From the NCBI GenBank assembly GCA_001915025.1, contig MNDR01000095.1, forward strand, positions 31,312-78,845: a DNA stretch of 47,534 nt, read 5' to 3'. The notes under the pieces were generated by a model. The model was not told the origin of the DNA, did no database searches, and saw only the letters and a program-made list of their open reading frames with translations. Both the position numbers and the translations under genes were made by a program. Within the stretch, counting starts at the first letter, position 1, and each line of letters starts with the position of its first letter. Shown here in pieces: positions 1 to 47,534 of the stretch. Origin of the DNA: Gemmatimonadetes bacterium 13_2_20CM_2_65_7. GTDB lineage: Bacteria > Gemmatimonadota > Gemmatimonadetes > Gemmatimonadales > GWC2-71-9.

Positions 1-92
1 GCATCACGGTGAGCGCTCGTCGCATCATCTCCCCACTCGACTCCACCGCCTCTCGCACCGCCGCTCCAGAAGCACCGCCTCCTAGAGCCTAA
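1..92 (+). CDS. C-terminal fragment of an unidentified protein
   Basis: An open frame enters from the left edge (codons in phase with base 3) and ends at a TAA at 90-92. It gives about 29 residues ending in a Pro/Ala-rich tail (PEAPPPRA). The other two forward frames close earlier or give an unlikely His/Arg-rich peptide. There is too little sequence to name a family, and it may not be coding. Low confidence. Confidence 0.3.
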   Translation, partial: ITVSARRIISPLDSTASRTAAPEAPPPRA

Positions 93-176
93 GCCTCGGT
101 TCTTGGTTGCTCACGCATCGCACGGAGTCACACTCGAGTGCGATGCTCGAGACTTTGCTCTAACAAGAGACTCAAC

Positions 177-1480
177 ATGTTTCGCTACTTCCTTGCGATC
201 GCACTCCTGCCCTCGATGCTCTCTGCGCAGCATCCGGAGCACCAGATGCCACAGCAGACTCCAATGAAACCGATGGCGATCATGATGATCGATCCGTTGG
301 GCGTCTCGATGGAGCGGATGGGTTCGGGCACGACCTGGATCCCGGACGCGGTGCCCCTCCCCGCACGCCACGTTATGTCGGGATCGTGGCTACTCATGCT
401 GCACGGGTTTGGGTTCGTCCAGTACGACAAGCAGGGCGGCCCGCGCGGCGCTGATCAATTCGGATCGCTCAATTGGGCCATGCTGATGGCGAGCCGCGAT
501 CTGCTCGGGGGCCGATTTCAGGCCAGAACGATGTTGAGTCTCGACCCCGCAACCGTCACCAATCGTGGCTATCCACTGCTGCTGCAAAGCGGCGAGACCT
601 ACCGCGGTCAGCCGCTCGTCGATCGGCAACATCCGCACGACTTCTGGATGGAATTGGCAATGATGTACGAGCGCGTGTTGTCGCGCAGTGTCGGCGTGAC
701 GGTCTACGCCGCGCCTTCCGGCGAGCCGGCCCTCAGCCCCGTTGCGTTCATGCACCGACCATCCGCCATGGATAATCTCGCCGCGCCGTTGTCTCACCAT
801 TGGCAGGACGCGACGCACATCAGTTTTGGCGTGCTCACCGCGGGTCTTTTTGGTCGACACTGGAAACTGGAAGGCTCAGCCTTCAACGGCCGCGAACCAA
901 ATGAGGAGCGGTGGGGGTTCGATCGTATCCGCTTCGACTCGTACTCCGGACGATTCACGGCCCATCTGGATTCGAGCTGGGTTGTCTCAGCGGGGTACGG
1001 CTTTCTGAAGAGTCCCGAAGCGTTGCATCCATTGCAATCCGAACACCGGGTCACGGCATCTGTCCTCCACGGTCGGAAACTGGGCACGGAGGGTCAGATC
1101 GCGTCATCGATCATCTGGGGCGCCAACCGTCGCTCGGGAAGAACCACGCATTCCGCCCTGGCGGAGAGTGAGGCGGTATTGGATCGTAGCAATACGATCT
1201 TTGGACGTCTCGGGTGGTTCAGAAAACGGCCGAGGAGCTGGCATTGCCGACGGGACCCGGGGGCTTCATGCCTGATGCCGCGTTCACGGTCACCGCGTTT
1301 TCGGTCGGATACATTCGCGAGATCGTTCGCTCGTCGAACGCGACGGTGGGGGTCGGATTTCAAGGTAGTCTGAACGCGCTCCCTCCCGCGCTTGACTCCT
1401 TCTATGGGTCACGCACACCAGTCGGGGTAATGCTGTTCGTTCGTATCCGTCCGCTTCACGGTCCGCATCCAATGAACTGA
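177..1480 (+). pseudogene. outer-membrane beta-barrel-like protein, frameshifted
   Basis: Starts at ATG 177 with a signal peptide (MFRYFLAIALLPSMLSAQ) followed by a His/Met-rich stretch (HPEHQMPQ...). The body alternates aromatic and polar residues (MLHGFGFVQYD, SAGYGFLKSPEAL), as in an outer-membrane barrel. The frame reads to about residue 347 (FGRLGW), then becomes an Arg-rich nonsense tail ending at 1373. The -1 frame picks up at once as VQKTAEELALP and runs to a TGA at 1478-1480, ending VGVMLFVRIRP, a plausible last strand. One missing base near 1215-1219 explains this, so about 434 residues were intended. The function is unknown; the His/Met-rich N-terminus and the copper-type genes nearby hint at metal stress. 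It could be a true pseudogene or a sequencing error. Confidence 0.7.
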
Positions 1481-1559
1481 TGCCCTAGCCCGCTCGAACG
1501 ATCGATGATACAGTTGTTATAGTCCACCACGGTGCATGCCATCCAGCTGCGAGGTTCCC

Positions 1560-2027
1560 ATGCGATGGATTACTCGTGAGCGTCCGAAGATCGATCGCGT
1601 CGCATGCCCGTGGCTGGTGACGCGATTCATCGACCCGCAGGCGGAGTTTCTCTTTGCACCACCTGCGGAGGTCCGCCCGCGTGCCGCGGACCTCAAGGCG
1701 ATCCCGTACGATGTCGAAGGCGTGGAGCTTTCTCACGACGGGCCTTTGTGCAGCTTCGACGCCTTCCTGCAGAAGTACCGCCTGACGGATCCGGCCTTGC
1801 ACGAGCTGGCGGTTATCGTCCGCGGGGCGGACACGGATCGTCTGGACCTTGCCCCGCAGGCGGCAGGCTTGCTCGCCATCTCCCTGGGCCTGTCGCAACT
1901 GTTCCCGGATGATCACGAGCTGCTCGCGCGCGGGTTCGTCATCTACGACGCGCTCTACGCGTGGCTACAACACGCCAAGGGGGAGCGTCATACCTGGAAC
2001 CCGCAGCGCGTCCCCGCCTCCGCCTGA
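1560..2027 (+). CDS. ChrB C-terminal-domain protein (chromate resistance family)
   Basis: A 155-residue protein consisting only of the ChrB C-terminal domain. It opens with the family pattern (RPKIDRVACPWLVTRFIDP, then a Phe-rich strand EFLFAPP) and continues with an AIPYDVEGVELSH stretch and a helical tail with YDALYAWLQ. ATG 1560 is chosen because the domain begins directly after it; an in-frame ATG at 1536 would add eight unrelated residues. Its stop (TGA 2025-2027) lies 4 nt before the GTG of the next gene, which carries a second copy of the same domain, so the pair is probably co-translated. ChrB proteins are known chromate-responsive regulators or sensors. A stand-alone C-terminal domain has no DNA-binding part, so a partner or enzymatic role is more likely. 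No chrA transporter is present in the window. Confidence 0.85.
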   Translation: MRWITRERPKIDRVACPWLVTRFIDPQAEFLFAPPAEVRPRAADLKAIPYDVEGVELSHDGPLCSFDAFLQKYRLTDPALHELAVIVRGADTDRLDLAPQAAGLLAISLGLSQLFPDDHELLARGFVIYDALYAWLQHAKGERHTWNPQRVPASA

Positions 2028-2031
2028 TGTC

Positions 2032-2976
2032 GTGAACGGCACAACCGGACGTTGGCTGCTGCTGTTCCACCAGATTCCGCCGAAGCCCGACTACTTCCGG
2101 GTGAAGGTGTGGCGCAGGCTGCAGCGCATCGGCGCGGTGCCGGTCAAGAACTCGGTGTGGGTCCTCCCGTACAACGATCAGGCAGTCGAAGACTTTCGCT
2201 GGCTGCTGGAGGAGATCGAGGCGGGCGGTGGTGAGGGGTCAGTGTGTCGCGGGGATTTTGTGGACGGCCTGAGCGACCGCGACGTCGAAGGATTGTTCCA
2301 CAAAGCCCGCGCCGCGGATTACGCGGCCATCGCGCGCGATGCGAAATCCCTAGCGCGCAAGGTGGCCCCCACCGAAGGGGCGCGTCTCAATCACAGGTTG
2401 GCTGAGGTCGCAGCGATCGACTATTTCCGCGCTCCCAACCGACAAGCGGCAGAGCGGGTCGTCGCGCGCCTCGAGGCACGCGCGCGCCGGACCGAACCGC
2501 CCGATGATCGCGGGGCCAGTGCTGGCCGCCGAGCCGGGCGGATGCGCGGGCGGACCTGGGTCACGCGCCGGGGCGTGTTCGTGGATCGCATCGCCAGTGC
2601 GTGGCTGATCAAGCGCTGCATCGACCCCGGGGCCCGGTTCAAGTTCGTGGCTCCCGAAGGCTACTCGCCCCGCAAGGGGGAGCTGCGCTTCGACATGTTC
2701 GAAGCAGAGTACACGCACGAGGGCGACCGCTGCACCTTCGAGACGCTCGTCCGACGGTTTCGGCTGCGCGACCCCGCGCTGCGAGCCACCAGCGAGATCG
2801 TGCACGACATCGACTGCAAGGACGCGAAGTTCGGCCGCGCCGAGGCTACCGGTGTCGAGCGCTTGCTCGCGGGAATCGCCCGGAAGCACGCCGCTGACGC
2901 CACGCGGCTCCGTCGCGGAGCGGCCGTATTCGACAACCTGTACCAGTCGTTCACCAACAAAGGAGTGCGTCCATGA
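2032..2976 (+). CDS. chrB: ChrB-like protein, full length (N- and C-terminal domains)
   Basis: A 314-residue protein with GTG start at 2032. The N-terminal ChrB domain (about 1-150) has GRWLLLFHQIPPKPDYFRVK, then KNSVWVLPYN and a FRWLLEEIEAGGGE stretch. An Arg-rich linker (about 140-185) leads to the C-terminal ChrB domain from TRRGVFVDRIASAWLIKRCI to YQSFTNKG. The C-terminal half is paralogous to the gene just upstream (VDRIASAWLIKRCIDPGARF against IDRVACPWLVTRFIDPQAEF). Known ChrB proteins sense chromate and control chr operons. Its stop overlaps the ATG of the DUF1259 gene (ATGA at 2973-2976). Family assignment is firm; that it responds to chromate here is inference. Confidence 0.87.
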   Translation: MNGTTGRWLLLFHQIPPKPDYFRVKVWRRLQRIGAVPVKNSVWVLPYNDQAVEDFRWLLEEIEAGGGEGSVCRGDFVDGLSDRDVEGLFHKARAADYAAIARDAKSLARKVAPTEGARLNHRLAEVAAIDYFRAPNRQAAERVVARLEARARRTEPPDDRGASAGRRAGRMRGRTWVTRRGVFVDRIASAWLIKRCIDPGARFKFVAPEGYSPRKGELRFDMFEAEYTHEGDRCTFETLVRRFRLRDPALRATSEIVHDIDCKDAKFGRAEATGVERLLAGIARKHAADATRLRRGAAVFDNLYQSFTNKGVRP

Positions 2977-3854
2977 AGCAGGTTCTGAAGGGAACTCTAT
3001 GCCTGTGCCTCGTCGCTGCGGGAGCGAGCCCGGTGTTCGGGCAACAGGCGTCGACCACTGCCTGGGATTCCGTCGGCCGTATTCTCGGAACATCGCCCAC
3101 GACTGTCGCCGGTTACGTTCGCTATAACCTCCCCCGCCGCGACCTCACCGTCCGGATCGGGGATGTGACGGTCGCGCCGGCGCTCGCGCTTGGCGCTTGG
3201 GCCGGGTTCAGCGGCGAGCCCAACGATGCGACGATGATGGGTGACCTTGTTCTCACGGCCGCGGAGCTGGGCCCGGTCCTCACCGAGTTGGCGCATCAGC
3301 GCATCGGGGTGAGCGCAATCCACAATCATATCGTTGGGGAACAGCCGGAGATCATTTACGTCCACATCCTCGGCCACGGAAACGCGCTCGATCTGGCGAC
3401 CCGGCTGGATCGGGCCCTGACCCGAACCGGAACGCCGCGACCTGTCGCAGCCGCGCCACCTGTCCCCCTGACGATCGACACCGCCGCCGTTTTCGAAGCG
3501 CTGGGACGTCACGGCACAGCGCGCGGCAACGTCGTTCAAGTGGGGTTCGTTCTGGTCTCGGGGACAGTCACCATGGGCGGCCGCACGATGACCCCGGCTC
3601 TCGCCTACGGGTCGCCCGTTAATGTGCAGATGGTGAGCCCCTCGCGCGCCGTCGCCACGGGCGACTTCGCGGTCCGAGACTCCAGCGTCGCCGCTGTGCT
3701 CGACGCCCTCACCGCGCACGGGATCACGGCGACCGCGATGCACAGCCACATGATCGGTGACTCCCCCCACTTGGACTACATCCACTTCTGGGCCGACGGC
3801 CCGCTCCCCGACGTGCTCCGCGGACTCAGGGCGGCAGTCGATGCGGGGCACTGA
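2973..3854 (+). CDS. secreted protein with two DUF1259 domains
   Basis: A 293-residue exported protein with a signal peptide ending near VFGQQ. Two DUF1259 repeats follow. The first (about 40-150) ends in GVSAIHNHIVGEQPEIIYVHI; the second (about 165-290) ends in ITATAMHSHMIGDSPHLDYIHFW. Both copies keep the H-x-H-hydrophobic-hydrophobic-G motif and the closing Y-hydrophobic-H, which look like metal-binding positions. The family resembles the LppY/LpqO proteins of mycobacteria, and its biochemical role is not established. The ATG overlaps the chrB stop by 4 nt, and the 3' end overlaps the next gene by 14 nt, so it belongs to the same operon. A periplasmic metal-binding or metal-stress role is inferred from the His motifs and neighbours. 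Confidence 0.85.
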   Translation: MKQVLKGTLCLCLVAAGASPVFGQQASTTAWDSVGRILGTSPTTVAGYVRYNLPRRDLTVRIGDVTVAPALALGAWAGFSGEPNDATMMGDLVLTAAELGPVLTELAHQRIGVSAIHNHIVGEQPEIIYVHILGHGNALDLATRLDRALTRTGTPRPVAAAPPVPLTIDTAAVFEALGRHGTARGNVVQVGFVLVSGTVTMGGRTMTPALAYGSPVNVQMVSPSRAVATGDFAVRDSSVAAVLDALTAHGITATAMHSHMIGDSPHLDYIHFWADGPLPDVLRGLRAAVDAGH

Positions 3855-5835
3855 GAGGTTGCAGGCCTTGCTCACGCTGGCATTGTTGGTACCGGTCCAA
3901 ACAGCGGCACAGCAGAGCCTCCACGTCGTCACCGCGACCGGCCCGATCTCCCTCGATGGTCGCTTGGGCGGCCCTGCCTGGGCCGGTGCGGACTCGATCA
4001 CCGAGTTCCGGCAGCGCGAGCCCGCGGCGGGCGCTCCCGCGAGTGAGCGTACCGTGGTCAAGGTGTTGCGGGACGCCGCGGCGCTGTACGTCGCGGTGCG
4101 CGCGTACGACGGTGACATGCGGCACGTGCGGGCGAGCGAACTGCGGCGTGACGCAGACTTGTCGAGTGACGACAACGTCCAGCTGCTGATCGACAGCTTT
4201 CACGACCGCCGCGGGGCCTTCGTCTTCGGCACCAATCCGAACGGCGCGATGTGGGACGCCCAGCTCGTCGGGATCGACAATCTCAACCAAGACTGGAACG
4301 GCATCTGGGACGTGGTCGTCACGCGAGATTCCGCGGGCTGGACCGCTGAGTTCCGAATCCCGTTCCGCACACTCCGCTTCCATCGGGGGGGCGACCTGCG
4401 CTTCGGGTTCAACGTGCGCCGCTTCATCCGGCGCAAGAACGAGCAGGACCTGTGGCGCTCTTGGGGCCGCGCCGAGGGGCTGTACCAACTGCTGCATGAA
4501 GGCGAGCTGACCGAGCTGGGCGCCCTCAATCGGGTCCGCGATGTCGAGGCGTACCCGTATGTTCTGACACGAGCCACGGCGTCGGAACACGACAGCGCCG
4601 GCGCGAAGATCGGGGATGGGTCTTTGGGGGGCAAGGCCGGCCTCGATATGAAGGTCCCGGTGACGCCGACGGTCACGGCCGATCTCACTGCCAGCACCGA
4701 TTTCGCCCAGGTCGAGGTCGATCAACAAGTGATTAACCTGACCCGCTTTCCTTTCTTCTTTCCCGAGAAGCGCGAGTTTTTCTTGGAATCGAGTGGGCTA
4801 TTCGATTTCGGGACGCCGAACCGAGTGCAGGTGCTTTACTCGAGACGGATTGGGCTCGACACATCAGGCGCCGCCGTTCCTATCATCGCGGGGGGGCGCG
4901 TGACCGGGCGCGTCGGGCCGTGGCGCCTCGGGCTGCTCGACGCTCAGACCGGCGGCGCCGACCGGGCCAACGACGCGGTGCTTCGAGTGCAGCACGACCT
5001 GTTCGCGCGGTCCTATATCGGCGGGAGCCGGACCCCCGGCGTATCCGGAGTACCCCTCGCGTGGCGCATCTCCACGGACAACCCCAACGACCTCTTCGAT
5101 AACTTCGTGTCGCTGTATCGGATCGATCCGGGGTTCACGCCGGCGCTGGGTTTCGTGCGTCGCACCGGCATCTGGGAGACCACGGGTCACACCAACTTTA
5201 TGCCCCGACCCCACGCGCTCGGCATCCGCCAGCTCGATTTCAAGTTCATCCCCGAATGGGATATCATCGCCAACAGCACCGGATCGCTCGGCCGCTCGGG
5301 CGACTGGCAGACCGCATGGTTTGAGTGGCGATTCCTCGGAGGTGACCGGGAGAATGGGGACCGCTTCGAAGTGAATTTCCAGCGTTTCCTGGACGCGCCG
5401 ACCGACACCTTTGACATCTTTCGGCAAGTGAAGATCCCACCCGGCCGATACTGGTGGTCGCGCTACGAGCTGCAGTACTTCATGTCACCGGGCCGGCCCC
5501 TCAGCTTCGGCGCGTTTGTGAACTGGGGCACGTTTTACAGCGGCCGCAGTGCGGACGTGGAGCTGCAGGGCACGTGGCGCGGCGGAGGACACGTCATTGC
5601 CAGCGCCGACCTGTCCCGCACGGCTGCGCGGCTGCCCGCCGGCGGGTTCCAGCGGGCGGACTTCAACCTGCGATTCCATTGGATTCCCCAGATCGGGGAC
5701 GACGTTTTCCTGGTCTGGAATTCGGGGTACACGACCAATCGGGCGGCCACCTACCGCTTCCCAACGGTACGATCGCTCGCTCGGCCGTTGAACGGCGCAT
5801 TCGTGGTGAAGATCGTTCACCGCATTGCGCCATGA
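3841..5835 (+). CDS. CBM9-like / DUF5916 outer-membrane protein
   Basis: A 664-residue exported protein. ATG 3841 is chosen because the signal peptide (LQALLTLALLVPVQTAAQQ) starts just after it. Residues about 25-210 form a carbohydrate-binding family-9-like sandwich (ISLDGRLGGPAWAGADSI, DNVQLLIDSFHDRRGAFVF, TAEFRIPFRTLRF). The rest is a DUF5916 barrel-like region with the conserved LTRFPFFFPEKREFFLESSG and many alternating aromatic strands. Ligand and activity are unknown; the family is common in Gemmatimonadota and Bacteroidota and is often found beside peptidases or transporters. It starts inside the DUF1259 gene and is the last gene of the chrB operon. It converges with the CDF gene, leaving only 43 bp with no clear terminator hairpin. 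Confidence 0.85.
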   Translation: MRGTERLQALLTLALLVPVQTAAQQSLHVVTATGPISLDGRLGGPAWAGADSITEFRQREPAAGAPASERTVVKVLRDAAALYVAVRAYDGDMRHVRASELRRDADLSSDDNVQLLIDSFHDRRGAFVFGTNPNGAMWDAQLVGIDNLNQDWNGIWDVVVTRDSAGWTAEFRIPFRTLRFHRGGDLRFGFNVRRFIRRKNEQDLWRSWGRAEGLYQLLHEGELTELGALNRVRDVEAYPYVLTRATASEHDSAGAKIGDGSLGGKAGLDMKVPVTPTVTADLTASTDFAQVEVDQQVINLTRFPFFFPEKREFFLESSGLFDFGTPNRVQVLYSRRIGLDTSGAAVPIIAGGRVTGRVGPWRLGLLDAQTGGADRANDAVLRVQHDLFARSYIGGSRTPGVSGVPLAWRISTDNPNDLFDNFVSLYRIDPGFTPALGFVRRTGIWETTGHTNFMPRPHALGIRQLDFKFIPEWDIIANSTGSLGRSGDWQTAWFEWRFLGGDRENGDRFEVNFQRFLDAPTDTFDIFRQVKIPPGRYWWSRYELQYFMSPGRPLSFGAFVNWGTFYSGRSADVELQGTWRGGGHVIASADLSRTAARLPAGGFQRADFNLRFHWIPQIGDDVFLVWNSGYTTNRAATYRFPTVRSLARPLNGAFVVKIVHRIAP

Positions 5836-5878
5836 GAACGGCACAATGTCCTTTCCAAGGCGGTACTTCAGTGCCTCT

Positions 5879-6502
5879 TCAGTCCTCGCCTTCGCTAGCC
5901 TCTCCTCGCCATGCCTCCGCCCCCTCGCGCACGATCAACGGCAGCATCGCCAACGCGGCGGCTGGGTCGGCCCACCACCATCCGAGGACCGCGTTCAAGC
6001 CTAGACCGAGAAGCGTCGTCGCGGAGAGCCAAGCGCAGACGATGGTCTCGTGCGCGTCCGCCCGCAGCGCCCGGCTCCCGAGGCTGGCCGCAACGCGAAG
6101 CTTTCCTCGGGCGAGGAGCGGCATCACGATCAAGGAGACGACCGTGAGGCCGATCCCGATCGGACTCGATTCGGGGTGGCTACCCGTCACCAGGACCCCG
6201 ACAGCGTGCAAAAGGATGTAGACGCCGAGCGCGAGCAGCAAAAGACCCGCCCCGCGCGCCGCGCGGCGCTCCACGGTCGGCCCCAAGGGCGCCAAGCCGA
6301 GTTCAGCCCGAAGCCGCCACCATAATAAGGCCCCGCTGGTTACCTCGATCACCGAATCGATTCCAAATCCCGTCAGGGCCACCGACCCAGCGGCGATACC
6401 GGCGCCGATCGCGACAAGTCCCTCAAGAGCGTTGTAGCCCACGGTCACGCCCTCGAGCGTGATCCCTTGTCGCAGTGCCGCTTCGCGGCCGAGGCCCATC
6501 AT
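5879..6502 (-). CDS. CDF-like cation transporter
   Basis: A 207-residue membrane protein with about six hydrophobic segments. It resembles a compact branch of the cation diffusion facilitator superfamily: an early segment with ALTGFGIDSVIEVTSG (acidic residues where CDF proteins hold metal) and a later RADAHETIVCAWLSATTLLG segment (Asp/His pair before a helix). The start at 6502 gives an ATGA overlap with the stop of the upstream ATPase; the longer upstream reading is only antisense-like Arg-rich sequence inside the ATPase. It is the last gene of the copper-type operon. Transport of a divalent metal out of the cytoplasm is the likely role; the metal cannot be read from the sequence. The protein lacks the cytoplasmic C-terminal domain typical of long CDF proteins. 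Confidence 0.75.
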   Translation of the reverse strand: MMGLGREAALRQGITLEGVTVGYNALEGLVAIGAGIAAGSVALTGFGIDSVIEVTSGALLWWRLRAELGLAPLGPTVERRAARGAGLLLLALGVYILLHAVGVLVTGSHPESSPIGIGLTVVSLIVMPLLARGKLRVAASLGSRALRADAHETIVCAWLSATTLLGLGLNAVLGWWWADPAAALAMLPLIVREGAEAWRGEASEGED

Positions 6503-8505
6503 GGTCGTGTGCGTGCGGAACGTTGTCGTCGTCCTAGGAGCTGGGCGTTCACGGCGACGATCACGGTCGAGACCGACATGAACACCGCCCCAAGGGCAGG
6601 CGACAGCAAAATGCCTGTCGCTCGATAGAGCACGCCGGCTGCGAGTGGGACGGCCACGGCGTTGTAGCCCGTGGCCCACCACAGATTCTGTACGATCTTG
6701 CGGTACGTCGCGCGCGCTAGGCCGACGATCGCCGGTACATCGCGCGGATCGGACCGGACGAGCACGATATCAGCGGATTCGATCGCGACGTCGGTGCCCG
6801 CGCCGATCGCGATGCCCACATCAGCTTCGACCAGCGCTGGCGCATCGTTCACGCCATCGCCTACCATCGCAACTGTGAAGCCACGCGCTTTGACTTCTCG
6901 AATCCGCGCGGCCTTTTGAACGGGCAGCACTTCCGCGAAATACTCGTCGAGTCCCAACTCCTGCGCGACCCACCGCGCCACTGCCTGGGAGTCGCCGGTA
7001 AGCATCATCGCCCGGATGCCCATCTGCTTCAGCCGCTGTAGCGCCTCGCGAGACTCGGGACGGATGATATCGGCGAGCGCAATGGCCCCGACCACTTTTG
7101 AGTCCAGTAGTACGTACACGACTGTCTTCCCCTGCTCCGCAACGCGCGCCACGCGTGCGTCACTCACAGTCTGATTGCGGTCCTTCAAGAATCCCGGGCT
7201 GACGACTTTCACCTCCACGCCTTCCACTATTCCCCGTGCACCTTTTCCCGGAATTGCGTTGACTTCGGACGCCGACGGATAGCTGATCCCTCGTTCCGTT
7301 GCGGCGCGCACAATGCCCGCCGCGATGGGGTGTTCAGAGCGGCTCTCGAGTGCGGCGGCGAGTCGCAAGATGTCGGACTCACTGCGGCCGTCCAGAGAGA
7401 TCACATCCGTAACGCCGAATCGCCCCTCGGTGAGCGTGCCCGTCTTGTCGAAGACGACGGCGTCGAGGGCGCGCGCCCGCTCGAACGCCGCGCGATCGCG
7501 GATCAGCAGCCCGTTCCGCGCCGAGATCGCAGTCGAAACCGCGACGACGAGCGGGACCGCGAGGCCGAGGGCGTGAGGACACGTGATCACCATGACCGTC
7601 ACCATCCGCTCGAGCGCGAAATCGAAGCTGCGTCCGCCCGCGAGCCACGCGATCAGCGTCGTCACGCCGGCGGCAATCGCGATCACGGTGAGCCACATCG
7701 CCGCACGATTGGCGAGGTCTTGCGTGCGCGAGCGGGTCTGCTGGGCGCGGCGCACCAACTCGATCACCTGCGCGAGGTACGTCTCAGCGCCGGTGCGAGT
7801 GATGCGCAGCGTAATTGCCGCTTCCCCGTTTACCGCCCCGCCGAGCACCGCGTCTCCGGGACCCTTCTCCACGGGCTGCGACTCGCCCGTCAGCAATGCC
7901 TGGTTGACGGTCGTCCGGCCCGCGGTGATCGCGCCGTCCGCGGGAATCCTCTCGCCGGGTTTAACCAGCACCAGGTCTTCCTGGCGAAGCTCCGTAACAG
8001 GGACGTCCTCGGTTGATCCGTCGGGGCGCAGCCGGTGCGCCTCGGCGGGAAGCAATCGCACGAGCTCCTCGAGAGCCCGCGAAGCGCCCAGCACGGAACG
8101 CATCTCGATCCAGTGACCCAGCAGCATGATGTCGATGAGCGTCGCGGTTTCCCAGAAGAACACCGCTCCGCTGAGGCCGAAGACGACCGCCGCGCTGTAG
8201 AGATACGCCACGCTGATCGCGAGACCGACGAGCGTCATCATGCCCGGCAACTTCTTTCGCAGCTCGGCGACGAGGCCGGTTAGGAACGGCCAACCACCAT
8301 AGAAATAGACGGCCGATGCGAAGCCAAACTCCACGTAGCGCGCGCCCGGAAACGCCAGGACTCCACGGAGCCCGAGGAGATGTTGGACCGTTTCAGACGT
8401 CGCCAGCACCGGAATAGTCAGCGCCAGCGAGATCCAAAAGCGGCGCCGGAAATCGTCCACCATGCTGCCTTCGTGCCCTTGATGATGAGAGTGTGCGTGG
8501 TTCAT
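6499..8505 (-). CDS. copB: P1B-type heavy-metal ATPase, CopB-like (CPH type)
   Basis: A 668-residue P-type ATPase. It has a short His-rich N-terminus (HAHSHHQGH) and no CxxC metal-binding domain. Visible motifs are TGES at about 206-209, CPH at 309-311 in the metal-translocating helix, the phosphorylated DKTGT at 353-357, SEHP further on, and GDGVNDAPAL near the C-terminus. The last two helices carry GYNAVAVPLAAG and MSVSTVIVAVNAQLL. CPH plus MSxST defines the CopB (P1B-3) group, known for copper export; CPC pumps are CopA. It starts inside the cusA stop (ATGA, 8502-8505) and overlaps the CDF gene in the same way. It would move copper or silver from cytoplasm to periplasm, where CusCBA can pass it outside. 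Confidence 0.92.
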   Translation of the reverse strand: MNHAHSHHQGHEGSMVDDFRRRFWISLALTIPVLATSETVQHLLGLRGVLAFPGARYVEFGFASAVYFYGGWPFLTGLVAELRKKLPGMMTLVGLAISVAYLYSAAVVFGLSGAVFFWETATLIDIMLLGHWIEMRSVLGASRALEELVRLLPAEAHRLRPDGSTEDVPVTELRQEDLVLVKPGERIPADGAITAGRTTVNQALLTGESQPVEKGPGDAVLGGAVNGEAAITLRITRTGAETYLAQVIELVRRAQQTRSRTQDLANRAAMWLTVIAIAAGVTTLIAWLAGGRSFDFALERMVTVMVITCPHALGLAVPLVVAVSTAISARNGLLIRDRAAFERARALDAVVFDKTGTLTEGRFGVTDVISLDGRSESDILRLAAALESRSEHPIAAGIVRAATERGISYPSASEVNAIPGKGARGIVEGVEVKVVSPGFLKDRNQTVSDARVARVAEQGKTVVYVLLDSKVVGAIALADIIRPESREALQRLKQMGIRAMMLTGDSQAVARWVAQELGLDEYFAEVLPVQKAARIREVKARGFTVAMVGDGVNDAPALVEADVGIAIGAGTDVAIESADIVLVRSDPRDVPAIVGLARATYRKIVQNLWWATGYNAVAVPLAAGVLYRATGILLSPALGAVFMSVSTVIVAVNAQLLGRRQRSARTRP

Positions 8506-11500
8506 CGCTGCTCAATTCCGCGGCGTCGCCACAGGAAATACAGCACCGGAATCACGACCAGCGTCAGCACCGTGGATGTGATCATCCCTCCCACCATCGG
8601 CGCGGCGATCCGCTTCATGACATCTGCCCCCGTGCCCTGACTCCACAGCGCCGGCACGAGGCCGAGCATGATCGCGAGCACCGTCATCAACTTTGGTCGC
8701 ACGCGATTCACTGCGCCGTGCTCGATCGCGCCGACGAGCTCGGTGAGCGTGGGATGTCGCCCGTCCTGCGCGATGTCCTTCCAGGCGTGATCGAGGTACA
8801 CCAACATGACCACGCCCGTCTCGGCCGCGACGCCCGCGAGCGCGATGAATCCGACTGCCACCGCGATCGAAAGGTTGTAGCCCAGCAGCCACATGATCCA
8901 CACGCCACCGACCAGGGCGAATGGCAGCGACAGCATCACGATCGCCGTCTCGCCGACCGTGCCGAAGGTCAGATATAGTAGAAGGGCGATGATCGCTAGC
9001 GTGAGCGGCACAACGACCTGGAGGCGGGCCTTAACGCGCGCGAGTGCTTCATACTCCCCGCTCCACCGCAGCCAATAGCCTGTCGGGAGACTGACTTCGC
9101 GATCGACCAGCGCTCGGGCTTCGGCCACGTAGCCTCCTACATCCCGGCCGCGCACATCGATCGAGACCTGATCGTACAAATAGCCGGCCTCACTGCGGAT
9201 CATGGCCGCGCCCGGACTGAAGCGGATATCGGCAACTTGGCCGAGCGGCACCTGTGCTCCATCCGGTTTGCCCACCAGAATTCGCGCGATCTCCCCCGGA
9301 TCGTTGCGGAAGTCCGGCGCATAGCGGACAGCTACGGGGTAGCGCTCCCGCCCTTCGACGGTGGTTGTGATCTCCTCGCCGCCGAGCGCCAGGCTGATGA
9401 TCTGCTGCGCGTCGCCCGTCGTGAGACCGTAGCGGGCGAGGGCGTCCGCATCGGGCCGGATGTCGAGGTAGCGCCCGCCGAACGATCGCTCGGCGTACAC
9501 GCTCGCGGTGCCGGGCAGCGGAGCGAGGACCCGCTCGATATCCTGCCCGATCCGCTGGATGGTGGCGAGATCGGGCCCGACGATCTTCACGGCCAGCGTC
9601 GTGCGGACGCCAGTGGACAGCATGTCGGTGCGATTCTTGATCGGCATCGTCCACGTGTTCACCGCGCCCGTGAGCCGCAGCCGCCGATCCATCTCCGCGA
9701 TCAGGCGATCCTGCGTCATTCCCGCCCGCCATTCGGACCTGGGCTTGAGGTTCACGACCGTTTCGACCATCGACATCGGCGCCCAGTCCGTCGCCGTATT
9801 CGCGCGACCCGCCTTCCCCCAGACGGACGCGACTTCCGTGAACGCCATGAGGATGCTGTCCTCGACGTGCAGCAGCCGACGCTGGGTCGTGACGGAGACG
9901 GCCGGCAGCGTGTTCGGCATATACATCAACGATCCCTCGTTCAGGGGCGGCATGAACTCACTGCCGAGACCGGCGAACGGCAGCAGCGTGAGAACGAGAA
10001 TCGCCGCTGTTCCTCCCAACACGAGCCACCGCGCCTCGAGCGCCCAGCGCAGGATCGGTCGGTAGACCCGGATCGCCCAGCGATTGACCGGATTGTCCGC
10101 CTCGGCCCGGATCTTCCCCTTTACGAACCAACCCATCAGTACCGGGATGAGTGTGACGGAGAGCAGCGCAGCCGCCGCCATCGCGAACGTCTTGGTGAGT
10201 GCGAGCGGTCGGAACAACCGTCCTTCCTGGTCCTCGAGCGTGAAGACCGGCAGGAACGACAGCGTGATGATGAGCAGCGACATGAACAGCGCCGGTCCGA
10301 CTTCCCGCGCCGCGGCGAGCACGCGCTCCCAGTGCGGGCGCTCGGGCTCATGCTCGATGTGCTTGTGCAAGTTCTCGATCATCACGATGGCCGCATCGAT
10401 CATCGCGCCGATCGCAATCGCGATCCCGCCGAGACTCATGATGTTGGCGTTCAGACCGAGCCCGCGAATCACGGCCAGCGCGATCAATATGCCGAGCGGC
10501 AACGTCGCCAGCGCGACGAGGGCGCTGCGCGCGTGAAGCAGGAACAGGATGCAGACGAGTCCCACGATGATCGATTCTTCGATCAACGTGCGCCACAGCG
10601 TCTTGATCGACCCGTGAATCAGCTCGGAGCGGTCGTAAGTCGGAGCGATCCGCACGCCCGCCGGCAGCGCGGGCGCGATCTCGGCAATCCGTTGCTTCAC
10701 GGCGTTGATCACCCGCAGGGCATTTTCGCCGTAGCGCATGACGACGACGCCACCCACCGCCTCGCCCTGACCGTTCAGCTCCGCGATGCCGAGCCGCAGA
10801 TCCGGACCGATCGTCACGCGGGCAACATCGCCAACGCGTACCGGGCGTCCCCCTGTGCCCACCCCGACCGCTACCTGCGCGATGTCTTCGACGCCGCGGA
10901 AATATCCGAGTCCGCGAATCGCGTAATCCGCGCCCGCCACTTCTACCGTGCGCGCGCCGACGTCCTGGTTCGCGCCTCGCACTGCTTCAACCACCTGACG
11001 GGCTTCGACGCCGTACCCGAGCAGTCGCGCCGGGTCGAGGAGAACCTGGTACTGACGGACATAGCCGCCGAGGCTCGCTACCTCGGCCACGCCGGGCACG
11101 GACTGTAGCGCGTAGCGGACCTGGAAATCCTGAATCGAGCGCAGCCGGTCCGGCCCATACCCCGGTCCTTCGAGCGCATACTGGAAGACCCACCCGACGC
11201 CGGTGGCATCGGGGCCGAGGCGCGTTTTGGCCGCGACCGGCAGACGACTTTGGATCGCGTTCAGGTACTCGAGCACGCGTGAGCGCGCCCAGTAGAGATC
11301 CGTCCCGTCCTGGAAGATCACGTACACGAACGACGAGCTGAACATCGACTGCCCGCGCACTGCCTTCACTCGCGGGACCGACAGAAATTGCGTGAGCAAC
11401 GGATAGGTCACCTGATCCTCGACAACCTGTGGTGCCTGCCCGGGGTAGTCGCTGTAGACGATCACCTGCGTATCGGAAAGATCGGGGATCGCGTCCACCG

Positions 11501-11603
11501 GCATCGTACGCAGTAGCCATATGCCGGCGACGAGGATGAAGAGCGCGCCGAGGGCGACGAGCTCGCGTCGTTTGATCGCCCACGCAATCACGTGCGGGAT
11601 CAT
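8502..11603 (-). CDS. cusA: CusA/CzcA-family heavy-metal efflux RND pump
   Basis: A 1033-residue inner-membrane RND pump of full length, with 12 predicted helices and two large periplasmic loops. It opens with IPHVIAWAIKRRELVALG and PVDAIPDLSDTQVIVYSDYP, the classic CusA/CzcA beginning, then MFSSSFVYVIFQDGTDLYWA. The second loop has MPIKNRTDMLSTGVRTTLAV, which matches the CusA (monovalent copper/silver) type closely, including the Met. The C-terminal GGMITSTVLTLVVIPVLYFL is conserved in the family. It takes metal from the periplasm and adaptor and drives it out by proton exchange. ATGA overlaps on both sides (cusB upstream, copB downstream) imply coupled translation. The CusA subtype, rather than CzcA, is supported by the motif above and the CopB neighbour. 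Confidence 0.93.
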   Translation of the reverse strand: MIPHVIAWAIKRRELVALGALFILVAGIWLLRTMPVDAIPDLSDTQVIVYSDYPGQAPQVVEDQVTYPLLTQFLSVPRVKAVRGQSMFSSSFVYVIFQDGTDLYWARSRVLEYLNAIQSRLPVAAKTRLGPDATGVGWVFQYALEGPGYGPDRLRSIQDFQVRYALQSVPGVAEVASLGGYVRQYQVLLDPARLLGYGVEARQVVEAVRGANQDVGARTVEVAGADYAIRGLGYFRGVEDIAQVAVGVGTGGRPVRVGDVARVTIGPDLRLGIAELNGQGEAVGGVVVMRYGENALRVINAVKQRIAEIAPALPAGVRIAPTYDRSELIHGSIKTLWRTLIEESIIVGLVCILFLLHARSALVALATLPLGILIALAVIRGLGLNANIMSLGGIAIAIGAMIDAAIVMIENLHKHIEHEPERPHWERVLAAAREVGPALFMSLLIITLSFLPVFTLEDQEGRLFRPLALTKTFAMAAAALLSVTLIPVLMGWFVKGKIRAEADNPVNRWAIRVYRPILRWALEARWLVLGGTAAILVLTLLPFAGLGSEFMPPLNEGSLMYMPNTLPAVSVTTQRRLLHVEDSILMAFTEVASVWGKAGRANTATDWAPMSMVETVVNLKPRSEWRAGMTQDRLIAEMDRRLRLTGAVNTWTMPIKNRTDMLSTGVRTTLAVKIVGPDLATIQRIGQDIERVLAPLPGTASVYAERSFGGRYLDIRPDADALARYGLTTGDAQQIISLALGGEEITTTVEGRERYPVAVRYAPDFRNDPGEIARILVGKPDGAQVPLGQVADIRFSPGAAMIRSEAGYLYDQVSIDVRGRDVGGYVAEARALVDREVSLPTGYWLRWSGEYEALARVKARLQVVVPLTLAIIALLLYLTFGTVGETAIVMLSLPFALVGGVWIMWLLGYNLSIAVAVGFIALAGVAAETGVVMLVYLDHAWKDIAQDGRHPTLTELVGAIEHGAVNRVRPKLMTVLAIMLGLVPALWSQGTGADVMKRIAAPMVGGMITSTVLTLVVIPVLYFLWRRRGIEQR

Positions 11604-12763
11604 GGCCGCCTCCCCCTTCCCCCTTCCCCCTTCCCCGCTTCCATCCCGCCCATATTGAGGCCCATCCCCATCTGCAGCATCAGCCCCTGAATTGCGGCGG
11701 CGAGGTTGGACTCCGAATCGAGCAGGTACGTGGCCGACGCGACGACTTCCTCTCCCGCCTTGAGGCCTTGGACGATTTCTACGAGTGAGTCGCCACGCGC
11801 GCCAACGCGCACTTCCCGCGGCATGAAGCGGCCGTCACCGCGATTGACGAACACCAGGTCTTTCGTACCGGTGGGCAGCACCGCCGTGAGCGGGACGCTG
11901 ACCGCGCGTCGCCCACCGCGTGCAAGCTCCGCCGTCGCGTACATTCCCGGCCGCAGCGCACCTGCCGCGTTGGCGACTTCGACGCGCGCCGTGAGTGTGC
12001 GTGTCTTCTCGTCGAGCTCGGGATAGATGAACGTGACTCGGCCATGAAATGTCCGGCCTGGGAGAGCGTCGACGATGATTATGGCCGGCGTGCCCACCTG
12101 CACCGCCGCCGCATCCTGTTCGAAGATCGCGACGTCCACCCACAGCTCGCTGCGGTCGGCGATCAGAAAGAGATTGGTCCCCGCCTGCACCGCCTGACCC
12201 TCGATGACATTCTTCTCCACGATCTCGCCTGCCCTCGGTGCCCGCAGCGTGAGCGTCCGCGTGACCGAGCCCCGCGCTTCGAGACTGTCAATCTGGTCAT
12301 CCGCAATGTCCCACAGCGCGAGCCGGCGACGGGCGCTCGCGGCCAGGGTATCGTCCTTGAGCCGCCGGGCGAGCAGGTATTCCTCTTGCGCGCTCACGAG
12401 ATCGGGCGAGTAGAGCGCGAGCAAGGGCTCTCCCGCGGTCACGCTCTTGCCGACGTAATCGGCGTACAGCTTCTCCACCCAGCCGTTGACGCGCGCGTTG
12501 ACATAGGCCTGCCGCGGCTCGGCGTACTTGAGCACGCCCACGGCGCGCACGGAGGTTGTGATGGGTCGGTCGGTCGCCCGCGCGAACCTGATGCCGAGGC
12601 GCGCTGCCTCGCTCCGATCGACGGACACGCCACTCGTATCGGCCGGCTGCGACGCGCCCGTCATGCCTGGCATGTCGGCCATGGATTGGTCCGAGGTGTT
12701 CTTCTTGCGGCAAGCGCCCAACGCGAGCAGACCACCCATTAGCGCGATGATTATGTATTTCAC
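11600..12763 (-). CDS. cusB: CusB-like efflux periplasmic adaptor lipoprotein
   Basis: A 387-residue membrane-fusion protein with GTG start at 12763, overlapping the cusC stop (GTGA). A lipobox (LLALGAC, Cys near residue 18) suggests a lipid anchor. A Met-rich segment (MADMPGMTGAS) follows; such segments bind Cu(I) in CusB-like systems. The barrel-sandwich and hairpin parts include GWVEKLYADYVGKSVTAG and YSPDLVSAQEEYLLARRL, and the C-terminal part has LKAGEEVVASATYLLDSE. The tail is Met/Gly-rich (LMLQMGMGLNMGGME) and then Gly/Arg-rich, encoded by a run of G tracts. It links the cusA pump to the cusC channel and may hand metal to the pump. Confidence in the family is high. Confidence 0.9.
   Translation of the reverse strand: MKYIIIALMGGLLALGACRKKNTSDQSMADMPGMTGASQPADTSGVSVDRSEAARLGIRFARATDRPITTSVRAVGVLKYAEPRQAYVNARVNGWVEKLYADYVGKSVTAGEPLLALYSPDLVSAQEEYLLARRLKDDTLAASARRRLALWDIADDQIDSLEARGSVTRTLTLRAPRAGEIVEKNVIEGQAVQAGTNLFLIADRSELWVDVAIFEQDAAAVQVGTPAIIIVDALPGRTFHGRVTFIYPELDEKTRTLTARVEVANAAGALRPGMYATAELARGGRRAVSVPLTAVLPTGTKDLVFVNRGDGRFMPREVRVGARGDSLVEIVQGLKAGEEVVASATYLLDSESNLAAAIQGLMLQMGMGLNMGGMEAGKGEGGRGRRP
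11612..11636 (-). repeat. tandem G-tract at the cusB/cusA junction
   Basis: On the coding (minus) strand four G runs of 4, 5, 5 and 5 bases are separated by AA, so the unit GGGGGAA is repeated about three times. The run encodes the Gly/Lys/Glu/Arg tail of the adaptor and ends 9 bases before the overlapping cusA start. Four G runs with 2-base loops satisfy the usual G-quadruplex pattern in both the mRNA and the coding strand. A regulatory effect is speculation; replication slippage in this tract is also possible. Confidence 0.6.
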
Positions 12764-14040
12764 GGCTGGGACTCCCTTGCGGTCAACTGCCGCAGCCTGA
12801 CGAGTTGAGTCTGGTAGTAGGCGGCCACCTCGGCTGCTTCGAGCTCGGCTCGATAGCGGGCATCTTCGACCGAGAGCAGCGTGAGAAACTCGGCCCGACC
12901 CACTTGATAGCTGCGCAACACCGACTCGACCGTGCCTTGTGCCGCCGGAACCACATGGTCCACGAGAAGCGCAAGTCGCTGCTGCGCGGCGGCGACGCGC
13001 GCCGCCGTTTCCGTGACGTCGCGTCCGAGCTGCAACTCCGTGTCGCGCAACTCCGCGCTGGCCGCCACATATTCTGCCCGGGCTGCATCGGTCAGCGGAT
13101 GCTGTTTGCGCCCGGCCCAGAGCGGCAGCCGAACCCCGACGGAGGCCGAGAAGAAGTCCGGAGGGTTGAAGTTGAATGAGCGAGGCCGGTATCCGTATCG
13201 CAGCATGAGTGTGAAGTCGGGCCGTCCTCCCAGACGCTCGACTTGGATCATGCGCGCGGCTTCATCGAGCGCAGCGTGCCGCGCGGCGAGCCGTGGATGC
13301 GTAGCCAGGGCGGCGGCGACCAGCGAATCGGGCGACGGTGGTGGCGTGGCCCCGGCCCGTACAGCAGCGGCATCTATCGGAGCGACTGGCAATGGGTCAT
13401 TTGCGGAATGGTTCCGCAGTGCGTTCACCGCCGCGAGCGCACTCACCCGATCGCTCTCCGCCGAGAGCGCTTCCAACTGCAGGCGATCGCGCGAGAGCTT
13501 CGCCTGGAGTGGATCACTCTGCGGCGCCACGCCTGTGCCGTATCGTATCGTGCTGATCTGCACCGCTGCATCGAGCAGCGTCAGTTGGTGGCGGAGACTC
13601 GCCAGAGCTGACACGGCGTATTGTAGGCGGTAATAGGCGTCGGCCATCATGGCGGTGATCTCGCGGCGAGTCGCCTGCTCTTCTGCCTGCGCCCCGGCGG
13701 CGGTGGCCTTGGCCGCTCCTGCCCGCGCGCCGAGGCTGCCCGGCCACGGAAAGTTCTGACTCAGCTCGGCATCTAGCTCGGTGAAGTCGCTCTGGTTGAA
13801 GGCGAAGCGGGGTAGCACCAGATCCATCACGCCGGCGGTGAGCATCGGATCGGGCAGCGCGCCCGCGGAACGGATCCGGAGCATCGCGGCACGAGCGGCG
13901 GCCTGCCGCTGAGCGACAGTGGGATTCTGGGCGAGCGCCTCCTGCACCAATGCGTCGAGGAGCGAATCGCGTTGCTGAGCCAATACCGGCGTCGCCGAGC
14001 ACACGAGCACGGCGAGCCAGACAAATCGACGGATGTTCAT
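12760..14040 (-). CDS. cusC: CusC/TolC-family outer-membrane efflux channel
   Basis: A 426-residue TolC-fold channel protein. ATG 14040 is chosen because a ribosome-binding stretch (GGAGAGAGG) sits just upstream and the signal peptide (FVWLAVLVCSATPVLAQQ) follows. The body shows the two-fold TolC repeat of long helices: ALAQNPTVAQRQAAARAAML and ATHPRLAARHAALDEAARMI mark the starts of the two halves. Each half has a short strand pair, for example SASVGVRLPLWAG. There is no lipobox Cys, unlike E. coli CusC, so it is probably a plain outer-membrane trimer. It precedes cusB with a 4-nt overlap and follows the small secreted protein by 90 bp. It provides the exit duct for the CusBA pump. Confidence 0.9.
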   Translation of the reverse strand: MNIRRFVWLAVLVCSATPVLAQQRDSLLDALVQEALAQNPTVAQRQAAARAAMLRIRSAGALPDPMLTAGVMDLVLPRFAFNQSDFTELDAELSQNFPWPGSLGARAGAAKATAAGAQAEEQATRREITAMMADAYYRLQYAVSALASLRHQLTLLDAAVQISTIRYGTGVAPQSDPLQAKLSRDRLQLEALSAESDRVSALAAVNALRNHSANDPLPVAPIDAAAVRAGATPPPSPDSLVAAALATHPRLAARHAALDEAARMIQVERLGGRPDFTLMLRYGYRPRSFNFNPPDFFSASVGVRLPLWAGRKQHPLTDAARAEYVAASAELRDTELQLGRDVTETAARVAAAQQRLALLVDHVVPAAQGTVESVLRSYQVGRAEFLTLLSVEDARYRAELEAAEVAAYYQTQLVRLRQLTARESQP

Positions 14041-14130
14041 GCCTCTCTCCATCCAACAATCCCGGCAAAGTGGCCGGTCCGACGCGGGCGTTAGGCGCGA
14101 CGCGTCAGGACACACGACTCCTGGGAGAGG

Positions 14131-14469
14131 CTAGGCTTGGGGCGGTGGAGGGAGCGGCGGGTGCGGATCGGCCGGAACGAACGTCGGGAGGCCGAAGGCT
14201 ACGAGATGAGATTCTCTGGCGGAAAGGGGAACAGGTTCGCCAAGTGCAACAACGGCGGTCGTCGTGGCGGCGCAGAGCGCTGAATTGGCGCACGGGTTAC
14301 CGTGGGTCGTCGCATCGACGACCGGCCCCGACGCGTGAGTCGCCATCTGTTGTTCGCAATTCGCCGGCGTCGCTCGTGGGACTTGATCACATAACAGCGG
14401 CAAGCCAGCCGGCAACATCTGGCCGCTCAAAAGCAGCGTAGCGACGAGTCTGACGAATGAGAGTTTCAT
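14131..14469 (-). CDS. small secreted Cys-containing protein leading the cus operon
   Basis: A 112-residue protein with an N-terminal export signal (KLSFVRLVATLLLSGQMLPA). The mature part has four Cys in a short span (LLCDQ, NCEQQM, NPCANSALC), several His and a Pro-rich C-terminus (PADPHPPLPPPPQA). No family is recognised. It is the first gene of the cusCBA-copB-CDF unit, 90 bp before cusC, with a candidate promoter directly upstream. Position and Cys/His/Met content suggest a periplasmic metal-binding or sensing role, but this is inference. The ATG at 14469 is the only start that leaves a clean signal peptide; the open frame further upstream is antisense to the DsrE-like gene. Confidence 0.65.
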   Translation of the reverse strand: MKLSFVRLVATLLLSGQMLPAGLPLLCDQVPRATPANCEQQMATHASGPVVDATTHGNPCANSALCAATTTAVVALGEPVPLSARESHLVAFGLPTFVPADPHPPLPPPPQA

Positions 14470-14480
14470 GGGCGCTCGCG

Positions 14481-14510
14481 AATATACCACGACGCCGTCG
14501 GCATAGTCAC
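14481..14510 (-). promoter_or_regulatory. candidate promoter with spacer dyad for the cus operon
   Basis: Read on the minus strand, GTGACT (14505-14510) and TATATT (14481-14486) are 18 bp apart. Between them lies an 11-bp inverted repeat, CGACG-C-CGTCG on the plus strand (14490-14500). The -10 is about 11 bp from the ATG at 14469. A dyad inside an over-long spacer is the layout of MerR/CueR-type promoters, though those usually have 19-20 bp. No merR-like gene lies in the window. Seen in sequence; the function is inferred. Confidence 0.45.
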
Positions 14511-14516
14511 GCCCCG

Positions 14517-15194
14517 TTAGGACCGCACGTACCCAAAGCCTCGTTCGTGCGCCTTGGTCATCGTGACCAGCACGTCTGGAACGATGACCACACCCGGTAG
14601 TGCGTGCGCCACCAAATCGGCATGCACGTCCGCGGCGGCGCCCCCCCCCATCCCGCTCTTCGCGAGCCGCCCCGCCCAACGCGTCAGCGCATTGTTGCAC
14701 AGCGCGAATACCACGCCGCGCTTCTGGAGGGCTTCCATCGACGTATCGGGTTCGCCGTCGGCGACGGGGTCGCCGGGCTTGGGGTGGGCGAACCAGTTGC
14801 GGACCAAGGGCGCGTTCGTCGTGGGATCCGTTAGGCTCAGGGCGGCGCCGAGCTGGTACTTCTCCCACATCGCGTCCTGGAGTCCGAGCGGCGTGGTCCG
14901 CGCGTACAGCGTCACGACGACGCTGACATCCCGTTCTTCGACGCCGAAAGCATTGCGCCAGGCATCGAGATAGTTGCGCAGGTGGCGCAGCGCGGTACCG
15001 CCCTCCGGTTCCGGGACGTCGAACAGCTGCCGGTGCTTCCCCTTGAGATGATCAAGCCAGCCATCCGAGGGCTGCTGGGCAACGAATAACCGCGGCATCC
15101 GAGCGTCCGCGCCCAGGGCCAGCCCCGCGCCAAGGGTCGCGACCGCGCCGACGAATCCGCGGCGATCGGTGGTGTTGGAACGGGAATCAGACAT
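14517..15194 (-). CDS. Tat-exported DsrE-like protein
   Basis: A 225-residue protein with a Tat signal (TTDRRGFVGAVATLGAGLAL: twin Arg then a hydrophobic run with Gly/Ala). The second half resembles the DsrE/DsrF-like fold: GVVFALCNNALTRWAG (Cys where that fold often has one), then ALPGVVIVPDVLVTMTKAHE and a terminal RGFGYVRS. The ribosome-binding site is strong (AGGAGGG, 5-7 nt before ATG 15194). It lies 22 bp after the gluconate-dehydrogenase-3-like gene and is the last of the three-gene GMC unit. The first half (about 40-110, DHLKGKHRQLFDVPEPEGGT and nearby) is not recognised. A periplasmic redox-accessory role is possible; no activity can be claimed. Confidence 0.65.
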   Translation of the reverse strand: MSDSRSNTTDRRGFVGAVATLGAGLALGADARMPRLFVAQQPSDGWLDHLKGKHRQLFDVPEPEGGTALRHLRNYLDAWRNAFGVEERDVSVVVTLYARTTPLGLQDAMWEKYQLGAALSLTDPTTNAPLVRNWFAHPKPGDPVADGEPDTSMEALQKRGVVFALCNNALTRWAGRLAKSGMGGGAAADVHADLVAHALPGVVIVPDVLVTMTKAHERGFGYVRS

Positions 15195-15216
15195 GGGATT
15201 TCCCTCCTGTAGGCGG

Positions 15217-15825
15217 CTACGCATGTCCCGCCCAGGCTGTCTCGCCGGGTGTATACGGCACGCACGGATCAAACCGCCCCGGGGTCTCCCGATAGCGCAT
15301 CGCCTGGGTGCAGCCGATTTCCGATGTGAAGTAGCCGAGCAACGCGAGCTCCTTGATCTGGCGGAAGTAGTGTGGCGCCGCCGGTGGCGTGTCGTCCCTG
15401 TGCGTCTCCCCGTATGCCTTCTGCTCACGGTCGAGTCGCTCGAGCAGCGCCAGGCGCTGATCGGGCGTCGCCGCCATGAACGAGGCGTCCTTCAACTGTT
15501 TCATGCCGTCGCGGAAGATCTGCTGATCGCGGTCTTCATACGTGTCGGTCACCATCAACGCCATGAATGCGCCAACGTGAGCGGCCTTCGCGCCGGGAGT
15601 CTTCGTCTCGGGGAGAATCGTCTCCGCGACCTCGTCGAGCAGGGCGATGTCGGTGGCGGTAAACGTGCCCGCGCCCGCCTGCGACGTGGCGGCACGGCGC
15701 TGCGCATTCTCGCACGCCGTGAGGAGCCCGCTGCCACCGATGAGAGCGACCCCGCCCAGGAGAACGGTGACGCGCCGGATCGCTTCGCGCCGATCGATTA
15801 CGGGAGTCTGTTCCAGTTCCGACAT
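15217..15825 (-). CDS. gluconate 2-dehydrogenase subunit 3 family protein
   Basis: A 202-residue exported protein. The N-terminus combines a twin-Arg start (IDRREAIRRVTVLLGG) with a lipobox-like end (GGSGLLTAC), so it is probably a Tat-exported lipoprotein. The body matches the subunit-3 family: TATDIALLDEVAETILPETK, PGAKAAHVGAFMALMV and the closing YFRQIKELALLGYFTSEIGC. These proteins accompany GMC-type flavoprotein dehydrogenases and carry them through the Tat pathway. Its gene follows the GMC gene by 14 bp with a good ribosome-binding site (AGAGGA). No cytochrome c subunit, the usual third partner, is adjacent. Confidence in the family is high. Confidence 0.88.
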   Translation of the reverse strand: MSELEQTPVIDRREAIRRVTVLLGGVALIGGSGLLTACENAQRRAATSQAGAGTFTATDIALLDEVAETILPETKTPGAKAAHVGAFMALMVTDTYEDRDQQIFRDGMKQLKDASFMAATPDQRLALLERLDREQKAYGETHRDDTPPAAPHYFRQIKELALLGYFTSEIGCTQAMRYRETPGRFDPCVPYTPGETAWAGHA

Positions 15826-15840
15826 GGTTCCTCTGAACGG

Positions 15841-17526
15841 TTAGAGGTTGTTGCGCTTGAGCTCGCTCACGGCGAAGTCGGCCGCGCGCGCGGTGAGCGC
15901 CATATAGGTGAGTGAAGGGTTCGGACACGCCGTCGATGCCATGCACGAGCCGTCGGTCACGAAGACGTTCGGCGCATCCCACACCTGATTGTGCGCGTTG
16001 AGCACCGACGTCTTCGGATCCCGGCCCATCCGCGCCGTTCCCATTTCGTGGATCCCCATTCCGGGGAAGTAGCCGTTGTCATACGTCCTCACATGTTTCA
16101 CACCCGCCGCCTCGAGCGTCTCCGCCATGTCGTTCATCATATCCTTGCGCATCAGGTGCTCGTTCTCACCGGTCGCGCAATCGATCGCGAGGACAGGCAG
16201 GCCCCATTTGTCCTTCTTGGATGAGTCGATCGTCACCCGATTCGCATGGTCGGGGAGCATTTCTCCGAACGCGGTGGCCCCGATCGTCCACGGTCCGGGC
16301 TGGGCCATCTCATCCTTGAACGCCGCGCCCACCCCCAACTCGGCGACCGCGCGCGACCAGCCCTGACGACTGGCGCCGCCCTGATAGCCGAAGCCACGGA
16401 GGTATACGCGCTTGTCGCCGAACAGATTGCGGTAACGCGGGATGTAAAATCCCGTCGGCCGCCGGCCGTAGTAGTACTTGCGATCGAGACGTGGCTCCTC
16501 TAGCGTGCCCGACGCGCCGGCGCGGAAGTGGTGATCCATGAGATTGTGTCCCAGCTCTCCAGAGCTGCTCCCCAGGCCGCCGGGCCACACATCAGTCGCG
16601 GATCGCAACAGCAGCCACGTTGAATTCAAGGTCGACGCGCAGAGGAAGATGATGCGCGCCGTGTAGTCGGTGGTCTGCATGCTGACCGCGTCGAGCACGC
16701 GCACACCCTTCGCTCGGCTTTTGTCGCGGTCGTACAAGACCTCCGTGACGATCGCGAACGGCTTGAGCGTCAAGCGGCCCGTGGCCACCGCCGCAGGCAA
16801 CGTGGAGGACTGGGTGCTGAAGTACCCGCCGAAGGGACAGCCCAGCCAGCAGGCGTTGCGATACTGGCACTTCGTGCGTCCTGGCAGTGGTTGCGTGAGG
16901 TTCGCGGTGCGGCCCGGGATGATCCGGCGCCGGCCGCCAAACTTTTGCCGGAGCCGTCCGGCGATCAGGTCCTCGCCGCAGTTGAGCGGCATCGCCGGCT
17001 GGAACTGGCCGTCCGGGAGCTGCGCCATCTGTTCACGCGATCCGGAGATGCCGGCGTGCCGTTCGACATGATCGTACCACGGCGCAATGTCGGCGTATCG
17101 AATCGGCCAATCGATCGCGATTCCGTCTTTGGCGTTCGCCTCGAAGTCGAAGTCGCTCCAGCGATAGCTCTGGCGACCCCACATCAGCGAGCGGCCGCCG
17201 ACGTGGTAACCGCGGTACCAGTCGAACCGCTTCACCTCGGTGTAGGGCGACTCCTGGTCGGAGGCCCACCAATCGAGGTTCGTTTCGTTCAGCGGATAGT
17301 CGCGTTTCAACACTGGGTAGGCCAGCTCCATCGCCTTCGTGCGTCTGCCGCGATGGGGATAGTCCCACGGCGCCTTGGTCGCATTCACATAATCCTTGAT
17401 GTGCTCGATGTTCTTGCCACGCTCGAGCAGCAAGACTCGGAGTCCTTTCTCCGTGAGCTCCTTCGCGGCCCAGCCGCCGGAAATTCCCGAGCCAACCACG
17501 ATCGCATCATAGTTTTGAGCCTGCAC
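15841..17526 (-). CDS. GMC-family FAD oxidoreductase
   Basis: A 561-residue flavoprotein with GTG start at 17526 behind AAGGGGG. Residues about 5-40 form the FAD dinucleotide fold (YDAIVVGSGISGGWAAKELT, then LLLERGK). A VGGRSLMWGRQSYRW segment and a Cys-containing RTKCQYRNACWLGCPFGGY segment are typical of the gluconate-dehydrogenase-large-subunit branch. The C-terminus has HEMGTARMGRDP and TACPNPSLTYMALTARAA, with the active-site His/Asn region. It oxidises a sugar or alcohol and passes electrons on, probably in the periplasm. It lacks its own signal peptide, so export would rely on the Tat signal of subunit 3 encoded downstream. The substrate is not readable from sequence. Confidence 0.88.
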   Translation of the reverse strand: MQAQNYDAIVVGSGISGGWAAKELTEKGLRVLLLERGKNIEHIKDYVNATKAPWDYPHRGRRTKAMELAYPVLKRDYPLNETNLDWWASDQESPYTEVKRFDWYRGYHVGGRSLMWGRQSYRWSDFDFEANAKDGIAIDWPIRYADIAPWYDHVERHAGISGSREQMAQLPDGQFQPAMPLNCGEDLIAGRLRQKFGGRRRIIPGRTANLTQPLPGRTKCQYRNACWLGCPFGGYFSTQSSTLPAAVATGRLTLKPFAIVTEVLYDRDKSRAKGVRVLDAVSMQTTDYTARIIFLCASTLNSTWLLLRSATDVWPGGLGSSSGELGHNLMDHHFRAGASGTLEEPRLDRKYYYGRRPTGFYIPRYRNLFGDKRVYLRGFGYQGGASRQGWSRAVAELGVGAAFKDEMAQPGPWTIGATAFGEMLPDHANRVTIDSSKKDKWGLPVLAIDCATGENEHLMRKDMMNDMAETLEAAGVKHVRTYDNGYFPGMGIHEMGTARMGRDPKTSVLNAHNQVWDAPNVFVTDGSCMASTACPNPSLTYMALTARAADFAVSELKRNNL

Positions 17527-17639
17527 AATTCCCCCTTATGATGAATCTCCCCGAGCCTCTAAGATGCTCCGCCGCAGCAGCATTGCCAACGCAGGTATTC
17601 GCGCGCATGCTTGCCTGCTGTCCTTCCAGGGAGCTGCAA

Positions 17640-19568
17640 ATGCGGACGCGTCCGTTGATTCTTGCCGTTGTCTCGTTGGGCTTGTTCGGCGGCATCGTCG
17701 TCGCCCAGGATCCCCCGGTTATTCCCCGGCGCGTGCTGTTCGACAATCCCGAGCGCACCGCGCCGCAGATCTCTCCGGACGGTCAACTGCTCGCCTACCT
17801 CGCCCCCGACAGCGGCGTCCTGAACGTCTGGGTCCGCACGGTCGGCAAGACCGACGATCGGCCGATCACGCGCGACCGCACGCGCCCCATCCGCTTTTAC
17901 TTCTGGCAGGGCGATTCCAAACATCTGCTCTATCTGCAAGACAAAGCCGGCGACGAGAATTGGCGCGTTTACCAGACGGACGTGACGACGCGGTCGACAC
18001 GGGATCTGACGCCATTCGACAGCGTCGCGGCGCAGATCCTGGCCGTGGATCCTTCCCGCCCGAACGAAATGGTGATCGCGCTGAATCGGCGCGATCGCCG
18101 GTTCCACGATGCCTTTAAGCTCGATCTCACGACGGGGCAGCTCACGCTGCTCGCCGAGAACCCGGGCGACGTCTCGGGATACTCCGCCGACAACGCCTTC
18201 CGGGTCCGCGTGGCGCAGGCCTCGCTGCCGGATGGCGGCAACGAGATTCGCGTCCGCGACGATTCCGGGCATTGGAAGACGATCCGGCACGAAGGCCCTG
18301 ATGAGACATTCGGCGGGGTGGCGGCGTTCACCCCGGACGATCAGGCCGTCTGGCTCATCTCGAGCGTCGATGCCAACGCGGCTCGGCTCGTCCAGCTCGA
18401 CCTCAAAGGCGGCCCCGCGAAGGTCATCGCCGCCGATTCGCAGTTCGACGTAAGCGGCATCCTGACCCATCCGCGCACGCACGCGCTGCAGGCGGTCTCA
18501 TTCGATCGCCTGCGCACTGAATGGCAGGTGATCGACCCGGCCATTCGCGCGGATTTCCAGGCGCTCGCGAAGGTGCGCGACGGCGATTTCAGCGTGGAGA
18601 GCCGCACCACGGATGATCAGCGCTGGATCGTGCGCTATGTGGTCTCGGATGGCCCAATCTATTTCTATCTCTACAACCGCGGCACCAAGGGCGCGACGTT
18701 CCTCTTCAGTAATCGCCCCAAGATGGAGCAGTACACGCTCGCGAAGATGCAGCCGATCACATTCACAGCCCGCGATGGCTTGACGCTCTACGGGTACCTC
18801 ACGCTACCACCTGGCCGGCCGGCGAAGAATCTTCCGCTGATTCTGTTCCCGCACGGCGGTCCGTGGGGTCGAGATGACTGGGGGTACAATCCCTTCGTCC
18901 AGTGGCTTGCGAACCGCGGCTACGGCGTGCTGCAGGTCAACTTCCGCGGCTCGACCGGTTACGGAAAGAAGTATTTGAACGCGGGCGATCGCGAGTGGGC
19001 CGGGAAGATGCATACTGATCTGCTCGACGGGCTGGACTGGACGATTCATCAGGGATACGCCGATCCGAAACGCGTCTGCATTTTCGGTGGCAGTTACGGC
19101 GGCTATGCCACGCTCGTCGGCGTGGCGTTCACGCCGGACGTCTTCACTTGCGGCGTGGATCTCTTCGGTCCGTCGAACCTCGTCACGTTGATGGAGAGCA
19201 TCCCGCCATACTGGGCCACATTCCGCGCCATGTTCGCCAAACGCCTCGGCCGGCTCGATGAGCCGGAGTTCCTGCGCTCGCGCTCACCGCTCTTCCAGGC
19301 AGACCAAATCCGCGCGCCGCTGATGATCATCCAGGGCGCGAACGATGTGCGCGTGAAGCAGGCCGAGAGCGATCAGATCGTCACGGCCATGCGGCACAAC
19401 GGACGCGACGTCGTCTACATCGTGTTTCCGGACGAGGGACACGGCTTTGCGCGGCCTGAGAACAACCTCGTCTTCACTGCCGCCGCTGAGGCATTCTTTG
19501 CCAGGTACCTGGGCGGCCGCGTCGAGCCGCAGGGAAGTGGAGAAAGCGCGACGAGTTTTCTTAAGTAG
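17640..19568 (+). CDS. secreted S9-family prolyl oligopeptidase-like peptidase
   Basis: A 642-residue serine peptidase. ATG 17640 is preferred to earlier in-frame starts because a signal peptide (RPLILAVVSLGLFGGIVVAQ) begins there. Residues about 30-380 are a beta-propeller with repeated blades (TAPQISPDGQLLAYLAPDSG and others). The catalytic alpha/beta-hydrolase domain follows, with nucleophile Ser485 in GGSYGGYAT, Asp569 in GANDVRV and His601 in DEGHGF, in the right order and spacing. It cleaves short peptides in the periplasm or outside the cell. Its start is divergent from the GMC gene (113 bp shared region), and the exonuclease-like gene follows 5 bp after its stop. Confidence 0.92.
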   Translation: MRTRPLILAVVSLGLFGGIVVAQDPPVIPRRVLFDNPERTAPQISPDGQLLAYLAPDSGVLNVWVRTVGKTDDRPITRDRTRPIRFYFWQGDSKHLLYLQDKAGDENWRVYQTDVTTRSTRDLTPFDSVAAQILAVDPSRPNEMVIALNRRDRRFHDAFKLDLTTGQLTLLAENPGDVSGYSADNAFRVRVAQASLPDGGNEIRVRDDSGHWKTIRHEGPDETFGGVAAFTPDDQAVWLISSVDANAARLVQLDLKGGPAKVIAADSQFDVSGILTHPRTHALQAVSFDRLRTEWQVIDPAIRADFQALAKVRDGDFSVESRTTDDQRWIVRYVVSDGPIYFYLYNRGTKGATFLFSNRPKMEQYTLAKMQPITFTARDGLTLYGYLTLPPGRPAKNLPLILFPHGGPWGRDDWGYNPFVQWLANRGYGVLQVNFRGSTGYGKKYLNAGDREWAGKMHTDLLDGLDWTIHQGYADPKRVCIFGGSYGGYATLVGVAFTPDVFTCGVDLFGPSNLVTLMESIPPYWATFRAMFAKRLGRLDEPEFLRSRSPLFQADQIRAPLMIIQGANDVRVKQAESDQIVTAMRHNGRDVVYIVFPDEGHGFARPENNLVFTAAAEAFFARYLGGRVEPQGSGESATSFLK

Positions 19569-19573
19569 CGGTC

Positions 19574-20473
19574 GTGAAAGTCCACCTCCTGGACGGCACC
19601 TACGAGCTGTTCCGGCATTTCTACGCGATGCCGAAACAGCTCGACGCTAATGGCCACGAAGTCGCCGCGATCGTCGGCGTGCTCAGCTCGGTGCTCGGGA
19701 TGCTCGAGGGAGGCGCGACGCACATCGGTGTGGCCACCGACCACGTCATTGAATCGTTTCGCAATGATCTCTGGCCGGGCTATAAAACCAGCGAAGGCGT
19801 CGAGCCGGACCTGCTCGCGCAATTCCATCCGCTCGAGGACGCGCTGCGCGACATGGGCGTGATGGTCTGGGCGATGGAGGAGTTCGAGGCCGACGACGCG
19901 CTCGCGTCGGCCGCCGTTCGGGCCGCACAATCGACTGAGGTCGAGCAAGTCATCATCTGCACGCCCGACAAGGATCTGAGCCAGTGCGTGATCGGGGACC
20001 GCATCGTCCAGTTCGACCGCCGCAAGCGCGAGCTGCGCGACGAGCGCGGTGTCGTGGCGCGCTTCGGCGTCGGTCCGGCCTCGATCCCCGACTACCTCGC
20101 GTTGGTGGGCGATACCGCGGACGGATTTCCCGGAGTGCCGGGCTGGGGCGAAAAAGCATCGTCGGTCGTGCTGGGCAAGTACGCGCATCTGGAATCGATT
20201 CCGAAGATTGCAACCGAATGGGGAGTGGCGGTGCGCGGCGCCGCCCGACTTGCGGCGGCGCTCGAGGAGAATCGCGAGCGGGCGCTGCTCTTCCGCAGGC
20301 TCGCTACGCTGCGGACCGACGCCCCTGTATTCGACGACCTAGAAGAGTTGCGCTGGCGCGGGCCCACCGCGGCGTTCGAACAGACAGCTCAGCGCCTCGG
20401 CGTTCCCGGCCTGTGGGAACGGGCCCGCCGTTCCGCAGCTGCGAACAGCGAAATTCCGCCCCGTACATTCTGA
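19574..20473 (+). CDS. FEN/PIN-type 5'-3' exonuclease
   Basis: A 299-residue protein with GTG start at 19574. It has the PIN/FEN nuclease domain of DNA polymerase I-type 5'-3' exonucleases without a polymerase part. LLDGTYELFRHFYAMP holds the first acidic residue, WPGYKTSEGVEPD the arch region, and EFEADDALASAA with CTPDKDLSQCV the metal-binding Asp/Glu cluster. A helix-hairpin region follows (YLALVGDTADGFPGVPGWGE), with GDTADGFPG as the conserved turn. It probably acts on flap or gapped DNA, or RNA primers, with Mg2+. It lies 5 bp after the S9 peptidase stop. Its last 85 bases overlap the 3' end of queF on the other strand. Confidence 0.88.
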   Translation: MKVHLLDGTYELFRHFYAMPKQLDANGHEVAAIVGVLSSVLGMLEGGATHIGVATDHVIESFRNDLWPGYKTSEGVEPDLLAQFHPLEDALRDMGVMVWAMEEFEADDALASAAVRAAQSTEVEQVIICTPDKDLSQCVIGDRIVQFDRRKRELRDERGVVARFGVGPASIPDYLALVGDTADGFPGVPGWGEKASSVVLGKYAHLESIPKIATEWGVAVRGAARLAAALEENRERALLFRRLATLRTDAPVFDDLEELRWRGPTAAFEQTAQRLGVPGLWERARRSAAANSEIPPRTF

Positions 20474-20835
20474 TTGACTTGCACGCGGAGAGCCTTGGGT
20501 GCGATCGCGTAGACGATGTCGTCGGCGATCCGCGCGGCCAGGCTCTCGCAGAAGGCACCTTCATCGCGATACGACCAGAGATAGAACTTGAGCGCCTTCG
20601 ATTCGATGCAACGCTCCGCGGGCGTGTACTCGATGACCACGCTGCCGAAGTCCGGCTGGCCGGTCTTGGGACAGATCGCGGTGAACTCCGTCGCCGTCAG
20701 AGTCACCGCCTGCACGTCGGGGGCTGGGAAGGCTTCTGCCTTGAGGTACTCGCGCGCCTCGGCGGGATTCGTGGGCCTGGGCAGCGGACCGGTCCGCGGC
20801 AGCCGCAGTTCCCTCTGATGATAGCTTTCGGTCAT
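20389..20835 (-). CDS. queF: NADPH-dependent preQ0 reductase QueF
   Basis: A 148-residue QueF of the short (YkvM-like) type. It reduces 7-cyano-7-deazaguanine (preQ0) to 7-aminomethyl-7-deazaguanine (preQ1) in queuosine synthesis. [14 protein letters not shown] places the catalytic Cys at 55 and Asp at 62, the same numbers as in the Bacillus enzyme. [20 protein letters not shown] is the QueF substrate-binding motif. The C-terminus extends past NVRGGI into an Arg-rich tail that overlaps, antisense, the end of the exonuclease gene. Its ATG overlaps the queC ATG head to head (CATG at 20833-20836), so there is no intergenic promoter space between them. All catalytic residues are present. Confidence 0.93.
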
Positions 20836-21416
20836 GCATAACAGTAAACGGAAAGCCGTCGTGCTGCTCAGCGGCGGAATCGATTCGACGACGACGCTGG
20901 CGCTTGCACAGCGCGAAGGGTTCGAAGCGTACGCGCGCCGCTATCGACGTGCCGAAGGATCGCACGCCGAGTGAGATGGGTCAGGACATTCCGGCCACGT
21001 ATGTACCGGCGCGGAACACCATTTTTCTTGCGTTCGCGCTCGCCTGGTCTGAGACCCTCGCCGCGCACGACATCTTCATCGGCGTCAATGCGCTCGACTA
21101 CAGCGGCTATCCCGATTGCCGGCCCGAATACGTCTCGGCCTTCCAGCATCTGGCCGATCTTGCCACGAAGGCAGGCGTCGAGGGTCGCCAGCAGCTGCGC
21201 ATTCACACACCGCTCATCGCGCTCTCCAAGAAGGAGATCGTGGCGCTTGGCACCTCGCTCGGCGTCGACTACGGACTTACGACGAGTTGCTACGATCCTT
21301 CTCCCAGCGGAGAAGCGTGTGGGCGCTGCGACGCGTGTCTGCTGCGCCTGAAGGGGTTCGCGGAAGCACGTTTCGTCGACCCGATCCGGTATCGGACCGA
21401 GGCGGCCACGCGGTGA
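20834..21416 (+). pseudogene. queC: queC, internal deletion with frameshift
   Basis: QueC makes preQ0 from 7-carboxy-7-deazaguanine, using ATP and ammonia. The start is normal: [18 protein letters not shown] contains the ATP-pyrophosphatase P-loop, followed by EGFEAYA. At about 20933-20940 the frame then breaks, and the short frame stops at 20972-20974. Another frame resumes at once with [20 protein letters not shown], the conserved middle of QueC, and runs to the zinc-binding end ([20 protein letters not shown]) with stop at 21414-21416. Intact QueC has about 40 more residues here, including the YGQRH motif. Loss of that segment plus the frame change should abolish activity. A true deletion or an assembly error would look the same. 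Confidence 0.85.
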
Positions 21417-22054
21417 GCTACGCGGTCAAGGAGCTGTACTACACACTCCAGGGTGAAGGCGCGCAGGCAGGACGTCCGGCCGTATTCCTGCGGTTTGCGG
21501 GCTGCAACCTCTGGTCGGGACGCGAAGCGGACCGCGCCACCGCGACCTGTGGGTTCTGTGATACCGATTTCGTCGGCACCGACGGACCGGGCGGCGGGCG
21601 ATTCGCCTCAGCGCGCGAGCTTGCGGATGCCGTCTCGGCGGCGTGGCCGAAGACAGCAAACGGCTGGTCTCGCCCGTTTGTCGTATGTACCGGGGGAGAA
21701 CCGCTGCTGCAGCTCGATGCGGCGCTGGTTGCAGCACTGCATGATGCGGGATTCGAGGTAGCGATCGAAACGAACGGCACGCTACTCCCCCCGCCGGACA
21801 TCGATTGGATCTGCGTGAGCCCCAAGGCAGGCGCCGAGCTCGCACTGCGGTCCGGCGATGAGCTTAAGCTCGTCTTTCCCCAGGAAGGTGCCCGTCCGGA
21901 AGCGTTTGCCAGTCTCGACTTCCGGCACTTCTCGCTACAGCCGATGGATGGACCAGACCGACTGCGCAACACGGAGCTCGCGCTGCGCTATTGCCTGGCA
22001 CATCCCCAGTGGCGGCTCAGTCTTCAGACGCACAAGCTGCTCGGCATTCCGTGA
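21413..22054 (+). CDS. queE: 7-carboxy-7-deazaguanine synthase QueE
   Basis: A 213-residue radical-SAM enzyme that contracts 6-carboxytetrahydropterin to 7-carboxy-7-deazaguanine, the step before QueC. GTG start at 21413 overlaps the queC stop (GTGA). [20 protein letters not shown] is the QueE opening. The iron-sulfur cluster motif is CX14CX2C (Cys in AGCNLW, then CGFC), the QueE variant of the radical-SAM CX3CX2[13 protein letters not shown] is the SAM-binding GGEP motif, and [11 protein letters not shown] and ICVSPKAG follow as in the family. The protein is complete, so queuosine synthesis fails here only at queC if the deletion is real. No queD is in the window. Confidence 0.93.
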
Positions 22055-23248
22055 CTACGCTGGGGCGGCCGCGGGTAGACGTCCCTTGAGCTGCTGCGCG
22101 CGAACCGTGCCCTGCTCCGCGATCAACGCGCGGGCGGCGTCGACTTGGCCCCACGTATTCCAGAGCAACACTCCGCGGACGCGACCGGCCTTGAGATAGT
22201 AGATCACGCCCTCGCGGAACGGCTCTTTCCAATCGCTCATTGTTTCGAGCCGCGGGTCGAGCTCTCCGACTGCCTCGTACCCCAGTGCAAACAGATCGGA
22301 ATAAAAGAATGGCAGATGTGTGTAAGGCGTTTTGTCTCCGGCCATCGCGCGTCCCGCCGCCGCACCCATCGTATTGGCGTTGTCCTCATGCTCCACGCGC
22401 AGCCGCGCGCCGAGCGCGGAGTTGAAGAAGTTGGCGACGTCGCCGGCTGCGAAGACGTCGGATGCACTGGTCTGCAGGTGCTCATCCACGACGATCCCGT
22501 TGTCCACGCGCAGGCCCGCCTGAACGGCAAGCTCGACGTTGGGCTGGATGCCAATGCCGGCGACGACAGCATCCACGCGAACGTCGTCGCCGCGCGTCGT
22601 TTTCAAGACCAGCTCTTTGCCCGCGCGCGAGAGACTCGCCAAGGCCTGACCTGTCCGCACGTCCACGCCCTGTTCGCGGTAATAGCTCACGAGAAACTGC
22701 GATAGCTCGGTTGGAAAGACGCGCGCGCCGATGCCGTCCTCGGGGACCAGCATCACCACCTCACAACCCACGAGCCGCAGCGCCGCCGCGACTTCGGAGC
22801 CGATGAACCCCCCACCGAGCACGGCGAATCGCTTCTTGTCGTTCGCGAGCGCGCGCAGCTCCCGATAGTCGTCGAACGTCCGGTAGTAGATGATCTTGTC
22901 GGTGTCGATCGGAAGGCGTCGCGGCGTGCCTCCAGTAGCGAGCAACACCTTGCGGTAGGAAATCCCCTCGCCCTTGTCGTCGGTCACGGTCTTGGCACGT
23001 GGATCGAGCGCGGTCGCGCGCCGCCCGAGACGAAGATCGATGCCGAGTTTGTCCGTTCCCTTCCAGATGCTGGACTCCGGCTCACCCTTCCAGAGAGCCT
23101 TGGACAGTGGGGGACGCGCGTAGGGTGGATGCCGTTCGGCGGAGATGAGGCCGATCGTGCCGCTTGGATCGGACTTACGAATCGCGTCGGCGGCGGCAGC
23201 GGCGGTCATGCCGCCGCCGACAATCAGATAGTCAAACGCTCGCGGCAA
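22055..23248 (-). CDS. AIF/rubredoxin-reductase-like FAD/NAD oxidoreductase
   Basis: A 397-residue pyridine-nucleotide-disulfide-type flavoprotein with TTG start at 23248 behind AAGGGAC. The FAD fold is at the N-terminus (FDYLIVGGGMTAAAAADAIR), the NAD fold near residue 145 (FAVLGGGFIGSEVAAALRL), and the second FAD motif is TSASDVFAAGDVANFF. YARPPLSKALWKG is characteristic of the apoptosis-inducing-factor and ferredoxin-reductase branch. No disulfide active-site CxxxxC is present, so it passes electrons to a partner protein. It is the last gene of a four-gene unit with a diheme cytochrome 2 bp upstream, which suggests electron transfer to or from these exported proteins. It has no signal peptide and should be cytoplasmic. 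Confidence 0.85.
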   Translation of the reverse strand: MPRAFDYLIVGGGMTAAAAADAIRKSDPSGTIGLISAERHPPYARPPLSKALWKGEPESSIWKGTDKLGIDLRLGRRATALDPRAKTVTDDKGEGISYRKVLLATGGTPRRLPIDTDKIIYYRTFDDYRELRALANDKKRFAVLGGGFIGSEVAAALRLVGCEVVMLVPEDGIGARVFPTELSQFLVSYYREQGVDVRTGQALASLSRAGKELVLKTTRGDDVRVDAVVAGIGIQPNVELAVQAGLRVDNGIVVDEHLQTSASDVFAAGDVANFFNSALGARLRVEHEDNANTMGAAAGRAMAGDKTPYTHLPFFYSDLFALGYEAVGELDPRLETMSDWKEPFREGVIYYLKAGRVRGVLLWNTWGQVDAARALIAEQGTVRAQQLKGRLPAAAPA

Positions 23249-23250
23249 CG

Positions 23251-24567
23251 TTACAGTCCCTTCAAGTACTCGACGAGGTCCAGTTTCTCTCGCTCGGTCA
23301 GTCCCAACCTTCGCAACGTGTTGTAGTGGTTGACCACGTCGATCAGTGTAGCGAATCGGCCGTCATGATAGAAGCCGCCCGTTTGGTGAGACCAGAGGCC
23401 CGCGAGCGGCGCGGTCCGGTACATCCCGGTGGGTGAACGACTGGCCTGGAACGCGTCGACACCGACTTCCGCCGGCGCATGCAGGTTGTTGCCCGGCTCC
23501 GTGAACAGCGGCGGCACATGACAGGTGGCGCAGCGCGCCTTGCCATCGAACAGCATCTTTCCCCGCTCGAACGCGGCCCGGTCGAACGACCCTTCCGGAG
23601 GCGTCGGCGCGGGGATCGAGAGCTGGTAGAAGTGCAGCGCGGCAAGCGTTGGCGACAGCCGGTCCGGGGTGCCGCGTGTGTTATGAGAGCCGCTCTTCGC
23701 GGCGACCGGGTATTGAGCGCGCCGGCTGAGCCGCGCATCGAAAAACGTGCCCGAGCCATGCATCTCCGTCGCGCCGACGTACGCGTTCCAATACGTCACC
23801 GAGCCGAATCCCGTCCACGTGTGAAGGTTCACACCCGCGAGGCCAAAGGCGGGCGGAATCAACGTGCCCGCCTGTTTGCCGTCAGGCCGGAATGCCCTGC
23901 CGTCCTTGTCCAGCTCGGCGTCGAAGCGACCCGGACCCCAGCTCGCGAACACTTTCTTGACCGTCGCGACGTCGACGCCGAGCAGGTCCGTAAACGGTCT
24001 AAGGTTCGGCGACAGCGACACGATCGCGCCAACGTTCAAGTCGCGATTGGCCCAGCCGTCCCGTCGGTGTCCGATCCCGGGCGCAAAGACATCGTCCACG
24101 TTCGAGTGGCAGAATGCGCACTGAATGCCGATCGACTTGATGGTGCCATCAGCGTTAAAGAAGCCCGTGACGCCGACGACTGCATTGAGCTTGAGCAGCG
24201 CGAGCGTCGTCGCCGGGTCGTCCAGATTCACCTGTCCAGCTTTGAGCTGCTCCTGGAGCGCAGCAGGAATCGCATCGAGATCGACTTTGAGGCCGACGCT
24301 CAATGCGGTCTTGGGGCTCACACCGGGCCCGATGCCGCCATTGCGTTCGCCGGCAATCGCCTTGTGGAGCTGCAGTGCATCGCCCCAGAACGCCTCGTCG
24401 CCGAACGTGTCGAAGCGGAAAGTCTGTCGCCCGTCGACGATCATGCGATCGGCATTCGCTTCGATGACGCGGTCGAATGCGGTCGCGGGGCGTACGACGG
24501 TATGCCAGGCAGCCACTGTGAGAACACCGAGTCCGAGGCAGGCGACAACTGCGAAAGAGAACCGCAT
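23251..24567 (-). CDS. exported diheme cytochrome c (peroxidase-like)
   Basis: A 438-residue protein with an N-terminal signal anchor (FSFAVVACLGLGVLTVAAW). Two CXXCH heme sites are visible: CAFCH near residue 150 and CATCH near residue 344. The C-terminal part (LFDGKARCATCHVPPLFTE, then RTAPLAGLWSHQTGGFYHDG and TLIDVVNHYN) resembles the second heme domain of diheme cytochrome c peroxidases and MauG-like proteins. The central region (LIPPAFGLAGVNLHTWTGFG) is less familiar. It works in the periplasm; peroxidase, thiol oxidase and electron-transfer roles all remain possible. It follows the cupredoxin gene by 4 bp and precedes the flavoprotein by 2 bp. Confidence 0.85.
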   Translation of the reverse strand: MRFSFAVVACLGLGVLTVAAWHTVVRPATAFDRVIEANADRMIVDGRQTFRFDTFGDEAFWGDALQLHKAIAGERNGGIGPGVSPKTALSVGLKVDLDAIPAALQEQLKAGQVNLDDPATTLALLKLNAVVGVTGFFNADGTIKSIGIQCAFCHSNVDDVFAPGIGHRRDGWANRDLNVGAIVSLSPNLRPFTDLLGVDVATVKKVFASWGPGRFDAELDKDGRAFRPDGKQAGTLIPPAFGLAGVNLHTWTGFGSVTYWNAYVGATEMHGSGTFFDARLSRRAQYPVAAKSGSHNTRGTPDRLSPTLAALHFYQLSIPAPTPPEGSFDRAAFERGKMLFDGKARCATCHVPPLFTEPGNNLHAPAEVGVDAFQASRSPTGMYRTAPLAGLWSHQTGGFYHDGRFATLIDVVNHYNTLRRLGLTEREKLDLVEYLKGL

Positions 24568-24571
24568 ACGG

Positions 24572-24901
24572 TCACTCCCTTCCGATAATCAGCAGGCCCT
24601 TCATGGTGGGGTGCAGCGAGCAGGTGTACGGCGCTCGACCGGCGCGGCGCGGGACGTAACGGCCGGAATCGCCCTGTTGCAGCTGACCGCTGTCCCACTT
24701 GCGACGGCCGCTCCCCGTGGCCGTGTGCGGCACGATGTCGTGGTTGATCCAGACGACCGTGTCCCCCACGCTCACGTTCAGCGACGCCGGATGAAATGCC
24801 ATTCCATGGATTTCGATGATGTGTGTGCGCGATGGCCCGTACCTTCCACCCCCCGCAGCGAACACTGCGAGGGGCAGAACGATGGCGAAACGGCCGATCA
24901 C
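24572..24901 (-). CDS. small cupredoxin-like copper protein
   Basis: A 109-residue exported protein with a short N-terminal hydrophobic signal. It has the plastocyanin-like fold: HGMAFHPASLNVSVGDTVVW, then HDIVPHTAT with the first His ligand, and YTCSLHPTMKGLLII with Cys, His and Met ligands. These are the four type-1 copper ligands in the usual order. It should be a soluble or loosely anchored periplasmic electron carrier. Its ATG overlaps the DUF4142 stop (ATGA at 24898-24901), and the diheme cytochrome follows. Copper carrier beside cytochrome suggests a small electron-transfer chain. Family call is firm. Confidence 0.88.
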   Translation of the reverse strand: MIGRFAIVLPLAVFAAGGGRYGPSRTHIIEIHGMAFHPASLNVSVGDTVVWINHDIVPHTATGSGRRKWDSGQLQQGDSGRYVPRRAGRAPYTCSLHPTMKGLLIIGRE

Positions 24902-25452
24902 TTCAGTCTCGCGCGAAGAGCTTTCGCAAGCTCGAGGTGCGTGGCCACGGCGGGCCGCACATTCTGCAGCAGCGTCTTCAGCTCCGCGTTGTCGGTCGTC
25001 GGAATCAGCACCTTGTCGATCGCATCGAGGACAGCCTGGTGATACGCGATCTCGCGGTCCATGTAGGCGCGGTCGAACGCGGCTCCGTGCAGCGGCTCGA
25101 GCTTCTTGCGCGCATCGGCCGCCGCAGTCTGCAGCGATTGGCTGACGGCGTTGTCCTTTGGGGTGACTCCCAGCTTGCCCGCCAGCGCCGCCGCCTGCGC
25201 GTTCACGGCTGTATGGTCGGTGATCATTGTGGCCGCGAACTGTTTGACGCCCGCATTGTGCGTGCGCGTCTGCGCGAATTTCGCCGCGTTGATATCGATG
25301 TTGTTCGCCGTGACGGCGACATGGGCAACTTCGGGATCAGACAGATCGGGCGCAGCCGCCGGAGCTGGTGGGACCGCCTGCGCGTGCAGCGCTGCGGCGA
25401 ACACGAGCGGAACGGCGATGAGAGACATGTCATGAAGTCGAGCTCGTGACAT
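24898..25452 (-). CDS. DUF4142 exported four-helix protein
   Basis: A 184-residue protein with a signal peptide (LIAVPLVFAAALHAQA) and a DUF4142 domain. This family has a ferritin-like helical bundle with conserved His: NAAKFAQTRTHNAGVKQFAA, MITDHTAVNAQA, and FDRAYMDREIAYHQAVLDAI near residue 125. The function of DUF4142 is not established; a metal or redox role is often guessed. ATG 25452 has a strong ribosome-binding site (GGAGG). It is the first gene of the four-gene redox unit, and its upstream region holds the palindrome shared with the divergent regulator. Confidence 0.85.
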   Translation of the reverse strand: MSRARLHDMSLIAVPLVFAAALHAQAVPPAPAAAPDLSDPEVAHVAVTANNIDINAAKFAQTRTHNAGVKQFAATMITDHTAVNAQAAALAGKLGVTPKDNAVSQSLQTAAADARKKLEPLHGAAFDRAYMDREIAYHQAVLDAIDKVLIPTTDNAELKTLLQNVRPAVATHLELAKALRARLK

Positions 25453-25515
25453 CGCTACCTCCGGAAAGGGGGTTGGAGAGTTCAGTATTGGCGAAGCTGC
25501 CTATCTAATCCCACT

Positions 25516-25546
25516 TTGTCAAGTAATTGCTGTGATTACTAGACAA
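25516..25546. promoter_or_regulatory. 12-bp inverted repeat, candidate operator
   Basis: TTGTCAAGTAAT (25516-25527) and ATTACTAGACAA (25535-25546) are inverted repeats matching 11 of 12 positions around a 7-bp spacer. They lie midway between the divergent DUF4142 operon (start 25452) and the SufR-like regulator (start 25574), in an AT-rich stretch of an otherwise GC-rich window. The regulator probably binds here and controls both directions. Sequence is direct; function inferred. Confidence 0.65.
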
Positions 25547-25573
25547 TCCAACGGTTTAGGGCTATTTTGGGGC

Positions 25574-26200
25574 ATGACGAACTCGCGCGCGACGTTGACC
25601 GGCGAGACGCAGAGCAAGTTACTCGGCCTGCTCCGCCGCTCCCGTCAGACGATCACCGGCCTCGCCAAGGCGCTGGGACTCACGGACAACGCCGTGCGCC
25701 TGCACATCTCCGCGCTCCGACGCGACGGGTTCGTCGAGGACGTCGGGACGATGCGTGATACCGGTGGCAAACCGGCCCGCCTCTACGGCCTCAGTCGCGA
25801 AGGGGAGGAGTTGTTCCCAAAGGCCTACGCGCAGGTGCTCCAGGCGCTTGTGGAAGAGAGCCTACGCCGCGACGGACGCGAGCGCACGGTTGAGCTGCTT
25901 CGGGCGATTGGCGGTCGCCTGGCGGCGGGCGCACCACGTGATGGCGACGTGAAGCAGCGTGTCCAAGCGGCCGCCGCAGTGTTCCGCGGCTTGGGCGCTG
26001 ACGTTGAAATTCAGCGCACAAGCGAAGGGTGGCGACTCCGCGGACATGGCTGTCCTCTGGCCGCAGTGTCAGCGGAAACGCCGGAGGTCTGCGAGTTGGG
26101 GAAAGCGCTGGTGGAAGAGATTACCGGTGCGAGCGTGACCGAATGCTGCGAGCGCGGTGAAGGCGACAATCCTCGTTGCACATTTGCAATCGCAGGTTAG
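25574..26200 (+). CDS. SufR-like winged-helix regulator with C-terminal Cys cluster
   Basis: A 208-residue regulator. ATG 25574 follows GGGG; a GTG at 25532 would place the start inside the palindrome and is less likely. The N-terminal winged helix (LLGLLRRSRQTITGLAKALG, then TDNAVRLHISALRRDGFVED) resembles the ArsR/SufR group. The C-terminal part has Cys in CPLAAVSAETPEVC (CX12C), then CC and a final C in NPRCTFAI. This matches the layout of iron-sulfur-binding regulators such as SufR, though the later spacings differ from SufR itself. It probably senses redox or iron-sulfur status and controls the divergent cupredoxin/cytochrome operon. Its stop overlaps the MATE gene's stop (convergent). 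Confidence 0.8.
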   Translation: MTNSRATLTGETQSKLLGLLRRSRQTITGLAKALGLTDNAVRLHISALRRDGFVEDVGTMRDTGGKPARLYGLSREGEELFPKAYAQVLQALVEESLRRDGRERTVELLRAIGGRLAAGAPRDGDVKQRVQAAAAVFRGLGADVEIQRTSEGWRLRGHGCPLAAVSAETPEVCELGKALVEEITGASVTECCERGEGDNPRCTFAIAG

Positions 26201-27609
26201 CTGCTCCCAATACTCACGGCAATGGTGCGCCACTTCCCCTGACGGAAGCGCAGCACGCTCAGCACGCAACGCGTCACATGCCCGGCGAGAATGGCGAGCC
26301 AGATGTCGATCGCGTCGAGCTTCCCCATTTGCTGGATTACGAAACAGATCCCGAGCGGCACGAGGATCTGCGAGATCATCGAGATGTACAGCGGACTCTT
26401 CGTATCTCCGGTCCCTTGCATCCCCCCCGTGTAGGACAGCGCCACGGTGACGAACAACCCGGAAACGCTGAGCACATGGAGAAGTTGGACACCGATGTTC
26501 ACGACGACCGGGTCGTGCATTCCGAACACGGCGAGCAACTGCCGTGGCAGGAACAAGAAGAACAGTCCCACGAACGCCGCCACCGACAATCCGTAGCGCG
26601 CCGCGACATGAACCGCTTGCGCCGAGCGATCCGGATGGCCGGCGCCGAGGTTTTGCCCCGCCACCGCGGCCGCCGATCCCATCAAACCGACCGACGTCCA
26701 CGTGATGAGCGAAAACAGCTCCGTGTAGGAGACCGCGAATGCACCTTGCGCGGCCGCGCTCTGTGCCAACGAGCCAATGAACGACAGCATCAAGACGCCG
26801 CCGATGTTCATCGCAATGCCCTGAATGCCGGTCGGCAGTCCGAAACGGAACAGCTCTTTGATGATGGTCCAATCGGGGCCGTGTCCTCGTCCTTTCGGGA
26901 ACGCCACGACCCATCCTCCACTCCACAACTTCCAGAGCGCGTAGACGGCGATCAGTCCTGATGTGATGCACGTCCCCATCGCCGAGCCGCGCGTGCCGAA
27001 CGCCGGAATCGGGCCGAGGCCGCGAATCAGCATCACGTTCAGCACGAGGTTCACGACGGTCATCACGATGCCCAGCTGCATCGGCGTGCGCGCGTCTCCC
27101 GCCGAGCGGAGCGCGCCGCCCAGCATGAAGAAGATCAACATGCCACTCGAGAATCCGAACAAGATGCGCAGGTAGGGCATCGCTTCGGCTTTCACGGCCG
27201 GAGCGGCATTCACGACATCGAGCAACCACGGCGTCGCGAAATACCCGAGCGGCGCCATGATGCCGAGCGAGATCCCGATCGCGGTGAGAAACGCCTGGTA
27301 CACGACACGGTCGACCTTCTCCGCATCTCCGGCGCCGGCGAAGCGGGCCACCAGCACACTCATTCCCGAGAACAGCGATGAAATGAAAATGATGACGACG
27401 AGAAAGATCTGCCAGCTGACACCGATCGCGGCGTTCGCCTTGTAGCCCACGAGATTGCCGACGAGCACGTGATCGACGATGCCCTGAAGGCCGCCAATGG
27501 CATTCGTGAGCATCGTCGGCCAAGCGATTTTCCAAACGGCTTGCTGAAGTGGGCCTTCGACGATGGACCGGTCGTAGCGAGGCTGCGCCGGTGCCGCAAC
27601 GTCCGTCAT
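26197..27609 (-). CDS. MATE-family multidrug efflux transporter
   Basis: A 470-residue integral membrane protein with about 12 hydrophobic helices in two similar halves, the standard MATE size. Recognisable parts are WKIAWPTMLTNAIGGLQGIV with VDHVLVGNLVG, RSAGDARTPMQLGIVMTVVN in the middle, GLPTGIQGIAMNIGGV at the start of the second half, and TGGMQGTGDTKSPLYISMIS. It exports drugs or metabolites using Na+ or H+. Its ATG lies directly after the DoxX stop, so it closes the DGPF-ECF42-DoxX unit. It ends convergently against the SufR-like gene with overlapping stop codons. Substrate unknown. Confidence 0.92.
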   Translation of the reverse strand: MTDVAAPAQPRYDRSIVEGPLQQAVWKIAWPTMLTNAIGGLQGIVDHVLVGNLVGYKANAAIGVSWQIFLVVIIFISSLFSGMSVLVARFAGAGDAEKVDRVVYQAFLTAIGISLGIMAPLGYFATPWLLDVVNAAPAVKAEAMPYLRILFGFSSGMLIFFMLGGALRSAGDARTPMQLGIVMTVVNLVLNVMLIRGLGPIPAFGTRGSAMGTCITSGLIAVYALWKLWSGGWVVAFPKGRGHGPDWTIIKELFRFGLPTGIQGIAMNIGGVLMLSFIGSLAQSAAAQGAFAVSYTELFSLITWTSVGLMGSAAAVAGQNLGAGHPDRSAQAVHVAARYGLSVAAFVGLFFLFLPRQLLAVFGMHDPVVVNIGVQLLHVLSVSGLFVTVALSYTGGMQGTGDTKSPLYISMISQILVPLGICFVIQQMGKLDAIDIWLAILAGHVTRCVLSVLRFRQGKWRTIAVSIGSS

Positions 27610-28023
27610 CTAGCTGACCGGAGCAACGTGCTTCTGTCGCGCGACGTATGCATCGAGGCTCCACGGTCCGCCTCCGGCGGCCGAGTAATAAAGGAAGGTG
27701 AAGCAGTAGAACACGGCTGGTGCGCCCTGATTCAGGAGAGGCCAGAAGCCGTGTCCCGCATGTCCGATGAAATAGGCGATGGCCATTTCGCCCGAGAGAA
27801 TGAACGCCACCGGTCGCGTGAACAGCCCGAAGAAAAAAAACGTCCCGCCGATCACTTCGATGACGCCGGCGAACCAGACCAACGAGCCGACCGGCGCCGT
27901 ACCGCCGCCCGGCAGGATCGCCGCCGGGAACGCGAACCATTTGGCTGAGCCGACCTGGACGAACAGAAACGCGATCACCACCCTCAGCACGCTGAGCAGC
28001 TGCGGCGCCCACTCCTTTTTCAC
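27610..28023 (-). CDS. DoxX-family membrane protein
   Basis: A 137-residue protein with four predicted helices. LSVLRVVIAFLFVQVGSAKW is the DoxX opening; SLVWFAGVIEVIGGTFFFFG and FTRPVAFILSGEMAIAYFIG follow, and the C-terminus has NQGAPAVFYCFTFLYYSAA. DoxX proteins are small quinone- or stress-related membrane proteins whose activity is mostly unproven. The GTG start at 28023 overlaps the sigma-factor stop (GTGA), and the stop abuts the MATE start, so it is translated as part of the ECF42 unit. Confidence 0.88.
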   Translation of the reverse strand: MKKEWAPQLLSVLRVVIAFLFVQVGSAKWFAFPAAILPGGGTAPVGSLVWFAGVIEVIGGTFFFFGLFTRPVAFILSGEMAIAYFIGHAGHGFWPLLNQGAPAVFYCFTFLYYSAAGGGPWSLDAYVARQKHVAPVS

Positions 28024-29276
28024 AAGGCCTCCAATCGCTTGAGCAGCAGATCGCGCTCACGGACGTTTTGGGTAAGGGCTGCGGCGCGCTGGAGCTCCGC
28101 GCGGGCTTCCTCGAAACGGCCGAGCTTCGCGAGCAGATCCCCGCGCACGCTCGGCAGCAGATGATAACCCTCGAGCGCGGGATCGGCTCGCAGCGTATCG
28201 ATCACCTCGAGGCCGGCGGCCGGACCGAACGCCATCCCCAGCGCCACCGCGCGATTGAGCTCCACGACCGGGGACGGCAGCAATTGCCCGAGCGCGTCAT
28301 ACAAGGCGACGATGCGGGTCCAGTCGGTTTCGTCGGGCGTGTGCGCTCGCGCATGACAGGCGGCGACGGCTGCCTGAAGCGCGTAGATCCCATATGCGCC
28401 ACCCAGCGCTTCCACACGCTCCAGTGCCGCAAGGCCTCGACCAATCAAGAGATGATCCCACCGGCCGCGGTCCTGCTGTAGCAACAGGATCGCCTCACCC
28501 TGCGGCCCCACGCGCGCCCGTATCCGCGACGCCTGAATCTCCATCAGCGCGACGAGGCCGTGCACCTCCGGCTCTGTCGGCGCGAGCTCGGCGAGGATGC
28601 GGCCCAACCGCAGCGCGTCTTCGCAGAGGGCCGGCCGCACCCAGTCCTCACCCGCTGTCGCCGAGTAACCTTCATTGAAGATGAGATAGATGACTTCGAG
28701 CACCGAGCCAAGCCGCGCAGTCAGCTCAGGTCCGCGCGGAACTTCGAAGGGCACGTGCGCCGCGGCGAGGGTCCGCTTTGCCCGCACGATCCGTTGCTGA
28801 ATCGTCGCCTTGGGCACTAGAAAGGCGCGCGCGATTTCTTCTGTCGTCAGTCCGCCCAGGAGGCGTAGTGTCAGGGCCACGCGCGCCTCGGTGGAAAGCA
28901 CCGGGTGACACGCGGTAAAGATGAGGCTCAGCAGATCATCACCCACGTCATCATCGATCGCCGCCGCGAGGTCGGGCTCGGGACTGACTTGCCTGGCTTC
29001 GAGCTCGCGGGCCACGTGCGCGTGCTTCTGGTCCTGCATCTTGCGGCGGCGCAGCAGGTCGATGGCGCGATGTTTCGCGGTCGCCATGAGCCACGCGCCC
29101 GGATTCTCCGGCACGCCCGTCTTCGGCCATTGCTCCAGCGCGATGACGAGCGCGTCCTGCGCGAGATCTTCCGCGATGCCGACGTCGCCGACGAGCCGCG
29201 CCAGGCCGGCGATGAGTCTGGCGGATTCGATCCGCCAGACTGCATCGATCGCTTCAGCAGCCTTGTTCGGGGGCAT
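28020..29276 (-). CDS. ECF sigma factor with C-terminal TPR-like extension (ECF42 type)
   Basis: A 418-residue RNA polymerase sigma factor, twice the usual ECF length. Region 2 is seen as DLAQDALVIALEQWPKTGVP and AWLMATAKHRAIDLLRRRK. Region 4 is seen as LTLRLLGGLTTEEIARAFLV with PKATIQQRIVRAKRTL. The remaining 230 residues form a helical extension with IYLIFNEGYSATAGEDW and repeats ending in RFEEARAELQRAAALT. This architecture, next to DGPF proteins, defines group ECF42, in which the extension rather than an anti-sigma factor controls activity. Two DGPF genes lie immediately upstream; the second overlaps this start by 23 nt. The ATG at 29276 is in frame with the family's normal N-terminus. 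Confidence 0.92.
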   Translation of the reverse strand: MPPNKAAEAIDAVWRIESARLIAGLARLVGDVGIAEDLAQDALVIALEQWPKTGVPENPGAWLMATAKHRAIDLLRRRKMQDQKHAHVARELEARQVSPEPDLAAAIDDDVGDDLLSLIFTACHPVLSTEARVALTLRLLGGLTTEEIARAFLVPKATIQQRIVRAKRTLAAAHVPFEVPRGPELTARLGSVLEVIYLIFNEGYSATAGEDWVRPALCEDALRLGRILAELAPTEPEVHGLVALMEIQASRIRARVGPQGEAILLLQQDRGRWDHLLIGRGLAALERVEALGGAYGIYALQAAVAACHARAHTPDETDWTRIVALYDALGQLLPSPVVELNRAVALGMAFGPAAGLEVIDTLRADPALEGYHLLPSVRGDLLAKLGRFEEARAELQRAAALTQNVRERDLLLKRLEAL

Positions 29277-29625
29277 CCATCATCTGGCGCACTTCCACTT
29301 CCAGCTCCTGATTCCAGAGTCCGATGTGAGCCTCCAGGAACTTCCGCGTCCACTCGATGGCCTCTTTCTTCGACGCGACATCGTAGACGGCAAACCCACC
29401 GATGACTTCCTTGGCCTCGGAAAATGGCCCATCCGTCACCGTGATCTTCCCGTTGGCGAGTCGCGCCCGCGCTCCCGCGGCGGTCGGCAACAGGCCCCCC
29501 ATCTCGACCATCACGCCCTTCTTCGATGCTTCTTCGCCGAGTTTCACGATCGCCTGAATAAGCGCCGGCGACGGCTGCTCGGCGTTCTCGCGCGTCTTCA
29601 CTATCGTCATGAATCGCATGGTCAT
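29254..29625 (-). CDS. DGPF/YCII-family protein, copy 2
   Basis: A 123-residue small dimeric alpha/beta protein of the YCII-related superfamily. It has MRFMTIVKT at the start, the signature DGPFSEAKEVIGGF near residue 65, and KKEAIEWTRKFLEAH after it. DGPF proteins are encoded beside ECF42 sigma factors in many phyla; their reaction is not settled. The ATG at 29625 overlaps the stop of copy 1 (ATGA), while an ATG at 29619 would also fit the family. Its 3' end overlaps the sigma gene by 23 nt. Confidence 0.9.
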   Translation of the reverse strand: MTMRFMTIVKTRENAEQPSPALIQAIVKLGEEASKKGVMVEMGGLLPTAAGARARLANGKITVTDGPFSEAKEVIGGFAVYDVASKKEAIEWTRKFLEAHIGLWNQELEVEVRQMMDAPEQGC

Positions 29626-30056
29626 TTCCCCGAGCGCTGTTTGTTCTTTTCTATCGCTGCCCGCTGCCGCTCTTCCTGTTTGCGGAGCTCAGGCGTGAAT
29701 GCTTCGCCGAAATCATCAGCCTCGAAGACCTGGCGGATCTCCACTTCCTCGCCCTGGGTAAAGGGAATGCGCTTGGCCCATTCCAGCGCTTCTTGCCGCG
29801 ACTTCACCTGCCAAATCCAGAATCCTGCGACCAGCTCCTTCGTCTCCGTGAACGGCCCGTCGCGAACCGTCCGTTTGCTCCCTGAGTAGCTGATGCGCGT
29901 GCCCTTGGACGACGGCTGCAGCCCCTCGCCCGCGAGCATCACTCCTGCCTTCACCAGCTCGTCGTTGAACTTCCCCATTTCCGTGAGCATGCGCTCGTCG
30001 GGCATCACGCCCGCTTCAGAGTCTTTGTTGGCCTTGACCATCACGAGGAACCGCAT
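29622..30056 (-). CDS. DGPF/YCII-family protein, copy 1
   Basis: A 144-residue paralogue of the next gene. It begins MRFLVMVKANKDSEAG, carries the signature DGPFTETKELVAGF near residue 66, and ends in a basic, charged tail (RKQEERQRAAIEKNK) that copy 2 lacks. It is the first gene of the DGPF-DGPF-ECF42-DoxX-MATE unit, so its upstream region (30057-30286) should hold the operon promoter. Two unequal DGPF proteins could form a heterodimer; that is inference. Reaction unknown. Confidence 0.9.
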   Translation of the reverse strand: MRFLVMVKANKDSEAGVMPDERMLTEMGKFNDELVKAGVMLAGEGLQPSSKGTRISYSGSKRTVRDGPFTETKELVAGFWIWQVKSRQEALEWAKRIPFTQGEEVEIRQVFEADDFGEAFTPELRKQEERQRAAIEKNKQRSGK

Positions 30057-30177
30057 GGCAGTCTCACTTTCTCATCTGAGGTATGGACCGGTTCGTCTCT
30101 GCACTCCATGCACACGACGAATGACACCGGGGGAAATCGACAAGCGCAAATCTTATTGTGGTAGGCCCAGTTAGGTT

Positions 30178-30195
30178 CACAGGCTAAAGCCTGTG
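30178..30195. repeat. REP-like palindrome
   Basis: CACAGGCT (30178-30185) and AGCCTGTG (30188-30195) are perfect 8-bp inverted arms around AA. Short palindromes of this kind occur as dispersed REP elements in several soil phyla. It lies in the 230-bp gap between the DGPF operon and the DUF2277 gene, and no other copy was seen in this window. It may also act as a hairpin in a transcript from either side. Nothing else recognisable is in the gap apart from the second inverted repeat at 30215-30230. Confidence 0.6.
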
Positions 30196-30214
30196 CTCCC
30201 TTTAGGGTGGGTTC

Positions 30215-30230
30215 GTCCCGGGCACGGGAC
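30215..30230. repeat. short inverted repeat
   Basis: GTCCCG (30215-30220) and CGGGAC (30225-30230) form a 6-bp stem with a GGCA loop, about 57 bp before the DUF2277 start. There is no T run after it, so a standard terminator is unlikely; a 5'-leader hairpin or chance in GC-rich DNA are possible. Confidence 0.35.
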
Positions 30231-30286
30231 GCGCATTGCCACCGGGTATATTTGATCTCTTCATCTGTTTCACACTGGAGAGATCG

Positions 30287-30553
30287 ATGTGCAGAAATAT
30301 CAAGACGCTGGCGAACTTCGCGCCGCCGGCCACTGACGATGAGATTCGCGCGTCGGCGGTGCAATTCGTCCGGAAGCTGAGCGGCACGACGCACCCGTCG
30401 CACGCCAATGAGGCGGCGTTCAGCGCTGCGGTGGACGACGTGACGGCGATCGCGCGACGGCTGATCGATTCGCTCACGACCAAGGCCGCACCGCGCAACC
30501 GGGAAGAGGAGGCTCGCAAGGCGCGAGAACGCGCCGCGAGACGATTTGGCTAA
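30287..30553 (+). CDS. DUF2277-family protein
   Basis: An 88-residue protein that opens with MCRNIKTLANFAPPATDDEI, the hallmark of DUF2277. The rest is helical: QFVRKLSGTTHPSHANEAAF, then DDVTAIARRLIDSL and a charged Arg/Glu-rich tail. The family is widespread and has no established function. ATG 30287 has GGAG 8-9 bases upstream and matches the family start. It stands alone, with tRNA-Leu 36 bp downstream on the opposite strand. Confidence 0.9.
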   Translation: MCRNIKTLANFAPPATDDEIRASAVQFVRKLSGTTHPSHANEAAFSAAVDDVTAIARRLIDSLTTKAAPRNREEEARKARERAARRFG

Positions 30554-30589
30554 CACGACCGCGGAGTGAATTGGAGTACGGAGAAGTGA

Positions 30590-30671
30590 TGCCCTGGCTC
30601 GGATTCGAACCGAGACGCCTCGCGGCACTGCCCCCTCAAGACAGCGTGTCTACCAGTTCCACCACCAGGGC
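30590..30671 (-). tRNA. tRNA-Leu (GAG)
   Basis: An 82-base tRNA on the minus strand. The acceptor stem is GCCCTGG with CCAGGGC, the T loop is GGTTCGAATCC, and the long variable arm is typical of a leucine tRNA. The anticodon stem CTGTC/GGCAG encloses TTGAGGG, giving anticodon GAG. The 3' CCA is not encoded. Confidence 0.95.
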
Positions 30672-30789
30672 GGGCAAAGAAACGTAGGGAGGCTCCCCCC
30701 GATGATCAAGCACTACCGTGATGGGAGTCGCTCACCCACTGTGATACGGCGCTGCTCGCGCAAACCCGCGCCGCGCATAGTTTTCCCGC

Positions 30790-32022
30790 ATGGGCCTATG
30801 GGTTGCGTTCGGCTTCGGCGCGGCTGTGGGAGCGCTGATCGGGTACCTGCTCGGAAGATGGAAGCAGCAGGCCCGCCTGCCTCCCCCGGCGCGCGCGGCC
30901 CTTCCGCCCAAGGCTCGCCCTACACCATCTGAGGTCAAACCTGTCGTCCTCGATGAGGGGGCGGCCAACGTACTCAACGCGCTGAATAACCGATTGGCCG
31001 CCATCGGGGCGCTGGCTGATCTGCTCCACGGCAGCCCGCTCGATCCCGAACGAGCCCGCGCGCTGGTCCTGTTGCACGGCGAGGTGCGCCGCGCCGCCGA
31101 AATCACGAGTCACTTCCTCGAGCTCGCCGCACATCCCGCCGGCGCGGCGGAACCGTGCGATGCGGCCGTGGTGATCAACGGCGTTCTTGCCGAGCGCGAG
31201 TCGACCTTCCGCGAGCTCGGCGTCAAGATGATCCGCGCGGTCCCTGGTGACCTGCCGATGGTTGCGTGCCCGATGGCCCAGCTCACGGAGATGCTGACGA
31301 AGCTGCTCGACTTCTCACTGCGCCGGTTGCGCGCGGCTCACCCGCCGCGCGAGCTGCGGCTGGAAGCAATCGCGACTGGTCCGTCCGTGGTGGTTTCCCT
31401 CTGGGATTCCGGCACCCCGCTGGCGGTCGAAGCCGAGCAGCGGCTTGTGTCACCGTTCCGGTTTACGCAGTCAGGCGGCGGCGGTGAGGTCGAATTCGCG
31501 CTGGCCCGGGCGCTGGCGCAGTCGGCGGGGGGAAGCCTCCGGCTACGGCCGCGCGGTGGTAGCACCGGCGCCGAAGTGGTGGTCACCCTGCCCCGCAGTC
31601 TGCTTGGCGCCCAAACGCCGCTCGCCACGCCCGCGGAGAGCCTGCCGCGCATGCGGATTCTCGTCGTCGACGACGACGCGGTGAACCGCCAGGCGATGGT
31701 GTTGCTGCTCGAGCGGGAAGGTCATCAGGTGGTCGCGGTCGAAAACGGCCTCGAAGCGATGGAGCGCCTCGGCGACCGGGACAACATGTTCGACGCCATC
31801 GTCACCGATCTCCAGATGCCGCGCCTCGGTGGTCGCGCGATGTACGAGCAGTTGGTGAACGGCCGGCCGCTCATCGCGAAGCGTTTTGTTTTTGTGACTG
31901 GCGATCAGGCGCGCGGGGAAACGCGGTCCTTCCTGGAGAACTGCGGGCAGCCGTCGGTGACGAAGCCCTACGACTTGAGCGATTTGATCAAAGCGATCGG
32001 GACGGTTTCCCGAAAAAAGTAG
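30790..32022 (+). CDS. degenerate histidine-kinase/receiver protein
   Basis: A 410-residue protein. It has an N-terminal membrane helix (LWVAFGFGAAVGALIGYLLG), a Pro/Ala-rich linker, a histidine-kinase-like region (about 55-270) and a C-terminal receiver (about 290-405). In the dimerisation helix the HDLNN-type motif reads NALNN, so Asn63 replaces the phosphorylated His. The N-box position reads LTKLLDFSLRR with Asp instead of Asn, and the G-box is only DSGTPL. ATP binding and autophosphorylation are therefore doubtful. The receiver looks intact: ILVVDDDAVNR, Asp340 in VTDLQMP, and Lys in VTKPYD. It may act as a scaffold or as a phosphate acceptor for another kinase. It stands alone between tRNA-Leu and a convergent gene. 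Confidence 0.8.
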   Translation: MGLWVAFGFGAAVGALIGYLLGRWKQQARLPPPARAALPPKARPTPSEVKPVVLDEGAANVLNALNNRLAAIGALADLLHGSPLDPERARALVLLHGEVRRAAEITSHFLELAAHPAGAAEPCDAAVVINGVLAERESTFRELGVKMIRAVPGDLPMVACPMAQLTEMLTKLLDFSLRRLRAAHPPRELRLEAIATGPSVVVSLWDSGTPLAVEAEQRLVSPFRFTQSGGGGEVEFALARALAQSAGGSLRLRPRGGSTGAEVVVTLPRSLLGAQTPLATPAESLPRMRILVVDDDAVNRQAMVLLLEREGHQVVAVENGLEAMERLGDRDNMFDAIVTDLQMPRLGGRAMYEQLVNGRPLIAKRFVFVTGDQARGETRSFLENCGQPSVTKPYDLSDLIKAIGTVSRKK

Positions 32023-32054
32023 ACCTGTTGCGCCAGCTGCGTCTGCTGCGTCTA

Positions 32055-33293
32055 TCAGTTCGGTGCATGGACGCGCGGCCCGCCGTATTCGCGGTCCCGG
32101 CCCAATGTCGGACCATTCAGCTCGAGCCCACCGCGGTCGTTACTCATCCGCGCGATGAACTGCCGAATGGATCCAGGGAACGGCTGTGTTTGCCCGTGCT
32201 TTCCGAACGGGTCCGTGAACCACACCTCAGGGCCGTCGGCGTTGCTTACGAAGTTGGAGTTGATGTCCACCACCCGGTCCGTTCCGTCAAAGACCGAGCG
32301 CGGATCGTCGAATGTGATTACGAGGACCGTCCCGTTGCTCGTCGAGGCAGCGCACGCTCCTCCGCTCGCCCGGGTTCCCGCCGGCGTGACTTCGTAGCAC
32401 ACGTCTATCGGCCGGCCGACGATTCCCGGCAACGCTGGGTCGTAGAACCGGCTCGGCAGCGACACCTGGAAATAGGGATTGAAGAACGCCAGCGTATGGC
32501 CGTCCTCACGGCGAACCGAGTTCGACGTCTGCCAGCTTTCGTGGAGCGTGCCGAAATCGGAGAACTGCCCCGCCGGCACGAGGATGTCCCGGTCCACGCA
32601 GGTGCGATCCGCAATGATCCGCTGTCCGCCACCGTCCGGCGAATTCGCTGGCGTCGCTGGACCCACGGCGATCGTGGCACCGTCGCAGCTGCGCGTGAAC
32701 TGCCCCGGCGTCCCGATCGCCGCGAGCATCGTGATGTGCATCTCGGTCCCGTCGGTGCAGCGGATGTGATAGACCAGCTCGTGCAGGTTGTTGGTGAACG
32801 CGTCCTTGGAATGCGTGCCCTGGTGCAGCTTGACCAGCACGTCGCAGTGCACGTCGAACATCGCGTCCGCGGCGTTGCTGCCGAAATGCATGGGCACGTT
32901 GTTCTGCCACTCGATCTTGTGCCCGAAGTGGTCCTCGTGACGTGTCGTCAGCGGATCGTAGACATCGAGTTGTTCGTTCGCGTATCCGAAGGGAATCGGT
33001 CCGACTTCCCGGTATAGGGCCGAGCCACGCGGATCGCGCCCGTGATCGTGGCCGAAGGAGCAGCCAGTGACCGGATCAATCGGCGGATGCCACGTCGGGT
33101 AGCGCTTGTGATCGGGGCCGACGACCGAGTAGGCGTCGTGTTGCGCCGCCGTACAGTCATCGCGCGCCCCGGGCGTCCAGATGCCGAAGGACACGGCATT
33201 GCCGGTGGCGGGACCGTAGTCGGGCGCCGCCGGGAAGGTTTCGCATCCGACGACGAACACGCTCAGCAGGAGTAACGAAAGTGCCTGTTTCAT
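32055..33293 (-). CDS. secreted lipoprotein of unknown function
   Basis: A 412-residue protein with a lipobox signal (QALSLLLLSVFVVGC). ATG 33293 is chosen over a start seven codons earlier because GAGGGG lies 8 bases upstream. The mature part is rich in His, Asp and Trp, for example RYPTWHPPIDPVTGCSFGHD, HFGHKIEWQNNVPMHFG and HGTEM-like strands (DGTEMHITMLAAI). It has about eight Cys, which suggests disulfides or metal sites. No family is recognised. It ends convergently 33 bp from the degenerate kinase gene and is divergent from the next gene across a 99-bp region containing a 14-bp palindrome. Confidence 0.75.
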   Translation of the reverse strand: MKQALSLLLLSVFVVGCETFPAAPDYGPATGNAVSFGIWTPGARDDCTAAQHDAYSVVGPDHKRYPTWHPPIDPVTGCSFGHDHGRDPRGSALYREVGPIPFGYANEQLDVYDPLTTRHEDHFGHKIEWQNNVPMHFGSNAADAMFDVHCDVLVKLHQGTHSKDAFTNNLHELVYHIRCTDGTEMHITMLAAIGTPGQFTRSCDGATIAVGPATPANSPDGGGQRIIADRTCVDRDILVPAGQFSDFGTLHESWQTSNSVRREDGHTLAFFNPYFQVSLPSRFYDPALPGIVGRPIDVCYEVTPAGTRASGGACAASTSNGTVLVITFDDPRSVFDGTDRVVDINSNFVSNADGPEVWFTDPFGKHGQTQPFPGSIRQFIARMSNDRGGLELNGPTLGRDREYGGPRVHAPN

Positions 33294-33341
33294 CGACCGT
33301 CCCCTCGCTGTCACGTTCGCCCGCGTCCTGTGGCCTCAGCC

Positions 33342-33355
33342 GTGACCGCGGTCAC
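33342..33355. promoter_or_regulatory. 14-bp perfect palindrome, candidate operator
   Basis: GTGACCGCGGTCAC reads the same on both strands. It lies in the 99-bp region between the divergent lipoprotein gene (start 33293) and the barrel gene (start 33393), about 27 bp upstream of a -10-like TATAGT. A symmetric regulator site is plausible; GC-rich chance palindromes of this length are uncommon but not impossible. Confidence 0.5.
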
Positions 33356-33381
33356 CCCCAAATGGGCCAGTGTGATTGAGT

Positions 33382-33387
33382 TATAGT
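33382..33387 (+). promoter_or_regulatory. -10-like element next to the start codon
   Basis: TATAGT ends 5 bases before the ATG at 33393, so transcription would begin at or near the start codon and the mRNA would be leaderless. No convincing -35 box is visible 17 bp upstream, and no ribosome-binding site precedes the ATG. Confidence 0.4.
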
Positions 33388-33392
33388 GCGAT

Positions 33393-33980
33393 ATGCTGCG
33401 AATCGGCGTGCTCGCATTGACGGTCGCGCTTGGCAGCACGAGCGGCGCGATAGCCCAGCGCGGCGATCCGATGTCGCGCGACGGGTCCTCCAGATTGTGG
33501 TACGGTTTCGGCCTGGCGCCCGGCTGGGCTCGCGTTTCCTGCACGATCTGCGCCGCCAATCGTCCGGCGGGGATTTCGGCCTTTGCCGCAATCGGAGCGA
33601 GCACGAGTCGGGTGCTGCGGATCGCGGGAGAGCTCGCCGCGTGGCGCGAGCGCGACGGTACAGTCAGACAGACGTTGATGTCGGTCGGCGCCGCCGCCTA
33701 CTGGTATCCGAACACCCGTCGCCGGTTCTACCTCAAGGGCGGCGTCACCTACGTCATGCACCGCGCCAGCGACGGGACCGTCGTCATCACGTCATCGGGA
33801 ATCGGGCCGCAGATGGGCGTGGGCTATCAATACCCGTTCAGCCGAGACTGGCTCGTAGGGCCATTCTTCCATTATTCGGTGGGTGTGGTCGGCGGCGACG
33901 TGAAGTACAACGGGGGACAGGCGGCCAGTAGCGCGCGCGTGAGCTTCCTTCAGGTGGGGCTGAGCCTGACGCGGCGCTAG
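33393..33980 (+). CDS. small outer-membrane beta-barrel protein
   Basis: A 195-residue exported protein with a signal peptide (LRIGVLALTVALGSTSGAIA). The mature part is a series of short amphipathic strands: LWYGFGLAPGWARVSC, ISAFAAIGASTSRVLRIAG, QTLMSVGAAAYWYPN, RRFYLKGGVTYVMH, PQMGVGYQYPFSRDWLVGPF and a final VSFLQVGLSLTRR. This is the pattern of eight-stranded barrels of the OmpA/OprF or OmpW size class. A CTIC pair near residue 50 is unusual for a barrel. No ligand or partner can be named. It is 5 bp from the convergent gene at 33986. Confidence 0.75.
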   Translation: MLRIGVLALTVALGSTSGAIAQRGDPMSRDGSSRLWYGFGLAPGWARVSCTICAANRPAGISAFAAIGASTSRVLRIAGELAAWRERDGTVRQTLMSVGAAAYWYPNTRRRFYLKGGVTYVMHRASDGTVVITSSGIGPQMGVGYQYPFSRDWLVGPFFHYSVGVVGGDVKYNGGQAASSARVSFLQVGLSLTRR

Positions 33981-33985
33981 GGAGA

Positions 33986-35059
33986 TCACCGCCGCCGCTC
34001 CGGAGTCGGCACCCCCACCCCGACCCCGACGATCACCGAGTCGGTTGCCCCGTTCACGAGCATAGCGACCAGGTCCCGATGGTAGTACGGATCGGCGGGG
34101 TCGAGCGCGGGCCATTCCCGGTAATGGTCCGGGGCGAACAGACCGACCATGTGCGCCATCGCGCCGTACGACGTGTCGCGAGTGGGATTCTCGAACACCC
34201 CCACCACGCGGTAGCGATGCCCGGCCTTGAGGTGCAGGCCTTCGCCGCGGATCGCGAGCGCCTTGCGCGGTATCGACAGCACGTGCCCGAGGGAGTCGCG
34301 CTTCGCGTTGACCTGCACGAGTGTCTTGCCGCTCGCGGCATCGACGAGCTTCACCAGCACGCCGTAGTCGTGCAGGTGACCGGTTACCACCAGGAGATGC
34401 CCCGAGAGCGGGGGGCTGAACTCGTAGCCGATCTCGAAGTGACCCGGGGGGACGTTGAAGCGGTTCTCCTCCGGGTTCGTCTGGATGTTCACGTCCATGT
34501 AGGCGGGGAGCACGTCGATGGGCCGGGGCCTGAGGCTCGGGTTTGCCATATACAGCACTATGCGCCAGTAGGCGGCGGGAATCTCGGGCCCCGAGTCGTT
34601 GTGCCACATCGCGTACACGCCCAGGTCCTGACCGGCCCGCATGGGCACACCGATGGTGCGCGGGATGCGTACATCACCGGTGTCGCTCTCCTCGGCGATG
34701 CCCAGCAGACGCTCGAGAGCCGGGTAGAGGAACTGGCGGCGCGAGAAGTTCACCATGATCAGGTGATGCACCAGACGGTGAGACAGCACATGGCCGTGAT
34801 CATCGAACAGGTCAATGCGGAAACCCTGGAGCCAGCCGTCCACCGGAAACGCGAACTTCTGCACCGGGGTGGCGGCCATGTCCATCATCATCCCGGGCAT
34901 TTCCGGGCTCACGGGCACGCGGTAGGGACCGCCCGTGATCAGGACGCGGCGGTGCGCCGAGTCGACCTGCACATGCAACGGCGGCGGGAGGGGAGGCGCG
35001 GGCTGCTGGGCAGCCGCGAGGAGAGGGATCAGCGGGAAGGCGAGCACGGACACGCGCAT
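33986..35059 (-). CDS. secreted protein with His motifs, unknown function
   Basis: A 357-residue exported protein with a signal peptide (VSVLAFPLIPLLAAAQQ) and a Pro-rich start. Two His-bearing strands stand out: LSHRLVHHLIMVNFSR near residue 95 and LLVVTGHLHDYGVLVKL near residue 225. The HH-hydrophobic and H-x-H pattern recalls the copper sites of peptidylglycine/dopamine monooxygenase folds, but the remainder does not clearly match, so this is only a lead. A Met-rich piece (EMPGMMMDMAAT) sits near residue 55. It precedes tRNA-Lys by 28 bp on the same strand order (tRNA upstream) and may share transcription with it. Confidence 0.7.
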   Translation of the reverse strand: MRVSVLAFPLIPLLAAAQQPAPPLPPPLHVQVDSAHRRVLITGGPYRVPVSPEMPGMMMDMAATPVQKFAFPVDGWLQGFRIDLFDDHGHVLSHRLVHHLIMVNFSRRQFLYPALERLLGIAEESDTGDVRIPRTIGVPMRAGQDLGVYAMWHNDSGPEIPAAYWRIVLYMANPSLRPRPIDVLPAYMDVNIQTNPEENRFNVPPGHFEIGYEFSPPLSGHLLVVTGHLHDYGVLVKLVDAASGKTLVQVNAKRDSLGHVLSIPRKALAIRGEGLHLKAGHRYRVVGVFENPTRDTSYGAMAHMVGLFAPDHYREWPALDPADPYYHRDLVAMLVNGATDSVIVGVGVGVPTPERRR

Positions 35060-35087
35060 CAGAGACAGCCTCCAGATGATTTGGTAG

Positions 35088-35150
<63 letters not shown>

Positions 35151-35160
<10 letters not shown>

Positions 35161-35759
35161 GGCGCCCCGCCACCGCTTGGCGCGGGCCCGGAAAACTCAT
35201 CAGGGCTCGCCGTCGAAGCAAGAGAACGACTCGGCAAACCGATCTTTGCGCCCCATTCATCCGTCAGCTTGAACGTCTCACTCATCGGAAACCGCAGCAC
35301 CCAAAGTCGCCGCGCCAAATCCTTGAGCGACCAGATGACGGTTCGCTGAACCTCGACGGACGACCACTGGCCGAATTCGTTGTGGGCCAGGTCGAGGCGT
35401 AGCGCCTCGGCGATGCCGTTGGCGAGCTCGCGATGGTGCTGTAGTTCCGTAACTGGGACCTTTTTGGTTCCCTTTTGGGGACCGCTCCCTTCCCCCCACA
35501 GGACCCACTCCAGGCTAACGTCAGGGATCCCAAGCTCTTTCGCCTTCGTGACGATCAAGCGTGCCACGTCCGCCGGGAATTTCTTCCGATGCGGCCATTT
35601 CTTTATGGCAGCTTCAGTTACGGAGCCGCCGAGCGCCGCGGCGAACTGTCGATAGCTCAAGGAGATGCCGTCCCAGGGGCTGAAAACATCGAGGAGAACC
35701 GCCAGCCGGTCCCCCACAGGGACCCGCTTCGGTCCACTTTCGGTCTTGACAGGTGCCAA
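35151..35759 (-). CDS. CI-repressor-like helix-turn-helix protein
   Basis: A 202-residue protein with a TTG start at 35759; a GTG at 35717 is an alternative. Residues about 30-90 resemble phage CI-type repressor DNA-binding domains: SYRQFAAALGGSVTEAAIKK, then a basic WPHRKKFPADVARLIV, and the closing LEWVLWGEGSG, which is like the LdWLltGeG ending common in these proteins. The rest is helical (EVQRTVIWSLKDLARRLWVL) with a Gly/Pro tail. Its TAG stop (35151-35153) lies inside the 5' end of tRNA-Lys on the same strand. No integrase or other phage gene is nearby. A domesticated repressor or remnant of an element inserted at the tRNA is possible. Confidence 0.65.
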
Positions 35760-35777
35760 AGAATGCCTACTTTCGGT
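35736..35777. repeat. direct repeats ACTTTCGGT, 33 bp apart
   Basis: ACTTTCGGT occurs at 35736-35744 and 35769-35777, exactly 33 bp apart, about three helical turns. The first copy lies just inside the CI-like gene and the second covers the -10 box of the divergent promoter. This is a plausible site for self-regulation by the CI-like protein. Confidence 0.5.
35746..35773 (+). promoter_or_regulatory. sigma-70-like promoter
   Basis: TTGACA (35746-35751) and TACTTT (35768-35773) are 16 bp apart and point to the dockerin-like gene at 35873, leaving a leader of about 90 bases. The -35 is a perfect consensus match. It overlaps the start of the divergent CI-like gene. Confidence 0.55.
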
Positions 35778-35872
35778 GTCGTAACAGGGGGCACACGGGC
35801 CTGAACAGGTCCAAAACTGCCGCCTGCGCTCGCTGCCGTCAAGTCGCCCTACTCGGAGCCCGCGGAGAAAAC

Positions 35873-36568
35873 ATGTTCGTTCGTCGTTCCCTCATCGTGC
35901 TGGCGCTGACGCTCGCCGTCGTGCGCTGCACGGATCAGCCCACAGCGCTGCAGCGATCGCCCCACGTGCCGCAGTTCGTCCGGTGGGCGGCGAACGTCGC
36001 GCCGCAGTTCACCGCGATCTCCCCCCAGTCCAATCAGCACGGACGCCCAGGATTCCGGACACCTCCCCTCAGCCTCGATACGTACTCGGTGTCGTTCTGG
36101 GCCGTCCGTGGTGAATCCCGCAGCGTGCAGATCAACTATTCAAGCGCCATCGACACGCTGACGCATCCGTTCATGCAGCTGACGGTCACCGACCCCACAT
36201 TCGCGCCGGGACAGGGCGACATCGCGGTCGGCGATTCCGTACTCGTTACGGTCAACATCGACACCACGAAAATCGGCCTGACGCTCGAGCCCACCGGCTT
36301 GCAGTTCGGTGAGCGCGCGCAGCTGCGGATCTGGTACGGCGGCGCCCTCGGCGATCTCAACGGCGATGGCGTCGTCGACAGCCTCGATACGGGCATCGAG
36401 AACCAGCTGTTGGGGCTCGCCTACCGTGAATCGAGCAACGACGCGTGGGCGCGAGTCCCCGCGTCGCAGTCGCTCGATGATCACTCGTTCACGAGCGCCT
36501 TGCCGCATTTCTGCGATTTCGCGATCGATTTAGACATCACATTGCTCGATTGGACGGTCTCCTGGTAG
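35873..36568 (+). CDS. exported protein with dockerin-like calcium motif
   Basis: A 231-residue protein. ATG 35873 follows GGAG, and the hydrophobic signal (RRSLIVLALTLAVVRC) ends in a Cys that could be lipidated. The middle is strand-rich (YSVSFWAVRGESRSVQINYS). Near residue 160 is GALGDLNGDGVVDSLDTGIE, with DxNxDGxxD as in dockerin and EF-hand calcium loops. One copy only is present, and no cohesin partner is visible. It begins a three-gene set with the TPR protein (ATG 4 bp after this stop) and the GGDEF protein. Function unknown; probably surface or periplasmic. Confidence 0.7.
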   Translation: MFVRRSLIVLALTLAVVRCTDQPTALQRSPHVPQFVRWAANVAPQFTAISPQSNQHGRPGFRTPPLSLDTYSVSFWAVRGESRSVQINYSSAIDTLTHPFMQLTVTDPTFAPGQGDIAVGDSVLVTVNIDTTKIGLTLEPTGLQFGERAQLRIWYGGALGDLNGDGVVDSLDTGIENQLLGLAYRESSNDAWARVPASQSLDDHSFTSALPHFCDFAIDLDITLLDWTVSW

Positions 36569-36571
36569 GCC

Positions 36572-38623
36572 ATGAGTCTCCAGATGACTCCCGACGGTTC
36601 ACGCGGACAACGGTCTGACGGCAAGGGGACGCCTACGTTAGAAGCCATTGCTTCCGTCATCGATAAAGCCCGAGCACTCGCTGCAGCCGGTCATCACGCG
36701 GCCGTAGTCGAGTTCCTCGGAGGTCGCGAGCGCGCGGAGCTCAGCGACTCGCCAACCCTGGCGCTGCTCTACGGCATCGCGCAGGCGCGGCTGGGCCGCC
36801 ACGAGCAAGCGTTGCAGTGGCTCGAGCTCGCATTGGTGCAAGCCCGCCGGCTCGGCGAGCCCGCGGTCGAGCGCCATGCGCTGAACGCGCGTGGTGCCTT
36901 CGCCCTCGTCAACGGCCATCTGACGGAATCCGCCGATTTCTGCACGCAGGCGCTCATGGCGGCGAGCCGCGACGGCGATCATGCCACGACCGGTCGCGCC
37001 TCCAATAACCTCGGCATCATCAGTCACTTGCGTGGCCGTCATGCCGAAGCGATTTCCTCGTGGGAAATCGCCGCAGCCGCGTTCCACCGTGTCGGCCAGC
37101 AGGTGGGCGTCGCGGAGTGCCACAACAACCTGGCAAACGCGTATCGCGAGCAAGGTGCACTCGATAAAGCGCTCGCCGTCGCCGATCAGGCGGTCGGAAC
37201 CGCCGAGGCGGCCGGGGACGAGGCGCTGTTCGCCGCGACGTTGCGTGGCCGGGCTGAGATTCGCGTTGCCCGCAGCGAGCCGGACTTGGCGCGCCGCGAG
37301 CTCGACCGCATCCGCGAAATCCGTAGCCGCCTCCCCGACCCCGTCGGCGAAGCCGAGGACCTCCGTGTCACCGCGCTGGTGCTGGCGCTGGAGAACCAAG
37401 AGAAGCGGGCGGAGAAGGCGCTGCGCGAGGTCATGGGCCGTGCCGAGCTGCACGGACGTCTCCAGCTGCAAGCCGATGCGACCCGCGATCTCGCCCTCCT
37501 GCTGCGCAAGGCGGGACGGCTCCAGGAAGCGGTCGGTGCGGCCCAGGCCGCCAAGGCGATCTTCAGCCGGATCGGCGCCGAAAGCGACATCCGCAAGCTG
37601 GCCGAGCAGGGGTGGGAGGAGTCGGTGGCCGCCGGGTTGCGCGGCAACCTCGCGCCCGTGCACGTCGCCCAGCAATACGCCGACGCCGGACGCTACGCCG
37701 AGCTCCTGACGTACCTCGAGCAGCGCTCCCGCGACGAGCTCGAAGAGTCCGCCATGCTCACCCTGCTCTACGGCATCGCACACAGCCGCCTCGGCCGTCT
37801 CGAGGTTGGCCAGCAGTGGGCGATGGTCGCGCAGCTGCGGGCGCGCTCGCTCAAGGACCGGATGATGGAAGTCCGTGCCTTGAACGTCTGCGGCGCCATC
37901 GCGCTGGAGCGCGGCGGCATCGACGAAGCGACCTACTTCTTCTCGCGCGCCCAGGAGGAGGCCACGGACGACAGCGACATGGCCACCGTCGGGCGCTGCG
38001 CCAACAATCTCGGCATCATCGCGAACATGCAGGGCGACTACCGCCGGGCCGTCATCGCGTACACCCGCGCGATCGCCGCCTACGAGCAGGCGCACTTCCA
38101 CCGCGGCGTCGCGGAAGCGCGCCACAATCTTGGCATCGTGTGCCGGGCGCAGGGACAGCTGGATCGGGCGCTCGAGATCGCCAACCAGGCGATTCAGGAA
38201 GCCGAGCGGCTCGGCGACCGGCAGCTGACGGCCCAGGCAATTGCAGGACTGGCCGAAGTCCGCGTGGCGCGCGGCGAGAGCGAGCTCGCGAAGCAGGAAG
38301 TCGAGCGCGCGATCGCGGTGCATCGCGAGCTCAAGGACCCCGTGCGCGAAGCGGAAGACCTCCGCATTCTCGCCGGCGCGCTCGCGCTGACGGAGAAGAC
38401 AAATGACGCTGAAACCATGCTGCGCGACGTGATCGATCGCGCCACGCAGCATGGCCGCCCACTGCTCCTGGCGAGCGCGGAGCGCGACTTGGCGCACCTC
38501 CTCATTCGCAGTGGTGATGTAACGGCAGGCAAAGCGGCGGCCCAGCGGGCACGCGCGACGTTCCAACGGCTGTCGGCGCGCGCGGAAATCGATCGGCTCG
38601 ATGCATTGTTGGAGGCTCCGTGA
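36572..38623 (+). CDS. TPR protein with internal duplication
   Basis: A 683-residue cytoplasmic protein made of tetratricopeptide-like helix pairs. Units such as SNNLGIISHLRGRHAEAISS, HNNLANAYREQGALDKALAV and HNLGIVCRAQGQLDRALEIA are clear. The whole chain is two copies of a roughly 330-residue block. LLYGIAQARLGRHEQA in copy 1 recurs as LLYGIAHSRLGRLEVG 333 codons later, NNLGIISHLRGRHAEA recurs as NNLGIIANMQGDYRRA, and PVGEAEDLRVTALVLAL recurs as PVREAEDLRILAGALAL. There is no signal peptide or enzymatic domain. TPR arrays of this kind scaffold protein complexes. The GGDEF protein encoded 42 bp downstream is the likely partner. Confidence 0.88.
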   Translation: MSLQMTPDGSRGQRSDGKGTPTLEAIASVIDKARALAAAGHHAAVVEFLGGRERAELSDSPTLALLYGIAQARLGRHEQALQWLELALVQARRLGEPAVERHALNARGAFALVNGHLTESADFCTQALMAASRDGDHATTGRASNNLGIISHLRGRHAEAISSWEIAAAAFHRVGQQVGVAECHNNLANAYREQGALDKALAVADQAVGTAEAAGDEALFAATLRGRAEIRVARSEPDLARRELDRIREIRSRLPDPVGEAEDLRVTALVLALENQEKRAEKALREVMGRAELHGRLQLQADATRDLALLLRKAGRLQEAVGAAQAAKAIFSRIGAESDIRKLAEQGWEESVAAGLRGNLAPVHVAQQYADAGRYAELLTYLEQRSRDELEESAMLTLLYGIAHSRLGRLEVGQQWAMVAQLRARSLKDRMMEVRALNVCGAIALERGGIDEATYFFSRAQEEATDDSDMATVGRCANNLGIIANMQGDYRRAVIAYTRAIAAYEQAHFHRGVAEARHNLGIVCRAQGQLDRALEIANQAIQEAERLGDRQLTAQAIAGLAEVRVARGESELAKQEVERAIAVHRELKDPVREAEDLRILAGALALTEKTNDAETMLRDVIDRATQHGRPLLLASAERDLAHLLIRSGDVTAGKAAAQRARATFQRLSARAEIDRLDALLEAP

Positions 38624-38644
38624 ACCTGAACTTGAACCTGAACT
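38621..38644 (+). repeat. tandem 12-bp repeat at the TPR gene stop
   Basis: TGAACCTGAACT is repeated twice without change (38621-38632, 38633-38644). The first TGA is the stop codon of the TPR gene. It lies in the 42-bp gap before the GGDEF gene. A slippage product is the simplest explanation. Confidence 0.8.
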
Positions 38645-38665
38645 TTGCGATTGGCTGGTAACGAG

Positions 38666-39400
38666 ATGCGCAAGGAAGAGCAACACTCCCAGACCTTACA
38701 GCGCGTCTTTCCGCACGCACGCTTCAGCGAGCGGGAGGCGGCGGACCGCGCTCAGGCGATCGAAGCGCATCGCCGGGACCTCGGCTCGCGGCTGGGGCGG
38801 AATGTCGGCGCGGTCGTTGCGGCCGTCGATTACATGCTGAATATCAGCGGCGACCTCGTAGCACCCACGATCGTGGAGCACGAGGAGCTGGAGCAGCTCG
38901 AGCACCGATCCATCACGGATCCGTTGACCGGGCTGTACAACCGCTATCACTTCGACGCCGCGCTACAACGCGAAATTGCCCGGTGCCGGCGCTACGGCGT
39001 GACGTTGTCCCTGCTGCTCGTGGACATCGACCGGCTGAAGCCGCTCAACGACCGCTGGGGCCACCAGGCAGGCGACCGCGCCTTGAGCCGCGTGTCGGCG
39101 GCCATTCAGAAGGGCCTGCGCGGCACCGACATCGCCGCGCGCATCGGCGGCGACGAGTTCGCCATCATTCTGCCTGATACCGACGCCGTCGCGGGGCTGA
39201 TCGTCGCCGCGCGCATGCGCCGGCACCTGGTCGAAGACGGATCGACGATGGTCACGGTGAGCGGCGGGTTGGTCGAGCTGCCGCGCGAAGTCGTGCAAGG
39301 CTCGGGGACTCAGCTGATGGCCACCGCCGACGTGGCCCTTTACGCTGCGAAGAAGTCAGGCGGCAACTGCGTCGTGCAGGGAGAGTATCCCGCCGCCTGA
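38666..39400 (+). CDS. soluble diguanylate cyclase (GGDEF, with I-site)
   Basis: A 244-residue protein. ATG 38666 is preferred to a TTG seven codons earlier. The first 85 residues are helical and basic (FSEREAADRAQAIEAHRRDL) with no membrane segment. The GGDEF domain (about 85-240) begins DPLTGLYNRYHFDAALQREI and includes LLVDIDRLKPLNDRWGHQAG. The catalytic motif is intact (ARIGGDEFAIILP), and RGTD five residues before it is the inhibitory I-site RxxD. It should make cyclic di-GMP from two GTP and be feedback-inhibited. It is the third gene after the dockerin-like and TPR genes, so TPR contacts may control it. Confidence 0.9.
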   Translation: MRKEEQHSQTLQRVFPHARFSEREAADRAQAIEAHRRDLGSRLGRNVGAVVAAVDYMLNISGDLVAPTIVEHEELEQLEHRSITDPLTGLYNRYHFDAALQREIARCRRYGVTLSLLLVDIDRLKPLNDRWGHQAGDRALSRVSAAIQKGLRGTDIAARIGGDEFAIILPDTDAVAGLIVAARMRRHLVEDGSTMVTVSGGLVELPREVVQGSGTQLMATADVALYAAKKSGGNCVVQGEYPAA

Positions 39401-39402
39401 AG

Positions 39403-39474
39403 TGCCTCCAAGGGGAATCGAACCCCTGTTCCCACCTTGAAAGAGTGGTGTCCTAGCCGTTAGACGATGGAGGC
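39403..39474 (-). tRNA. tRNA-Glu (UUC)
   Basis: A 72-base tRNA on the minus strand. The acceptor stem is GCCTCCA with TGGAGGC and the T loop is GGTTCGATTCC. The anticodon stem CCACT/GGTGG encloses CTTTCAA, giving anticodon UUC. It lies 11 bp from a second tRNA-Glu gene. Confidence 0.95.
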
Positions 39475-39485
39475 GGGGCTCGACA

Positions 39486-39558
39486 TAGCGGTAACGGGAT
39501 TCGAACCCGTGTTTGAGCCTTGAGAGGGCTCCGTCCTAGTCCCCTAGACGATACCGCC
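39486..39558 (-). tRNA. tRNA-Glu (CUC)
   Basis: A 73-base tRNA on the minus strand, just upstream of the UUC gene in transcription order. The anticodon stem GAGCC/GGCTC encloses CTCTCAA, giving anticodon CUC. The acceptor stem is GGCGGTA with TACCGCT, leaving a G-U pair at the first position. CCA is not encoded. Confidence 0.93.
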
Positions 39559-39658
39559 CTGGGGCGGTGAATATCGCCACCCCGCGTAATCTCGGTCAAC
39601 CCGGCGCGCCCGCTCCGCAGTTGACCTTCCGGCCGCGACACGTACCGTTACTGGCCCG

Positions 39659-40858
39659 ATGAAACGCGTCTTCTCTCTGCTCGTTCCCGAAGTCCCGATT
39701 CTCATCGGTGCGGCGCTGCTCCTCGATCTTCCGGCGCTGCGCGGCACCGTTTCCGGCCTCGCAAACGTCTTCCCCTTTACCGTTCTTGCCGCGGCCCTGC
39801 TCCTGGGCTGGCGCTTCAACCGCTCGCGTCTCGTTTTCGCGATCGCGCTGCTCGCGCTGACCGAATATGTGCTGCTCAGTGGCGGCACCGCGCCGCGCGA
39901 CCGCGTGTTGCTGCACGCCTCCATGTTTCTGCTGCCGATCAATCTCGCCCTCGTCGCCTTGCTGCCCGAGCGCGGGACGGTAACACCCGCGGGCCTGCTG
40001 CGCTGGGTTCTGCTGGTGGTGCAAGTGATCATCGTCGTCTTTCTCGCACAAACCTTCCCTCAGGAATCCCTCAAGTACCTCACGGCGCACGTGCTTCCGG
40101 CCAAGCTGACGGCGTGGACGCCGGTCCAGCAGCCTGCAATCATCGCGTTCGTCGCGATCGAAGCCTTGCTCGTAATGGCGTGGTTCCGCGAACCGCAGTC
40201 GCCGGTGCGCGGATACGTCTATGGATTGGTGGCCGTTTTTGCCGCACTCTCATGGCCCGCCGCCGGCCCCGGCCAGGAAATCTGGCTGGCTACCGCCGGT
40301 CTGATTCTCGTCGTCGCGGTCGTCGAGGCCTCGTATATGATGGCGTATCGCGATGGCTTGACGGAGCTGCCCGGGCGCCGGGCGCTCAACGAGGCGTTGC
40401 CGCGCCTGAGTGGTCAGTTCAGTGTCGCGATGGTGGACGTCGATCACTTCAAGCGATTCAACGACACCTACGGCCACGACGCCGGCGACCACGTGCTGAG
40501 ACTCGTCGCCGCGCGGCTCGCCCAGGCGTCGGGCGGCGGCACCGCGTACCGCTACGGCGGTGAGGAGTTCGCCCTCGTTTTCGCGGGCAAAGGCGCCGAA
40601 GAATGCCTACCCCACCTGGAAGAGTTGCGGGAGACTGTGGAGACCAGCCGGTTCACCATGCGGCGGCGGTTCCGCCCACGTGTGGCCAAAGCCAAGGCCG
40701 ACAAGGGGCGCAAGACGCGGCCCGCGATCACCATCACGGTTAGCATCGGCGTCGCGGAGCGGAACCACCGCAACGCCAATCCCGACCAGGTTGTGCAGGC
40801 GGCTGATAAGGCGCTCTATCGGGCCAAGGAAGCAGGCCGAAATCGGGTCAGTACATGA
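39659..40858 (+). CDS. membrane-bound diguanylate cyclase (GGEEF, no I-site)
   Basis: A 399-residue protein with about seven N-terminal membrane helices (residues 1-220), for example PEVPILIGAALLLDLPAL and QVIIVVFLAQTF. The C-terminal domain starts YRDGLTELPGRRALNEAL and contains MVDVDHFKRFNDTYGHDAG. The catalytic motif is GGEEF (YRYGGEEFALVF). The residues before it (SGGGTAYRY) do not form RxxD, so product inhibition at the I-site is not expected. A basic insert (RRRFRPRVAKAKADKGRK) precedes ITVSIGVAE. It should make cyclic di-GMP at the inner membrane in response to an unknown signal. Its stop overlaps the TolB-like remnant (ATGA). Confidence 0.9.
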   Translation: MKRVFSLLVPEVPILIGAALLLDLPALRGTVSGLANVFPFTVLAAALLLGWRFNRSRLVFAIALLALTEYVLLSGGTAPRDRVLLHASMFLLPINLALVALLPERGTVTPAGLLRWVLLVVQVIIVVFLAQTFPQESLKYLTAHVLPAKLTAWTPVQQPAIIAFVAIEALLVMAWFREPQSPVRGYVYGLVAVFAALSWPAAGPGQEIWLATAGLILVVAVVEASYMMAYRDGLTELPGRRALNEALPRLSGQFSVAMVDVDHFKRFNDTYGHDAGDHVLRLVAARLAQASGGGTAYRYGGEEFALVFAGKGAEECLPHLEELRETVETSRFTMRRRFRPRVAKAKADKGRKTRPAITITVSIGVAERNHRNANPDQVVQAADKALYRAKEAGRNRVST

Positions 40859-41175
40859 AAGCGGCGCTCATTCTCCTGTTATGCGTCTTCCAGAGCGCGG
40901 TCGCCCAAAGCGACGCCATCCGCAGCTTACGTCGGACGGTTGAGGTCCCATCCGGACGTATCACAACCGTCTACGCGGAGAATGGTCACTTCGAGGCTCC
41001 GAACTGCGCCGCTGACAAGGTCAACAACGATCACGGCATCTCACCGGACGGTCCATTGCTGGTCCTGAGTCATGAAGCCGGGCAGGACTGGCTCTCGTCG
41101 AGCATCTACATCCTCCCGATCGACGGAGCTGCAGTGCCGCGACGGGTCGCGTTCGTCGCATACGTAGTGCCCTAG
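40855..41175 (+). pseudogene. remnant of a secreted TolB-like beta-propeller protein
   Basis: A 106-residue product with a signal peptide (ALILLLCVFQSAVAQ). VPSGRITTVYAENGHFEAPN is the usual first blade of TolB/WD40-type propeller proteins, which normally continue with W-SPDG. Here the text jumps to NNDHGISPDGPLLVLSHEA and SSSIYILPIDGAAVPRRV, a later blade, and stops soon after, where full proteins carry several more blades. About one blade is missing inside and most of the C-terminus is absent. A propeller cannot close from this, so it is probably non-functional. It could be a recombination scar or an assembly collapse. Confidence 0.65.
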
Positions 41176-41331
41176 CAGTTCCCTGCCGCATTCCCGACCC
41201 TCGATGCAGCAAAAACGCCCTAAGAGCATGCACCGCCGTCGCGTATGATGTGTCCCACCCCGTCGTAGGCAGACGCTGACAGGTCGATTCGCAGGAGAAT
41301 GCTTAAAGTGGACGCAGCCAGGAGACGGTGC

Positions 41332-43140
41332 ATGAACGCGAGAAGCCATCCGACGTCCCTGCTCCTCCTTGCCGTCGCGTTGACCATTACGGCATCCCCC
41401 GCTTTGGGGCAACAGCGTGACTCGCTTCAAGCCCTGAAACGGCTGACACTGGATCAGCTGATGAATATCGAGGTGACGTCAGTATCCCGACGGGCCGAAC
41501 GACTGGCCCAGACAGCCTCGGCGATCCAGGTGATTACGCAAGAGGACATTCGTCAGTCGGGTGCCACCAGTCTACCGGAGGCACTCCGCCTCGCCGCGAA
41601 TCTGCAGGTCGCACAGATCAATTCGCGTGAGTGGGCCATCAGCGCCCGCGGCTTCAACAGCACCAGCGCCAACAAACTGCTGGTGCTCATTGATGGACGG
41701 ACGGTCTACACACCGCTGTTTTCGGGCGTCTTTTGGGACGTGCAAGATGTCCTTCTCTCGGATGTTGACCGGATCGAGGTCATCAGCGGACCAGGGGCGA
41801 CCCTGTGGGGCGCGAACGCAGTCAATGGCGTGATCAACGTCATCACCAAGGAAGCGAAGGACACCCCGGGACTCACGCTGGTGGGTGGGGGCGGGACAGA
41901 GCTGCAGGGGTTTGGAACAGCCCGCTACGGCGGCACACTTGGCCCCCGCGCCAACTATCGGATCTACGGTAAAGGCTTTGCTCGCGATCGGACCCTGCTC
42001 CCCAATGGTCAGGGTGCCCCGGATGACTGGCACATGGGACAGGGCGGGTTTCGCATCGATTGGGACGCGTCGACGAGCAACCGCCTGACCCTCCAGGGCG
42101 ATCTTTACGACGGCCGGAGCAACCAGGTGAACCGGGGCGAGATCGCCATCAGCGGGAAGAACCTGATCGCGAAATGGGGGCACACGGTCTCCGCGAATTC
42201 CGATGTCGGGGCCCAGATGTACTACGACCGGACGCACCGGGACATTCCGGGCACCTTCGGTGAAGATCTCGACATCTACGACGTCGATCTCCAACAGCGC
42301 GCCCTGCTGGCGCGCCACGACGTGGTCTGGGGCGTCGGCTACCGGCTCATCAATGACCGCGTGGCGAATTCCCCTGGGCTGGCCTTCTTGCCGCCCCACG
42401 TCGCGCGCCAGTGGTTCACCGCGTTCGTGCAGGATGAGCTCGCTCTCGTCGCCGAGCGGCTCCACGTAATCCTTGGCACGAAGATCGAGCACAACGACTA
42501 CACCGGACTCGAGATCCAGCCGAGTGGGCGCCTGAACTGGACGCTCAGTCCGAACTTCCACTCAGAAGAAGAACTGGCCTATGAAGCGGGATATCGCCAT
42601 CAGAACGGACCGTGGCTGCTCTCGCTCGCGACCTTCTACAGCCACTATCACGGGCTCCGCAGCATAGAGCAGACCAACCCGCCTAACCCCACTCCGCTCG
42701 TCATCGCCAACGGCCAGGACGGCGAATCGTATGGCGCGGAGTTGGCCGCAACATATCGCGTTTCAGATCGCTGGCGGTTGCGCGGGGGTTACACGGAGCT
42801 GCGCGTCCACATCTGGCCGAATCCTGGAAGCACCGATACCAGCCGCGGCTCCGCGGAATCACACACTCCCGATCGCCAGTTGTTCGTGCATTCCTCACTG
42901 GACCTGCCGGCTCACTTAAGATTGGATGGGATGTTCCGGTATCTCGGCAAGATCGCCAACCAACAACTGCCGGCCTATGCCGAGCTGAATGCCCGATTCA
43001 CCTGGCAACCGGTGGCCGCTTTAGACTTGTCGATCGTGGGCCAGAATCTGTTACACAACCGGCACGCGGAGTTCGGTACGCCGACCGCCCGGCGGGAGAT
43101 CCAACGCGGCGTGTATGGGATGGCACAGTGTCACTTCTGA
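41332..43140 (+). CDS. TonB-dependent outer-membrane receptor, probably shortened
   Basis: A 602-residue receptor. ATG 41332 is chosen over 41299 because AGGAG lies 7 bases upstream and the signal peptide (SLLLLAVALTITASPALGQQ) follows. The plug is complete: VTSVSRRAERLAQTASAIQV, NKLLVLIDGRTVYTPLFSG and WGANAVNGVINVITKEA. In the barrel, PSGRLNWTLSP is followed directly by NFHSEEELAYEAGYRHQ. Relatives have roughly 60-80 residues here, including a VSRAVRTPSR strand, so two or more strands seem to be missing in frame. The end (IQRGVYGMAQCHF) keeps the terminal Phe. It imports an unknown ligand with TonB energy. YfiR starts inside its 3' end (13-nt overlap). Confidence 0.82.
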   Translation: MNARSHPTSLLLLAVALTITASPALGQQRDSLQALKRLTLDQLMNIEVTSVSRRAERLAQTASAIQVITQEDIRQSGATSLPEALRLAANLQVAQINSREWAISARGFNSTSANKLLVLIDGRTVYTPLFSGVFWDVQDVLLSDVDRIEVISGPGATLWGANAVNGVINVITKEAKDTPGLTLVGGGGTELQGFGTARYGGTLGPRANYRIYGKGFARDRTLLPNGQGAPDDWHMGQGGFRIDWDASTSNRLTLQGDLYDGRSNQVNRGEIAISGKNLIAKWGHTVSANSDVGAQMYYDRTHRDIPGTFGEDLDIYDVDLQQRALLARHDVVWGVGYRLINDRVANSPGLAFLPPHVARQWFTAFVQDELALVAERLHVILGTKIEHNDYTGLEIQPSGRLNWTLSPNFHSEEELAYEAGYRHQNGPWLLSLATFYSHYHGLRSIEQTNPPNPTPLVIANGQDGESYGAELAATYRVSDRWRLRGGYTELRVHIWPNPGSTDTSRGSAESHTPDRQLFVHSSLDLPAHLRLDGMFRYLGKIANQQLPAYAELNARFTWQPVAALDLSIVGQNLLHNRHAEFGTPTARREIQRGVYGMAQCHF

Positions 43141-43673
43141 CAGCCATCATGGCCCTGATGTCCTCGCTGCTGCTCGTACAGGGCGAGAGCCCGAGGACGT
43201 CCGAGTATCAGCTGAAGGCCGTCTTTCTGTTCAATTTCGTGCAGTTTGTCGACTGGCCTCCCAGCGCGCCGCAGGATTCGCAGCCGCCCCCCCCACTGCT
43301 GATCGGCATCCTCGGCGACGACCCGTTCGGCACGTTCCTCGACGAGACCGTCCGCGGTGAACGTCTCGGCGCGCGATCGATCCAGGTCCGTCGCTATCGC
43401 CGGATCGCGGACATCGAGGCATGCAACATCCTCTTCATCAGCCGGTCGGAGAGTGAGCGGGTCCCGGAGATTCTCTCCGCGGTGAAGAACCGGCCCGTCC
43501 TCACGGTCAGCGACGGGGATGAGTTTGCGAGCCAGGGCGGGATCATTCAGTTCTTTACGGATAAGAACCGCATCCGGATCAGGATCAACCTCGACGCGGC
43601 CGAGGCCGCCAACCTGACCATCAGCTCGAAGCTGCTGCGCGTGGCCGAGGTCGTCAGAACGCCAAAACGGTGA
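43128..43673 (+). CDS. yfiR: YfiR-family periplasmic protein
   Basis: A 181-residue exported protein with GTG start at 43128 and a signal peptide (LLTAIMALMSSLLLVQG). The YfiR/DUF4154 signature is clear: YQLKAVFLFNFVQFVDWP, then PLLIGILGDDPFGTFLDETV, CNILFISRSESERVPEIL, VLTVSDGDEFASQGGIIQFF and a final RIRINLDAAEAANLTISSKL. In Pseudomonas, YfiR is a periplasmic repressor of the CHASE8-HAMP-GGDEF protein YfiN. Here it sits directly before a CHASE8-HAMP histidine kinase (GTGA overlap at 43670-43673) and after a TonB receptor, so it probably controls the kinase from the periplasm. The gene symbol is by family; the partner switch is inference. Confidence 0.9.
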   Translation: MSLLTAIMALMSSLLLVQGESPRTSEYQLKAVFLFNFVQFVDWPPSAPQDSQPPPPLLIGILGDDPFGTFLDETVRGERLGARSIQVRRYRRIADIEACNILFISRSESERVPEILSAVKNRPVLTVSDGDEFASQGGIIQFFTDKNRIRIRINLDAAEAANLTISSKLLRVAEVVRTPKR

Positions 43674-45130
43674 GCATGGCGATCCGTGACTGGCCAATCA
43701 AGCGGAAGCTGACGGCGATCCTCCTCTTGATCAGCGGTCTCGTTCTCCTCTTGACGTCGGCCGCGTTCGTAACCTACGAGGTCGTCACGTTCCGCCAGAC
43801 GATACGGAGTCAGCTGGCCACGCGGTCCCGCATTCTTGCCGCCAACAGCACCGCCGCTCTGGCGTTTGCGAACGAGGCGGACGCTAGAGAAATCCTGGGA
43901 GCCCTGAAGTACGACCCACACATGGTTGCCGCGGCGCTCTATGACCGGAACGGGCGGATACTCGCGACCTATCCAGCAGCTCCCAGCGCCGATCTCATCC
44001 CTGCGGCGCCCCAGCCGGACGGCTACCGGTTCGAGGGCGGGCGTCTCGTGGGGTTTACGCCCGTGGCACAGGGAGAGAATCAGCGGCTGGGGACCCTGTA
44101 CATCGCGTCGGACACGAAGGCCGTGTCAGATGCCCTCCGGCTCTCCGGCGTCATCGCGATCGTCGTCCTCGCGATCGCGATGCTGGCCGCCTATGCGCTG
44201 GCCGCCGCGCTTCAAGGACGCATCTCAGCGCCGATCCTCGCGCTTGCGGAAACCGCGACGGCGGCCTCGACACGTCAGGACTATTCCCTGCGGGCACCGA
44301 AGTTTGGCGAGGACGAATTGGGCGCGCTGACCGACTCCTTCAACCAGATGCTCGGCCGGATCGAGGAGCAGAAGCAGGAGCTACAACAGCACGCGACCCG
44401 GCTGGAGCAGCGCGTCGCGGAGCGGACCAAGGAGCTTGAGCGGCGCGCGCTGGAGCTCCAAGCAGCCAATAGCGAGCTCGACGCCTTCGCGTACTCCGTC
44501 TCGCACGACTTGCGCGCCCCGCTCCGCAGCATCGACGGATTCAGCCAGGTGTTGCTGGAGGATTACGCGGCGCAGTTGGACCAAGCGGGACGGGATTCCC
44601 TTCAGCGCGTCCGGGCCGCGAGCCAGCGCATGGCGACGCTGATCGACGATCTGTTGAAGCTAGCCCGTGTTACACGGACGGAAATGCGGACCGAGCGCGT
44701 GGACTTAAGCGGCATGGCCCGGGAGATCGTGCTCGATATCCAACGGACGTCACCGGACCGCCAGGTGGAATTCGCCATCGCCCCGGGTCTCGAGGCGCAA
44801 GGGGATTCCCGGCTGCTGCGTGTCGTGCTCGACAATCTCCTGCGCAATGGTTGGAAATACACGGGGAAACAGCCGCAGCCGCGGGTCGAATTTACAGCGG
44901 TGGACGAAAACGGTGACCGGGTGTTCGTGGTGAAGGACAATGGCGCCGGCTTTGACATGAAATACGCCGACAAGCTATTCGGCGTGTTCCAACGCCTGCA
45001 CTCGAGCGCCGAGTTCGAGGGCACCGGTGTGGGGCTCGCGACGGTCCGGCGCATCATCAACCGGCACGGCGGCCGGATCTGGGCCGAAGGCATTGTCGAT
45101 CAGGGCGCGACGTTCTACTTCACGCTGTAA
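43670..45130 (+). CDS. CHASE8-HAMP sensor histidine kinase
   Basis: A 486-residue membrane kinase. GTG 43670 overlaps the YfiR stop; an ATG at 43676 is equally possible. Helix 1 is near 14-34 (AILLLISGLVLLLTSAAFVT). A CHASE8-like periplasmic domain follows (ILAANSTAALAFANEADARE, MVAAALYDRNGRILATYP), then helix 2 near 160-180 and HAMP (ISAPILALAETATAAS). A coiled coil (KQELQQHATRLEQRVAERT) leads to the HisKA domain with His279 in SVSHDLRAPLRSIDGFSQ. The ATPase domain has NLLRNGWKYT, DNGAGFDM and FEGTGVGLATVRRIINRHGG. It should phosphorylate the Rcp1-like receiver encoded 12 bp downstream. Confidence 0.92.
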   Translation: MSMAIRDWPIKRKLTAILLLISGLVLLLTSAAFVTYEVVTFRQTIRSQLATRSRILAANSTAALAFANEADAREILGALKYDPHMVAAALYDRNGRILATYPAAPSADLIPAAPQPDGYRFEGGRLVGFTPVAQGENQRLGTLYIASDTKAVSDALRLSGVIAIVVLAIAMLAAYALAAALQGRISAPILALAETATAASTRQDYSLRAPKFGEDELGALTDSFNQMLGRIEEQKQELQQHATRLEQRVAERTKELERRALELQAANSELDAFAYSVSHDLRAPLRSIDGFSQVLLEDYAAQLDQAGRDSLQRVRAASQRMATLIDDLLKLARVTRTEMRTERVDLSGMAREIVLDIQRTSPDRQVEFAIAPGLEAQGDSRLLRVVLDNLLRNGWKYTGKQPQPRVEFTAVDENGDRVFVVKDNGAGFDMKYADKLFGVFQRLHSSAEFEGTGVGLATVRRIINRHGGRIWAEGIVDQGATFYFTL

Positions 45131-45142
45131 TGGGAGGCTCGT

Positions 45143-45586
45143 GTGAACCCCGGAAAAATTCTGCTGGTGGAGGACAACCCCGACGACGTGACCTTGACGA
45201 TGCGGGCGCTCAAGAGTCACAACATCACCAACGACGTCGTCGTCGCGCAGGACGGCGTCCAGGCGCTCGATTATCTCTTCGGCAAGCAGGGCCGCTCGCC
45301 GGCGGACGATCTACCGGCCGTCGTCCTGCTCGACCTCAAACTGCCCAAGCTCAATGGCATGGAGGTGCTGCAGCGCATTCGCTCTGAGGAGCGCACCAAG
45401 CTCCTGCCCGTCGTGATCCTGACCTCCTCGGACGAGGAGCGCGATGTCATCGACGGCTACAGCCTGGGCGCCAACAGCTACGTACGCAAACCGGTCGACT
45501 TCGTGGAATTCACCAAGGCGGCGCAGCAGCTCGGCCTGTATTGGCTGCTCATGAATCGGGCCCCGCCCTCCCCACGGGGCCCGTAA
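45143..45586 (+). CDS. Rcp1-like single-domain response regulator
   Basis: A 147-residue stand-alone receiver with GTG start at 45143, 12 bp after the kinase and behind GGGAGG. Key residues are the acidic pair in ILLVEDNPDD, the phosphorylated Asp64 in VVLLDLKLPKLNG, Thr in VVILTSSDEERD and Lys in SYVRKPVDF. The LDLKLPKLNGMEVL and YWLLMN pieces are typical of the Rcp1 group that pairs with phytochrome-type kinases. There is no output domain, so it signals by protein contact or passes phosphate on. The hybrid kinase encoded next is a possible partner. Confidence 0.93.
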   Translation: MNPGKILLVEDNPDDVTLTMRALKSHNITNDVVVAQDGVQALDYLFGKQGRSPADDLPAVVLLDLKLPKLNGMEVLQRIRSEERTKLLPVVILTSSDEERDVIDGYSLGANSYVRKPVDFVEFTKAAQQLGLYWLLMNRAPPSPRGP

Positions 45587-45681
45587 GTCATTGGTATGTA
45601 ATACAGTAGGCAAATGCTGACGGCTTGTCGCGAACATCACAGACATGTTGGGGTCACAGGGATTCTTATATGTAGCGACCT

Positions 45682-47534
45682 ATGACCAACCTGCTCCGCA
45701 TGCTGATGGTCGAGGATTCAGAAGATGACGCTGAGCTACTGGCACACGAGCTCAGGCGCGCGGGGTTCGCCTTGGAGTTCGAGCGGGTGGATAACGCGGC
45801 GACTCTGGAAGCGGCCCTCGACCGTAGCACGTGGGATGTCATCATCGGTGATAACAGCATGCCGGGGTTCAGCGGCACGGAGGCTCTCGCTCTCCTTCGG
45901 GCTCGCGGCTTGGACATCCCTTTCATTTTCGTTTCAGGCACCATGGGCGAGGATCTCGCCGCGCGCGCGCTCGAAGCAGGCGCGGGGGATGCGCTCACCA
46001 AGGGTAACTTGCAGCGACTGATTCCGGTCATCCGGCGCGAGCTGCGCGAGTTCGGGGAACGCAGGGCGCGCCGTGAGACCGAGGCGGCGCTGCGCGTATC
46101 GGAAGCCACCTATAGCGCGCTCGTCGAGCAAGCGCCACTCGGTATCTACCGGTCTACGCCAGCGGGGCGGTTCGTTTCTGCAAACGCCGCGCTCGCGAGA
46201 ATGCTCGGCTACAGCTCACCGGCGCAATTGCTCACGCTGGACATGGCACGCGACGTATACACCGATCCGGACGAGCGTCGCCGGCTCGTCGAACGGGATA
46301 CGTATACCGATCGGGTCTACGATGAGCTGGAAGCCACCTGGAAACGGAAGGATGGCACCCACATTCGCGTGCAGCTCAGCGTGCGCGCGAGCCGCGATAA
46401 AGACGGCCGCGTCGAGTTCTATGAGGCATTCGTCCGCGACATTACGACTCAGCGCCAACTCGAGGCGCAACTCGTGCAAGCGCAGAAGATGGAGGCGATC
46501 GGCCGGCTCGCCGGCGGCGTGGCTCACGATTTCAATAACTTGCTCACCGTAATCCTCAGTTACAGTGAACTATTGCTCGAGGAGCTCCCCAAGGATTCGT
46601 CGAACCGTGACGACATCGGGCAGATCCGGAAGGCTGCCCAAGGCGCGAGCGAGCTCACACGGCAACTGCTCGCGTTCAGCCGCCAGCAAGTGCTCGAGCC
46701 AAAAGTCGTCGACCTCAACGCGGCAGTCACCGGCATCGAGCGGCTGCTGGCTCGCGTCCTGCGAGAGGACATTCAACTCCGCTGCACGCTGGCAGCTGAC
46801 GCCGGTACGGTGCGCGTGGATCCTGGCCAGCTCGAGCAGGTGATCATGAACCTCGCCGTGAATGCGCGCGACGCGATGCCAAACGGCGGTCGGCTAACGG
46901 TCGAGACGGCTAACGTGGATCTCGACGAGACGTACATGCAGGCGCGTCCGCTGGCGGCCCCCGGTCGGTATGTCATGCTCGCGGTGACCGACACGGGCAC
47001 GGGGATGGATGCGGCAACCCAGGCGCGGATCTTCGAACCGTTTTTTACGACCAAAGAGGTGGGCAAGGGGACCGGTCTCGGCCTGGCCACCGTGCAGGGG
47101 ATCGTGCAACAGTCCGGCGGCTTTATCTGGGTCTACTCTGAACCGAACCACGGGACGTGCTTCAAGGTCTATCTCCCGCGCGTCGATGCGCCAGTCTCAG
47201 AGGTCGCAGCTGTGGCGGGCGATAGCATCATGGGAACGGAGACCGTCCTCGTCGTTGAAGACGTTGAGGCCGTGCGAGCGGTGACGCGCCGAATGCTCGA
47301 ACGCTATGGATACCGTGTGCTGGAAGCGGCGGACGGCGAGGCCGCGATTCGCCTGGCGGCCAACTCGGCCGAGCACATCCATCTCCTGCTGACAGATGTC
47401 GTGATGCCCAACGTCAGCGGACGAGATCTCGCGGAGATGTTCGCGAAGACCTTTCCAAGCTCGAAGGTTCTTTTCATGTCCGGCTATACGGATGATGCGA
47501 TCGTGCGCCACGGGATTCTGCAGGAGGGCATCGC
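45682..47534 (+). CDS. REC-PAS-histidine kinase-REC hybrid, 3' end cut by window
   Basis: At least 617 residues, from ATG 45682 to the window edge without a stop. The order is: receiver (1-120; LRMLMVEDSEDDAELLAHEL, Asp57 in IIGDNSMPGFSG); PAS (about 140-265; YSALVEQAPLGIYRSTPAGR); HisKA (His282 in AGGVAHDFNNLLTVILSYSE); ATPase domain (LEQVIMNLAVNARDAMPNGG, DTGTGM, GKGTGLGLATVQGIVQQSGG); and a second receiver (TVLVVEDVEAVRAVTRRMLE, Asp572 in LLLTDVVMPN). No membrane helix is present. It probably receives phosphate at the first REC and relays it through the last. A 95-bp gap separates it from the Rcp1-like gene, so it may have its own promoter. Confidence 0.93.
   Translation, partial: MTNLLRMLMVEDSEDDAELLAHELRRAGFALEFERVDNAATLEAALDRSTWDVIIGDNSMPGFSGTEALALLRARGLDIPFIFVSGTMGEDLAARALEAGAGDALTKGNLQRLIPVIRRELREFGERRARRETEAALRVSEATYSALVEQAPLGIYRSTPAGRFVSANAALARMLGYSSPAQLLTLDMARDVYTDPDERRRLVERDTYTDRVYDELEATWKRKDGTHIRVQLSVRASRDKDGRVEFYEAFVRDITTQRQLEAQLVQAQKMEAIGRLAGGVAHDFNNLLTVILSYSELLLEELPKDSSNRDDIGQIRKAAQGASELTRQLLAFSRQQVLEPKVVDLNAAVTGIERLLARVLREDIQLRCTLAADAGTVRVDPGQLEQVIMNLAVNARDAMPNGGRLTVETANVDLDETYMQARPLAAPGRYVMLAVTDTGTGMDAATQARIFEPFFTTKEVGKGTGLGLATVQGIVQQSGGFIWVYSEPNHGTCFKVYLPRVDAPVSEVAAVAGDSIMGTETVLVVEDVEAVRAVTRRMLERYGYRVLEAADGEAAIRLAANSAEHIHLLLTDVVMPNVSGRDLAEMFAKTFPSSKVLFMSGYTDDAIVRHGILQEGI

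Follow-up and report, generated by a model that had tools for sequence, protein, structure and literature searches.

The window analysed here is a 47,534-nucleotide stretch of a soil Gemmatimonadetes bacterium (13_2_20CM_2_65_7, contig MNDR01000095.1), and its minus strand carries four genes in the order DUF4142, amicyanin-like cupredoxin, MauG-like diheme cytochrome and AIF-like flavoprotein. The sequence-only reading that drew attention to the locus had the gene coordinates and the close packing right: the first junction is a 4-bp overlap (GTGA), followed by gaps of 4 bp and 2 bp, and a Shine-Dalgarno-like AAGGGA precedes the diheme cytochrome and AIF-like genes. A regulator gene diverges from the four-gene set, with a 31-bp palindrome between them, and a terminator scan found none. 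The features, in window positions, are:

24898..25452, minus strand: DUF4142 protein, 184 aa, with an apparent signal peptide (Pfam PF13628)
24572..24901, minus strand: amicyanin-like cupredoxin, 109 aa (Pfam Copper-bind above cut-off)
23251..24567, minus strand: diheme cytochrome c, periplasmic-type, bCCP/MauG superfamily (two CXXCH)
22055..23248, minus strand: AIF-like NAD(P)H/FAD oxidoreductase, TTG start (Pyr_redox_2 and AIF_C)
25574..26200, plus strand: module regulator, 208 aa, wHTH and C-terminal domain (HTH_5; TIGR02702 below cut-off)
25516..25546, no strand: operator-like palindrome TTGTCAAGTAATTGCTGTGATTACTAGACAA, 31 bp (inverted-repeat arms; same site in relatives)
25540..25568, plus strand: regulator promoter-like TAGACA-17-TATTTT (one found against 0.6 expected by chance)
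25517..25522, minus strand: consensus -35 TTGACA toward the DUF4142 operon (by inspection)

Across Gemmatimonadota, the regulator and the four genes recur as a unit. Each of the 54 loci of the regulator clade that offered enough flanking sequence has one or more of the four genes in divergent orientation within 3.5 kb, DUF4142 being present at 45 of the 54, compared with 0/16 related paralog loci carrying any of the four; the surveyed loci are related to each other and the counts are therefore not independent. Half of the strong DUF4142 genes adjoin the regulator (18/36, counted by hand in 61 genomes), and three same-genus genomes jointly lack an intact regulator, a strong DUF4142 and the operator, one of them retaining no more of the regulator gene than its 3' end. 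The cytochrome and AIF genes are minority partners (15/56 and 10/56 loci), and their presence changes 12 and 10 times, respectively, on the regulator tree; the partners therefore came together several times. AIF adjoining the cytochrome is likewise seen repeatedly (loci L063, L067 and L068). The expectation that the operon itself would be conserved did not hold, given that the exact gene order differs in sister genomes: among the surveyed loci the packed four-gene operon occurs in the window only, and six relatives from the same genus have AIF 3' of the regulator, with the cytochrome gene convergent in one and not found at the locus in the other five. In its exact form, the four-gene operon is probably specific to the window's lineage.

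The regulator carries the cysteine cluster previously noticed, in the pattern C160-x12-C173-x18-C192-x9-C202, and all four cysteines are invariant in 67/67 orthologs. The triad C160-x12-C173-x28-C202, also found in 67/67, is of the SufR type (C-x12-C-x27-C), with a last spacing that differs by up to two residues between orthologs (C-x12-C-x26/28-C). The SufR model TIGR02702 matches at E 8e-11 but scores 42.0 bits against a cut-off of 178.8, and the regulator clade and the suf-linked SufR-type paralogs fall on opposite sides of one branch (100/100). Since its clade is separate, the regulator is, as judged from sequence comparison, a SufR relative and not SufR, and the earlier label of SufR-like is wrong if read as SufR. 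The shifted fourth cysteine, C192, separates the groups as well (67/67 orthologs versus 1/14 paralogs). SufB/SufD beside paralog L214 was verified by Pfam, and two further paralogs were assigned as suf-linked by reading. SufR orthology was rejected on the score, the tree and the missing suf link. An AlphaFold2 model (mean pLDDT 90) gives ArsR/MarR wHTH folds in Foldseek and a sensor domain without clear assignment, for which BcsD ranks first and the PoxR sensor domain matches weakly. ATG 25574 is preferred as start over GTG 25532, because the upstream stretch contains a TGA in 4/6 same-genus relatives, and the transcript is probably leaderless with its ATG at 25574.

In the palindrome at 25516-25546, 11/12 arm positions are complementary around a 7-bp spacer, and none of such quality is expected by chance in the window. 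It covers elements of both directions: the right arm coincides with the -35 of the promoter-like element of the regulator, and the operon-facing TTGACA sits inside the left arm, although inspection revealed no good -10 on the DUF4142 side. In support of the sequence-only reading, a conserved operator-like site falls in the shared intergenic region. The motif GTCAA-N8/N17-T(D)GAC occurs at 53/67 orthologous loci, against 0.85 expected from shuffles, and the other 14/67 have no operator within one mismatch. The same palindrome site is present in the same-genus genomes possessing the regulator, and the window's genome has one such site, at the regulator locus; this motif evidence speaks against a regulator that binds elsewhere only. 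The published SufR operator has the form CAAC-N6-GTTG, and palindromes of this form lie upstream of the suf-linked paralogs L214 and L218.

The DUF4142 protein is a clear member of its family (PF13628, E 1.2e-36, 126 bits against a gathering cut-off of 27) and is modelled by AlphaFold2 as a ferritin-like four-helix bundle (mean pLDDT 89), with CopM (5ffc) and DUF305 (3bt5) as best PDB folds. A DUF4142-family profile matches CopM at E 2e-4, and the CopM/DUF305 model PF03713 gives 22.7 bits against a cut-off of 27, that is, fold similarity only. D53, H80, E134, H138 and H172 are invariant, and these conserved residues suggest a metal site. In the literature searched, DUF4142 is nearly absent, being mentioned in 10 papers, and we found no work on its function.

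The cupredoxin has the ligands of a type-1 blue copper protein, with H59, C94, H97 and M100 invariant in 14 sequences; it matches amicyanin structures at E 1e-18 and the amicyanin model TIGR02657 at E 8e-8, below cut-off. The cytochrome, with two CXXCH hemes (C150-H154, C346-H350) and a homologous C-terminal domain, belongs to the bCCP/MauG superfamily (E 3e-8 against bCCP structures), but lies under the cut-offs of Pfam CCP_MauG (17.5 versus 25.6) and of the MauG model TIGR03791 (E 5e-8, 32.5 versus 443.9 bits), and no mau genes were recognised at the locus. Its Y415, found in 90/90 sequences, aligns to the column of the axial Met of bCCP. Gemmatimonadetes MAG copies at module-free loci share 82-83% identity with the window cytochrome, and those from Acidobacteria and Rhizobiales 71-77%, compared with 46-52% for copies from the window's own order; because the window gene is closer to those other copies, it was probably acquired. 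The AIF-like protein matches AIF_C (E 1.5e-15) and the structures of AIF and of dioxygenase ferredoxin-reductases. No signal peptide was seen, and it looks cytosolic while the other three look exported; hence a direct electron path is unproven.

With moderate confidence, we propose that the locus encodes an envelope copper/heme redox module under local control, with a putative Fe-S-type repressor. Sequence comparison shows that DUF4142 lies divergent to a wHTH regulator which is dedicated to the module and belongs to a distinct SufR-related clade, and that cupredoxin, cytochrome and AIF recur as partners. The four invariant cysteines would hold an Fe-S cluster, and the cluster-loaded regulator would bind the palindrome and repress in both directions until cluster loss or nitrosylation (by oxygen, peroxide, NO or iron shortage) freed it. 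The induced exported proteins would then work jointly: DUF4142, with its CopM-related fold, may bind a metal, copper or some other, the cupredoxin may pass electrons, the diheme enzyme may react with peroxide, and the AIF-like protein may draw electrons from NAD(P)H in the cytosol and supply them. For the DUF4142-cupredoxin pair of Proteobacteria, an ECF sigma factor or Crp/Fnr protein takes the place of this regulator. We regard as unlikely, and offer as speculation, a further step in which the MauG-like enzyme and the AIF-like reductase drive peroxide-dependent maturation or metal loading of DUF4142 or the cupredoxin, with DUF4142 as a widespread substrate or metal carrier under an Fe-S repressor in Gemmatimonadota and ECF29 in rhizobia. 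Such a reaction would be analogous in kind to what MauG or MbnH does to its partner protein.

The regulator might instead sense a metal (zinc or copper) or act as a redox-thiol sensor, with cysteines that bind metal directly, making the module a copper-stress response. The four cysteines could hold Zn, the wHTH is of ArsR type, a cluster would not be visible in an AlphaFold model, and the CopM-like DUF4142 and the cupredoxin suggest copper. CopM is a copper-resistance protein (PMC4335983). We nevertheless think this rather unlikely: the cysteine spacing matches the SufR triad of Rv1460 (C203-x12-C216-x27-C244; PMC6034842), a similar triad in ArnR (C179, C193, C223) carries a [4Fe-4S] cluster (PMC12343034), and a copper exporter was not seen among the recurring neighbours.

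That the cytochrome and AIF genes landed 3' of a conserved DUF4142-cupredoxin pair by chance rearrangement, with no shared function, would fit the differing arrangement in sister genomes and the probable acquisition of the cytochrome. It seems quite improbable to us, as the same cytochrome family occurs with the regulator at more than one locus in four, joins DUF4142-cupredoxin in at least four other lineages, and is repeatedly adjacent to AIF. Very improbable is a SufR ortholog acting in trans on Fe-S assembly, with the redox genes as bystanders. The SufR model did match, and the suf locus of the window's genome lies on another contig with no recognisable cis SufR, leaving a trans regulator free to act. 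However, the separate clade and the shifted fourth cysteine argue against it, the genome contains the long palindrome a single time, and a scan of the suf region allowing one mismatch gave no site. The conserved neighbours of the regulator also indicate that the redox genes are not bystanders.

The proposed locally controlled redox module gives DUF4142, which is common in bacteria, a first strong, testable functional context: the regulator is dedicated to it and has one predicted operator, the DUF4142 fold resembles that of CopM, and the copper/heme partners are conserved. The partnership recurs in several phyla under different regulators: records from Alpha-, Beta- and Gammaproteobacteria and from Chitinophagales have the cytochrome beside DUF4142-cupredoxin, the pair is accompanied beyond Gemmatimonadota by ECF or Crp/Fnr regulators, and plasmids of rhizobia and Paraburkholderia carry it together with an ECF sigma gene.

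The ECF-regulated loci include rpoE8–SMb20593–amcY on S. meliloti pSymB, which shares the order DUF4142 then cupredoxin (44% and 41% identical, respectively, between the ml45 pSymB copy and the window). It differs in having a sigma factor (RpoE8, ECF29) where the window has the putative Fe-S-type repressor, and in that the diheme cytochrome and AIF are not adjacent within the stretch seen. The window has a wHTH regulator and no adjacent ECF29 sigma factor; its sigma-like protein (28020-29276) gave no BLAST match to rpoE8-type proteins. The RpoE8 study identified neither a target nor a signal nor an anti-sigma for RpoE8, and described the cluster as uncommon in bacteria other than plant-nodulating ones (PMC6180224). 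The DUF4142–cupredoxin pair extends beyond such bacteria, and the link offers a lead on this unexplained cluster in a genetically tractable host.

CopM/DUF305 proteins resemble DUF4142 in their four-helix fold, weak sequence similarity and export, but are distant (12-16% identity to CopM) and form a separate Pfam family, and their metal ligands need not coincide with those of DUF4142. MauG, BthA and MbnH share with the window cytochrome two c-hemes and a Tyr at the axial position of the second heme (MauG Y294, BthA Y463; PMC6405878), whereas the latter scores far under the family cut-offs, has a longer N-terminal part and has no tryptophylquinone partner in sight at its locus. SufR (Synechocystis, M. 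tuberculosis Rv1460) and ArnR (Corynebacterium) share with the regulator the wHTH, a C-x12/13-C-x26-29-C triad and divergent or local targets; the possible leaderless start recalls Rv1460, and the ArnR sensory domain, reported to be like CATH 3.30.1380.20, compares with the weak PoxR sensor-domain match. In contrast to both, the window regulator has the extra invariant C192, stands under the SufR cut-off in its own clade, and has copper/heme redox genes as predicted targets instead of suf or nar.

The co-occurrence survey that the sequence-only reading had proposed shows that the module is real and recurrent, with DUF4142 as its core partner and an exchangeable regulator. A regulator profile searched over 395 Gemmatimonadota genomes gave hits that divide into high scorers (the high group) and others at about 110-120 bits (the low group). 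From the high group 66 loci were fetched (63 via the regulator, three via the cytochrome), and at all 54 Gemmatimonadota loci whose divergent flank exceeds 2.5 kb, one or more of the four families lies divergently within 3.5 kb of the regulator; none was found at any of 16 low-group loci. At these 54 loci the divergent partners are DUF4142 alone (22), DUF4142 plus cupredoxin (10), plus cytochrome (6) or plus AIF (5), other DUF4142 combinations (2), cytochrome alone (6) and AIF alone (3). By hand count, 61 genomes hold 36 strong DUF4142 genes, 18 of which adjoin the regulator, as do approximately 16 of 39 cytochrome matches in a 200-genome sample. On the regulator tree, presence changes 12 times for the cytochrome, 10 for AIF, eight for DUF4142 and three for the cupredoxin. 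Because the loci are related by descent, none of these counts represents independent trials. The cultured Gemmatirosa kalamazoonensis KBS708 apparently has three module loci, one on plasmid 2.

All five genes lie where that reading had placed them.

Module features in the window
24898-25452, minus strand: DUF4142 gene; 4-bp overlap (GTGA) with the cupredoxin gene
24572-24901, minus strand: cupredoxin gene; then a 4-bp gap to the cytochrome gene
23251-24567, minus strand: diheme cytochrome gene; then a 2-bp gap to the AIF-like gene
22055-23248, minus strand: AIF-like flavoprotein gene; TTG start
25516-25546: intergenic palindrome between the DUF4142 and regulator genes
25574 (ATG start), plus strand: regulator gene; likely start, from same-genus comparison

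An SD-like AAGGGA precedes the cytochrome and AIF-like genes, and ATG 25574 is most likely the regulator start, given that a TGA interrupts the upstream extension in four of six same-genus relatives. Although the four genes are packed into one operon in the window, this order is not kept in the six same-genus genomes whose regulator gene is complete. There, DUF4142 and cupredoxin still face the regulator, the AIF gene is found downstream of the regulator, and no cytochrome was found at the module locus in five of the six; the other (L024) has a convergent cytochrome of a more distant subfamily. The packed operon is therefore probably a rearranged, lineage-specific form. The window cytochrome shares 82-83% identity with its counterparts in other Gemmatimonadetes MAGs and 70-77% with those in Acidobacteria, Rhizobiales and Betaproteobacteria records (MAG contig organism names as deposited), but only 46-52% with copies of its own order, a pattern that points to acquisition.

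Three same-genus genomes lack an intact regulator, a strong DUF4142 and the operator, all together. One of them, G006, retains just a 3'-terminal piece of the regulator gene (L041:7619-7759), adjoining the conserved MATE-DoxX-sigma block, and this remnant is a deletion scar of the module. In the window, the regulator is followed by MATE and DoxX genes and a long sigma-like gene (26197-29276), an order kept within the genus but not at the distant module loci examined.

The DUF4142 structure model is confident, with CopM and DUF305 as nearest solved folds, and the profile also matches CopM (E 2e-4). D53, H80, E134, H138 and H172 are invariant (n = 53), from which we infer one metal site. The four type-1 cupredoxin ligands and both cytochrome hemes (n = 90) are also invariant. 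Cytochrome Y415 (90/90) aligns with the column that in bCCP is well established as the axial Met position. Tyr at that position is the MauG/BthA state (PMC6405878). The name MauG was ruled out for the cytochrome because its scores are sub-threshold. No signal peptide was seen in the AIF-like sequence, and several distant loci carry a Rieske-AIF fusion instead (for example L067).

Genome searches found the palindrome a single time in the window genome and in each of the other six same-genus genomes that have the regulator, and not at all in the three without the regulator. Upstream of the regulator, the operator pattern (GTCAA-N8-TTGAC or GTCAA-N17-T(A/G/T)GAC, at most one mismatch) is present at 53 of 67 loci, compared with 0.85 in shuffles. 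In the window, a promoter-like TAGACA-17-TATTTT, whose -35 is the right arm of the palindrome, ends 6 bp before the regulator ATG, so that a leaderless transcript is possible. The left arm yields TTGACA facing DUF4142, and given that no good -10 follows it in the window, we can only infer steric repression of both promoters. The best reading is an envelope copper/heme redox system under local Fe-S-type repression. A near-perfect intergenic palindrome, TTTGTCAAGTAGTTACTTGACAAA, also lies at L226:3355-3380 (G014:C330) beside TetR-like, MarR-like and exporter-like frames; no module gene was found nearby, and the G014 regulator homolog is only weak.

Outside the phylum, cytochrome, DUF4142 and cupredoxin occur together in Pseudolabrys, with ECF sigma, Rieske-AIF and Crp/Fnr genes, and in two Betaproteobacteria, one Gammaproteobacteria and one Chitinophagales record. 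Plasmid DUF4142-cupredoxin pairs adjoin an ECF sigma gene in Rhizobium, Paraburkholderia, Shinella, Mesorhizobium, Phyllobacterium and S. meliloti, and these sigma proteins are mutually related (26-63% identity). The S. meliloti pSymB cluster fits the published rpoE8-SMb20593-amcY, for which the authors found neither a signal nor targets and which they termed uncommon outside nodulating bacteria (PMC6180224). On Shinella zoogloeoides plasmid p1 (L234:3156-7741), sigma-DUF4142-cupredoxin is flanked by cbb3 oxidase and Crp/Fnr, nirK and NnrS genes, neighbours hinting at low oxygen or NO.

The description of the regulator as SufR-like holds for its Cys triad spacing, but its SufR model score is 42 bits against a cut-off of 178.8, and module regulators and the low-score, partly suf-linked group stand on two sides of a branch with 100/100 support. 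Paralog L214 lies upstream of SufB and SufD, a placement verified with Pfam, and for two more paralogs the same was judged by reading; suf-linked L214 and L218 have GTCAAC-N6-GTTGAC upstream, related to the module operator but different. In the window genome the suf genes (G000:C63:27991-30799; L228, L229) lie away from the module after a nucleotidyltransferase-like gene; no SufR gene intervenes, and no operator site within one mismatch is found there. Relative L207 has a SufR-type gene at the corresponding spot. SufR was possibly lost in the window's genus.

C160, C173, C192 and C202 are invariant in 67/67 regulators, and the low-score paralogs share Cys 160, 173 and 202. In the 14-row paralog alignment C192 occurs once, in the window sequence itself (0/13 paralogs proper), and C198 in 10 rows. 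The spacing within the triad nearly matches that in Rv1460 SufR, in which C203, C216 and C244 are required (PMC6034842), and resembles that in ArnR, whose triad binds an NO-reactive [4Fe-4S] cluster (PMC12343034).
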